From Natrialba taiwanensis DSM 12281 (GTDB taxonomy: Archaea; Halobacteriota; Halobacteria; Halobacteriales; Natrialbaceae), in NCBI RefSeq assembly GCF_000337595.1, contig NZ_AOIL01000048.1, forward strand, positions 1-44,522: a DNA stretch of 44,522 nucleotides, read 5' to 3'. The position numbers and the translations under genes were made by a program. A model generated the notes under the pieces. That model was given only the letters and a program-made list of their open reading frames with translations, ran no database searches and was not told the origin of the DNA. Position 1 is the first letter of the stretch. Each line of letters begins with the position of its first letter. Shown here piece after piece: positions 1 to 44,522 of the stretch.

Positions 1-143
1 GAGAATCTTCTGCACAAAGACGCCTCTTCCGCTTCACCTCAATCGTTCTGACGACTTACCCCAATGCCGTCCGTGGATTCAATAGAACCCTCTTCATCTG
101 AAAACGAGACAACGACACGCTACTCGACCAGCCACGCAACCCG

Positions 144-2288
144 TCACAACTCCGCATCGCGGAGTTCGATATCCGCCACGAGTTCAGCCGGCGCGGCGTC
201 CTTGCGGATGCCGTCGAGCAGGGTGAACGCTTCGTCCGGTGCCAGGAAGTGCTCCGTGACGACGCGCCCGAGCGGTGTCGGCTCGAAGCCGTCGATGAAC
301 TCGTACTGGAGGAGTTTGCCGATGGCGTGTTTCGTCGGGACATCGCCGAGCATGCGGTCGTTGAGCGCCTTCGCGGCTTTGCCGCCGACGGTGATGTTTG
401 CGAGCGTCTCCTCGATTGCGGCGCGTTCGTCGTAGTGGGTCATCACCGACTCCATCTCGCCTTTCAGGAGGGTGAAGGCGACTTCGTCCTCGGACATCTC
501 CATCGAGTTGTGGTAGGCACAGTCGGGTTCGACGAGGACGTAGACGGTCCCCTTGTCGTGGTAGTCGGGGCGGCCGGCGCGGCCGAGCATCTGGTGGAAC
601 TCCTGGACCGAGAGCCACTCGATGCCCATCGCCAGCGAGTCGAAGACGACCTGTGAGGCCGGGAAGTCGACCCCTGCCGCGAGCGCGGCGGTCGTGACGA
701 CGGCGGACAGCTCCTGCTCGCCGAACTGCCGTTCGACCGTTTTTCGGCGTTTGTAGTCCAGTCCGGCGTGATAGGGCGCCGAGGAGTACTCGAGCTTTCG
801 GGAGATTTCGTGACACCGCCGGCGCGAGTTCGTGAAGATGATTGTCTGGCCCCGGTATCCCTTGGAGGATTCCGTGTCGAACTCGCGTTTGACGAGTTTG
901 TTTTCGACGCGGACTTTCTCCTGGCCGTCGGCGAAGGTGACGTGGCGTTCGATGGGGACGGGACGCTCTTCGAACTCGATGAGCGTCGATTCGAGCGCGC
1001 CGGCAAGGTGTTCGGGGTTGCCGACGGTTGCAGAGAGGTAGACCCACTGGGCACCGTGATAGTCGTCGCGGCGCTCGGCCCGCTGCTCACACGTGTGCTT
1101 GAGTCGCGAGATGAGGCCGTCCAGTCGGTGGCCGCGCTCCTCTTCTTTTAAGGTGTGGACCTCGTCGATGACGACGGTACCGATATCGCCCATGTCCTTG
1201 CCCGTTCGCAGGGCGTGGTCAATCCCTTCGTAGGTGCCGACGATGACGTCGGCGTTGGGATCGAACTGGTTGCCGTTGTCGGTGATTCGGCTCGCCCCGA
1301 CGCGAATGGAGACATCGACGAGATCGCCGTACTCCGCTTCGAAGTCCTCGTGTTTCTGGTTGGCGAGCGCGACGAGCGGCACGAGAAAGAGCATCTTCCC
1401 CTTGCCGTTGAGAACGCGGTTGATCCCGGTCATCTCGCCGACGAGCGTCTTCCCGGTCGCCGTCGCCGAGACGACCATCTGATCCTCGCCGTCGAAGAGT
1501 CCGTTCTCGACCGAAAGGCTCTGGACCGGCAGCAACGTCTCGAACCGATCCTCGAGCAACCCCTGTAGTCCTGGGTGCAGGTTCAGCGAATCCACGCGGA
1601 CGGGATCGACCTCGTCGGTCGTCGCCGAGATGGTATCGAACTTCGTCAGATCCGGATCGAGTCGCCCTTGCAGCAGGTTGACGATCCGATCTAGGTCCTG
1701 CACTTCGAGCATGAGGTCCTCGAGTCGGTCCTTGGCCGCCCCCGTCACTTCCCCGCCGCCCGAGTAGGAAAGCTGGCGCTCGAGTTCGCGGCGAGCGCAG
1801 TCCTGACAGATCCAATCTGCGTCGTCTTTGACCGCCGTCTCCGTCGTAATCGGCGAGTAGCGCCCGGCGGAGGCGCAGTAGCGACAGGTCCGAACGGTCT
1901 TGACTTTGTCCGCGAGCTGGTAGCCCGACAGCATCTCGGTCAGTTCCTGGCGGCCCTCCTGGGAGGTCTGCTCGGAGATCCGAATGCGCTTTGCGCGGCG
2001 TGCGAGTTCGATGAACTCGTCGGGTTGGCGCGGCTCTTCGCTCGATCCGTCTTTGAGTCGGAATTTGGCGGGGCGAGGGCCGGCCGACGTTTCGGAGAGG
2101 CCGAGCTTCGCACGGAACAGTCGCTTGCCGTCCCGTTGGACGACGAGGAGATAGTCGCCGCCGGTTTCGTGGCAGAAGATCGTTTCGACCTGCTGGACCT
2201 GCTTCGACACGAGACGTGATACACGCGTGGCGTACTTGAGCGATTCGGACTCCGGCAGTTGTCGTCGCGCGTCAGGAAGTGAATGCAC
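144..2288 (-). CDS. SF2 DEAD/DEAH-type helicase with zinc finger
   Basis: A 714-residue ATP-dependent nucleic-acid helicase. Visible motifs are Walker A SATATGKT (about residues 274-281), a DEVH box (375-378) in VVIDEVHTL, a YLSAT motif III in the middle, and QMLGRAGRP as motif VI. This puts it in superfamily 2, close to Ski2/Hel308-like enzymes. Before the motor, two CxxC pairs (Cys135/138 and Cys161/164) should form a zinc finger. The roughly 130 residues before that are not recognised. The start is GTG at 2288; no better ATG lies nearby. It sits 47 bases downstream of the secreted-protein gene on the same strand, so read-through is possible. The role in repair, recombination or RNA metabolism cannot be told from sequence. 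Helicase call is firm; subfamily is not. Confidence 0.9.
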   Translation of the reverse strand: MHSLPDARRQLPESESLKYATRVSRLVSKQVQQVETIFCHETGGDYLLVVQRDGKRLFRAKLGLSETSAGPRPAKFRLKDGSSEEPRQPDEFIELARRAKRIRISEQTSQEGRQELTEMLSGYQLADKVKTVRTCRYCASAGRYSPITTETAVKDDADWICQDCARRELERQLSYSGGGEVTGAAKDRLEDLMLEVQDLDRIVNLLQGRLDPDLTKFDTISATTDEVDPVRVDSLNLHPGLQGLLEDRFETLLPVQSLSVENGLFDGEDQMVVSATATGKTLVGEMTGINRVLNGKGKMLFLVPLVALANQKHEDFEAEYGDLVDVSIRVGASRITDNGNQFDPNADVIVGTYEGIDHALRTGKDMGDIGTVVIDEVHTLKEEERGHRLDGLISRLKHTCEQRAERRDDYHGAQWVYLSATVGNPEHLAGALESTLIEFEERPVPIERHVTFADGQEKVRVENKLVKREFDTESSKGYRGQTIIFTNSRRRCHEISRKLEYSSAPYHAGLDYKRRKTVERQFGEQELSAVVTTAALAAGVDFPASQVVFDSLAMGIEWLSVQEFHQMLGRAGRPDYHDKGTVYVLVEPDCAYHNSMEMSEDEVAFTLLKGEMESVMTHYDERAAIEETLANITVGGKAAKALNDRMLGDVPTKHAIGKLLQYEFIDGFEPTPLGRVVTEHFLAPDEAFTLLDGIRKDAAPAELVADIELRDAEL

Positions 2289-2335
2289 GTCGGTGTCTTT
2301 ATCAGATTCGGTCGTTCCGATTCGTTCACGTCCGG

Positions 2336-3028
2336 CTATCCTGACCCGGTCCCACGAGCGCCATCGTTCTCCGAAGTAGTCGCAGTAATATCGGTCACCG
2401 TCTCGTTGACCGCATCGACCGCAACCGAATACGTCGTTTGCTGTCCTTCCTCTTGGAGAACCACTGTTGCAGTTGTCGTATCGAGATTTGGCGGTGTCGT
2501 TTGCCGGATTCGGATTTCGTTTTCGCTGGACGCGGTGACTTCGAACGCTGTCTGGTCGCTTTCTGCGGATCGGGGTTCTTCCCCTTCTCTGTACGACAGA
2601 TCGAGTGCCACCCGCGTCGAGACATCATATTCGCTACTGTTGGCAATGAGTGACTGAACGGTCTCGTTGGTTCGAACGATTTCTTGTACGTGCGTTTCGT
2701 TCGAGATCGCTGGTTCGTCTTCGAATGCGGACTGGTTGACCGGTGGCGACTCGACCGTAATCTCGATGCCACCGTCGTTGCGGGCAATTCGGAGCCGTTC
2801 GTCTTTCTCGTCCGACATCGTGTATATATCGACTGGATCGGTGAACGGTTCCGACTCCAGAGAGACGGCTTCGTCTGTCACGTGTACTTCTGCTGCAGGG
2901 GTTCTATCGGCCGTTCCATCGATACCTGCGCTTGAGAGGACGAGAGCGAAAACCATCCCGACACAGATCAAACTCAGTATCCGAGCTGAACGGCCTCGAA
3001 GGATCGACTGAATCGTATTTCTGTCCAT
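2336..3028 (-). CDS. Secreted protein of unknown function
   Basis: A 230-residue protein with a basic N-terminus, then a hydrophobic stretch (about residues 16-35, LSLICVGMVFALVLSS) that reads as a signal peptide or N-terminal anchor. The rest is acidic, rich in Thr/Ser/Glu/Asn, with several NxT/NxS sites (NQS, NET, NSS) that could be N-glycosylated. No enzyme motif is seen; the composition suggests a beta-rich extracellular domain. The ORF can be extended to a TTG at 3088, but the ATG at 3028 is preferred because a TATA-like TTAAATAG lies at 3077-3084, placing transcription start between the two. It is divergent from the membrane-anchored winged-helix gene at 3257, with a shared 228-base promoter region, which suggests a linked function. 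Confidence 0.75.
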   Translation of the reverse strand: MDRNTIQSILRGRSARILSLICVGMVFALVLSSAGIDGTADRTPAAEVHVTDEAVSLESEPFTDPVDIYTMSDEKDERLRIARNDGGIEITVESPPVNQSAFEDEPAISNETHVQEIVRTNETVQSLIANSSEYDVSTRVALDLSYREGEEPRSAESDQTAFEVTASSENEIRIRQTTPPNLDTTTATVVLQEEGQQTTYSVAVDAVNETVTDITATTSENDGARGTGSG

Positions 3029-3076
3029 TATCTGCCGGTCCGCTCTCGAAGCGTGATCTGTATCTCTGTGCGAAAT

Positions 3077-3084
3077 ACTATTTA
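3077..3084 (-). promoter_or_regulatory. TATA box of the secreted-protein gene
   Basis: On the minus strand this reads TTAAATAG, about 50 bases before the ATG at 3028. It would put transcription start near 3052, inside the longer ORF, which is why the TTG start at 3088 is rejected. Confidence 0.5.
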
Positions 3085-3217
3085 ACAATTTATTTCACAC
3101 GCGTTTCACTCGTGTTTCGTGGCTGTTTCAGATCGTTTCATTCCCGCTATGGATGCAGTATGTCGCTTCTATCCGCGATATTTGCCTATCAAAACGCGAC
3201 AACCGTGAAATCCTCAA

Positions 3218-3226
3218 TCTTATAAT
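3218..3226 (+). promoter_or_regulatory. TATA box of the membrane winged-helix gene
   Basis: The run CTTATAATC lies about 35 bases before the ATG at 3257, in the AT-rich divergent region 3029-3256. It suggests a short leader. No perfect palindrome long enough to call an operator was found between the two divergent genes. Confidence 0.45.
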
Positions 3227-3256
3227 CATAATCGACTCAACCATCAGTCACGAGCA

Positions 3257-3823
3257 ATGAAGACACGTCTCCGCCTCGGTTCCCGATTGGTTGCGGCGAC
3301 CCTCGTTGTCGCAGCGTTCTTACTGTGTCTGCAGTTATTACATCCGTCACCAGTCGTCGTTTCCGTTAGCGGATCGAGTTCGGAGACGACACGCCTTCCC
3401 GGCTTTTTTGCGTATCGTGATGTCGGTGTCGTCCTCGTTACGTCGTTCGTCCTCGGTGCATGCAGTACATACCTCTTTCTCGACTGGCGGGCAGAAACGG
3501 AGCGCTCTCCAGCGGAAGACGACGCGGAGCCGACTTCAAAACAATTGGAAGTTGAAGACGAACCCGGTTCAGTAACGATATCCGACGAACTCCTCGAACG
3601 ACGACACCGTGAGTGGGACACGATCGCACCGAAGCTTTCTCAAGCGGAACGAGACATCTACGAGCAGATCCTCGGCGCTGATGGCGTCCTTGAGCAGCGT
3701 CTCATCGTTGCGCAGACTGACCACTCAAAAGCGACTGTCAGCCGGAAACTCGACCGCCTGGAAGGGAAAGATCTCGTCGAAAGACGGCGTCGAGGGATGG
3801 GAAAGGTCGTGTTCCTTCGCTGA
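3257..3823 (+). CDS. Membrane-anchored winged-helix DNA-binding protein
   Basis: A 188-residue protein with two predicted membrane helices (about residues 11-28 and 55-75), a short outer loop between them, an acidic cytoplasmic linker (79-115), and a C-terminal winged helix (about 125-188). In the last part, a helix-turn-helix with HSKATVSRKLDRLEGKDLV is followed by a basic wing RRRRGMGKVVFLR. This is the MarR-like fold found at the C-terminus of haloarchaeal membrane regulators. With both helices in the membrane, N- and C-termini are cytoplasmic, so the DNA-binding domain would be tethered to the inner face. It is divergent from a secreted-protein gene, and another secreted-protein gene follows on the same strand. 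Signal, target and whether it is released by proteolysis are unknown. Confidence 0.8.
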   Translation: MKTRLRLGSRLVAATLVVAAFLLCLQLLHPSPVVVSVSGSSSETTRLPGFFAYRDVGVVLVTSFVLGACSTYLFLDWRAETERSPAEDDAEPTSKQLEVEDEPGSVTISDELLERRHREWDTIAPKLSQAERDIYEQILGADGVLEQRLIVAQTDHSKATVSRKLDRLEGKDLVERRRRGMGKVVFLR

Positions 3824-4027
3824 GTCCGACATCGTAACAGGTGTAACAGCTGTTTCAGTTGCTCTGCACGAGTTTCGGAACGGCTTTCCAACTATTGTTT
3901 ATATGTTGTTTCTTCCAAGACTTATTTGAGGTCGGTCCGGAACTGACGAGAGTGGCAGTAGGTGACGAGATCTGGTCACGGGTTGCTGCGGTACCGGTTC
4001 GGGTCGATCTCAAGTATATTGACAACC

Positions 4028-4681
4028 ATGAAACGAAATCGACGCTCGCTGATGCTCGCGCTAGTCACGATGATGACGCTCGCGCTCAGCGTTGGCGGTG
4101 TTGTTGCGAGCGATAGTATCGACGCCGACGTTTCGATCGTCGGTGCGGACGATGCCAAGACGGGATCCGATGACGAGTTCACGACCGAGCGAGTCGACGA
4201 GACCGACTTCGAGGAAACGTCGATATCGGTCATCGATGCTGATACGAACGCGTCCACTGATGAATCAATAGCCATCACGACCGACGACGAAACGACGGTC
4301 CTCGAACCACCAACGAACGATACCCGGACGATCGCAGCCGACGAGTTCGACGTGACAACCGTCGACGGAGACGGTGCGGACGACGCCGGTCCGACTGCAA
4401 CGTACGACATTGACGGGACGATCGATCCGGGTGAGGGGACCGCATACGGTCCGCACTCGCTGGCTGCAGGTGAGTCCCTGACAGTGGACGTCTCGTGGGA
4501 CGCCGCCGATTCCGATCTCTGTCTCGGTCTCATGACTCCCGATGGCGAGATCGTCTGCGCCGAAGAGTCGAACGGACAGGGCTCTGTTACCGTCGAGGTC
4601 GAGGAGTCCGGTGACTACTACGCGTTCGTCGGCAACGAGGGACCGTACACGGCCGCATATACGGGTCACTCTCGGGTCTGA
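4028..4681 (+). CDS. Secreted acidic protein with PPC-like C-terminal domain
   Basis: A 217-residue protein starting at the ATG at 4028. It has a classic signal peptide: basic MKRNRR, a hydrophobic core to about residue 25, and cleavage probably near VVAS. A long Thr/Asp-rich linker follows (about 30-130). The C-terminal 90 residues (TYDIDGTIDPGEGTAYGP onward) look like a beta-sandwich of the pre-peptidase C-terminal type, with the usual end pattern of a GDYYAFV strand. No catalytic domain precedes it, so it is a stand-alone surface protein. An in-frame start 66 bases upstream (3962) would bury the signal peptide and is rejected. It follows the membrane winged-helix gene by about 200 bases. 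PPC-like is a pattern judgement. Confidence 0.7.
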   Translation: MKRNRRSLMLALVTMMTLALSVGGVVASDSIDADVSIVGADDAKTGSDDEFTTERVDETDFEETSISVIDADTNASTDESIAITTDDETTVLEPPTNDTRTIAADEFDVTTVDGDGADDAGPTATYDIDGTIDPGEGTAYGPHSLAAGESLTVDVSWDAADSDLCLGLMTPDGEIVCAEESNGQGSVTVEVEESGDYYAFVGNEGPYTAAYTGHSRV

Positions 4682-4696
4682 AATTCGATCGCCGCG

Positions 4697-4722
4697 AAAA
4701 ACGTCTCCGTTTTTGCGTTTTT
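4697..4722 (+). terminator. Hairpin with T-run between convergent genes
   Basis: AAAAACG (4697-4703), loop TCTC, CGTTTTT (4708-4714), then a second T-run at 4718-4722. The perfect 7-bp stem with T-runs on both strands sits between two convergent genes (ending at 4681 and 4761), so it may work in both directions. Confidence 0.55.
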
Positions 4723-4760
4723 ACCGCCGAACGGCCACCGGTCCACTTTCGAGTTCGGCG

Positions 4761-5885
4761 TTACGACAGTTCGCCGGCGACGATATCGCCGACGCGGTCG
4801 CGGTCGAACAGTTCCTCGTCGACGCCGTAGACCTGCTGTGCTGCGCGTTCGGTCAGCACCAGGTTGACGATCGGTCCCTGATGGAGCGGGCCGCCGCGGT
4901 AGACATCGCCGTTCTGGACGGCCGTCAGCTCACTGGCGACGTTGTGGTTCTCCATGTGCGAGACGACCGTGTCGCTGAACTCGTCGGCGCTTTTCTGCTC
5001 GTGGGCGCGGATCAACAGCACGTCCGGGTCGATCTCGAGAAGCAGTTCGTAGTCGACCTCGGTTCGGCCGTCGTGGAAGTCCTCGACGTCCGTCGTCGCG
5101 AACGCGTCCTCGACACCCAGATCCTGCCACTGCTTGAAGCTCGTCCCCTCGTCGATGAGGTACGGCGAGAACGTCTCTGGCTCCTCGGCCGGCTGGGGCC
5201 ACATGATGGCGACCGACGGTCGCTCGTCTTCCGGCGGGACGATATCGTCGAGTTCGTTCTGGAACTCGTCGTGGAGGGTTTCGAAGGCCTCGTAGCGATC
5301 TTCCTCCTGGAAGACCTGCGAGAGGTACTCGAAGGCTTCGTACAGCGTCAAGTAGTCGTAGTCGTGCCACTCGTAACCCCGCGAGAAGATGCTGTTGCCG
5401 AAGAAGGGCGTACCCGTGTTTTCGATGGTTTCGATGTCATCCTCGGTCCAGTTATCGGTTCGACCGCGGATGAAGTTCGGATCCATGATGAAGACATCCA
5501 CGTCCTCGCTGAGTTCCAGAAACTCCTCTGTGGTCAGTTCGTCCCCCCAGAGCGAGTCCATCCCGACGTCCTCTTTGTCGATGCTCAGGCCGGGAATCTC
5601 CTCGTAATGTTGCGTGTGAAACCGCTCGGTGAGGTAGACGGCTTCCGGCGGATCCTGGCCGAGCGCGACGCCCATGCCGGCCCAGGTGCCGTTGTTGGCG
5701 GCCCACGTTTCCGGAACGCCGGAGAACTCGACGTCGCCAACTGGCGGCATTGACACCGTGTATTCGTTTTCCTGGTCGGTCTGTCCGAGGGAATCGAGAC
5801 AGCCGGCCATCGCACCCACGCCGGCAATTGCACCACTGGTTCGAAGGACGGTTCGTCTCGTCCACCGTCGTTGGTCGGTCATCAC
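4761..5885 (-). CDS. Iron-siderophore-type ABC transporter substrate-binding lipoprotein
   Basis: A 374-residue binding protein of the FecB/BtuF class (two lobes joined by a rigid helix). The N-terminus has a twin-arginine signal (RRWTRRTVLRTSG) and a lipobox ending GAMAGC, so it should be exported folded by Tat and lipid-anchored outside the membrane. Phrases typical of the family include EEIPGLS, DVFIMDPN, LLEIDPDVLLIRAHE and a C-terminal AVQNGDVYRGG. Its ATG lies two bases from an iron box and a TATA box, so it is a separate, probably leaderless transcript. The matching permease and ATPase lie just upstream on the same strand with the same box. The substrate, most likely a ferric siderophore or haem-like chelate, is inferred from family and regulation. 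Confidence 0.88.
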   Translation of the reverse strand: MMTDQRRWTRRTVLRTSGAIAGVGAMAGCLDSLGQTDQENEYTVSMPPVGDVEFSGVPETWAANNGTWAGMGVALGQDPPEAVYLTERFHTQHYEEIPGLSIDKEDVGMDSLWGDELTTEEFLELSEDVDVFIMDPNFIRGRTDNWTEDDIETIENTGTPFFGNSIFSRGYEWHDYDYLTLYEAFEYLSQVFQEEDRYEAFETLHDEFQNELDDIVPPEDERPSVAIMWPQPAEEPETFSPYLIDEGTSFKQWQDLGVEDAFATTDVEDFHDGRTEVDYELLLEIDPDVLLIRAHEQKSADEFSDTVVSHMENHNVASELTAVQNGDVYRGGPLHQGPIVNLVLTERAAQQVYGVDEELFDRDRVGDIVAGELS

Positions 5886-5887
5886 GA

Positions 5888-5903
5888 TTTAGGTGAGCCT
5901 AAA
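5888..5903 (-). promoter_or_regulatory. Iron box (DtxR/IdeR-like operator) of the binding-protein gene
   Basis: The palindrome TTTAGGTGAGCCTAAA has perfect 6-base arms (TTTAGG/CCTAAA) around a 4-base centre. It resembles the TTAGG...CCTAA operators of DtxR-family iron regulators. It lies between the TATA box (TTTTATAAT on the minus strand, 5904-5913) and the start codon at 5885, where a bound repressor would block initiation. A near-identical box precedes the permease gene at 8033-8050. Confidence 0.8.
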
Positions 5904-5913
5904 ATTATAAAAG
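5904..5913 (-). promoter_or_regulatory. TATA box of the binding-protein gene
   Basis: On the minus strand this reads CTTTTATAAT, centred about 24 bases before the ATG, so the transcript should be leaderless or nearly so. It directly adjoins the iron box. Confidence 0.65.
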
Positions 5914-6007
5914 TGTTCCGAAGGTGGCCGTCTACCGGTTCGCTTCGTCGTCTCGAACGAGCGCGTCGATAGTCGGGTGTACACACCGATTCTCCCGCTC
6001 GGAGGAA

Positions 6008-6919
6008 CTATAATCGATTATCCGGCAGCGCTTGTTTGGGCAGGACTTGGAGTTCGGGTTCGTATTTGACGGTCGCCTCGACGCCGAAGACGTCGGCGAG
6101 CAACTGTTCGGTCACGACCTCCTCGGGCGGGCCCCAGTCGTAGAGTTCGCCGTCGCGGATCGCGACGAGGTAGTCCGCAAAGCGGGCCGCCTGCGAGATA
6201 TCGTGCAGGATGACGGCGACGGTGACGCCCTTTTGCTCGTTCAACTGGCGAATCGTCTCGAGGACGCGGAACTGGTGGTGGATGTCGAGGAACGTCGTCG
6301 GCTCGTCGAGCAACAGCACGTCGGTGTCCTGTGCGAGCACCATCGCGATCCAGGCCAGTTGCTTCTGGCCGCCGCTCAGTTGCCCGAGTTCGGTGTCGCA
6401 GATGTGGTCGATTCCCGCGAGTTCGATCGCGCGGTTGACCGCACGGTGATCCTCCTCGCTGACCGAGTCGAAAAAGCCGCGGTGCGGGTAGCGGCCGTGA
6501 TAGACGAGGTCTTCGACGGTGATCGAACCCAGCGAATCGTTCTCCTGTGAGAGGACGCCGAGTTCGCGCGCCAGTTCCTTCTGACTGAACGAGTCGAGGT
6601 CTTCTCCGTGGATCTGAACCGTTCCCGCGTCCGGTTCGAGGTGGTTCGAGAGGGATTTTAGCAACGTACTCTTTCCGCTCCCGTTCGGACCGACGAGCGC
6701 GGTCACCGCGGCCTCGGGAATGTCGAGGCGAGCGCAGTCGACGATGGTTTCCTCGCTCGCGGGATAGCTGAGTTCGAGACCGTCGCCGACCAGTGCGCTC
6801 TCGACTGTCACGCCGTCGCTGTCGGTGATTTGCTTGTGATCGTGTTCGTGTTCATACTCCTGTGCCTGTTCTTGGTCGTGGTCTTGCTCCTCCGTCGCGG
6901 AGTGATGCTGGTGTGCCAT
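6008..6919 (-). CDS. FecE-type ABC transporter ATPase with His-rich N-terminus
   Basis: A 303-residue ATPase driving the iron-type importer. Walker A is GPNGSGKST (from about residue 78), the signature is LSGGQKQ, Walker B is VLLLDEPTTFLDIHH, and the switch His is in VILHDISQAARFAD. This matches FecE/BtuD-type proteins. The first 35 residues are unusual: acidic and His-rich, with seven His in the first 28 positions (3, 5, 6, 14, 24, 26, 28), before the ABC domain begins near residue 48. Its ATG shares one base with the permease stop codon (TGATG), so the two are translationally coupled. The His-rich tail could bind metal, which is inference. Confidence 0.92.
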   Translation of the reverse strand: MAHQHHSATEEQDHDQEQAQEYEHEHDHKQITDSDGVTVESALVGDGLELSYPASEETIVDCARLDIPEAAVTALVGPNGSGKSTLLKSLSNHLEPDAGTVQIHGEDLDSFSQKELARELGVLSQENDSLGSITVEDLVYHGRYPHRGFFDSVSEEDHRAVNRAIELAGIDHICDTELGQLSGGQKQLAWIAMVLAQDTDVLLLDEPTTFLDIHHQFRVLETIRQLNEQKGVTVAVILHDISQAARFADYLVAIRDGELYDWGPPEEVVTEQLLADVFGVEATVKYEPELQVLPKQALPDNRL

Positions 6920-8028
6920 CAGAGTTCACCCATCGATTGCTGTTTGCGCATCAGGTAGAGGAAGTACGGGCCGCCGATCAGGCCGGTGACGATGCCGACG
7001 GGAATCTGAGTGCCGCTCAGCGCGAGCCGCGCGCCGACGTCGGCGGTGACCATCAATGCGGGGCCGGCGAAGAGACAGCCGACCATCAGCCGCCGGTAAT
7101 CTCCGCCCAGCGTGTTGCGGACGATGTGGGGCACGACGAGGCCGAAGAAGCTGACGATGCCCGCGACAGCGATCGCGACGCTGGCCGCCAGGATCGCGAC
7201 GGCCGAGAGGAAAAACCGAACTCGTTCGACCTGCATCCCGAGCGATCGGGCGGTGGTTTCGCCCAGCATCAGGACGTTCAACTGCCGCGAGCCGGCGAGT
7301 GCAATGCCGATCGCGATGATTGCCGGCACGATCGCGATCCGAACTTCTCCCCAGCCGGTGCCCGTCAGCGAGCCCGTCAGCCAGGCGATCGCCGTCTGGA
7401 CGACCCCCAGGTCGTCCGCGAAGAAGAACAGTCCCTGCTGGAGCGACTGGAAGATCATGTTGACGATGACGCCGGCGAGCACGAGTCGGACCGGGCTCGT
7501 TCCCCCTTTCCAGGCGATCATGTACACGACCACGAACGCGACCGTTCCGCCGAGGGCGGCGACCAGCGGCAGAAGATGCGAGAGCCCGCTGAAAACGACG
7601 AGCGTCGCCAGGATGGCGAATCCTGCACCGGAGCTGACCCCCAGTATGAACGGACTCGCCAGTTCGTTTCGCGTTACCGCCTGGAAGATCGCTCCCGAGA
7701 CCGCAAGCGTCGCGCCGGCGATGATCCCGACGAACACTCGCGGCAGCCGGAGGTTCCAGACGACGACGCTCCCAGTGCTCATGTCCGGGAGTTCAGTGCC
7801 GAAGAGAAACGCCGACCACGCGTCGAGACTGAAGATCACCGTGGGGTTGAAAACGGCTTTCCAAGCCTCGACAAACGTCATCGAGTACTCCCCGAAACTC
7901 ACCTGTACCAATCCGGCAACGACGGTGATACCCACGCTTGCCAGACAAAAGAGGACGAGCCGCCCGGTCACCCATCCCTCCCGCTCCCGGACGGCTGCAT
8001 GCTCGTCAATCGACTGCGCTTCTGCCAT
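6919..8028 (-). CDS. FecCD-family ABC transporter permease
   Basis: A 369-residue multi-helix membrane protein of the FecCD/BtuC family, which forms the dimeric channel for iron chelates or B12. Family phrases are RLPRVFVGIIAGATLAVSGA, NELASPFILGVSSGA, LVLAGVIVNMIF, GIVSFFGLVVPHIVR, and the C-terminal PVGIVTGLIGGPYFLYLM. About ten helices follow a 23-residue cytoplasmic start. It is the first gene of its transcription unit: an iron box and TATA box lie immediately before the ATG. The ATPase follows with a one-base stop/start overlap. The gene is of normal length and looks intact. Confidence 0.92.
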   Translation of the reverse strand: MAEAQSIDEHAAVREREGWVTGRLVLFCLASVGITVVAGLVQVSFGEYSMTFVEAWKAVFNPTVIFSLDAWSAFLFGTELPDMSTGSVVVWNLRLPRVFVGIIAGATLAVSGAIFQAVTRNELASPFILGVSSGAGFAILATLVVFSGLSHLLPLVAALGGTVAFVVVYMIAWKGGTSPVRLVLAGVIVNMIFQSLQQGLFFFADDLGVVQTAIAWLTGSLTGTGWGEVRIAIVPAIIAIGIALAGSRQLNVLMLGETTARSLGMQVERVRFFLSAVAILAASVAIAVAGIVSFFGLVVPHIVRNTLGGDYRRLMVGCLFAGPALMVTADVGARLALSGTQIPVGIVTGLIGGPYFLYLMRKQQSMGEL

Positions 8029-8032
8029 CTGG

Positions 8033-8050
8033 TTTTAGGTATCCCTAAAA
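8033..8050 (-). promoter_or_regulatory. Iron box (DtxR/IdeR-like operator) of the permease-ATPase operon
   Basis: TTTTAGGTATCCCTAAAA has perfect 7-base arms around TATC. It shares arms and spacing with the box at 5888-5903 but has a different centre. It lies 4 bases from the ATG at 8028 and abuts a TATA-like TACTATATCT (8051-8060, minus strand). Both units should therefore respond to the same iron-dependent repressor, which is not encoded in the window. Confidence 0.8.
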
Positions 8051-8156
8051 AGATATAGTAGTTGCGGTTGCAAAACCGTATGCCAACGACACGCAATCTT
8101 TGCTGGTCCCGGCGGCCGACGTCGGAGGCGTTGTCTGCAGTCGGGCCTGACGGGGG

Positions 8157-8522
8157 TTACTCCAGCAGGTCGATCTCGTCGTCGCCGTTTGGCACCGCAC
8201 AGAGGAACGCGCCCTGCTCGTCGCTCTCGTTTCGGTACCAGTGGACCGTTCCCGCAGGGATTAGCAGCGAGTCGCCGGCTTCGACTTCGTACTCTTCGTC
8301 GTCAATCCCGACCGTATACGCTCCTTGCAGTACGTACTGCTCGTGTTCGACCTCGTTCGTATGCTCCGGGACTGTGGCTCCCGCCTCGAGTTCAAATCGG
8401 CGGATCGCGAAGTTCGGCGCGCCGTGCTCCTCGGCGATCAGGACACCCTTTTCGAGACCGTCTGCGGCGTCCACAGTGTCGTACTCGATTTCGTCTCCGG
8501 TACGGATCAGCGGGTCGGTCAT
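8157..8522 (-). CDS. Small cupin-domain protein
   Basis: A 121-residue single-domain cupin starting at ATG 8522 (MTDPLIRTGDEIEYD). A longer ORF from 8576 is not used because a TATA-like TTTTAG lies about 26 bases before 8522. Cupin motif 2 is perfect (GDSLLIPAGTVHWYRN). Motif 1 (GATVPEHTNEVEHEQYVLQG) has the first His and the Glu, but Asn stands where the second His normally is, so metal binding may be altered. It could be a sugar isomerase-like, dioxygenase-like or sensor cupin; the sequence does not say. It follows the carboxyltransferase by 78 bases on the same strand but appears to have its own promoter. Confidence 0.8.
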   Translation of the reverse strand: MTDPLIRTGDEIEYDTVDAADGLEKGVLIAEEHGAPNFAIRRFELEAGATVPEHTNEVEHEQYVLQGAYTVGIDDEEYEVEAGDSLLIPAGTVHWYRNESDEQGAFLCAVPNGDDEIDLLE

Positions 8523-8600
8523 AGCCGTCGCTTTGGTGGCCACGACTAAAACAGCATCCGATTCTCTTGTTTCCACTCGAAACCGACCGTGGCCGGACGC

Positions 8601-10451
8601 CTAGAGGATCGTCCCGTGTTTCTTGTCCGGCAGGTCCTTCTCGACCGTTTCGTAGAACGCAAAGCGGTTCTCGAGTTCATCGCGCAGTGAACTCGGCGGG
8701 ACGATTTCGTCGATGACGACCTCGCTCGCCATCCGGTGGATGTCGATGTCCTCGCGGTACTCCTCGCGCAGTTCCTGCTCGCGCGCGGCGCGCTCGTCCG
8801 GATCGTCGATATCCGCGAGTCGGTTCGCGTAGACCGCGTTGATCGCGGCCTCGGGACCCATAATGGCGATTTCGCCGCTTGGAAGCCCGATCACGCTCTC
8901 GGGGTCGTAGGCCGGCCCGGACATCGCGTAGATCCCCGCGCCGTAGGCCTTGCGAACGACGACGGACTGCTTCGGCACTGTCGCTGAGGAAGTCGCATAG
9001 ATCATCTTCTTGCCCTGCTCTAAGATGCCGTCTTTCTCGACCTGCGAACCGGCCATGAAGCCCGGCGTGTCACACAGGTACAGCAGCGGCACGTCGTAGG
9101 CGTCGCAGGTCCAGATGAACTCGGCGGCCTTCTCGGCCGCGTCGGGGAAGATCGCCCCGGCGCGGTGGTTGGGCTGGTTGGCAACGATGCCGATCGGCCG
9201 GCCGTCGATTCGGGCGAAGGCCGTGATGATCTCTTTCCCGTACTCCGGCCGGAGTTCGAGCACCGAGTCGGCGTCGACGATGCGCTCGATGACGTCGAAC
9301 ATGTCGTAGCCGCGGTTCGGTTCCTGCGGGACGACGGCGTCGATGCCGTCGGGCGAGAGTCGCGGTGCCGTCCCCTCGGTCTGCGGCGGCTTCTCGTCGC
9401 TGTTATCCGGCAGGTAGCCGATCAGCTTCGCCACGAGTTCGCGCGCGTGTTCCTCGTCCTCCGCGATCAGATCGGCGCTGCCGGAGTGGCGGGCGTGCAT
9501 GTCCGGGCCGCCCAGGTCCTGCAGGTCGATGTCCTCGCCGGTGACCATCTCGACCATCCGCGGCGAGGCGATGGCCATCGCGCTCACGTCCCGGACCATG
9601 ACGGTGAAGTCGGCGAAGACGGGCGTGTAGGCCGCGCCGGCGATACAGGGGCCGTAGAGCACGCAGATCTGGGGGACGCGCCCGGAGAGCATCGAGTGGT
9701 TGTAGTAGTACTTCCCGATGCCCTCGCGGTTGGCGAAGAAGCCGGTCTGCTGGTCGATCCGACCGCCCGACGAATCCATGAGGTAGAGGACCGGGCGGCC
9801 GGTCTTCAGCGCGCGCTGTTGCATCCGGAGGAACTTCTCGACGCCTTTCTCGGCCATCGAGCCCGCCTTGACGGTGAAGTCGTTGGCCATGAAGTGCAGG
9901 TCCCGACCCTCGAACTCGGCCGCGCCGGTGATGAGGCCGTCCGCCGGCAGGTCGTCGTCGGCGTCGAAGTTGGCGAACGTTCCGTCCTCGAACGTGATGC
10001 CGTTCGTTTTGCCACCGCCCGACTCGTCGCCGTCGCCGAACCAGAGGTCGAGCCGATCGCGCACGAACAGTTTTCCCTGCTCCGGAAGGCGCTCTTTGTA
10101 CTTCTCCGGGCCGCCCTCGAGTATCTCCTCGATCTCGTCGCGCAGGAGTTCCTCGCGTTCGGTCGGTTCGAGGTCGTCCTGCTCGCTCCCTCGATCGCGA
10201 CTGCGACCGGCGCTTTGTACTGGTCCCGGACCGCTGCCAGCGCTCCCGGTTTCGGTTTCGGTTCCGGTTCCGGCTCCGGTTTCGGTTCCGTTGTCCGGCG
10301 GCGATGCGCTCGCGAGGAGTTCGTCGCCCGTCTCGGGGTACAGATCGACGGTTTCGCCGAAGTGTGCAGCGAGCGCTGTCGCGACCGCCTGTATCTCGCT
10401 CTGGTCCTGTCCTCCCGTCTCCGTTACACTGAGTCTGAGTTCCATCGTCAT
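8601..10451 (-). CDS. Acyl-CoA carboxylase carboxyltransferase subunit with extra N-terminal domain
   Basis: A 616-residue carboxyltransferase that moves CO2 from biotin to an acyl-CoA. The two crotonase-like halves are clear: the N-terminal half has LYLMDSSGGRIDQQ and CIAGAAYTPVFADF; the C-terminal half has NQPNHRAGAIFPDAAEKAA, LYLCDTPGFMAGSQVEKDG and GAGIYAMSGPAYDPE. These residues form the oxyanion and acyl-CoA sites in PCC/MCC beta subunits. The core is about 520 residues, the family norm. The first 95 residues are extra: about 45 residues resembling the small haloarchaeal PccX subunit (QAVATALAAHF), then a Gly/Thr/Glu low-complexity linker. It begins 3 bases after the biotin carboxylase stop, as the last gene of the operon. 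Substrate is uncertain: methylcrotonyl-, propionyl- and geranyl-type are all possible. Confidence 0.88.
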   Translation of the reverse strand: MTMELRLSVTETGGQDQSEIQAVATALAAHFGETVDLYPETGDELLASASPPDNGTETGAGTGTETETGSAGSGPGPVQSAGRSRDRGSEQDDLEPTEREELLRDEIEEILEGGPEKYKERLPEQGKLFVRDRLDLWFGDGDESGGGKTNGITFEDGTFANFDADDDLPADGLITGAAEFEGRDLHFMANDFTVKAGSMAEKGVEKFLRMQQRALKTGRPVLYLMDSSGGRIDQQTGFFANREGIGKYYYNHSMLSGRVPQICVLYGPCIAGAAYTPVFADFTVMVRDVSAMAIASPRMVEMVTGEDIDLQDLGGPDMHARHSGSADLIAEDEEHARELVAKLIGYLPDNSDEKPPQTEGTAPRLSPDGIDAVVPQEPNRGYDMFDVIERIVDADSVLELRPEYGKEIITAFARIDGRPIGIVANQPNHRAGAIFPDAAEKAAEFIWTCDAYDVPLLYLCDTPGFMAGSQVEKDGILEQGKKMIYATSSATVPKQSVVVRKAYGAGIYAMSGPAYDPESVIGLPSGEIAIMGPEAAINAVYANRLADIDDPDERAAREQELREEYREDIDIHRMASEVVIDEIVPPSSLRDELENRFAFYETVEKDLPDKKHGTIL

Positions 10452-10454
10452 TGC

Positions 10455-12254
10455 TCACTCCAGTACGATCAGCGGGTCGCCCATGTCGACCGAGTCGCCC
10501 TCGGAAACGGGAACCGCGGCGACGGTGCCGGCCCCCGGGGAGACCACGTCGTTTTCCATCTTCATCGCCTCGAGCACGCAGACCACGTCCCCGCCACCGA
10601 TCTCGTCGCTGGGTTCGACATCGACCGAGAGCACGGTGCCTTGCATCTCGGCCGTGATGGCATCGCCGGCCGCGACCTGCTCGGTTGCGGCTGCGCCGCT
10701 GTTCGAACCTGAACTCGCCGATCCCGCCGATCCCGAGGGCGCACCTGCGTCGGCTCCGCCGTTGTGCGCCACCCGCGGAAGATCGTCCTCGACGAGCACG
10801 TCGAACCGCCGCCCGTCAATCTCGACGACGAGTTCGTGTTCGCTCGCACTCTCGCCACCGCCCCCGCTTCCGGTTGCCGAGCCCCACCGCTCGACCGCCG
10901 CATCGAGTTCGTCCGCACCGACCTCGCTGTCGAGGTAGTCGGTCGTGTGCTCGCCCGCGCGGAAGGTCGCATCGTCTAGCATGAGCCGGTGGAACGGCAC
11001 GATCGTCTCGGGACCCGAAATGTCGAAGTGTCCGAGTGCGCGCCGGGAGCGTTCGAGACACCGCTCGCGCGTCGGCGCGCGAACGATCAGTTTCGCGATC
11101 ATCGAGTCGTAGTCGCCCGCGATCTCGTCGCCCTCGGTAACGGCGTCGTCGACGCGCACGCCGAGCCCCCCGGGCGGAACGTAGGTCTCGAGTTCACCCG
11201 GAGTCGGCGCGAACTCCGCGGCCGGATTCTCGGCGTTGATCCTGAACTCGATGGCGTGGCCGTTGATGTCTACATCCGCCTGCGCGTCGGGGAGTTCCTC
11301 GCCGGCCGCGATTCGAAGCTGTTCCCGGACGATGTCGATCCCCGTCACCTCCTCGGTGACGGTGTGTTCGACCTGAATCCGGGTGTTGACCTCCATGAAG
11401 TAGAACTCGCTGTCTTCGACGAGGAACTCGACGGTGCCGGCGTTCGTGTAGCCCGCTTCGCGGACCCCGCGGCGGGCGGCCTCGCCGATCGCTTCGCGCA
11501 GCGCCCCGTCGAGTGCGGGACTCGGCGCTTCCTCGATGACCTTCTGATGACGGCGCTGGAGCGAGCAGTCCCGCTCACCGAGGTGGAGCACGGTGTCGTG
11601 CTCGTCCGCGAGGATCTGCACCTCGACGTGCTTCGGAGACTCGAGATACTTCTCGACGTAGACGGTCGCGTCGTCGAAGTAGGCCTCGCCCTCGCGTTTC
11701 GCGCTCTCGAGGGCGTCTTCGGCTTCGTCCGCGCTGCGGACGATCTTCATCCCGCGACCGCCGCCACCGCCGGCGGCCTTGATCGCGACCGGGTAGCCGA
11801 ACTCGTCGCCGAGTTCGCGAACCTCTGCGGCGGAGTCGACGGGGTCGCTCGTTCCGGGGACGACCGGCACGTCGGCCGCCTGCATGACCTGTCGGGCCGT
11901 CGTCTTATCGCCGAGGGCTTCCATCGCCTCGCTCGGCGGACCGACCCAGGTGATTCCCTTTGCGTCCTCGACGCGGGCGGCGAACGCGGCGTTTTCGGCG
12001 AGGAAGCCGTAGCCCGGGTGGATCGCATCCGCGCCCGCCCGGTCGGCGGTCTCGAGGATCGCCTCCTGGTCGAGGTACGATTCGCTCGCCGGCGCGGGGC
12101 CGACGTTGTACGCCTCGTCGGCGAACTCGACGTGGCCGGCGTTGCGGTCCGCGTCGCTGTAGATCGCGACGGTCTCGATGCCGAGTTCTTCGCATGCTTG
12201 CATGACGCGCACGGCGATTTCGCCGCGGTTCGCAACGAGTAGTTTGTCGAACAT
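10455..12254 (-). CDS. Biotin carboxylase / biotin carboxyl carrier protein fusion
   Basis: A 599-residue alpha subunit of an acyl-CoA carboxylase. It carries an ATP-grasp biotin carboxylase (start [20 protein letters not shown], Gly-rich loop [13 protein letters not shown], catalytic [20 protein letters not shown]) and a C-terminal biotinyl domain. The biotin-accepting Lys is in EAMKMEN at about residue 565, 34 residues from the end, the usual distance. A Gly/Ser/Ala-rich linker separates the two. It uses bicarbonate and ATP to charge biotin for the carboxyltransferase that follows 3 bases downstream. It starts 9 bases after the acyl-CoA dehydrogenase stop, so the three genes are one transcript. 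Confidence 0.93.
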
Positions 12255-12263
12255 GCTAGTAGA

Positions 12264-13430
12264 TCAGTAGGACTTCGGGAATCCGAGCTGCTGGCTGATG
12301 TGGTTGTACGCCATCTGCTGGGAGACCGGTGCGAGCCGGGTCAGGTTGATCTCTCGCCACCAGCGCTCGACGTCGTACTCCGTGGCGTAGCCCCAGCCAC
12401 CGAAGGCCTGCATGGACTGCTTGACGGCCTCGATGCCGGCTGCGACAGCGGTCGCCTTCGCAACGTTAGTCTCGTAGCCGCACTCCTCGCCCTGATCGTA
12501 GCGCCAGGCCGCCTTCTCACGCATGAGTGCGGCGGTCTCCATCTGCGCGTAGGCCTTCGTAATCGGGAACGAGACGCCCTGGTGGGAGCCAATCGGCGCG
12601 TCGAACACCTCCCGCTCGTTGGCGTACTCGATCGCCGTGTTTGCGGCGAGTTTGCCGATCCCCGTCCCCGCCGCGGCGAAGCCGATTCGTTCGGGGTTGA
12701 GCATGTCGACCAGCACCCACCAGCCGTCGTCCTCGTCGCCGAGCATGTTTTCGGCAGGGACGCGGACGTTCTCTAAGAAGACTTCACAGGACTTCGAGTA
12801 GTTGATCCCGTGCTTCTCGATCGGCGAGACGTCGATGTTCGGGTCGTCCATATCGACGATGAACAGGCTGATCCCGTCCGTCCCGCGGTCGACCTCCTCG
12901 CGGGGCGTCGTCCGCGTGACGATGATCATGTTCTCGGCGCGATCCGAGAACGTGATCCAGGCCTTCTGGCCGTTGAGGACGAACTCGTCTCCATCTTTTT
13001 CGGCCTTCGTTGCCACGTTCAGCGTGTTCGTCCCCGCCTCGGGTTCCGTGATCCCGATCGAGAAGTTGCGCTTCCCGTTCGCGATGTCCGGGAGGTAGGT
13101 CTCCTTTTGCTCCGCAGTACCGTACTCGCGGATGCCGACCGCGGCCATCCCCGCCGTAAGGACCAGGTACCAGGTTCCGGCCATGCCACAGCCCTCGGCG
13201 CAGAGGGTCTCCATCGCCAGTCCCATTTCCTGCATCCCCATGCCAGCACCCTCGTACTCCTCGGGGATCAACAGGCCGTGAAAGCCTGCGTCCGCGAGTT
13301 CAGCCCAGAAGGCTTCGGAGAACTCGCCCGCTCGTTCTTTCTCGCGCCAGTGCTCGGGTCCGTACTCGGCGGCGACGTCGGCCGCCGTCTGTCGGATCAT
13401 CTCGCGTTCCTGCGTGGATTCGAAGTTCAT
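12264..13430 (-). CDS. Acyl-CoA dehydrogenase (isovaleryl-type catalytic base)
   Basis: A 388-residue FAD-dependent dehydrogenase making 2-enoyl-CoA from an acyl-CoA, passing electrons to ETF. Family motifs include GITEPEAGTNTLNVAT, KAWITFSD, and the C-terminal QAFGGWGYATEYDVERWWRE. The Glu in IYEGT that is the base in short- and medium-chain enzymes is not conserved; the aligned stretch is LTRLAPVSQQ. Instead a Glu is present at about residue 247 (LNPERIGFAA), where isovaleryl-CoA and long-chain enzymes carry their base. This favours a branched or longer substrate, though many bacterial homologues also vary here. It lies between the synthetase (135-base gap) and biotin carboxylase (9 bases). 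Confidence 0.92.
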   Translation of the reverse strand: MNFESTQEREMIRQTAADVAAEYGPEHWREKERAGEFSEAFWAELADAGFHGLLIPEEYEGAGMGMQEMGLAMETLCAEGCGMAGTWYLVLTAGMAAVGIREYGTAEQKETYLPDIANGKRNFSIGITEPEAGTNTLNVATKAEKDGDEFVLNGQKAWITFSDRAENMIIVTRTTPREEVDRGTDGISLFIVDMDDPNIDVSPIEKHGINYSKSCEVFLENVRVPAENMLGDEDDGWWVLVDMLNPERIGFAAAGTGIGKLAANTAIEYANEREVFDAPIGSHQGVSFPITKAYAQMETAALMREKAAWRYDQGEECGYETNVAKATAVAAGIEAVKQSMQAFGGWGYATEYDVERWWREINLTRLAPVSQQMAYNHISQQLGFPKSY

Positions 13431-13546
13431 GGTGTTCTTCGTTGTGTCTGATTTCGTCGTCGCTGTCTCGCGTCGATTGCGGGTCTCGGTAGTTGTTCCT
13501 CAGGACCCGCCATCCGCTGCTTGCTCCTTGCGACTCGTTACTTGCT

Positions 13547-13567
13547 TCTCGCTACTCGCTACTCGCT
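13547..13567. repeat. Short 7-base tandem repeat
   Basis: Three copies of a 7-base unit (TCTCGCT, ACTCGCT, ACTCGCT) at the synthetase stop-codon region, with degenerate copies just before. It ends inside the last codons of the synthetase. It looks like slippage and has no evident function. Confidence 0.6.
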
Positions 13568-15293
13568 ATTCGGCCTCCGCAGCCGCCTCGTCCTGTAACT
13601 CCGTCCGTCGAATCTTCCCCGTCACCGTCTTGGGCAACTCCTCGCGGAACTCGACCTCGCGAGGGTACTCGTGGGCGGAGAGTTCGGACTTGACGTGGTC
13701 CGTGATCTCGTCTTTGAGCGATTCCGAGGGCGTCGCGTCGCCGCCCGGCACCACGTACGCCTTCACGATGTTGCCGCGCTCGCGGTGGGGCTTCGGGACC
13801 ACGGCCGCCTCCGCGACTGCCTCGTGCTCGCCGAGCGAACTCTCGACCTCGAAGGGGCCGATGCGGTAGCCCGAGGAGAGGATCACGTCGTCCGCCCGCC
13901 CCTCGAACCAGAAGTAGCCGTCTTCGTCCTTGTGCGCGAGGTCGCCCGAGAGGTACCACTCGCCGCCAGCCGTCTCGTCTGGCGAGGATCGCATCGTTTC
14001 ACTCTGCTCACCGCCGTCGGGACCGTCAATGAAGCAGTCGGCCGTCTTGTCGGGCTTCTCCCAGTACTCGGCGAAGAAGCAGGGGTAATCCCCGCGCTGG
14101 GCGATCTCGCCGGTCTCGCCGGGGTCGAGCACCGCGCCGGTTTCGGGATCGACCACGTCCGCCTCGATGCCGGGCAGCGGTTTCCCCATCGATCCCGGCC
14201 GGACCTCCATCGTCGGGTAGTTGTTGATGATCATGTTCCCCGTCTCGGTCTGGCCGTAGGTGTCGTGGATGGTGACGCCGAGGGTCTCCTCGCCCCACTC
14301 GACGACGCCGGCCGAGAGCGGTTCGCCGATCGACAGCGCGTGGCGCAGGTCGAGTGCCGTTCCCTCGAGAACGGTTTCGTTCTCCCGGAGCATCCGGTAG
14401 GCCGTCGGCACCGAGAAGAGGACGCTAATCGGGTAGGTGTCGAGCAGGTCGGCCCACGTCTCGGGGTCGAACTCGCCCTCGTAGGTGAACAGGGCGGTGC
14501 CCCGGAACCAGGCCCCGAGGGTATTGATGGGGCCGGTCAGCCAGCCGAGGTCGCCCGTTGACCAGTACAAATCACCCGGCTGGAGGTCGGCGGCGTAGCG
14601 CTGCGTCGTGGCAACGCCGACAACCCACCGGTGTTTGTGCAGGACGCCCTTCGCCAGTCCGGTCGTTCCGCTGGTGTAGTACAACAGCGCGTCGTCCTCG
14701 CCGCTCGTCTCGGTCGTCTCGTACTCGCGGCTCGCTCGCTCCATGGCCGCGTGGTAGCTCACGTCGCCGCGGCGCAGCCCCGTTCCGTCGTCGCTGACGA
14801 CGATGACGTGCTCGACCGACGGCGCGTCTTCGAGCGCGGCCTCGACGGTGTCTCGGTTGTCGGCGGTCGTGATGATCGCCTTCGCGTCGCAGTCGTCGAG
14901 TCGGTAGGCGATGCCGTCCGGCCCGAACCGCTCGTTGACACCGCCGAAGACGGCACCGCGTTTCAGCGTCCCGACGAGCGCCACGTAGTGTTCGGGAATC
15001 CGTGGCAGATACGAGAAGACCCGGTCGCCGCGCTCGATCCCGAGTTCAGCGAGGAGATTCGCGAACCGGTTGGTTCGCTCGGCGAGTTCCCAGAAGGAAA
15101 GCGTCGTCAACTCGCCGTCCTCGCCGACCTGGTAGAGCGCCACCTTCTCCTTGTTTTCGGCGTGGCGATCACAGACCTCGTGTGCGATATTTATTCGCTC
15201 CGGGGCGTCCCAGTCGGCTTCCTCGTAGCTGTCGTCCCACGAAAACGCCTGGCGCGTCTCGTCGTAGGCCGGCAGGTTGTGGTCTGCTGGCAT
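13566..15293 (-). CDS. AMP-forming acyl-CoA synthetase
   Basis: A 575-residue adenylate-forming ligase that makes an acyl-CoA from a free acid, ATP and CoA. Core motifs: the phosphate loop YYTSGTTGLAKG, DLGWLTGPINT, HDTYGQTETGNMI, YLSGDLAHKDEDGYFWFEGR, and C-terminal TVTGKIRRTEL with the adenylation Lys. The overall form resembles acetyl-/medium-chain (ACSM-type) synthetases. A short acidic insert (about residues 435-455, DGPDGGEQSETMRSS) is outside the core. It is the first gene of the operon, supplying substrate to the dehydrogenase and carboxylase downstream. Two inverted repeats lie upstream and probably carry its control. Confidence 0.9.
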   Translation of the reverse strand: MPADHNLPAYDETRQAFSWDDSYEEADWDAPERINIAHEVCDRHAENKEKVALYQVGEDGELTTLSFWELAERTNRFANLLAELGIERGDRVFSYLPRIPEHYVALVGTLKRGAVFGGVNERFGPDGIAYRLDDCDAKAIITTADNRDTVEAALEDAPSVEHVIVVSDDGTGLRRGDVSYHAAMERASREYETTETSGEDDALLYYTSGTTGLAKGVLHKHRWVVGVATTQRYAADLQPGDLYWSTGDLGWLTGPINTLGAWFRGTALFTYEGEFDPETWADLLDTYPISVLFSVPTAYRMLRENETVLEGTALDLRHALSIGEPLSAGVVEWGEETLGVTIHDTYGQTETGNMIINNYPTMEVRPGSMGKPLPGIEADVVDPETGAVLDPGETGEIAQRGDYPCFFAEYWEKPDKTADCFIDGPDGGEQSETMRSSPDETAGGEWYLSGDLAHKDEDGYFWFEGRADDVILSSGYRIGPFEVESSLGEHEAVAEAAVVPKPHRERGNIVKAYVVPGGDATPSESLKDEITDHVKSELSAHEYPREVEFREELPKTVTGKIRRTELQDEAAAEAE

Positions 15294-15330
15294 ACTCCGA
15301 AGCGGTTACTCCGGTCGTGATAACTGTTCC

Positions 15331-15340
15331 GGTAATTTTT
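15331..15340 (-). promoter_or_regulatory. Weak TATA-like box of the acyl-CoA operon
   Basis: On the minus strand this reads AAAAATTACC, about 40 bases before the ATG at 15293. It lies between the start codon and the two inverted repeats at 15357 and 15404, so those would sit just upstream of the promoter core. Confidence 0.4.
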
Positions 15341-15356
15341 GCGCCATCGAGCGGAA

Positions 15357-15375
15357 CAATGAATTGTGTTCATTG
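15357..15375. promoter_or_regulatory. Inverted repeat upstream of the acyl-CoA operon (candidate operator)
   Basis: CAATGAATTGTGTTCATTG has perfect 7-base arms (CAATGAA/TTCATTG) around TTGTG. It lies 64 bases before the synthetase start, in the gap between operon and the UbiD-like gene. No regulator gene is adjacent. Confidence 0.55.
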
Positions 15376-15403
15376 CCGAGCAGCCAGCATACCCCGACGC
15401 CCG

Positions 15404-15431
15404 CTTGCGTAAACAGTTTCGTATACGCAAG
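15404..15431. promoter_or_regulatory. Second inverted repeat upstream of the acyl-CoA operon (candidate operator)
   Basis: The arms CTTGCGTAAAC (15404-15414) and GTATACGCAAG (15421-15431) match at 10 of 11 positions around a 6-base centre. It differs in sequence from the repeat at 15357, so two different regulators may act here. Confidence 0.55.
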
Positions 15432-15534
15432 ACTCGACCGCAATTGCCCGCAAACTGATCACGAATCGAACTCGCAGAATCGGGTCGACGCTACTCGTCC
15501 AGTCCTCCCACCGATCCAGCACTGACGGCACACG

Positions 15535-16974
15535 CTAGCTCCCGGAGTCGCTCACTTCTTCGAACGCACCGTCGGACTCGAAGCCGAGTTCAGCCCATGA
15601 GTCGCGAACCGCCGTGCGAATCTCCGGCGGATAGGAGTCGGTGACCGACACGCGCGGCGCGACGAACTCGTCCTTCCAGCGGGGGTCCCAGGTGGCATCG
15701 ACGTACAGTCGCGCGCCCGTCTCGTCGTCCCGGCTGTAGGTTGGCAGCCGGGCGGCCGGGGCGTCGGCTTCGCTGAACAGCCAGTCCCGAGAGGGGTGGG
15801 CTTTGACCCAGCTATCGCCGAGCACTTGCCCGAGATTTCGCGGCCCGGTTTCGGTGTCGACGACGATCACCTTGTCGAAGCAGTCGGACAGCGAAAACAG
15901 CAGGTTCGCCAGTTGCCACTCGAAGCCGGCGTAGAGGATTTCCGAGGCGACCAGACAGAGCCCGAGTCGCCCCTCCGCCGGGAGCAACAGCCAGTCGACC
16001 GGTGACACGCCCCAGTAGCTGTTGACCCGATCGTACAGCGTCGCCGACAGCGAGAGCGCCGCCAACTGGAGGTCGTCCGACAGTGCCGCTCCGAGCGGCG
16101 TGTACGGCACGACAGGGTCCTCGCGGGAGAAGACGGCCTCGGCGTTGATCGTCAGCGTCGTACTCGGGACCAGGTGCTCCCAGAACTCGCGCTTCTCGGA
16201 CCGGGTGTCGGGCTGGCGGTCCGCAACGGCGGTCTCGATGATGACCTCCGCTGAACTCGGGACGACGCCGCCCGCGGTGGGAATGAGCGGGACCGTCGCA
16301 CCGACGCCGCGGTCCTCGATCGGCGTCGCGAGCCGGTCGGTGATCGCAAGCAAATGCGCCGCCGCGAGTGCTTCCGATGGGACACCGAGCGCGATCGTGG
16401 CGGACACGCCCGTTGAGAGCCGATCGTGGGCGGCGATCGCCTCGGGAACGCGGGCGCGGATCGTCCGTCCGTCGAGGATCGTGCCATGAATCGGTGCCCA
16501 GTACGATCCCGCGTCGGTGCCGATCGAGAGCACGCCGAGCGTGAACCGCGGCCAGGCCTCGTCTGGCGGCGTCGGCAAGTCCAGTTCCCGCACGCCGAGT
16601 TCAGTCGCCGCGGCGGCGCGCTCGACGTAGGTCACGTCGCGTTCTGCCCGTCGCTCGCCGAGTGCGAGCAGGGTCTCGAGTACGTCGACGTACGCCGGAT
16701 CGCGGTCGACTCCGAGGCCGAGCCCGAGACGGGTCCAGGGATACTGGCTGCGGGGCTGTCCCCGCGTTCGACCGCGCGTCTGGTCGATACCGCCGTAGAC
16801 GCCGCTCGCGAGTTCAACGCCGGCTCGCCCATCGGTCGTCAACTCGATCGCGGGACCGTCGGCTCGAAGCGCCTCCGCGGCGACGACCTGCGGGGAGAGA
16901 TCATCGGGTCGGTCGAGCGCGCAGCAGTCGTCGGTTCGACGGAGGAACTCGAGGTGATTCCGGAAGGCGGTCAT
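15535..16974 (-). CDS. UbiD-family homologue without catalytic motif
   Basis: A 479-residue protein whose layout follows UbiD decarboxylases and the neighbouring 525-residue gene, but is degenerate. Where the neighbour has VPASAELVIEG...DEGPFGDYFGY, this one has VPSSAEVIIETAVADRQ... and then SEKREFWEHLV, so both acidic residues of the E-GPFG-E/D motif are gone. The prFMN-side segment around the conserved Arg (WSRHRAM in the neighbour) reads SYWAPIHGTI. The C-terminal part (LANLLFSLSDCFDKVIVVD) still resembles the UbiD fold. It overlaps the upstream UbiD gene by 4 bases (ATGA), so the two proteins are probably made together. A structural or regulatory partner subunit is the likely role, by inference. 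Confidence 0.72.
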   Translation of the reverse strand: MTAFRNHLEFLRRTDDCCALDRPDDLSPQVVAAEALRADGPAIELTTDGRAGVELASGVYGGIDQTRGRTRGQPRSQYPWTRLGLGLGVDRDPAYVDVLETLLALGERRAERDVTYVERAAAATELGVRELDLPTPPDEAWPRFTLGVLSIGTDAGSYWAPIHGTILDGRTIRARVPEAIAAHDRLSTGVSATIALGVPSEALAAAHLLAITDRLATPIEDRGVGATVPLIPTAGGVVPSSAEVIIETAVADRQPDTRSEKREFWEHLVPSTTLTINAEAVFSREDPVVPYTPLGAALSDDLQLAALSLSATLYDRVNSYWGVSPVDWLLLPAEGRLGLCLVASEILYAGFEWQLANLLFSLSDCFDKVIVVDTETGPRNLGQVLGDSWVKAHPSRDWLFSEADAPAARLPTYSRDDETGARLYVDATWDPRWKDEFVAPRVSVTDSYPPEIRTAVRDSWAELGFESDGAFEEVSDSGS

Positions 16975-18548
16975 CGGTTTGATCGCTGGGTTGTGGTCTC
17001 AGTGTCGGTGGTAGTGCTGGTGCTGGCGTCGGCGCGGATGTCGGTGTCTGTGTCGGTCACACAGTGGGGCTCGATCGTCACATCGACGCCGGCCGCCGAG
17101 AGCAGGTCGCGGGCACGCTCGCGGTCCTCAGGTCCGCCGATCGCTCGCATCGGTCGGTCTCCGTCCGAACATGCATCGACGTACGCCTTCGCCGTCTTCG
17201 ACTTCGAGGTCCCGACCGCTGCGTTGCCTTTCTCTTCAGGCGTCTGGTAGATGTTCAGGGGCACCTTCGGCATCCGCTCGACGCCGAATTGGTGGAAGTC
17301 CGCCGCCGGATCGGCGTGCAGCGCGAGCGCTTCCACCACCGCGCGCGAGTTCAGTGGATTAACATCGGCGTCGACGAAGACGAAGAAGTCGATGTGGAGC
17401 ATCCCCCAGGTCGTGAAGATGAAGTTCGCGAGTTCGTGCAGGTAGCCCGCGTAGGGGCGGTCCGTCGCGATCACCCAGACCGTCCGCTCGGTGAACGGCC
17501 AGGGGGCAGCCATCGCCACGTCATAGCCCGCGGCGCGCAGTCCGAGGGTTGCGTCCGGCCCGCCCGCTGCAACCTGGAGCGAACTCGTCGAGTTCTCGGC
17601 ATCGCCGACGCCCGATCCGGCCACACAGAAGGGGAGATACGGCTGCTTGCGGTGGGTAATCGCGTCGACTGCGAGGACGGGCATCGATCGCCGCGGGCCG
17701 TTGACGTAGCCGAAGTAGTCGCCGAACGGCCCCTCGTCGAGGCGTTCGTCCGGCAGCACGCGGCCCTCGATGACGAGTTCGGCCGACGCCGGGACGCGGA
17801 GGTCGTTCGTCTCGCAGGGGACGAGGTCGACCGGCGATTCCTGGAGGCCGCCGGCGAACGTCGCTTCCTGGCGGCCGACCGGAATCCACATCTCGCTTGC
17901 GGCCGTTACGGCTGGCGGCGCACCGACCGTGAGCGCGACCGGCATCGCCTCGCCGCGGCGCTCGAACTCGTAGTAGTAGCGATTCGGCAACTGTTCGCCG
18001 GCGAGAAACAAGAGACTCGCCTGCGAGCGGCCGTGGATCATCGCGCGGTGGCGCGACCACCGGCCCCACGCGCCGTCCTGATCGGGCGCGACGAGCGTCG
18101 TCAGGGTCGCGTACCGACCGCCGTCTTGCTGGTGGATGTACGGCCAGGGGAACTCAAGCAGGTCGGCCGCCGAGCCGGTTCGGATGACTTCCTTGCAGGG
18201 AGCCATCGCCGGATCGACGACGGCCGGTTCGCGCTGGTCTGCGAGTCGATCGATCACCCGTTCGTAGTACGCCGGTCCCGACAGCCCCGCCGGATCGGAC
18301 AGTTCGAACGCCCGCGCGAGGTGCTCGAAGACGCGCCCGCGCGGCCCTCGGTAGGGATCGCCGACGAGGCGGGCGTCCGCGCCGTCGAACTCGACGGTTT
18401 CGAAGATCGGAATCCGCTCGTCGGTGGTGTTCGCCCGCATCGTAATCGCGCTCGCCTCGAGATCCCACGAGACCGACGTCTGGATCTCGTTGACCGCGCC
18501 GGCATCGGTGAGCAACCGCAGAAAGTCTCGAAACGTCTCGGCGGTCAT
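16971..18548 (-). CDS. UbiD-family prFMN-dependent decarboxylase
   Basis: A 525-residue (de)carboxylase of the UbiD family, which uses prenylated FMN to add or remove CO2 on aromatic or unsaturated acids. Supporting motifs are FPWPYIHQQDGGRYAT, WSRHRAMIHGRSQA (the Arg region near the cofactor), VPASAELVIEGRVLPDERLD, and the diagnostic DEGPFGDYFGYVNGPRR with the catalytic Glu and Asp, as in E. coli UbiD. C-terminal NIYQTPEEKGNAAVGTSKSKTAKAYVDAC is followed by a Thr/Asp-rich tail of about 35 residues. No UbiX-like prenyltransferase is in the window. It overlaps the small gene upstream by 4 bases and the UbiD-like gene downstream by 4. Substrate is unknown. Confidence 0.87.
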   Translation of the reverse strand: MTAETFRDFLRLLTDAGAVNEIQTSVSWDLEASAITMRANTTDERIPIFETVEFDGADARLVGDPYRGPRGRVFEHLARAFELSDPAGLSGPAYYERVIDRLADQREPAVVDPAMAPCKEVIRTGSAADLLEFPWPYIHQQDGGRYATLTTLVAPDQDGAWGRWSRHRAMIHGRSQASLLFLAGEQLPNRYYYEFERRGEAMPVALTVGAPPAVTAASEMWIPVGRQEATFAGGLQESPVDLVPCETNDLRVPASAELVIEGRVLPDERLDEGPFGDYFGYVNGPRRSMPVLAVDAITHRKQPYLPFCVAGSGVGDAENSTSSLQVAAGGPDATLGLRAAGYDVAMAAPWPFTERTVWVIATDRPYAGYLHELANFIFTTWGMLHIDFFVFVDADVNPLNSRAVVEALALHADPAADFHQFGVERMPKVPLNIYQTPEEKGNAAVGTSKSKTAKAYVDACSDGDRPMRAIGGPEDRERARDLLSAAGVDVTIEPHCVTDTDTDIRADASTSTTTDTETTTQRSNR

Positions 18549-19117
18549 CTGGCCCCGGATCGGTCGGTTTCCGTCTCCTGCTCCGTCACCACGACGGCGG
18601 GCTCGTCGGCGTCTGAGCCGGTGTTGCTATGGTTCGCATCCGCGAGCGCCTCCCGCAACGGATCCGCGTCGTAAGCCGTCCGGATCTCGTCGTAGGCTTC
18701 GAGCACCGCCGGATCGCGGTCGGCGAGGTGCTCGAACAAGATCGCTCTGACGGCCGCCGACGTCGACTCGTAGCGGCCGGTCTCGACGAGATACCGCAAC
18801 AGAACCGTCAGATCGTCGGACCGGGTGTTGACCACGTTCGAACGCTCGCGCTGTTCGCGCGCGAGTCGCTCGAGTTGCTCCCTCTCGACCGCCTCGTCGA
18901 CGAACTCGACGTACCACTGTTCGGTCGTGTTCTCGTGCGGCCCCCTGACGACCGACAGCGGCTCCGGGTCGTCGAGCCGAGCCGACTCCCTCGCGACGTG
19001 AACTCGCGCCTCGAAGATCTCCTTCGTCTCCGGGTCGCGGATCTGAAGGTGCGTTACGGTCTCGTCCGCCACCGTCTCCGGCAGATGCTCGTCGGCGGTA
19101 ATGTACTGGTTCGCCAT
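18545..19117 (-). CDS. Small acidic protein, first gene of UbiD operon
   Basis: A 190-residue protein not recognised by name. The middle part (about residues 103-135, DDLTVLLRYLVETGRYESTSAAVRAI with ILFEHLADRDP) resembles a ribbon-helix-helix DNA-binding unit: a polar strand, then two short helices around the turn. The N-terminal 80 residues are beta-rich, with HLQIRDPETKEIFEARVHV. It is the first gene of a three-gene operon and overlaps the UbiD gene by 4 bases, so it is made with it. It might be an operon autoregulator or a small accessory subunit, as in multi-subunit UbiD-type carboxylases; the sequence does not decide. A TATA-like CTTTTATC lies at about 19195-19202, minus strand. Confidence 0.7.
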   Translation of the reverse strand: MANQYITADEHLPETVADETVTHLQIRDPETKEIFEARVHVARESARLDDPEPLSVVRGPHENTTEQWYVEFVDEAVEREQLERLAREQRERSNVVNTRSDDLTVLLRYLVETGRYESTSAAVRAILFEHLADRDPAVLEAYDEIRTAYDADPLREALADANHSNTGSDADEPAVVVTEQETETDRSGAR

Positions 19118-19194
19118 AGTCGAGTGGATTGGATCGTAGCCGCGTGTGCGACGCGATCCGCAAGTGAACTACCTCGGGAGTACAGAGCCGAGCG

Positions 19195-19202
19195 AGATAA
19201 AA
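19195..19202 (-). promoter_or_regulatory. TATA box of the UbiD operon
   Basis: On the minus strand this reads about CTTTTATC, roughly 80 bases before the ATG at 19117, so this operon appears to have a leader of some 50 bases. The stretch between contains a GGATCG/CGATCC pair (19131-19159) that could be an operator. Confidence 0.35.
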
Positions 19203-19308
19203 GGTCGCGTTCACGTCTGTGCGGGGACGCTCGTCTGTCGCTTGCAAGCGCCGTCGCTCACCGGAAGTAAAATACTGCAGTCAAGTGCCGATACCGTACG
19301 AATCCGCC

Positions 19309-19503
19309 TTACAGGCGCTCGACGTTCGTCGCGCGCGGGCCCTTGGGGGCCTGCTCGATCTCGAACTCGAGTTCCTGTCCTTCCTCAAGGTCCGGGCCGC
19401 CGATGTCTTCCATGTGGAAGAACACGTCGTCGTCCGCGTCCTCAGTCTCGATGAATCCGTAGCCGCCAGTGTCGTTGAAGAAATCAACGGTTCCTTGCGC
19501 CAT
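19309..19503 (-). CDS. cspA: Cold-shock domain protein
   Basis: A 64-residue single-domain cold-shock protein, a small OB fold that binds single-stranded RNA or DNA. RNP1-type KGFGFI is changed to TGGYGFIE and RNP2-type VFVHF to DDDVFFHMED, as in haloarchaeal forms. The surface is very acidic, unlike bacterial CspA. The start is the ATG at 19503 (MAQGTVDFF); a longer ORF to 19533 is rejected because a TATA-like GTTTATGC lies about 30 bases upstream. It is monocistronic. Confidence 0.93.
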   Translation of the reverse strand: MAQGTVDFFNDTGGYGFIETEDADDDVFFHMEDIGGPDLEEGQELEFEIEQAPKGPRATNVERL

Positions 19504-19867
19504 TGCCTCTAAAGAGAACGCCCCTGTATGCATAAACCCTGCGACTCGACGGATCTCCGGATAGATCGTTCGTACGTCCTCTTTTGGCGAGTTCAGACGA
19601 ATCGCGGATGCTCCGATGCCCTGGTGCGGTGAACTCGAGTACAGTCGCCCAAACGCACTCGCCGTCTTCGAGACGGTGGTTCGGTATCGGACGCTACCAG
19701 CACAAACGGACAGGCCAACCGCGTCGTAGCACCTCGTCTCGAACCCGATAGCGCTTCATCGCCCTCGCTTTCGATTCGACTGGCCAACCGATACCGCGTC
19801 GCAGAACGCGGGTCGCCTACGTACTCCGGGACTGAAACTATATGCTTTGGGAGTGCTACCATTTGAC
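19504..19867. other. Intergenic stretch of about 360 bases
   Basis: It holds the cspA promoter at its left end and the TATA box of the small Cys gene at its right end (19836-19844). Open frames crossing the middle lack typical haloarchaeal codon use. I see no RNA gene or repeat in it. Confidence 0.5.
19836..19844 (+). promoter_or_regulatory. TATA box of the small Cys-protein gene
   Basis: AAACTATAT lies about 28 bases before the ATG at 19868, so the mRNA would be leaderless. This supports both the ORF and its start. Confidence 0.55.
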
Positions 19868-20062
19868 ATGGACGGGGTCTTAAACGAAACAACGAACACT
19901 GTTCACAAGCACAGGACCGGCCGCTCCGACTTCAGAACACACTGCGGCGCGACATCGCACGTTACTCACGACCGACTCCGCCTCGTCTCGATCGACCGGA
20001 CGACGACGGACCGAAACGTCTCCCGGTGTGGTCGCTGTTTCGCCGATGCAGGCGGGTACTAA
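19868..20062 (+). CDS. Small Cys/His protein, probable zinc-binding
   Basis: A 64-residue polypeptide starting at ATG 19868 (MDGVLNETTNTVHKH) and ending CGRCFADAGGY. It has three Cys (HCGAT, and the pair CGRC) and several His, and ends in a GGY tail; this looks like the small zinc-finger-like proteins common in haloarchaea, a family resemblance recalled and not checked. The TATA box at 19836-19844 fits a leaderless start. It lies upstream of the Lrp gene on the same strand, with no clear functional link. Role unknown. Confidence 0.6.
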   Translation: MDGVLNETTNTVHKHRTGRSDFRTHCGATSHVTHDRLRLVSIDRTTTDRNVSRCGRCFADAGGY

Positions 20063-20186
20063 CCGAGTCGCTGCTGTCCTTCTCTTCGAGTCGAGAGCGA
20101 GACGTGCGAGGCCGGCTCGAGACCGGCGAGCGCCGGTCCGTCGGACTCGGACCCGGACCCGGTCCGCGGGACGCAGGCGAAGTCCC

Positions 20187-20194
20187 TTATATTC
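20187..20194 (+). promoter_or_regulatory. TATA box of the Lrp/AsnC gene
   Basis: CTTATATT-type sequence about 26 bases before the ATG at 20215, indicating a leaderless message and supporting this start over longer frames. Confidence 0.6.
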
Positions 20195-20214
20195 GCCGGT
20201 CGAAACGACGCGGT

Positions 20215-20679
20215 ATGTCCGAGTACGAGCTCGACGCGGTCGACCGGGAGATCCTCTACGCGCTCCAGGAGGAGGCCCGGAACCTTTCGTCCGGCGAGAT
20301 CGCCGAACGGACCGACGCGTCCTCGAGTACGGTCCGCAAGCGCATCCAGCGCCTCGAGTCGGAGGGCGTCATCAAGGGGTACAGCGCCAATATCGACTAC
20401 ATGAAGTCCGGGTATCCGATCCGGATGCTCCTCTTCTGTACGGCGCCGATTCCGGACCGAGGCGACTACATCGACGACACTCTGGACATTCCCGGCGTCG
20501 TCTCGGTGCAGGAACTGGTAACGGGCGAGGAGAACCTCCTCGTAACGGCCGTCGTCAAGAACGACCGGGACATCACGCCGATCGCGCAGGAGATTTCGGA
20601 CATGGGCCTGACGATTACCGACGAGGTGCTCGTGCGCAGCCACGAGTCGACCTCGTTCGACGAGTTCTCCGCGGAGTGA
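20215..20679 (+). CDS. Lrp/AsnC-family transcriptional regulator
   Basis: A 154-residue regulator. The N-terminal winged helix (about residues 6-60) has the Lrp pattern: LDAVDREILYALQEEARNLS, then SSSTVRKRIQRLESEGVIKG as recognition helix. The C-terminal part (about 66-140) is an AsnC-type ligand-binding and oligomerisation domain (VVSVQELVTGEENLLVTAV). Start ATG 20215 is set by the TATA box at 20187. A hairpin terminator follows the stop, so it is a single-gene transcript. The next gene is dabB on the same strand, whose promoter has short palindromes; control of dabBA by this protein is possible but only inferred. Confidence 0.9.
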   Translation: MSEYELDAVDREILYALQEEARNLSSGEIAERTDASSSTVRKRIQRLESEGVIKGYSANIDYMKSGYPIRMLLFCTAPIPDRGDYIDDTLDIPGVVSVQELVTGEENLLVTAVVKNDRDITPIAQEISDMGLTITDEVLVRSHESTSFDEFSAE

Positions 20680-20711
20680 CCGCACCGGTGCGGATTCCCG
20701 GCTCGATTTTT
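20680..20711 (+). terminator. Hairpin plus T-run after the Lrp gene
   Basis: A perfect 14-base palindrome CCGCACCGGTGCGG (20680-20693), then a T-run at 20707-20711. It separates the regulator from dabBA. Confidence 0.55.
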
Positions 20712-20867
20712 ATACCACCTCTTCTCGCCCGCCTTCGACGATAATGGCGGGTGAGCGGCGTCTCGGTCGTGCCAGCGCGACTGGCCCTCCGGATCGTCGT
20801 CGGATCGGCAGGTTCGTTCACGGCACTTTTTGCGGCAGACCATGGTGTTCACTCACACGGTATTTGA

Positions 20868-20886
20868 CGAACGATTTGTTCGAACA
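20868..20886. promoter_or_regulatory. Overlapping palindromes before the dabBA TATA box (candidate operator)
   Basis: CGAAC-GATTT-GTTCG (20868-20882) overlaps the perfect 10-base palindrome TGTTCGAACA (20877-20886). They end 5 bases before the TATA box, where archaeal activators often bind. The Lrp/AsnC protein just upstream is a candidate binder. Confidence 0.45.
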
Positions 20887-20891
20887 GCAGG

Positions 20892-20899
20892 ATATAATA
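20892..20899 (+). promoter_or_regulatory. TATA box of dabBA
   Basis: ATATAATA, about 90 bases before the dabB ATG at 20985, so a leader of roughly 65 bases is expected. Confidence 0.5.
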
Positions 20900-20984
20900 A
20901 CCAGGGTGTTCAAAGAGCTGGTAACGCGACCAGACGGATCGACCCGTATGAACGCCCGCGCTGGTCGAAGGTGATACTCGACAC

Positions 20985-22484
20985 ATGACCGACGAACGCT
21001 CGATCGACGCCGTACAACTCTCGGAACTGACGACGACGGACGATTCGGTCGTCCCCCGGGCGTCGACGCGGCTGGTTTGGGCGCTGTTTCTCTGTAGCGT
21101 CGGCGTCCTCGCGCTGACGGTCAACCGCGGCGAGCCGTGGACCGGCGTCGACTACGTGGTCGTCGACGGCCTGACCGCGGTGCTGTGGATCGTGGTCACC
21201 TTCTTCAGCGGCATCGTCCACAGCTACTCCCGGCGCTACATGGCGGGCGACCGCGACCTCGAGCGCTTTTTCGCCCGCGTGCTCGGGTTCACGCTCGTCG
21301 TGATGGCGCTGACCGCGGCCGATCACGTCGCGCTGTTCGCGGCGGCGTGGCTCGCGATGGGGCTGCTGATGGCCGGCCTCATCGGCCACGTCCGCGACTG
21401 GGAGCAGGCCCGGGCCGCCGGTTCGCTTGCGCGTCGCTACTTCGTCGCCAGCAGCGCGGTACTCGCCGGCAGTCTGGCGCTGCTGGCCTGGGACACGGGA
21501 ACGACATCGATCGCCGGCATCCTCGGCGGCCTCGAGGAGGTTTCCGCGACGGTCGGCCTCGTCGCCGCCAGCGGGATCGTCCTCGCGGCACTGATCCAGT
21601 CGGCGCTAGTCCCGTTCCACGGGTGGCTGCTGTCCTCGATGACGGCGCCGACGCCGGCCTCGGCGCTGATGCACGCCGGCTTCGTCAACGCGGGCGGCGT
21701 CCTGCTGACCCGCTTCGCGCCGCTGGTTTCCGACCACCTCGCGATCATGTCGGCCGTCGTCGTCCTCGGCGCGGTCAGCGCCCTGCTGGGGCAGGCGATG
21801 TTGCTCGTCCAGACGAACGTCAAGCGCAAGCTCGGCAGCTCGACGATGGCCCAGATGGGCTTTATGATCCTCCAGTGCGGTCTCGGCTTCTTCGCGGCCG
21901 CGATCGCCCACCTGATCCTTCACGGCTTCTACAAGGCCTACCTCTTCCTCTCGTCGGGTGCCGCTGTCGAGGAGGCCGCGCCCGCATCGACGGCCAAACA
22001 CGCCGGCCACACCGAGTTCGGCTTCGCGAGCGCCGCCGTCAGCCTGGCGACGGCCGTCGGCGGCGGCGTGCTCTTCGGCGCCCTCACCGGGAAGGCGACG
22101 GGCCTGGCGTTCGACAGCGGGACGATCCTGACGCTCGTGGTGGTCCTGACGACGCTGACCGCAGCGCGGGACATCCTCAACCGGACGACCCTGCCGCGGG
22201 CGGTTCGGTTCGTCAGCGTCCCGCTGGTCGTTCTCACCGCGATCGGCGGCTACGCCCTGCTGTACAACGCGATCTCGTCGGTGGTCCCCTCGGCGATGAC
22301 CCACACGTCGACCGACGTGACGATCGCCCACGGCCTCGTCGTCGCCCTGTTCGTCGGGGCCTACCTCGCGACTGAACTCGGGTGGCACCGCTCGAGTGAG
22401 CGCCTCTACGTCTCGCTGGTGAACCTCTCGCAGCCCGATTCCGCGACCGTGCTCACGACCAAGGAAGAGTACAACGATGTCTAA
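20985..22484 (+). CDS. dabB: DabB, proton-channel-like subunit of the DAB inorganic-carbon system
   Basis: A 499-residue membrane protein of the NuoL/MrpA proton-channel family. Supporting stretches are SGIVHSYSRRYMAGDRDLERF, SALVPFHGWLLSSMTAPTP, SALMHAGFVNAGGVLLTRFAP and KRKLGSSTMAQMGFMILQC, with His and Lys residues of the proton path in the usual places. About 14 helices are expected. In DAB complexes this subunit couples the cation gradient to the zinc-containing DabA, giving one-way bicarbonate accumulation. It overlaps dabA by 8 bases. It is called DabB and not a complex I subunit because of the partner gene and the lack of other nuo genes. Confidence 0.9.
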   Translation: MTDERSIDAVQLSELTTTDDSVVPRASTRLVWALFLCSVGVLALTVNRGEPWTGVDYVVVDGLTAVLWIVVTFFSGIVHSYSRRYMAGDRDLERFFARVLGFTLVVMALTAADHVALFAAAWLAMGLLMAGLIGHVRDWEQARAAGSLARRYFVASSAVLAGSLALLAWDTGTTSIAGILGGLEEVSATVGLVAASGIVLAALIQSALVPFHGWLLSSMTAPTPASALMHAGFVNAGGVLLTRFAPLVSDHLAIMSAVVVLGAVSALLGQAMLLVQTNVKRKLGSSTMAQMGFMILQCGLGFFAAAIAHLILHGFYKAYLFLSSGAAVEEAAPASTAKHAGHTEFGFASAAVSLATAVGGGVLFGALTGKATGLAFDSGTILTLVVVLTTLTAARDILNRTTLPRAVRFVSVPLVVLTAIGGYALLYNAISSVVPSAMTHTSTDVTIAHGLVVALFVGAYLATELGWHRSSERLYVSLVNLSQPDSATVLTTKEEYNDV

Positions 22485-25059
22485 GCAGCCTTCCCAATCC
22501 GAACTCGAACGCGACGCCCAAGCCGAACAGATGCTACAGCAATCCGATCAGGTGACGGACCGCCTCGAAACTGGCCCCGACGCCGATCAGGACCCCATCG
22601 CCGCGACGATCGAGCGCGCGGTCGATCGGGTCGGGGCCGTCTGGCCGCTGTATTCGTTCGTCACGGCCAACCCTCTTTCGGGGTTCGAGGACCAGCCGTT
22701 CCATCGAGCCGTCGCCGACGGCGAGCGCCTGTTCGGCGGACGGGGGTATCCGCACCCCGACATCTTTCGCACGGCCTGGGAGCGCGGCCAGATCGATCCC
22801 GACGTGCTCGCTGTTGAACTCGAGGCCCACGGGATCGATCGCGATCCTGAGGCCCTCCTCGAAGAGATGGCCACGGCCGAAGCGGAGCGCGACGCCGACA
22901 CTGAGTCCGACGAGGCGACTGAGATCCTTGACCGCGTGCTCTCGAAGTGGCTCGCCGCCTTCCTCGACGAAGGGCAGGCCAAGTGGCCGATGCCGAACCG
23001 CGAGGAGGGGTTCTATGCCGCCTGGCGCTCGGTGGTCCCCTACGACGGCGACGTGCCCGGCTGCGACGACTCGTCGGACCTCCCGGAGACGGCGACCGAG
23101 GCGCTCGAGTCGGTCCTCGACGAGTATCCCGAAGGCCGGTGGATCGACATCGCCGAGCACCACTTCTCCGCGCTGCCGGGCTGGACCGGGTTCATCAAGC
23201 AGCGCGTCGACGACGACACCGACCCCTGGCAGTCGACGTATCCGATCACGCTGCGCGAGTACCTCGCGGTGCGGCTGACGCTCGCGGAGTTGCTGGACGC
23301 GCCGATCGAGCCCTCGAGCGACGACGAGCGCGGCGCCGATGCTGGCGACGAGAGTGAGGGTGAGGACGAGGTGCCCCCGCTCTCCGAACGTTGGCTGACC
23401 GCCTGGGAGAAAAGCTATCGCGAGCGCCTGCTCGAGCAAATCGACGGGTCGGTGACCGACCCTGCTGACGCGGGCGAGTCATCGCGGCCGGCCGCCCAAC
23501 TGGTGTTTTGCATCGACACGCGCTCGGAGATCATCCGCCGTTACATCGAGGGGCAGGGCCGCTACGAGACCCACGGCTACGCCGGCTTCTTCGGCGTCCC
23601 GATGCGGTACCGCGGCTACGACGCGACCGCCGCCGTCGACGCGTGTCCGCCGATTGACGACCCCGAACACCGCGTGGTCGATCGGCCCGACGACGAAGAG
23701 ACGGTGACGAAACGCGACCGCTGGACCGGCCTCGCGACGGCGACCCGGAAACACTTCAAGCGGCTCAAGGCTAACGTCGTCGCCGCCTTCCCGTTCGTCG
23801 AAGGCGGCGGCGCCGCGTACGGCTCGGCGATGGCCGCGCGGACGCTCGCCCCCTCGGCGATCGCCTCGCTCGAGAACGCCGTCGAGGAACGTGTTCCGAG
23901 CCAGCACGAGTTCTGTTCGCCCGCAATCGACCACACCGATCACGATGACCACGCCCACGCGGACCACGACCTTCCGCAGGGCATGCGCCCCGAGGAGAAG
24001 GTCGAGTACGCGGAGAACGCCTTCGCGCTCATGGGCTGGACGGAGTTCGCCCGCCTGGTCGTTTTCACCGGCCATGCGAGCGAGACGACGAATAACCCGT
24101 TCGACTCGAGCCTCGACTGCGGGGCCTGCGCCGGCAACCCCGGCGGCCCGAACGCACGCGTGCTCGCCGAAATCTGCAACGATCCGGACGTGCAAGCCGA
24201 GCTTCGCGAGCGGGGGTTCACCATCCCCGAGGATACGGTCTTCCTCGCGGGCGAGCACAACACGACGACCGACGAGATCACCCTGTTCGCCGAGGGTGTC
24301 CCCGAGAGCCACCGCGAGGACCTCGAGCAGTTGCGGGCCGACCTCGAGCGCGCACAGGCCGGTGCGGCGGCCGAGCGCCTCGAGTCGATGACCGACGATA
24401 CCGATGTCGACTCCCGGGAGGCCGTCGCCGAAGTCGAACGGAAGGCAGCCGACTGGGCGGAAACCCGCCCCGAGTGGGGGCTGGCCGGCAACGCCTCGTT
24501 CGTCATCGGCCCGCGCGAGTTGACCGACGATGAGAACTTAGACGGCCGCGCGTTCCTCCACTCCTACGACTGGACGACCGATCCCGAGGGCGAGGCGCTG
24601 GAGGCCATCATGACCGGGCCGCTGGTCGTCACCCAGTGGATCAACAACCAGTACTACTTCGCGACGGTGGACAACGGCGTCTACGGCAGCGGCTCGAAGG
24701 TCACGCAGAACCCGCTCGGCAACGTCGGCGTCGTGCAGGGTAACGGCGGCGATCTGATGACCGGTCTCCCGCTCCAGTCGCTGCAGCGCTCCGACGACGA
24801 GCCGTACCACCAGCCGCTCCGCCTGACAGCGGTCATCCACGCGCCCCGTGAGCGTGTGACCGACATCCTCCGTCACCACGAGGACGTCAAACGGCTGGTC
24901 GACAACGGCTGGATCGGCGACCTGACCGTCATCGATCCGGAGCGCGATAACGAGGCGTTCCACTATCGGGGCGACCTCGAGTGGACGGCGCAGTCACAGA
25001 CGGCACTGTCGGCCCGCGATCAGGGACAGGGACGGATTTCAACGGCGGCGCAGGATTGA
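22477..25059 (+). CDS. dabA: DabA, zinc-dependent subunit of the DAB inorganic-carbon system
   Basis: An 860-residue cytoplasmic protein (formerly UPF0753/DUF2309) distantly like beta-carbonic anhydrase. The zinc site is visible: Cys345 and Asp347 in FCIDTRSE, His533 in FTGHASETTNNPF, and Cys548 in LDCGACAG, with His-Cys spacing of 15 as in the characterised bacterial protein. Acidic inserts (about residues 275-295 and 485-500) look like haloarchaeal additions. Overlap with dabB shows co-expression. The system should hydrate CO2 to bicarbonate using the ion gradient; here it probably feeds carboxylases, since no RuBisCO or carboxysome gene is in view. Confidence 0.92.
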   Translation: MSKQPSQSELERDAQAEQMLQQSDQVTDRLETGPDADQDPIAATIERAVDRVGAVWPLYSFVTANPLSGFEDQPFHRAVADGERLFGGRGYPHPDIFRTAWERGQIDPDVLAVELEAHGIDRDPEALLEEMATAEAERDADTESDEATEILDRVLSKWLAAFLDEGQAKWPMPNREEGFYAAWRSVVPYDGDVPGCDDSSDLPETATEALESVLDEYPEGRWIDIAEHHFSALPGWTGFIKQRVDDDTDPWQSTYPITLREYLAVRLTLAELLDAPIEPSSDDERGADAGDESEGEDEVPPLSERWLTAWEKSYRERLLEQIDGSVTDPADAGESSRPAAQLVFCIDTRSEIIRRYIEGQGRYETHGYAGFFGVPMRYRGYDATAAVDACPPIDDPEHRVVDRPDDEETVTKRDRWTGLATATRKHFKRLKANVVAAFPFVEGGGAAYGSAMAARTLAPSAIASLENAVEERVPSQHEFCSPAIDHTDHDDHAHADHDLPQGMRPEEKVEYAENAFALMGWTEFARLVVFTGHASETTNNPFDSSLDCGACAGNPGGPNARVLAEICNDPDVQAELRERGFTIPEDTVFLAGEHNTTTDEITLFAEGVPESHREDLEQLRADLERAQAGAAAERLESMTDDTDVDSREAVAEVERKAADWAETRPEWGLAGNASFVIGPRELTDDENLDGRAFLHSYDWTTDPEGEALEAIMTGPLVVTQWINNQYYFATVDNGVYGSGSKVTQNPLGNVGVVQGNGGDLMTGLPLQSLQRSDDEPYHQPLRLTAVIHAPRERVTDILRHHEDVKRLVDNGWIGDLTVIDPERDNEAFHYRGDLEWTAQSQTALSARDQGQGRISTAAQD

Positions 25060-25091
25060 TCCGTTGCTTACTGAGCGCTGATTGCTGACTC

Positions 25092-25100
25092 TTTTTCTCC
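25092..25100 (+). terminator. T-run after dabA
   Basis: TTTTTCTCC about 35 bases after the dabA stop, the simple T-rich signal common in archaea; no strong hairpin precedes it. Confidence 0.35.
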
Positions 25101-25314
25101 GTCTTGTCTTCCTCGGTGTTACTCCGCCGTTACAGTTCCTCGCGCTTCTCGAGCCGGTGAATCGTAATCGAAACGAAGTGGACGAGCACGAAACGCAGGA
25201 AGCCGACGCGAAGCCGTCCAGCTCTCGAGGCCCCTCTCACCCCCGTCGATTGCAGCACCGGCACTGACTTCCGCGAGCCGGCATTTCATCCGTCGCCGAC
25301 CGCTACGGCTCAGT

Positions 25315-26331
25315 ATGGCAGAAACCAGACAGTGGCGACTCGCCAGCCGCCCCACCGGCGAACCGACTCTCGACAACTTCGAACTCGTAACCGTCGACCG
25401 TCCCGAGCCCGGTCAAGGCGAGGTCCTCGTCCGAACGCTGTACCAATCCGTCGATCCCTACATGCGCGGTCGAATGCGCGACGCCGAATCCTACGCCGAG
25501 CCCTGGGATGTCGGTGACCCGATGCAAGCCGCCATCGTCGGCGAAGTCCTCGAGTCGAACCACGACCGATTCGACTCGGGAGATGTCGTCACGGGCGATC
25601 TCCTGTGGGCCGAGCACGCCGTTGCAGACGGGGACGAACTCCGTCCCGTCGATCCCGACCGTGGCCCGGTCTCGACCGCCCTCGGCGTCCTCGGCATGCC
25701 CGGCGTGACTGGGTACTTCGGCATGCTCGATGTCGCCGATCCGTCCCCCGGTGACACCGTCGTCGTCTCGGCCGCCGCTGGCGCAGTCGGTTCCGTCGCC
25801 GGTCAACTCGCCCGTCTTTCGGGTGCGCGCGTCGTCGGAACCGCTGGCAGCGACGACAAAATCGACTGGCTCACCGACGATCTGGGATTCGACGACGCGA
25901 TCAACTACAAGGAGGTCGACGATCTTGGACAGGCGATGGCCGAAGCGTGTCCCGACGGCGTCGATGCGTACTTCGACAACGTCGGCGGCCCGATCACGGA
26001 CGCCGTCTGGCGGCTGTTGAACGTCGACGCCCGTGTCGCGGTCTGCGGGCAGATTTCGACCTACAACGCCACTGACGTGCCGACCGGACCGCGAAAACTC
26101 GCCAAGTTGATCGAAACCCGCGCACACGTCGAGGGGTTCCTCGTCGGCGACTACGACGACCGCTGGGACGTAGCCCTCGATCGGCTCTCGACGTTCATCG
26201 CAGACGACGACCTCCGCTACCGTCACCACGTCGTCGACGGGTTCGAGAACGCACCCGATGCGTTCCTCGGTCTGTTCGAGGGCGAGAACATCGGGAAACA
26301 ACTCGTCCAGGTTGCTGAACTCGACGCCTAG
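25315..26331 (+). CDS. NADP-dependent medium-chain reductase, zinc-independent
   Basis: A 338-residue oxidoreductase of the medium-chain dehydrogenase/reductase family, leukotriene B4 / prostaglandin reductase type (CurA-like). It has the N-terminal substrate domain (LYQSVDPYMRGRM, typical of this branch), the Rossmann nucleotide loop VVVSAAAGAVGSVAGQLARL, and DAYFDNVGGPITDAVWRLLN. The catalytic zinc ligands of alcohol dehydrogenases are absent. Members reduce the double bond of alpha,beta-unsaturated aldehydes or ketones. It stands alone, about 250 bases after dabA and convergent with the ABC operon. Confidence 0.9.
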   Translation: MAETRQWRLASRPTGEPTLDNFELVTVDRPEPGQGEVLVRTLYQSVDPYMRGRMRDAESYAEPWDVGDPMQAAIVGEVLESNHDRFDSGDVVTGDLLWAEHAVADGDELRPVDPDRGPVSTALGVLGMPGVTGYFGMLDVADPSPGDTVVVSAAAGAVGSVAGQLARLSGARVVGTAGSDDKIDWLTDDLGFDDAINYKEVDDLGQAMAEACPDGVDAYFDNVGGPITDAVWRLLNVDARVAVCGQISTYNATDVPTGPRKLAKLIETRAHVEGFLVGDYDDRWDVALDRLSTFIADDDLRYRHHVVDGFENAPDAFLGLFEGENIGKQLVQVAELDA

Positions 26332-26517
26332 AGGCGGAAATCCGTCGGCGAACTCCGACAGGGATTTCAAACGGTTATTCTCCTCCCATTGTTCGATGCT
26401 GAGTCAGGTGTGCATCGCTCGCTCGACGACTCATACAGATTATTGGAACGAGTTCCCCGCGCAACCGCAGACGTGTCGCGGGTGCGCCGGAAATAACTGA
26501 CAGGACAGCAGTCCGTG

Positions 26518-27315
26518 TCAGTCAGTCAACCCGTATCCGATCTTGAACAGATAGACGTCGAGCGCGAGGACGCCTGCGGTGAGCACGACCAGCACGCCGA
26601 GCGAGAGTAGCGGGGCGAACTCGCTGGCGGCGGCCGGCATGACTTCGAACATGTCGGAGTGGCCGAGCAGCCCGTACCGGACGCTATCGACCATGTAGAC
26701 CATCGGGTTCAACAGCGAGACGGCCTGCCAGATCGGCTCGAGCATGGTCAGCGAGTAGAAGACCGCGCCGAAGAACACCAGCGGGCGAAGGATGAACTGG
26801 TTCATCACGGTGAGATCGTCGAAGTCGCGAGCGATCAGCCCGCCGATGATCCCGAAACCGGCGAAGAGCGCGGCGATAACGACCATCGTCACGACGAGGA
26901 ACACGGCGTGTTCGACGGTGACCGGAACGAACAGAGCGCCGATGACGGCGACGATGACGCCGACGATCAGCCCGCGGACCGCACTTGCGGCGACGTAGGC
27001 GACGACCATCTCGACGTAGGACAGCGGCGAGGTCAACGTCTCGTGAATATACTCGTTCCACCGCCCGTGGAAGATCGAGAACGAGGCGTTCTCGAAGGCA
27101 TTGGAAATCACCCCGAGAACGACGAGCCCCGGGATGAGAAAGAGGATGTAGCCGATGCCGTCGACTGGTTCGTCGATGCGCCCGCCGAGAATCACCCCGA
27201 AGACGGCGAAGTAGAGCACGTTCGTAATCGCTGGCGGCATGAACGTGTTCTTCGGCCGGCGGACGAACCGCAATACCTCGCGCTTGAAGAGCGCGCGAAA
27301 GCCGATGGAGAACAT
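26518..27315 (-). CDS. ABC-2 type exporter permease
   Basis: A 265-residue membrane protein with about six helices and the ABC-2 layout: an N-terminal amphipathic part (LFKREVLRFVRRPKNTFMPP), then helices in FAVFGVILGG, SYVEMVVAYVAASAVRG, and the late LEPIWQAVSLLNPMVYMVDSVRYG motif typical of the family. It is the channel partner of the ATPase encoded just upstream, whose stop shares one base with this start (TGATG). Exporters of this type move drugs, lipids or polysaccharides; the substrate cannot be told. Confidence 0.9.
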   Translation of the reverse strand: MFSIGFRALFKREVLRFVRRPKNTFMPPAITNVLYFAVFGVILGGRIDEPVDGIGYILFLIPGLVVLGVISNAFENASFSIFHGRWNEYIHETLTSPLSYVEMVVAYVAASAVRGLIVGVIVAVIGALFVPVTVEHAVFLVVTMVVIAALFAGFGIIGGLIARDFDDLTVMNQFILRPLVFFGAVFYSLTMLEPIWQAVSLLNPMVYMVDSVRYGLLGHSDMFEVMPAAASEFAPLLSLGVLVVLTAGVLALDVYLFKIGYGLTD

Positions 27316-28406
27316 CAGGCAACCCCCTCCTGTTCCCGCTCGGAGTCGTACTCCCCGTCGGGTTCTCGGTCGGTCACCGCTTCCTGCGTTCCACCTGTCC
27401 GGCCATCGTTGCGTTCGGATTTCGGCCCATCGGCAGTGTCGGTAGCTGCACTCGGTGCATCCGATCGGGTCACCGAGCGGTCATCCTGTCTCGTCATGTC
27501 GACGAAAATCTCCTCGAGCGACGTGCGCGAAATCTCGAGATCGGCGATCTCGTAGCCCATCGTCTCGAGTTCACTGAGCAGTTGCGGGGCGGTCGAGCCG
27601 CCGTCGTCGACGCGGACTTCGAGGCGGTCGCCGGTGACGGTCGCGTCGTGGGCGTACGCGCCGAGGTCGTCCGCGACGGTGGCTTCGGTGTCCGGCGGCG
27701 ACTCGAGGCGTACGTCGACGGTGTCGGTGCCGCGCTGTTTGAGTTCGTCCGGCGTGGCGACCGTGACCTTGTGGCCCTCGTTCATGATCGCGACGCGGTC
27801 GCAGAGGCGTTCGGCCTCCTCGATGTAGTGGGTTGTCAGGAGGATTGTCGTGCCTTCATCGTTGAGTTCGGTGACGAGGTCCCAGAGGTCGTGGCGCAAC
27901 TGCACGTCGACCCCGGCCGTCGGCTCGTCGAGAATGAGGAGGTCGGGTTCGGTGACGAGCGCCCGCGCGAGCAGGAGTCGTCGTTTCATCCCGCCCGAGA
28001 GCCAGTCGAATCGCTCGTTGCGCTTGTCGTAGATGCCGACGCGCTTGAGTACCTCGTCGGCCCGTTCGGCGGCCTCGTCCTCCGAAATACCGTGGTAGCC
28101 GGCCTTGTGCATCAGCACTTCCTTGATGGGGAAGAATCGATCCACGTTGAACTCCTGTGGCGCGAGTCCGATGGCGTCGCGCGCCTGGCGGTAGTCGTCC
28201 TCGACATCGTGGCCGAAGACCCGCGCCTCGCCGCCGGATTTGCGGACGAGGCCGACCAGCGTGTTGATGAACGTCGTCTTGCCAGCCCCGTTGGGGCCGA
28301 GCAGGCCAAAGAACTCGCCCGACTCGACGGTGAGTGAGAGTTCGTTCAGCGCTCGGAGATCACCGTAATCCTTCACGAGATCGACAGTATCGATGGCCGG
28401 TGGCAT
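27315..28406 (-). CDS. ABC-2 exporter ATPase (DrrA/CcmA type)
   Basis: A 363-residue ATPase. Walker A GPNGAGKTTF, signature LSGGMKRRLLLARAL, Walker B DLLILDEPTAGVD and switch TTHYIEEAERLCDR are all present. The start is ATG 28406 (MPPAIDTVDLVKDYG); a TATA-like ATTCTTAACC about 28 bases upstream makes the ORF start at 28454 unlikely. The C-terminal 120 residues form an accessory domain, ending in an Asp/Glu/Arg-rich tail of about 55 residues that is probably disordered. With the permease it forms the exporter dimer. Confidence 0.92.
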   Translation of the reverse strand: MPPAIDTVDLVKDYGDLRALNELSLTVESGEFFGLLGPNGAGKTTFINTLVGLVRKSGGEARVFGHDVEDDYRQARDAIGLAPQEFNVDRFFPIKEVLMHKAGYHGISEDEAAERADEVLKRVGIYDKRNERFDWLSGGMKRRLLLARALVTEPDLLILDEPTAGVDVQLRHDLWDLVTELNDEGTTILLTTHYIEEAERLCDRVAIMNEGHKVTVATPDELKQRGTDTVDVRLESPPDTEATVADDLGAYAHDATVTGDRLEVRVDDGGSTAPQLLSELETMGYEIADLEISRTSLEEIFVDMTRQDDRSVTRSDAPSAATDTADGPKSERNDGRTGGTQEAVTDREPDGEYDSEREQEGVA

Positions 28407-28486
28407 CGACACATCGTCGGCCACGGCTGCGGTTAAGAATGTTGGTCTCGGCACGGGAGACGGGGTTTTAGCGGGAGAACGGGGTG

Positions 28487-29749
28487 TCAGTCCGCACGCT
28501 GTGTCTGTGAGAGTCCGACGGCACCGCTCTTCTGGACGATATCGAACGCGGTCATGACGTCGGACCGCGAGATCAGGCCGACGAGATCGTCGCCTTCCTG
28601 TGGCTCTCTCGACTCCGTGACGGTCTCCGTGGAGCCATCGGTGCCGAGGGGCTGGGTTTGGGTTCGTGTCGGCGACTGTCGTTCGACGACGAGGAGGCGT
28701 CCGATATCGTGCTCTCGCATCCGTTCGATTGCGGTCATCGCGTCCGAGTCTGCCGAGATGGTCTGGAGATCCGTCGTCATGATCTCCTCGACCGTGTAGG
28801 CGTCGCGCTCGACGGGTTTGATCTCGCGGGCGTCCGAGAGCGTCACGAGGCCGACCAGCCGTCCGTTATCGAATCCGCTCGTGTCGATGACCGGATAGCC
28901 CGTGTGCCGTTCGCTGAACATCCGCTGCACCAACTCTGCGACCGATGTCTCCGGCGATACGGTGTGAAGATTGCCTGCGGGGGTCATGATGTCGGCGACG
29001 GTCACGTCCTGAAAGGCGGCTTTCATCGTCACCTGCTGGGCCTCGCTCGAGGCCGCGATGTAGACGAAGAAGGCGATCCCGATGAGGATGATATTGAACT
29101 GAAGCAGACCGAACAGCCCCATCAGAACCGCGAGGAACTTCCCGATGCTCGCGGCCTGCTGGGTCGCTTGCGCGTACGGTCTCGACCGGGCGAGAAACGC
29201 CCGCAACACGCGTCCGCCGTCCATCGGGAACGCCGGCAACATGTTGAACGCGGCGAGTGCGATATTCAGAATTGCAAGATACGCAAGAACGAACCGCGCG
29301 CCGTCGAATCCGACCGGCGTCACGGTAAAGAGCACAAAGGAGCCGACGCCGACGAGAACCGAGACGATCGGCCCGGCGATCGAGATTGCGAACTCCTGTC
29401 GCCAGTCCTCGGGCATCTCGGTAAACGATGCAATCCCGCCGAACAGCCAGAGCGTAATCGAGTCGATCGGAAATCCGTACCGCCGGGCCGTCAGCGAGTG
29501 CCCGAGTTCGTGTAACACGACGCCCACGAACAACCCGAGCGCCGCTGCGAGACCAAAGAGCCACGGATTCACCCCGGACGTGATGTACCCGATGTCGATT
29601 CCGGCACCGAGGGTTGTGTTCAGGATGTCCGAAACATCACTGATCTGGGACCCGATGAGGTACGCAAACAGCGGGAGCACCAGCAAGAACGTGATATCGA
29701 GTTTGATCGGTATTCCGAAGAGAGAGCCGATCCGGAAACTCCTCAACAT
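28487..29749 (-). CDS. S2P-type membrane metalloprotease with CBS domains
   Basis: A 420-residue site-2-protease-family protein. The zinc motif HELGH is at residues 80-84 (VVLHELGHSLTARRYG), and the third ligand Asp is in NMLPAFPMDGGRVLRAFL (Asp177), both in membrane helices. Two CBS domains follow (about 240-300 and 310-400), which in other proteins bind adenosyl nucleotides and may gate activity. A Thr/Pro/Gln-rich insert breaks the second CBS. The start is ATG 29749; a long upstream extension of the frame lacks a reason to be coding, and a TATA-like TCTTTAAGG lies about 35 bases before. It is divergent from L10e. Substrate unknown. Confidence 0.9.
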   Translation of the reverse strand: MLRSFRIGSLFGIPIKLDITFLLVLPLFAYLIGSQISDVSDILNTTLGAGIDIGYITSGVNPWLFGLAAALGLFVGVVLHELGHSLTARRYGFPIDSITLWLFGGIASFTEMPEDWRQEFAISIAGPIVSVLVGVGSFVLFTVTPVGFDGARFVLAYLAILNIALAAFNMLPAFPMDGGRVLRAFLARSRPYAQATQQAASIGKFLAVLMGLFGLLQFNIILIGIAFFVYIAASSEAQQVTMKAAFQDVTVADIMTPAGNLHTVSPETSVAELVQRMFSERHTGYPVIDTSGFDNGRLVGLVTLSDAREIKPVERDAYTVEEIMTTDLQTISADSDAMTAIERMREHDIGRLLVVERQSPTRTQTQPLGTDGSTETVTESREPQEGDDLVGLISRSDVMTAFDIVQKSGAVGLSQTQRAD

Positions 29750-29983
29750 GCCTTGTATTACCCGCGGCGGAACCTTAAAGACGCCGCCGAATTCCACCGA
29801 CTGTGGCGGTTCCTGTCGCGGCATTCGATCCGCGACTCGCACTGTCGCTGGCCCCGACCGAGCCGTCGTTTCGAACCTCTGATAGATTGACCCATCGGAC
29901 GACGTACCGATACTGAACTCGAGCGCGTGCTTCGAAGGCTTTATCCGGACGGTAGGCCTGCGTTTTCGTAAGTAATCACAACC

Positions 29984-30514
29984 ATGTCCGACAAACCCGC
30001 CTCCATGTACCGGGAAATCAGCAAGCCAGCCTACACGCGACGCGAGTACATCACTGGCATTCCCGGCTCGAAGATTGCACAGCACAAGATGGGCGACCTG
30101 CAGGCAGACGCCGAGGATTACCCCATCCAGATTAGCCTCATCACGGAAGAGGAAGTCCAGCTCCGCCACGGTAGTCTCGAGGCTTCCCGGCTCTCGGCGA
30201 ACCGCCACATGCTGAAAAACGCCGGCGAGGGCAATTACAAGATGATCCTGCGCAAGTTCCCCCACCACGTCATCCGGGAGAACAAGCAGGCAACTGGCGC
30301 GGGTGCAGACCGTGTTTCCGACGGGATGCGCCAGGCGTTCGGGAAGATCGTCGGTACCGCCGCTCGGATCGATCAGGGCGAGCGCATCTTCACGATCTGG
30401 TGTGACGTCGACGACGCCGAGTTCGCCAAGGACGCGCTCCGCCGTGCGTACAACAAGATCTCGCCGCCGTGTCGCGTCGTCGTCGAGAAAGGCGAAGAGC
30501 AGCTGATCGCGTAA
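29984..30514 (+). CDS. rpl10e: 50S ribosomal protein L10e (uL16)
   Basis: A 176-residue large-subunit protein, archaeal/eukaryotic L10e and equivalent of bacterial L16, near the A site and P site. Family phrases: [76 protein letters not shown] and [10 protein letters not shown]. Length is normal. A TATA-like CTTTATCC lies about 45 bases upstream. It is a single-gene unit, divergent from the S2P gene and followed by a short stem-loop at 30536-30550. Confidence 0.97.
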
Positions 30515-30535
30515 ACCGAAGTTTTGCTCTGCGGA

Positions 30536-30550
30536 CGCGGCTTCGCCGCG
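30536..30550 (+). terminator. Short stem-loop after L10e
   Basis: CGCGGC-TTC-GCCGCG, a perfect 6-bp stem 20 bases after the stop; T-runs nearby are short, so it is a weak terminator call. Confidence 0.3.
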
Positions 30551-30769
30551 CCCTCGGCAAAAATTCGATTAAAAGCACTTCTCCTTCCGTTGCCTCACTC
30601 CAGATAGTCGTTCGTCCACAGCAGTCGTCGGCCCGCTCGTTCGCTCGGCTCACTCGCGGTCGGTAACGGTGTGATTTCTCCTCTTCCTCCGAGTCGCACT
30701 CTCGCCACAGAGTTCGTTCAGGTCGCAGTCTCGAGCAGCTTTTTACCGCTTCCATCCTGACTCCCGAGC

Positions 30770-31645
30770 ATGATCGATCTCGCGGTCGCCAACGACCAGG
30801 AGACGTTTCAGCGGATGCGCGACCCGCTCGCCGAGCGCGGCGTTCGCGCCCATCACGTGCCCGTGAGCGAACGCGTCGTCCCGCTCGGAGACCCGCCGTG
30901 GTCGCCCGACGAGTTCAGCGCTGGCTTCGTCTATCCGGGACGGATGATGGAGGGTGGCGTCGCCGACGCGCTGCTCGACGTGGCGTGGCTCAACGACCGC
31001 GACGCCGTGCTCACCTCGCGGAACAAGGCCGACGTGCTCGCCCGGCTCGACCGGGCCGGGCTCCCGGTCCCGCGGACGGAGTACGTTTCGAACGACGTGT
31101 CCGAGACCGAACTGACGGCCGTCTTCGATCGGTTCGAGCCGCCGGTCGTTGTCAAACCGAACTCGACGACGCGGGGCGTCGGCGTCGCGAAGGCTCACGA
31201 CCTGGATTCGTTTCTCGGTATCTGCGACTACCTTTCGCTGGTCCACGACTACCGGGCGACCGACGACCGCTCGTTTCTCGTCCAGGAGTTCCTCCCCGGG
31301 GCGACCGACTACCGGGTGATGGTGCTCGAGGGAGAGTACGCGGGGGCGGTCGAGCGTCGCCTTCCCGACGACGCGATTTCGTCGGGGCAGTGGAAACACA
31401 ACGTCCACCGGGGGGCGGAGGCCACCGGCGTCGACCTGCCGGAACCGTGGCGTGAACTCGCCGAGTCGGTTGCGCGGGCGCTCGAGATTCCGTTCGTGGG
31501 GGTCGATTTACTTGTCACGGGTGAGGCGGTCGTCGTCAACGAAACGAACGCGCGGCCGACGATCGACGAGGAGACGAAGTACGAGCCGGACTTTTACGAT
31601 CGGCTTGCGGCTGCGATTCGTTCGCGGGCGCGAGCAGCCGACTGA
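30770..31645 (+). CDS. ATP-grasp ligase of the RimK family
   Basis: A 291-residue ATP-grasp enzyme, which activates a carboxylate with ATP to join an amine or thiol. RimK-like features: LTSRNKADVLARLDRAGLPVPRT, PPVVVKPNSTTRGVGVAKA (the Lys of the ATP loop), FLVQEFLPGATDYRVMVLEG, and the metal site VVNETNARPTID. Start ATG 30770 follows a TATA-like CTTTTTACC by about 28 bases. Relatives add glutamate to proteins or make small peptides; the acceptor is unknown. It is monocistronic and convergent with hsp20. Confidence 0.88.
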   Translation: MIDLAVANDQETFQRMRDPLAERGVRAHHVPVSERVVPLGDPPWSPDEFSAGFVYPGRMMEGGVADALLDVAWLNDRDAVLTSRNKADVLARLDRAGLPVPRTEYVSNDVSETELTAVFDRFEPPVVVKPNSTTRGVGVAKAHDLDSFLGICDYLSLVHDYRATDDRSFLVQEFLPGATDYRVMVLEGEYAGAVERRLPDDAISSGQWKHNVHRGAEATGVDLPEPWRELAESVARALEIPFVGVDLLVTGEAVVVNETNARPTIDEETKYEPDFYDRLAAAIRSRARAAD

Positions 31646-31804
31646 CGTGTTCTCGAGCAAGCGCGTGTCTTTTCCCTGTGCTGTTCTCACGCTCTCTTGT
31701 TCTCTTGCTACTGCTCAGAGATGTCGATACTCGATGAACGCTGAACGATGAAGGACGAGGGGGATAGTGGGCGGCTGAAGCGTCCGTCTGACCGCGAGTG
31801 ATAC

Positions 31805-32206
31805 TTACTCGAGACTGATTCCCGAGGACTGCTCTGCGGGATCGAAGACGACCTCGAGAACGCCGTTGTTGTAGGTTGCGGAGGCCGTGTGTTCGTTGAC
31901 GCGCTGGGGGAGGGTGATACGTTCGTCGTACTGACGGTGGTCGCTGCCGGCGGAGATGGTCAGCGTCTTGCCGTCGCACTCGAGATCGATATTCTCCTTT
32001 TCGACGCCGGGGAGGTCGGCGATGACGCGGAGTTCGTCGTCGGTCTCGTGGATATCGACGTGGGTGTCCATGCCGAAGCCGCTGTCGATGTCCCGAGAGG
32101 TGTTGAAGTTGACGTTCGCATCGCTGTTGTTCATCATCTCGTTCATCATCCGCTCGATCTCACGAAAGAGGTCGTCGAAGGGCTCGTCGCGGTCGTCTCT
32201 TCGCAT
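31805..32206 (-). CDS. Hsp20 / alpha-crystallin small heat-shock protein
   Basis: A 133-residue ATP-independent chaperone. The alpha-crystallin domain runs about 43-125: VDIHETDDELRVIADLPGVEKENID, then ITLPQRVNEHTASATYNNGVLEVVF with the conserved NGVLE. The N-terminal arm is acidic, Asp/Asn/Met-rich (FREIERMMNEMMNNSDANVNF), and the C-terminal tail SGISLE supplies the usual I-x-L/I-type docking motif. It lies next to an AT-rich patch and appears monocistronic. Confidence 0.93.
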   Translation of the reverse strand: MRRDDRDEPFDDLFREIERMMNEMMNNSDANVNFNTSRDIDSGFGMDTHVDIHETDDELRVIADLPGVEKENIDLECDGKTLTISAGSDHRQYDERITLPQRVNEHTASATYNNGVLEVVFDPAEQSSGISLE

Positions 32207-32462
32207 AGGGACTTGTAGTGGCCGGTGCGGGAAAAACTTTCTGTCGGAACTAGTTGTTTCGGATACGTAATTGCAAACCCAGTATCGGCCATAATCCTAC
32301 GCATGATTCTCTGAACTCATTTCACACCCCATAGCTGATCTGAGTGTTAGGACGACCCTCTCAAATGCCTATTTGAAGCGTATCTATACTGGGAGGGTGT
32401 GTTTGGAATGCTATTGAGGCAGAATGACTCACACGGCCACAATTACTGTGGCACTGGTAGAG

Positions 32463-32473
32463 AAAAATATAAA
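32463..32473 (+). promoter_or_regulatory. TATA box of the small membrane-protein gene
   Basis: AAAATATAAAC ends about 24 bases before ATG 32497, fitting a leaderless transcript and supporting the small ORF. Confidence 0.5.
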
Positions 32474-32496
32474 CATACTCAGTTTTGATCCTCTCT

Positions 32497-32673
32497 ATGG
32501 ACGTTGAAGAGACAATCTTGTCTATTATCGCATTCACACTTGCATTTAATACTCTAGGAACTAGCAATATTTATTCTGAATTATTATTTCTCTTTCTCTC
32601 TATCGGATTATTCTTTCTCATAATATTTGGGATCGTGTCGTCATCTTTGGGTTATTTTCAAAACAGGAGTTAA
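32497..32673 (+). CDS. Small hydrophobic membrane protein (58 aa)
   Basis: A 58-residue protein starting MDVEETILS. It has two predicted membrane helices: about 8-22 (LSIIAFTLAFNTLG) and about 30-52 (LLFLFLSIGLFFLIIFGIVS). It is not acidic and its codons are AT-rich, unlike neighbours, but a well-placed TATA box and an unbroken hydrophobic pattern make it a likely gene. Toxin-like or element-borne origin is possible. No known family is recognised. Confidence 0.5.
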   Translation: MDVEETILSIIAFTLAFNTLGTSNIYSELLFLFLSIGLFFLIIFGIVSSSLGYFQNRS

Positions 32674-32787
32674 CGAATCGGTTACCGGTGGATATCAACA
32701 CTATCTCTGAGCCATAGAACGCTATCTGGAATAGAATGTCCGACCGTAGAATTGTACCAAGAGAAATCGCAAAACCAAGAGAGAACG

Positions 32788-33801
32788 TTACAGTCCGATT
32801 CCGAGCGCCTCGTTGGTCGTCTGGATGCTTTCCTCGGCGTCGGCGCTGCCGGTGACTGCCCGGATCGCGTCGACATTCTCGGGGACCACGTCGCTTTCCT
32901 GGTGAATCCCCTGGAAGAGATAGAGGTCGCGGCCGACGGTCGAGATGGACTCCTCCCAGACGGCGTTCTCCCAGATGTCGCCGCGCGGACGGCCCGCATC
33001 GAGGGCGTACTCCTTGAGCTTGCCGCTGCCGTCGATCGACATGTGTTCCGGGATCAGGAACAGGCGCGACTCGTCGGCGAACAGGTCGCGAACCTCGGCG
33101 GCGTCGACCGCCTCCTCGAGCGTGACGTTGAGGCTGTGCATGTGCATCAGCGTCGCCGGCACCTTCATTCCGAGTGTGTCGATGTCCAAGTCGTCGAAGA
33201 TCGTCTCCACGTCGGGGCCGTGGTGGGACGGAATCGTCACTGGGTCCGGGAGGATGTCGTTTATCGGGCCGCGGGAGGTCTGGCCGGGGTCGCCGCCGCG
33301 CCGGACGAGCGTCGCGCGGACCTTCTCGACGCCGAACGCTTCGCGAAGCGGCGCGATGACACGCGAGAGGCCGGTCGTGTTACAGGAGACGACCCGGACG
33401 TGATCGGCGTCGACGGCGTCCTCGAAATTCGAGCGCGCGTTGAAACTGGTGTCGACGAGTTCAGCGTCCTCGCCACCCTGATAGAGCGCGGGCGTGTCGT
33501 ACTCTTCGTACAGCGATTTGTTCTCGGCACCGATACCGGAGGGGGTGGCGTCGACGACGATGTCCGCGGCGTCGACGAGTTCGGCGACGGGTCCGGCGAT
33601 GTCGAGGCCGGCGGCCGCGAACTGGTCTTCGCGTTCCTCGATGGCGGCGTAGAGGGGGAACCCCTTGTCGATGGCCGTTTCGGCCTCGAAGTTCGGCCGC
33701 GTCTTGGCGACGCCGAGGACTTCCATGTCGGGCTGGGCCCGGACGGCGTCTGCGACGCGTTTGCCGATGGTACCGTAGCCGTTGATCGCGACCTTGATCA
33801 T
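32788..33801 (-). CDS. gap: Type II glyceraldehyde-3-phosphate dehydrogenase
   Basis: A 337-residue archaeal-type GAPDH. The Rossmann start is [19 protein letters not shown], and the catalytic Cys is Cys140 in [11 protein letters not shown]. Others are [17 protein letters not shown] and [13 protein letters not shown]. It interconverts glyceraldehyde-3-phosphate and 1,3-bisphosphoglycerate. In Haloferax the type II enzyme serves gluconeogenesis while a bacterial type does glycolysis; the same split may hold here. Start ATG 33801 is chosen because the GYG nucleotide motif must lie near the N-terminus; a longer frame to 33906 is rejected. An HVO_0476-type gene lies 5 kb away, as these genes are also near one another in Haloferax. 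Confidence 0.95.
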
Positions 33802-33902
33802 TGTCTGTATCCGGCAGTCCACTACCGAGTCGGATAACCGTTTCGAGGCTTCTCGAGGGATTTTTACTCGGTTGAGAGTTTCCGAACGACTTCGATCGTG
33901 GC

Positions 33903-35204
33903 TCAAAAGCGGAGTCCGTACACGGCGTCTCGAGTGCCGACGTACGCGAGTTCGCCGACGGCGTGACTCCAGATGTCGGCGATCGGCACCGCCGAGTGAT
34001 TTTCGCCGCCGAACGCGTACCGGTGGATCGCACCGGCGGTCACGACGTACACCGAGCCGTCGGCGGTCGAAATTGAGCGGGGTTCCGTTTCGGTTGTCGT
34101 TTCCATCTTTGCTGCCCCCTCAGCGCCGCCGAGTGCAGTCGACCACCGTTCGTCGCCGTCGAGCGCCAGCGCGCGCAGGGTTGCGGGATCGGAGTCGGCG
34201 CTGTCAGCGATGTAGATGCGCTCGTCGCCGTCAGTTTCGGCTCCTGCAACGATGCGGATCGTCCGATCGGTGTCGGCACCGGCGTCGGGTTCGTCACTCC
34301 AGCGTTCCGTTCCGTCCGCGGCGTCTATCGCGAAAAGGTCGTCTCCGCGAACGACGAAGACGGTTCCTCGGGCGACGGCGCGGAGTCGCTTCACCGAGTC
34401 GAGTTCGGTCGTCCAGCGTTCGGTGCCGTCGTCGGCCGAGACCGACCCCACACGCTCTCGCGTCGTGAAGTAGACGGTATCCGTGACCGTGAGCGACGAG
34501 AGCCGGTTCCCGGCGTCGTAGCGCCACCGTTCGTCGCCGTTCGCGAGGTCGAACGCGTAGAGGGTCTCGTCGGCGGTGACGTACGCGACGCCGTCCGCGA
34601 CGGTTTCGACCGTCGGACTCGTTGGTGCGGGGTCGCCCGCGTCCTCGCCCTCAACCGAGACGGTCCACCGTTCGTCGCCGCTGTCGCGGTCGAATCCGCG
34701 GACGGCCCCGTCGTCGCTGCCGACGACCAGCAGTCCGTCGGCGAGACGCGGCCGGTGATAGACGCTTCCCGTTTCGCCCGTCCAGCGTTCGGTACCGTCG
34801 TCGTCGAGCGCGTACACTGACCCCGAGCCGCTACCGATCGCATCGTCGCCGTAGCCGGTGTAGACGAACTCGTCGACGACGGGTGCCGTGTACGAACTGT
34901 ACCCGCCCGTTCGTCCGAAGCGCCACTCGGGTTCGCCGGTTGCGGCATCGAGAGCGAGGACGCCGCCGGTGCCGTCCATGAAATCCTCTTGTCCGTAGAG
35001 AATGCCGTCTCGAACCGTCTCGACGCTGCCGCCGGTATCGTACCTCCAGGCGATCTCGTCGTAGTCGTCATCTTTGTCGATCCCGTCGTCACCGTTCGGC
35101 GCACCGTCTGCCGACGCGTCGAGACACCCTGCAACGGCGACGGTACCGACCGCCCCGGCCGCGCCGACGGCACGGAGGACACCTCGGCGAGTGAACTCGT
35201 CCAT
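33903..35204 (-). CDS. Tat-exported lipoprotein with PQQ-like beta-propeller
   Basis: A 433-residue surface lipoprotein. The N-terminus has a twin-arginine signal ([23 protein letters not shown]) and a lipobox ending AVAGC. The mature part carries about seven repeats ending in GTERW, GDERW or GEPEW, the tryptophan-docking pattern of PQQ-like eight-bladed propellers (BamB/dehydrogenase type). No catalytic residues for PQQ enzymes are seen, so it is probably a binding or scaffold propeller. Start ATG 35204 is used because the signal begins there; the frame continues upstream without support. TATA-like GTTATAGG lies about 28 bases before. Divergent from the aminopeptidase gene. Confidence 0.88.
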
Positions 35205-35397
35205 ACGGTGATCGTCGCGAGTCGTTCCTATAACTATCTGCCAAGGTGAAATGTTCGTTGTAGCGGTTCCAAGAGGGACGTTTGGCGTCGGCGACGGCGT
35301 CGTCGCACCGGCGGCCGTAGCCGATCGGCTATCGAGTTCGCCAGCGTGGAACCGCCGGAGGGGAAGACATATTCGCCCGCCGTGCCCACGCTGAGGT

Positions 35398-36357
35398 ATG
35401 TCCGCTGCTGACTCCGATCTTCGCGGCCCGGCCGAAACGGCCGTCGAACAGTGTCTGGCGCTCGAGCCGGACGAATCCTGCGCGATCATTACCGACGACA
35501 AGCGCGAGCCGATCGGCGAGACCCTCTACGAGGTGGCGAGCGAGATCACGGACGACGCGGTGATCGTCCGCTACCCGCCGGGAGAAACCCACGGCAGCGA
35601 ACCGCCCACGCCGGTCGCGGCCGCAATGGCCGGCGCGGACGTTGTCCTCGCCCCGACGACCAAGAGCCTGAGCCACACCCGCGCCCGCACCGAGGCGAAC
35701 GAGGCCGGCGCACGCGTTGCCACGCTCCCCGGCATCACCGAGGAGGTCTTCACCACCGGCCTCGACGCCGACTACGAACTGATCGCCGACCACTGCGCCG
35801 ACGTTCGCGAACAGGTCGACGGCGCGGACGAAATCCGCGTCACCGCGCCCGCAGGAACCGATATCACGTTCGGCATCGGCGACCGCGAGTTCCACTCGGA
35901 CACCGGCATCGTCCACGAGGCCGGCGTCATGTCGAACCTCCCCGCGGGTGAGGTGTTCGTCAGCCCCGAGACCGCGACCGGCACGTTCGTCGTCGACGGG
36001 ACGATGATGCCCCACGGCCTGCTCGATGACGGACGGACCCTCTCCTTCGAGGTCGAGGACGGCTTCGTCACCGACATTTCGGACGACGACATCCGTGAGA
36101 CGGTCGAGAACGCGGCCGAAGACGTGGGCGACTCCGCCCGCAACCTCGCGGAACTCGGCATTGGAACCAACGTCGCCGTCACCGAACTCGTCGGCTCGGT
36201 CCTGTTAGACGAGAAGGCCGGCGGCACGGTCCACATCGCTATCGGCGACGACGCGGGTATCGGCGGCGACGTGGAAGCGCCGATCCACCTCGACGGCATC
36301 ATCCGCGAGCCGACGGTGTACGCCGACGGGGAAGAACTCGACCTGCCGGGACAGTAA
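35398..36357 (+). CDS. M29-type aminopeptidase / NicX-like metalloprotein
   Basis: A 319-residue protein of the thermophilic aminopeptidase (M29)/NicX superfamily, often annotated leucyl aminopeptidase in haloarchaea. Supporting stretches: SNLPAGEVFVSPETATGTFVVDG, NLAELGIGTNVAVTELVGSVL, and GTVHIAIGDDAGIGGDVEAPIHLDG with the Asp/His/Glu residues of the metal site. It is shorter than bacterial M29 (about 410). Substrate peptides versus an aromatic-ring compound cannot be separated by sequence. A TATA-like ACATATTC lies about 25 bases before ATG 35398. Confidence 0.82.
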   Translation: MSAADSDLRGPAETAVEQCLALEPDESCAIITDDKREPIGETLYEVASEITDDAVIVRYPPGETHGSEPPTPVAAAMAGADVVLAPTTKSLSHTRARTEANEAGARVATLPGITEEVFTTGLDADYELIADHCADVREQVDGADEIRVTAPAGTDITFGIGDREFHSDTGIVHEAGVMSNLPAGEVFVSPETATGTFVVDGTMMPHGLLDDGRTLSFEVEDGFVTDISDDDIRETVENAAEDVGDSARNLAELGIGTNVAVTELVGSVLLDEKAGGTVHIAIGDDAGIGGDVEAPIHLDGIIREPTVYADGEELDLPGQ

Positions 36358-36383
36358 TCGGCTTCGCTCGCACATCGGTCGCC

Positions 36384-37376
36384 ATGGACGACACGACGGA
36401 CGATTCCGACGCCGAGATGGACCCGAAGACGAATACGGAGACGGACGCGAACACGGAGACGGACGCGAACGACGCTGCTTCCGCACGCGTCGACCCCGCG
36501 GACGCCTTCGCCGCGCTCGGGAATTCGATTCGCGTCGATATTCTTCGGGCGTTCCTCGAGCACCAGCAGGCGGCCACGGCCGCTCCGGTCGTCCAGTTTT
36601 CGACGCTCAGGCGAGCCGTCGGCCTCCGCGACTCCGGCCAGTTTCGCTACCACCTCGAGCAACTCCGGGGGGCGTTCGTCGAGAAGTGCGACGGCGGCTA
36701 CCGGCTCACGTACGCGGGCTCAGCGGTTCTCACCGCGATTGTCGCCGGAACCTACACTGACACCGACACCGAAGCGCTCGGACCGACGCCGCTCGACAGT
36801 GCATGCGAGTTCTGCAAGGCGGCCGTCTCCGCAACCTACCGAGACGGGGTACTCACCGTCTCCTGCGAGAACGAGCATCCGCTTTTCGTCTGGGCGCTGC
36901 CGCCGAACGCGGCGGCGGCCGCGTCGATCGAAGACCTGATCGAACTCGCGACGACGCTCGCCTTCCAGTCGTACGAACTGGTCGTCGACGGCACGTGTTC
37001 GGAGTGCTATTCGTCGATTACGCCCGGGTTCGAGTTCACCGGCGACACCGGCGACGGCGACGACACCGACGACACAGCCGGACAGTCCGTCCGTTTTACC
37101 GCCGCCTGCGACGCCTGCGGCGCTGCCTGGTCCGTTCCGGTCGGATTCGCGCTTCTCACCCACCCCGAAATCGAACGGCTGTACCACCGCCAGGGTCGCC
37201 CCCTGCGAACGCAGTACTGGTGGGAACTCGAACCCGTCACGTCCGCCGTCGAACTCGAGTTGAGCGGGACGGACCCACATCGCGTTCAGTTGTCGGTCGA
37301 CATCGGCGACGCGACCGTTCGGGCGACCCTCGACGAGACGGGTTCGGTCGCTGAACTCGAGTTCACGACTGACTGA
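36384..37376 (+). CDS. ArsR-like winged-helix regulator with zinc-site C-terminal domain
   Basis: A 330-residue regulator of a haloarchaea-specific type. After a 35-residue Thr/Asp tail, a winged helix runs about 36-110 (FAALGNSIRVDILRAFLEH, FSTLRRAVGLRDSGQFRYHL, GGYRLTYAGSAVL). The rest (about 130-330) has three Cys pairs, CEFC, CSEC and CDAC, plus a lone Cys in SCENEH, suggesting one or two zinc sites. The gene ends exactly at the start of the 110-base inverted-repeat element. It begins 27 bases after the aminopeptidase stop, so they may be co-transcribed. DNA targets are unknown. Confidence 0.82.
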   Translation: MDDTTDDSDAEMDPKTNTETDANTETDANDAASARVDPADAFAALGNSIRVDILRAFLEHQQAATAAPVVQFSTLRRAVGLRDSGQFRYHLEQLRGAFVEKCDGGYRLTYAGSAVLTAIVAGTYTDTDTEALGPTPLDSACEFCKAAVSATYRDGVLTVSCENEHPLFVWALPPNAAAAASIEDLIELATTLAFQSYELVVDGTCSECYSSITPGFEFTGDTGDGDDTDDTAGQSVRFTAACDACGAAWSVPVGFALLTHPEIERLYHRQGRPLRTQYWWELEPVTSAVELELSGTDPHRVQLSVDIGDATVRATLDETGSVAELEFTTD

Positions 37377-37485
37377 TACTGCCGGACAAAACTATTCACA
37401 CGTCGATCGCACTCGAACGGTCGTCGGCATGAGCGACGATCCGTGAGACGCGATCGAGTGTTCACTGACTTTTGTCCGGAAGTAT
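37376..37485. mobile_element. MITE-like inverted-repeat element
   Basis: Outer arms 37376-37391 (ATACTGCCGGACAAAA) and 37470-37485 (TTTTGTCCGGAAGTAT) match at 15 of 16 positions. Inside, TCGATCGC-type sequence is again mirrored imperfectly. The whole is about 110 bases, starts at the stop codon of the upstream gene and lies before the M23 gene. It carries no ORF. It could be a miniature transposon remnant or a long transcriptional hairpin; the length and arms favour the first, without proof. Confidence 0.4.
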
Positions 37486-37564
37486 GAGTCGCGAAAGATG
37501 CCGGAATAGTTATAGAAACGTTCTTCGCCAAACGTTGATCCCGACTCGGTCTGTGTGGAGCAGT

Positions 37565-38632
37565 ATGGCAATACGACATCCGGTCGATTCGGATGCGGGG
37601 GCTGATCCGGGCCGGCTGAGGGCGATCATGCGTCGCCTTCCCGATCCGATAACCGTCTCGCTACTCGGATTTCTATCGGTTCCCGGCTACCTGTTCGACT
37701 CGCTTGAGGAGCTCAAGCTGTTCGCACTCTTCTTTCTGGCGGCCTTCTGGCCGATTCTTCAGTTGATCCCCGGACTACTCACGGGTGCGGGTTCGGGTTC
37801 GGACGGCGACCGGACTGATCCGGCACCGAGAGACTGGCTCGAGACGGACGACCGGGGAACGTCCCTTCGGATGGTCGTTGCAATGCTCCTGATTCAGTTC
37901 CAGCCCGTGCTGTTGGTCACCGGGATCGGACAGATGGCCGGCCAGTTGCCGGTCCTTGCGCGGTATCGAGGGAGCCTGCCGTCGCCTGCGGACCACGAGA
38001 GCGAGGTTGACTACCGGCTGCCGTTCGAGGGGACCTGGACGGTCATCAACGGGAGTCCGGACCGCGAGTATTCACACTCCTGGGGGCTGTACGCCCAGCG
38101 GTACGCCTACGATTTCGTGATCGCCGACGAGGACGGCCGAACGACCGATGGGGACCGAGGGCCGCCCGACGAGTTCTACTGCTTCGGGGAGCCGATCCTC
38201 GCTCCCGCCGACGGGACCGTCGTGAGCGTGCGAAACGATTACCGCGATTACCACCGGACCGACGGCTGGCTGGACCCGCTCCAGCGGAGCATCCTGGGGA
38301 ACAACGTGATCATCGAACACGCCGGCGGCGAGTACAGCGTTCTGGCTCATCTCGAGCGCGGCAGCGTCGCGGTCGAACCGGGCGAGCGCGTCGACCGGGG
38401 CCAGCGGATCGCCCGCTGCGGGCACTCGGGGAACTCGACGGAACCGCACCTCCACTTTCACGTGCAGGATCACCCGAATTTCTTCCTCGGGGCCGGGTTC
38501 CCGGTGCAGTTCGCGAACGTCAGAACGGCGCACCCGGACGCGGAGTCGCGTTCACACGAGCGCGGATACGTCCACGCGGGCCAGCGGGCGACGCCTATCG
38601 GCGACGAAACCGAACCGGCGGAGGATGGCTGA
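37565..38632 (+). CDS. Membrane-bound M23-type peptidase-fold protein
   Basis: A 355-residue protein with hydrophobic helices near the N-terminus (about 32-70, FLSVPGYLFDSLEEL and LFALFFLAAFWPILQLIPGL) and another near 101-125, then a LytM/M23 domain (about 150-340). Zinc-site residues appear in SHSWGLYAQRYAYDF and CGHSGNSTEPHLHFHVQ (the HLHFH motif). APADGTVVSVRND and GNNVIIEHAGGEYSVLAHL are family strands. Start ATG 37565 is the first with a reasonable promoter (GTTATAG near 37508). Haloarchaea lack murein, so the target is probably another polymer or protein, or the domain only binds. Confidence 0.83.
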   Translation: MAIRHPVDSDAGADPGRLRAIMRRLPDPITVSLLGFLSVPGYLFDSLEELKLFALFFLAAFWPILQLIPGLLTGAGSGSDGDRTDPAPRDWLETDDRGTSLRMVVAMLLIQFQPVLLVTGIGQMAGQLPVLARYRGSLPSPADHESEVDYRLPFEGTWTVINGSPDREYSHSWGLYAQRYAYDFVIADEDGRTTDGDRGPPDEFYCFGEPILAPADGTVVSVRNDYRDYHRTDGWLDPLQRSILGNNVIIEHAGGEYSVLAHLERGSVAVEPGERVDRGQRIARCGHSGNSTEPHLHFHVQDHPNFFLGAGFPVQFANVRTAHPDAESRSHERGYVHAGQRATPIGDETEPAEDG

Positions 38633-38738
38633 CAACGATCAACTGACGACTGGCGACGACTACCCACCCGAGACAGTCGGCGAGAATGCCCGCTGCTATC
38701 GAGTACTCGGACCGATTCGCGGTCCAATCGTCTTTTAG
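38625..38738 (+). CDS. Possible 37-aa ORF overlapping the M23 stop
   Basis: An ATG inside the last codons of the M23 gene (ATGGCTGA overlap) opens a 37-codon frame, MADNDQLTTGDDYPPETVGE onward, ending IVF. Composition is acidic like native genes and the overlap would couple translation. Third-position GC is only moderate and no family is recognised. Confidence 0.25.
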   Translation: MADNDQLTTGDDYPPETVGENARCYRVLGPIRGPIVF

Positions 38739-38761
38739 GCACGTAGCGTATACGACGTGCT

Positions 38762-39415
38762 ATGAACGATATTCCGGAGCGGATTCCGACGGCGTGCCCG
38801 TCGTGCTCGCCGGACCTCGAGACGGTCCACGAGGTCCTCACCGAAGGCGGCGGCACCCTCACCGTCCGCTGTAGCGAGTGCAGCCACGTCCACAAGATCC
38901 AGCCCGAACGAGAGCGCGAGGTCACGCTCGATGTCGTCGTCTCCCAGGACGGCGAGTCCTTCTCGGCGAACGTCACTACCCCCGAAGACGAACCCGTCGA
39001 AGTCGGCGACGAGTTCATCCTCGAGACCGAGGCCGTCCTCTCGACGGTCCGCGTCACGAGCGTCGAACTCGAGGGGCACAAACGCGTCGAAGAGGCCCCG
39101 GCGGACGAAATACAGACCGTCTGGACGCGCGAGGTGGACAACGTCTCGGTCAGCGTGACGATCCACCCGCAGGACGGCTCGCGGGACGACAGCCGAAGCA
39201 TTACGGTCCACGTCCCGGGCGACTACGAGTTCGAGGTCGGCGAGATCGAGGAGTTCGGCGACGACGAGTTCGAGATCGATGCGTTCGTCGTCCGCGATAC
39301 GGTTCAGGGGTATCATCGCGACCGATACGAGATGGAAGGCGATACGGTGCCCGCAAAGGACACGAAGCGGGTCTACGCGTACGATCAGACGACGAGTGCG
39401 TGGTCTGCCTGGTAG
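38762..39415 (+). CDS. HVO_0476-family zinc-finger protein
   Basis: A 217-residue protein conserved across haloarchaea. A zinc ribbon at the N-terminus has Cys12, Cys15 (ACPSCSPDLETVHEVL) and Cys37, Cys40 (VRCSECSHVHK). Acidic beta-rich sequence follows, with repeated GD(E/Y)-EFE(V/I) strands. In Haloferax this family lies near gap genes, as here. Function is not established; a nucleic-acid or protein-binding role is likely from the ribbon. Confidence 0.85.
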   Translation: MNDIPERIPTACPSCSPDLETVHEVLTEGGGTLTVRCSECSHVHKIQPEREREVTLDVVVSQDGESFSANVTTPEDEPVEVGDEFILETEAVLSTVRVTSVELEGHKRVEEAPADEIQTVWTREVDNVSVSVTIHPQDGSRDDSRSITVHVPGDYEFEVGEIEEFGDDEFEIDAFVVRDTVQGYHRDRYEMEGDTVPAKDTKRVYAYDQTTSAWSAW

Positions 39416-39607
39416 CCTAGAAGACGGTGGCGCGATTGTCGCCGGCTCCATCGGTTCGTTCGGTTTCGTTCGGCTCCATCCGGCTCCATCGGATCTATTC
39501 GGGACCGTTCGATGACGAACCACACAAAACGCGTTGAGACATCTGTTCTGCACACGGCCAGCACGTGCGCCCGTCATTCTCTTGCTCGCGAGCGACGACA
39601 CACAACC

Positions 39608-40306
39608 ATGACCCCGTTCGATCGCTTCGGCCGTAACGGCCGCAACGACCACAATGACCCCTACGACTACGAGACCGCCCGCAAGCGCCTGGTTCGAACC
39701 GTCGCCCGCCGTATCGACGACCAGCGCGTGCTCGACGCCCTCGAGTCGGTCCCGCGTCACGAGTTCGTCCCCGAGAATCGACGCGAAAGCGCCTACGCCG
39801 ATCGGCCCCTGCCCATCGGCGACGGCCAGACGATCAGCGCCCCGCACATGGTCGCGATCATGGCCGCGCGGCTCGATCCCGATCCGGGCGACGACGTGCT
39901 CGAAATCGGCACCGGCTGTGGCTACCACGCCGCCGTTACCGCCGACCTCGTCGGCGCGGCCAACGTTTACAGTGTCGAATTCAGCGCTGAACTCGCCGAA
40001 TCGGCCCGAGAAACCCTCGCAGAGATCGGCTACGGTGATGTGTCCGTTCGCGTCGGCGACGGTCGCGAGGGATGGGCCGAACACGCCCCCTATGACGGGG
40101 TCTATTTCACCTGTGCGACGGCGTCGATACCCGACCCCGTGATCGAGCAACTCCAGCCTGAGGGAGTGATCCTCGCGCCGATCGGATCCGGTCGGCAGAC
40201 GCTCGTCGAGGCGACGAAACGCGCGACTGGGTCCGGAGAATCCGGAACCGAGGCGCTCGACCGAACCGAACACGGGGCGGTTCGATTCGTCCAGATGCGC
40301 GGCTGA
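39608..40306 (+). CDS. pcm: Protein-L-isoaspartate O-methyltransferase
   Basis: A 232-residue repair methyltransferase that methylates isoaspartate in damaged proteins using SAM. It has all family marks: substrate motif DGQTISAPHMVAIM (about 72-85), SAM motif I VLEIGTGCGYHAAVTADL (about 97-114), the acidic motif VYSVEFSAELAESAR, and post-I/III YDGVYFTCATASIPDPVIEQL, then GVILAPIGSG. Start ATG 39608 is chosen; an in-frame start at 39512 has no support. The next gene is a divergent paralogue 133 bases on. Confidence 0.93.
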   Translation: MTPFDRFGRNGRNDHNDPYDYETARKRLVRTVARRIDDQRVLDALESVPRHEFVPENRRESAYADRPLPIGDGQTISAPHMVAIMAARLDPDPGDDVLEIGTGCGYHAAVTADLVGAANVYSVEFSAELAESARETLAEIGYGDVSVRVGDGREGWAEHAPYDGVYFTCATASIPDPVIEQLQPEGVILAPIGSGRQTLVEATKRATGSGESGTEALDRTEHGAVRFVQMRG

Positions 40307-40439
40307 TCGTTCGGTGACGGTGCTCTTTATGGATGGACGAGGCGAGTACCTTGAGGTCGTCCGAGACGGCGTCCGCGAACCGATCGCAGTGCCGCAGCGC
40401 AAGCGCGCCATTCATACTCGTTCGTCGGATACGTCGACT

Positions 40440-41186
40440 ATGGACCCCGCGGTACTGCGAGAGGACATGGTCGACGGACTCGAGTCCCCGGCCAAGGACG
40501 TCCTCCAGAACGAGGCCGTCGCCGTCGCCATGCGGGACGTGCCCCGCCACGAGTTCATCGACGACGATCGCACGGCCTACGCCGATCGCGAGCACGAAGT
40601 CCTCGGGACGCGCGTGCTCGCGCCGAGCACCGTCGCTCGACTCTTCGACGCACTCGCGCCCACCGCCGACGACTCCGTCCTCGTCATCGGTGCCGGTGTG
40701 GGGTACACCGCCGCCCTCGCAGCTGAACTCGTCGGCGAGACGAACGTCCACGCCGTCGACATCGCGCGGCCGCTCGTGATCGAAGCCCGACGAAACCTCG
40801 CGGATGCGGGCTACGACGGCGTGCTCGTCGACTGCCGGGACGGCGCGGATGGGCTTCCCGAGTACGCCCCGTTCGATCGCATTCTGCTCGAAGCCGCCGT
40901 CGTTTCGCCGCCGCGTGCCCTGGTGGAGCAACTGGCTGCGGACGGGCGACTGGTCGTTCCACAGGGAACCCAGCAACAGCGACTCGTCGCCGTCTCGGCC
41001 GACGGGTCGCGCTCCGAGCGAGGTCCGGTTTCGTTCGATCCGCTCCTCGTCGACGGGGAGCAACTCGGCGCTATCGAACGAAATCGGACGGCTCGTGAGG
41101 ACCGCGAACACGCCCGTCGGCGCGCCGAGTCCAGACGAGGCTGGGAACAGGACTGGATCGAGTGGGATCGCGCGGTCGATCACTGA
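40440..41186 (+). CDS. Divergent PIMT-like methyltransferase paralogue
   Basis: A 248-residue paralogue of the upstream gene. SAM motif I is VLVIGAGVGYTAALAAEL, with Val replacing the acidic residue of VLEIG, and the acidic motif is VHAVDIARPLVIEAR. The isoaspartate-binding QTISAPH loop is replaced by LGTRVLAPSTVA, so activity on isoaspartate is doubtful. The C-terminal tail (REDREHARRRAESRRGWEQD) is charged and extra. Start ATG 40440 follows a TATA-like TTCATAC by about 28 bases; an earlier start at 40314 is rejected. Haloarchaea often carry this pair in tandem, so a distinct conserved function is likely. Confidence 0.8.
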   Translation: MDPAVLREDMVDGLESPAKDVLQNEAVAVAMRDVPRHEFIDDDRTAYADREHEVLGTRVLAPSTVARLFDALAPTADDSVLVIGAGVGYTAALAAELVGETNVHAVDIARPLVIEARRNLADAGYDGVLVDCRDGADGLPEYAPFDRILLEAAVVSPPRALVEQLAADGRLVVPQGTQQQRLVAVSADGSRSERGPVSFDPLLVDGEQLGAIERNRTAREDREHARRRAESRRGWEQDWIEWDRAVDH

Positions 41187-41401
41187 CACTGTTGTGTTCG
41201 CCAGCAGGAACGATCGGCACAGTACTGGCTCAACGGTGTTCGTTGTAGTGTCACTGCGATACGGTGTGCGGAATTACGGAAAGTGGGGGGTGGGGATTAG
41301 GGGGTGGCGACAGCCTTCGCAGATCGCCACTTACGGGTACGATTGGCTGGTGGTTAAGTATGGTTTCTAGTTATGTAGGTGCTCTCTCAGAGATATACTA
41401 A

Positions 41402-43516
41402 TTATTTAGATGAGCGACCAAGCGCCAGCGTGACGAGCTTTCGCTCCGCGGCCCGAAGGTGGTACTGATACGTCGGCGAGGATACGTCGAGCACCCCTGC
41501 AAGGTCCTCGCCGGTACTCTCCCGGGGCCACTCGAAAAAGCCGCTGTAGTGAGCCGCCTGTAACGCCTCGTACTGCTTGTCGGTCAACTCCTCTTCGAGG
41601 TGAGTATCCAGTTGTTGGGCCGATCGCGCACTCGCCGTCTCGCGGCGCGCCTCAAGTTCGGTGTCCGGGTAGCGTTCGCTGATCGCCTCGAACAGCGTGC
41701 GCGCTTCGACCTGCTTTGGCACCTCCAGGACGAGCGTCGAGGTCCCCGCCTCGGCGACCGCAGTCCGAACCGTCACGTCGTACGTTCGTAACACGTCGAT
41801 AAGCGGCGTCGTCGATCCCGTCACCTCGAAGAGCGTCTCGTCGTCGCCGTCCGAGACGACCGAACAGGTCTCGATCACTGCCCACTCGTCCGCAACCGGG
41901 CGGAGATCCACCGACGACGGCGCACTCACGAAACAGACGAACTCGCCGTTCGGTCGGTCGATCACGCCCGCGACGGTAAGCGGTTCGTCGATACGGGTCG
42001 TCAGCCGGTTGAAAAGCAATCGGGGGTCTCGACACTCGAGTTCGAGTTCGAGCCGACTGTCCGTAAGCATCGCCCGCGTTCGTTCGACCGAGTGAATCGC
42101 GTGGCCGATGGTCTCGCCGAGTTCGGCAAGCACCTCGCGCTCGGCGTCGCCGATCTCGTCGCCGCCGCCGATGTGGACCAGGAGTGCGCCGAACTCGCGT
42201 TCGCCGTCCGTGAGCGGCACGGCGAGGACACGCTGGAAGCCGTAGGTGAGCGCCTCCGCTCGCCGTTGCTCCCAGGGCTCGGCTTCGAGTACGTCGCGAA
42301 CGACACAAGGTTGTTCGGTCGCGAGCGTCTGCCGGATCAGCGCCACTTCTGGAGCCTGGTCGCTCGCCTCCCGAATGCGATCCATGTACGCCGCATCGAC
42401 GCCGGTCCAGGCCGTCGGCACCGGTGGGTCGTCGCTTGCGATCCAGGCGAATCGGTAGCGGTCGGTGTCGGCAAGCCGTTCACAGACGGTCGATTCGATC
42501 CCGCTGCGTGTCGAGGCTTGTGCGACCCCGTGGTTGATCTCACGGATAATCTCGTTGATGTGGTTGAGCCGCGTCAACTCCTCGTTCTGGCGGGTCAACG
42601 TCCGGTCGTGCTCGCGGAGCAACTGTTCGCGTTCCGCCCGATCGAGCGCCGCTTCGGTATTCGCCGCCAGTATCTCGACGACTTCGGCCGTCGTCTCGTC
42701 GAACGATTCCGCGTCCGTCCCCGCAACTAACGCTCCGTGCGAGCCGAGCGGAACGACGATTTCGCTTCGCTGAACCAGCTCGGTCTTCAAAATCCCGCCC
42801 GACCGCGTACACGCCTCGTACCGGGTCGTCGTCCCCGCCGAGAACGCTTCCCAGACGAGGTCGTCTTCGCGCGGGGCTTCGATTCCGGAATCGACGACCC
42901 CGCACACCTCCTCGGCCGACGCCGATACGACGGGGTCGAGCACCCGCGCCGTCGACTCGAACGCGTACGCCGCAGCAGCGACCACACCTCCCATCTCCGC
43001 CGCCGTCTCGACCGCCGTCTCGTAAATTCCCGCCTTCGTTTCGGCCCGCATCAACTCCCGCGTCGTCTCGTGGAGCGTCGTCACCGTCCGCTCGTAGCGG
43101 CGCTCGCTCTCGCGCAACTCCGTCTCCGCCCGATACTGGGCGACCGCGTTCGTAATCTGATTCGCGAGCAACGTATACTGTTCCTGGCCGGTCCCCTTCT
43201 GCAGATACTGGGTCACACCCGCATCGATCGCCTCGCTCGCAACCGCCTCCGACCCCCGTCCCGTAAAGAGCACAAACGGAATCTCCGGGTCGTCCTCTCG
43301 AACGCGCTCGAGCAACTCCAGTCCCGTCAAATCCGGCATCTCGTAATCGCTGACGATACAGTCGACATCGCGCCGCTCGATGAACTCGAGCGCCTCCTCT
43401 CCGCTCGTTGCTGCCTCGACGACGAGTTCAGATCGTTTGCGTTCGAGCATCTCTCCGGCGAGGTCGGCGAATCCTGGCTCGTTGTCGACGACGAGGACGG
43501 TGATCGACTGTGACAT
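41402..43516 (-). CDS. Response-regulator / GAF / BAT-type transcriptional activator
   Basis: A 704-residue cytoplasmic regulator. Order: receiver domain (1-125) with phospho-acceptor Asp57 in CIVSDYEMPD, Thr in LFTGRGSEA and Lys in LQKGTG; a coiled region; two GAF-like domains (about 150-300 and 330-480); a BAT GAF/HTH-associated region (about 490-620); and a C-terminal HTH_10 of bacterio-opsin-activator type (LTDKQYEALQAAHYSGFFEWP, YQYHLRAAERKLV). It joins phosphorelay input, small-molecule or light/redox sensing, and DNA binding in one chain. No kinase gene is adjacent. Start ATG 43516 (MSQSITVLVV) is used; 43567 has no support. Confidence 0.9.
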   Translation of the reverse strand: MSQSITVLVVDNEPGFADLAGEMLERKRSELVVEAATSGEEALEFIERRDVDCIVSDYEMPDLTGLELLERVREDDPEIPFVLFTGRGSEAVASEAIDAGVTQYLQKGTGQEQYTLLANQITNAVAQYRAETELRESERRYERTVTTLHETTRELMRAETKAGIYETAVETAAEMGGVVAAAAYAFESTARVLDPVVSASAEEVCGVVDSGIEAPREDDLVWEAFSAGTTTRYEACTRSGGILKTELVQRSEIVVPLGSHGALVAGTDAESFDETTAEVVEILAANTEAALDRAEREQLLREHDRTLTRQNEELTRLNHINEIIREINHGVAQASTRSGIESTVCERLADTDRYRFAWIASDDPPVPTAWTGVDAAYMDRIREASDQAPEVALIRQTLATEQPCVVRDVLEAEPWEQRRAEALTYGFQRVLAVPLTDGEREFGALLVHIGGGDEIGDAEREVLAELGETIGHAIHSVERTRAMLTDSRLELELECRDPRLLFNRLTTRIDEPLTVAGVIDRPNGEFVCFVSAPSSVDLRPVADEWAVIETCSVVSDGDDETLFEVTGSTTPLIDVLRTYDVTVRTAVAEAGTSTLVLEVPKQVEARTLFEAISERYPDTELEARRETASARSAQQLDTHLEEELTDKQYEALQAAHYSGFFEWPRESTGEDLAGVLDVSSPTYQYHLRAAERKLVTLALGRSSK

Positions 43517-43643
43517 TGTCCTGAAGGGAGGGAATCTAGCTAGTATTATTGGACACTCTCGAAACAAGTACTAAATAGATACTGTTTGTGACGCAGTAGC
43601 GGACGTTCACTCGTTTCCGTCCGCAGACTCCTCTCTCCGCTTC

Positions 43644-44054
43644 TCATATCTCGCCCGTAAATACGTACTCTTCTGCCCAGTTTATCGATGGATGATCGAT
43701 TTCAGCCTCGAATCGAAGCTCCATTTTCTGTTCGGTGGAATCGGTTGCATCGATCCAATAGAACGTGTCGTTTTCGGGGTAGTAGACGAAGAACGCGTCG
43801 ATTTTTCCGTGGTATCCATCCTCATGATACGTGCCATTGCGCGTCGTTTGAGTGTGCGTATTAAACCGAAACGTGTTCGTTTTGTTTTCCCATCCCGTTT
43901 TACATTGGATGCGATAGATCTCTCCCTCGTCATCAACGAGTAAGTCGTATTTATCGTTATCTCCGAACGGGACCGAAACGCTATATCCACACGAAAGGAG
44001 GGTTGCTATTGCTCTGGCTTCTGTCTCGTCTCCAATATCCTTTGAATTCCGCAC
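43644..44054 (-). CDS. PD-(D/E)XK endonuclease-family protein
   Basis: A 136-residue protein with the small PD-(D/E)XK nuclease pattern: acidic helix NSKDIGDETEARAIATLL, then KYDLLVDDEGEIYRIQCKTG with the metal-binding Asp and Q-C-K-T, and a beta-rich C-terminus. It resembles archaeal group I intron-type or orphan nucleases. The frame can begin at a TTG (44072), but a TATA-like ATTTTTATC at 44076-44090 places transcription start near the GTG at 44054, giving MRNSKDIGDE. Lower GC than neighbours and its place beside a tRNA 3'-end copy suggest an element-borne gene. Confidence 0.75.
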   Translation of the reverse strand: MRNSKDIGDETEARAIATLLSCGYSVSVPFGDNDKYDLLVDDEGEIYRIQCKTGWENKTNTFRFNTHTQTTRNGTYHEDGYHGKIDAFFVYYPENDTFYWIDATDSTEQKMELRFEAEIDHPSINWAEEYVFTGEI

Positions 44055-44261
44055 AGCGTAGTTGATTCTCAATCCGATAAAAATAATCGCAGCGCCGCCG
44101 TCCGAGCTCAGCGGTTCTCTACCACTTCGACCGCTAACCTGCGGCCGAGCCCAATTTATCCGCGACCTCCTGAACTCGCTGGTTCAAATCCATCGAGTGG
44201 TCCACTTCTGGACGAAGAGAGATACTACGCAGTGTTCATTGAACTTGTTCTCGGAAGAAGA

Positions 44262-44285
44262 CGCCCGAGGCGGGATTTGAACCCG
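44262..44285 (-). repeat. Copy of the tRNA-Asp 3' end (possible attachment site)
   Basis: These 24 bases are identical to the 3' end (T-arm plus acceptor and discriminator) of tRNA-Asp at 44435-44458. On the minus strand, 44262-44333 is 72 bases long with 6 of 7 acceptor pairs and a GGTC/GACC D-stem, but no anticodon stem, so it is a decayed tRNA copy or an integrase att scar. Such duplications are left by elements that integrate into tRNA 3' ends. Confidence 0.6.
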
Positions 44286-44434
44286 ACAGAGACGTTCCGG
44301 GCTGCGGTCTCACTCTGTTCGACCGGTCCGGGCGTGCGACTCTTTGTTTTCAAATCCCGATTCTGTCGCTCTTCGATTCAGTGTGTTCGCGACACGGCTA
44401 TACCGGTCGCTTACGAAGTTGAAATCGAAGAAAA

Positions 44435-44507
44435 CGCCCGAGGCGGGATTTGAACCCGCGTCACAACCGTGACAGGGTTGTATGATGGGCCACTACACCA
44501 CCCGGGC
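44435..44507 (-). tRNA. trnD: tRNA-Asp (anticodon GTC)
   Basis: A 73-base tRNA. The acceptor stem GCCCGGG pairs with CTCGGGC, discriminator G; the anticodon arm CAACC-CTGTCAC-GGTTG has anticodon GTC; the T-arm is GCGGG-TTCAAAT-CCCGC. No intron. CCA is not encoded, as usual in archaea. Its 3' end faces the duplicated copy at 44262. Confidence 0.96.
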
Positions 44508-44522
44508 TTGCAACTCTTGGTT

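Follow-up and report, generated by a model that had tools for sequence, protein, structure and literature searches.

A proposed autoregulated surface-sensing cassette built around a membrane-tethered winged-helix regulator in Halobacteria

Three genes of Natrialba taiwanensis DSM 12281, designated S, W and T, probably constitute a self-contained, autoregulated surface-sensing cassette, in which the membrane-tethered winged-helix regulator W would act on arrays of GAAAC half-sites, the surface protein S would serve as the sensor, and no kinase would be involved. They lie within a stretch of 44,522 nucleotides, referred to here as the window. The arrangement is best read as one in which a surface protein would signal, with no kinase, to a DNA-binding domain held at the membrane. 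To our knowledge, the kinase-free transfer of outside signals to genes is poorly known in archaea, and ArnR is the main membrane-bound case that has been studied. No publication on the winged-helix family DUF7343 or on such a cassette was found in the open-access literature, and as far as that literature goes the cassette is previously undescribed. As a class-wide family for which operator, partner and target set can all be predicted, it makes the question of kinase-free signaling in archaea directly testable.

Organization, conservation and mobility of the cassette

All three open reading frames were present when the window was checked, and their coordinates and those of associated features are collected in Table 1. 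The initial annotation had described S as a signal-peptide protein transcribed divergently from a two-helix membrane protein with a winged helix, and had noted a second secreted protein behind the latter. These descriptions were borne out by the open reading frame and N-terminal hydrophobic segment of S (a cleaved signal or an anchor), by agreement of hydropathy and Pfam matches for W, and by the open reading frame and signal peptide of T. Relative to Natrialba chahannaoensis, dN/dS was ~0.41 for S, 0.24 for W and 0.18 for T, compared with 0.06 for a neighboring helicase, indicating that all three genes are coding and fast-evolving. The G+C content of S and W (55–56%) and of the spacer between them (44%) can be set against 63.5% for the window. 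W is 99% identical to the W protein of Natrialba aegyptia, its nearest named relative, and the genome holding the window is 4.6 Mb in size.

Table 1. Features of the cassette and its promoter regions, in positions of the window.
Feature	Position	Strand	Basis
S, proposed co-sensor of W; surface protein of 230 aa, membrane-anchored (or secreted)	2336..3028	-	ORF; S-family profile match 2366-3010, E 9e-41; sequon enrichment in S family
S TATA-like box, TTAAATA on coding strand, just downstream of the array in the S reading direction	3079..3085	-	Sequence reading
Divergent S-W intergenic region, both promoters inside, 44% GC	3029..3256	.	Sequence composition
Predicted W operator array: ATTTCA 3092; GTTTC 3103, 3114, 3125, 3135 (steps 11, 11, 11, 10)	3092..3140	.	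Spacer reading; R1 profile match 3097-3135
W promoter region: TGAAAT half-site-like 3206-3211; TATA-like TTATAAT 3220-3226	3206..3226	+	Sequence reading
W, membrane-tethered winged-helix regulator, 188 aa	3257..3823	+	ORF; Pfam; homolog alignment
Membrane part of W: TM1 (residues 11-29) and TM2 (residues 56-74), joined by an outside loop of ~26 residues	3287..3478	+	Hydropathy; 23-homolog alignment; helices 7-28 and 53-82 in low-confidence model
Winged-helix domain of W (DUF7343 / MarR_2), its most conserved portion	3650..3817	+	Pfam; homolog alignment
T promoter element: half-sites 3852, 3872, 3884, 3908; TATA-like TTTATAT 3898-3904	3852..3913	+	R1 profile match 3863-3918, E 2.5e-8 (one of 33 training rows)
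T, secreted protein, 217 aa, signal peptide; fast-evolving third member	4028..4681	+	ORF; relatives adjoin W in other genomes

Searches with W in 125 genomes of the family and with a 23-sequence W profile in 391 genomes of the class yielded ~80 full-length W loci, spread over most of the sampled families. Genes were called on 79 of these loci taken with their surroundings, and the presence of S was counted by profile searches of raw open reading frames, because codon bias in this low-GC unit led gene calling to misplace the S and T starts at some loci. In 74 of the 79 loci, the distance from W to S did not exceed 1.5 kb. S lay slightly beyond this distance, past a D gene (described below), in L070, and no recognizable S was found near W in L075, L163, L164 and L165. 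Among the 74, S and W were on opposite strands in 49 and on the same strand in 25, with an overlap of 4 bases in four loci; the gap in the divergent layout was mostly 121–150 bp. Conversely, the S profile identified 78 places in the 391 genomes, and a comparison of coordinates with the list of W loci left three without an adjacent W. The W-less places were two truncated copies of S, one next to a TnpB-like transposase gene (G081:C2, L080) and the other in G407 (L198), and a marginal match in G037.

The 78 loci with informative flanks fell into ~49 distinct, unrelated flanking contexts, and the linkage is therefore not a by-product of a frozen neighborhood. Whether the pair is conserved together, the neighborhood comparison that the initial annotation had suggested, was thus answered in the affirmative. 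Because the S-W-T layout recurs across the class Halobacteria, it represents more than chance. That the genes are neighbors by accident, with no common function, is contradicted by their linkage and by a shared promoter element that persists across the class despite changing surroundings, and the probability of this explanation is negligible. The cassette appears to move independently as a unit and is mobile-looking. Related cassettes are carried by Haloferax mediterranei, Haloarcula hispanica, Halomicrobium mukohataei and Halobellus limi, where the present annotation names only a MarR family (transcriptional) regulator and hypothetical proteins; the first two are laboratory species, in which W corresponds to E6P09_RS15895 (H. 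mediterranei) and HAH_RS19035 (H. hispanica).

Two local arrangements were also observed. On a 216-kb contig (L080:4892-6712), the truncated, W-less S follows directly downstream of the TnpB-like transposase gene, which suggests that mobile elements capture pieces of the cassette or that such pieces decay. In genus g15, a PspA/IM30 gene is found directly downstream of W at a gap of 67–188 bp (L059:7069-7902, + strand, and the same place in L060-L063), possibly as an envelope stress link or as local context only; PspA was set aside as a functional partner and taken as local context because it is confined to this one lineage (L059-L063).

The tethered regulator and its extracytoplasmic partners

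Hydropathy analysis revealed two hydrophobic segments in the N-terminal part of W, and its winged helix (approximately residues 132–187) scored above the Pfam cut-offs for both DUF7343 (PF24034; 30.8 vs. 27.6 bits) and MarR_2 (28.2 vs. 27 bits). An alignment of 23 homologs established the domain order TM-TM-linker-winged helix, with a mean pairwise identity of 66% in the winged helix, 43–46% in the transmembrane and loop regions, and 20% in the linker. An AlphaFold2 model from three sequences was weak (pLDDT 50). The outer loop, at only ~26 residues, offers a small surface for a partner. No match to a W homolog was found in phage records. A second, more distant membrane winged-helix protein lacking an S neighbor is present in this genome (L167; G000:C70:120359-120826) and in a close relative (L166).

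The orientation of these proteins in the membrane was read from N-glycosylation sequons. Relative to shuffled expectation, sequons are enriched 3.4-fold in S, 3.0-fold in T and 3.3-fold in the D proteins, occur at 1.06 times expectation in soluble neighbor proteins, and are depleted (0.37 times) in the part of W that follows the second transmembrane segment. On the basis of these ratios, S, T and D are predicted to lie outside the cell and the W winged helix inside; sequons in the outer loop of W, present in just 15 of the 79 loci, add little to the topology case.

S contains a single N-terminal hydrophobic segment after an Arg-rich start, which may be cleaved or may stay as an anchor, and which looks anchor-like by family consensus (e.g., LLVLVGLAVIGVGLAGIGTALG). 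Neither S nor T of the window belonged to an NCBIfam family or passed a family cut-off. Profile comparison of the S, T and D sets gave no convincing Pfam match, with one weak fn3 and one weak PPC match among the window proteins, and no convincing PDB relative was found for them by sequence; a PDB match to a capsid-protein fusion (E 7e-4) covers 30 residues and was dismissed as chance. A PepSY-like character of S, T and D is an impression by eye only, and the strand-rich AlphaFold2 model of S, from three sequences, is unreliable (pLDDT 37). The role of S as a sensor is thus proposed from its position and its linkage to W only. Within the homolog sets, the mean distance was 0.70 for S vs. 0.53 for W, and the W and S distances are correlated (r 0.80; Mantel 0/2000), a value uncorrected for the species tree.

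The third member of the cassette varies. In the divergent layout, the secreted protein T is encoded downstream of W. The alternative layout has a longer secreted protein, D (~300–520 aa, with a start like MQRDYR), encoded divergently from the S-W pair; many other haloarchaea carry D in place of T. Profile comparisons identified a domain common to S and T (hhalign E 1.3e-9) and to T and D (E 8.9e-10), with a weaker relation between S and D. The Natrialba T is a variant in which this domain is unrecognizable and a PPC-like C-terminal end is found instead (PF04151 at only E 0.36, below the cut-off). T is a part of the unit and not merely a downstream neighbor.

The promoter element and the proposed mechanism

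The DNA supplies the strongest new evidence and reinforces the initial interpretation. Side-by-side comparison of the S-W spacers revealed repeated TGAAAC/GTTTCA half-sites. The combined density of GAAAC and GTTTC per kb was 24 in S-W, 21 in D-S and 9.9 in W-T spacers, as opposed to 3.2–4.4 in the remaining intergenic regions at these loci, a set that may hold a few misassigned cassette spacers, which could only weaken the contrast. Half-sites of the same orientation are spaced preferentially at 11 and 22 bp, equivalent to one and two helical turns, and pairs at 11 bp numbered 64 in S-W and 47 in D-S spacers. A signature of (G/A)TTTC-N19-(C/G/A)TTTC around a TATA-like box was found in 17 of 46 S promoters, 19 of 51 T promoters and 14 of 22 D promoters, and in none of 425 other intergenic regions; the exact 24-bp signature is shared by some, but not all, of the S and T promoters. 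In the window, the spacing is retained in the T promoter between CTTTC at 3884 and GTTTC at 3908. The array predicted to be the W target falls within the S-W intergenic region, which the initial annotation had proposed for ChIP of W. A triple GTTTC array appeared in none of 100 shuffles of the window, and three GTTTC elements at gaps of 4–7 bp were found in the whole genome only in this array and at three places with 12-bp steps.

The specificity of the element was assessed with a 72-bp sequence-only profile (R1) built from 33 elements, whose E-values are rough because calibration was shortened and which may miss degenerate targets because its first pass scores the best 150 candidates per genome. 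In the N. taiwanensis genome, R1 produced two matches only at E ≤ 10, both in the cassette; the T promoter match is a training row and the match within the S-W array is outside training. Among 23 further W-bearing genomes, every match below E 0.01 mapped to the cassette by coordinates in 21, so that, with the N. taiwanensis genome included, matches at this level were confined to the cassette in 22 of 24. Cassette-only matches include those in G372, G149, G221, G131, G204, G076 and G157, whose own elements are outside the training rows, some having close relatives inside. W-bearing G084 contained no R1 match, and G337 was an exception, with two weak matches (E 0.0097 and 0.04), both off the cassette. 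Single off-cassette matches (E 0.01–0.05) occurred in a few other genomes (e.g., G062 and G227), and weaker matches up to E 1 were found off the cassette at chance expectation. No match below E 0.01 was obtained in 14 genomes of the family that lack W. The deep-branching family f11 (L164, L199) has a similar D/S/W layout without the GAAAC-array consensus, and its W recognition helix reads SKSHVSRKLD in place of SKATVSRTLD, hinting that the operator may have changed.

The element accompanies W and is tied to the promoters of S, W and T/D. Since no other DNA-binding protein is encoded in the cassette, W is the likely binder of the arrays. A different, soluble regulator might occupy them, with W acting elsewhere or posttranscriptionally, and many haloarchaeal winged-helix proteins do exist; such a regulator is improbable in view of the absence of the element from the 14 W-less genomes, its persistence with W through the ~49 contexts, and the position of W as the sole DNA-binding protein common to the cassette. 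In the mechanism that we favor, W would be held in the membrane by its two helices with the C-terminal winged helix inside, and S, on the outer face, would act as a sensor or controller, probably touching the short outer loop and the membrane helices of W. While anchored beside its own gene, W would line up along one face of the DNA as a series of cooperatively bound molecules, on half-sites one helical turn apart. With respect to the TATA boxes of S, W and T (or D), the arrays occupy intervening and upstream positions, and W would switch, most likely activate, S, itself and the secreted T or D. In archaea, binding sites upstream of TATA boxes usually go with activation, and a positive loop, which would be switched by S, is favored because the arrays sit upstream of TATA-like boxes. 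That W is the array binder, that it contacts S directly, that it activates in preference to repressing, and what kind of signal is read are inferences.

Tethered regulators are sometimes activated by proteolytic release, and the initial annotation had pointed to an S2P-type protease gene 25 kb away whose product could free the DNA-binding domain. This gene is real and encodes an M50 protease with two CBS domains (28487-29749, - strand), which showed no apparent connection with the cassette. That such a protease cuts W, allowing a soluble winged helix to reach DNA, is nevertheless quite improbable: of the 79 loci, only 2 have a plausible M50-like multi-transmembrane gene at a distance of up to five genes from W (a further one has a HELAH protein of doubtful kind), there is no indication that W is cleaved, and the operator arrays adjoin the W gene, where a tethered factor could presumably reach them without release. 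The initial interpretation is supported in part, its protease element having found no support.

A serious rival, possible though on balance unlikely, concerns what is sensed. W and S might measure the cassette's own secreted product and not the environment, with T or D docking on S at the cell surface to shut off or boost its own production, in the manner of surface-protein homeostasis or a self-produced cue. The domain relations among S, T and D favor this feedback, as does the fact that almost every genome tested has the element only at the cassette, which leaves S, W and T/D as the only visible targets. Against it, the Natrialba T has its PPC-like end in place of the shared domain, and the profile may miss degenerate targets outside the cassette. 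A more far-reaching view can be advanced tentatively and with less than even confidence: the cassette may be an independently evolved archaeal co-component unit, with a regulon that is essentially the cassette itself, in which membrane-bound regulator and surface sensor would switch on an exchangeable secreted protein that carries the sensor's domain and is perhaps its ligand, and it may serve as a plug-in surface-recognition module moving between genomes.

Comparison with known systems

Transmembrane transcription regulators are defined as proteins that combine a DNA-binding domain and at least one transmembrane region (PMC10269533), a definition that covers W; the available part of that survey makes no mention of Halobacteria, of MarR-type members or of partner genes of the S kind. 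Archaeal parallels are ArnR and ArnR1 of Sulfolobus, which, as far as the accessible portion of the source describes them, are likewise membrane-bound winged-helix regulators with two transmembrane helices (PMC6396743). ArnR, which is linked to the archaellum and pili, is described there as having an N-terminal HTH followed by HAMP/sensor regions and C-terminal transmembrane segments. W does not have this layout: the order is reversed, with the winged helix at the C-terminus, and a partner is added, whereas no dedicated surface partner of ArnR is described in the same portion of that source.

Long haloarchaeal membrane proteins of the DUF7343 family resemble W in their transmembrane segment and C-terminal winged helix but differ in that the same chain also contains an extensive extracellular portion bearing Ca-binding-type repeats. 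Three examples (L201:2197-3396, - strand; L207:2344-3708, - strand; L212:1589-2770, + strand) have a signal peptide, Ca-binding-type repeats (DGDGLSN...), a transmembrane segment and a DUF7343-like C-terminal winged helix, and are apparently single-chain surface-sensing regulators. An outer domain like S was sought in the long proteins with the S, T and D profiles and was not found. W and S together look like a split form of these proteins, as ToxR/ToxS relates to CadC.

The cassette also resembles the co-component systems ToxR/ToxS, VtrA/VtrC, TcpP/TcpH and PsaE/PsaF, which, like W and S, pair a tethered winged-helix regulator with a fast-evolving, membrane-anchored extracytoplasmic partner and employ no kinase (PMC9214523). 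As in those systems, the tethered regulator and an adjacent extracytoplasmic partner gene are conserved together, and the partner S evolves rapidly, both by dN/dS relative to the neighboring gene and by its distance relative to W. Co-component regulators consist of an N-terminal CadC-like HTH, one transmembrane segment and a C-terminal periplasmic domain, and form heterodimers with partners of lipocalin-like fold (PMC9214523). W does not share this architecture and instead combines a C-terminal MarR/DUF7343 winged helix with two transmembrane helices and a short outer loop; in the cassette the partner is frequently encoded divergently, the unit includes a third gene for a secreted protein, and no sequence relation to the co-component systems was found. 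Since both the regulator architecture and the HTH family differ, the best explanation is that the cassette would work like a co-component system without being a member of that group, having been built from unrelated parts.
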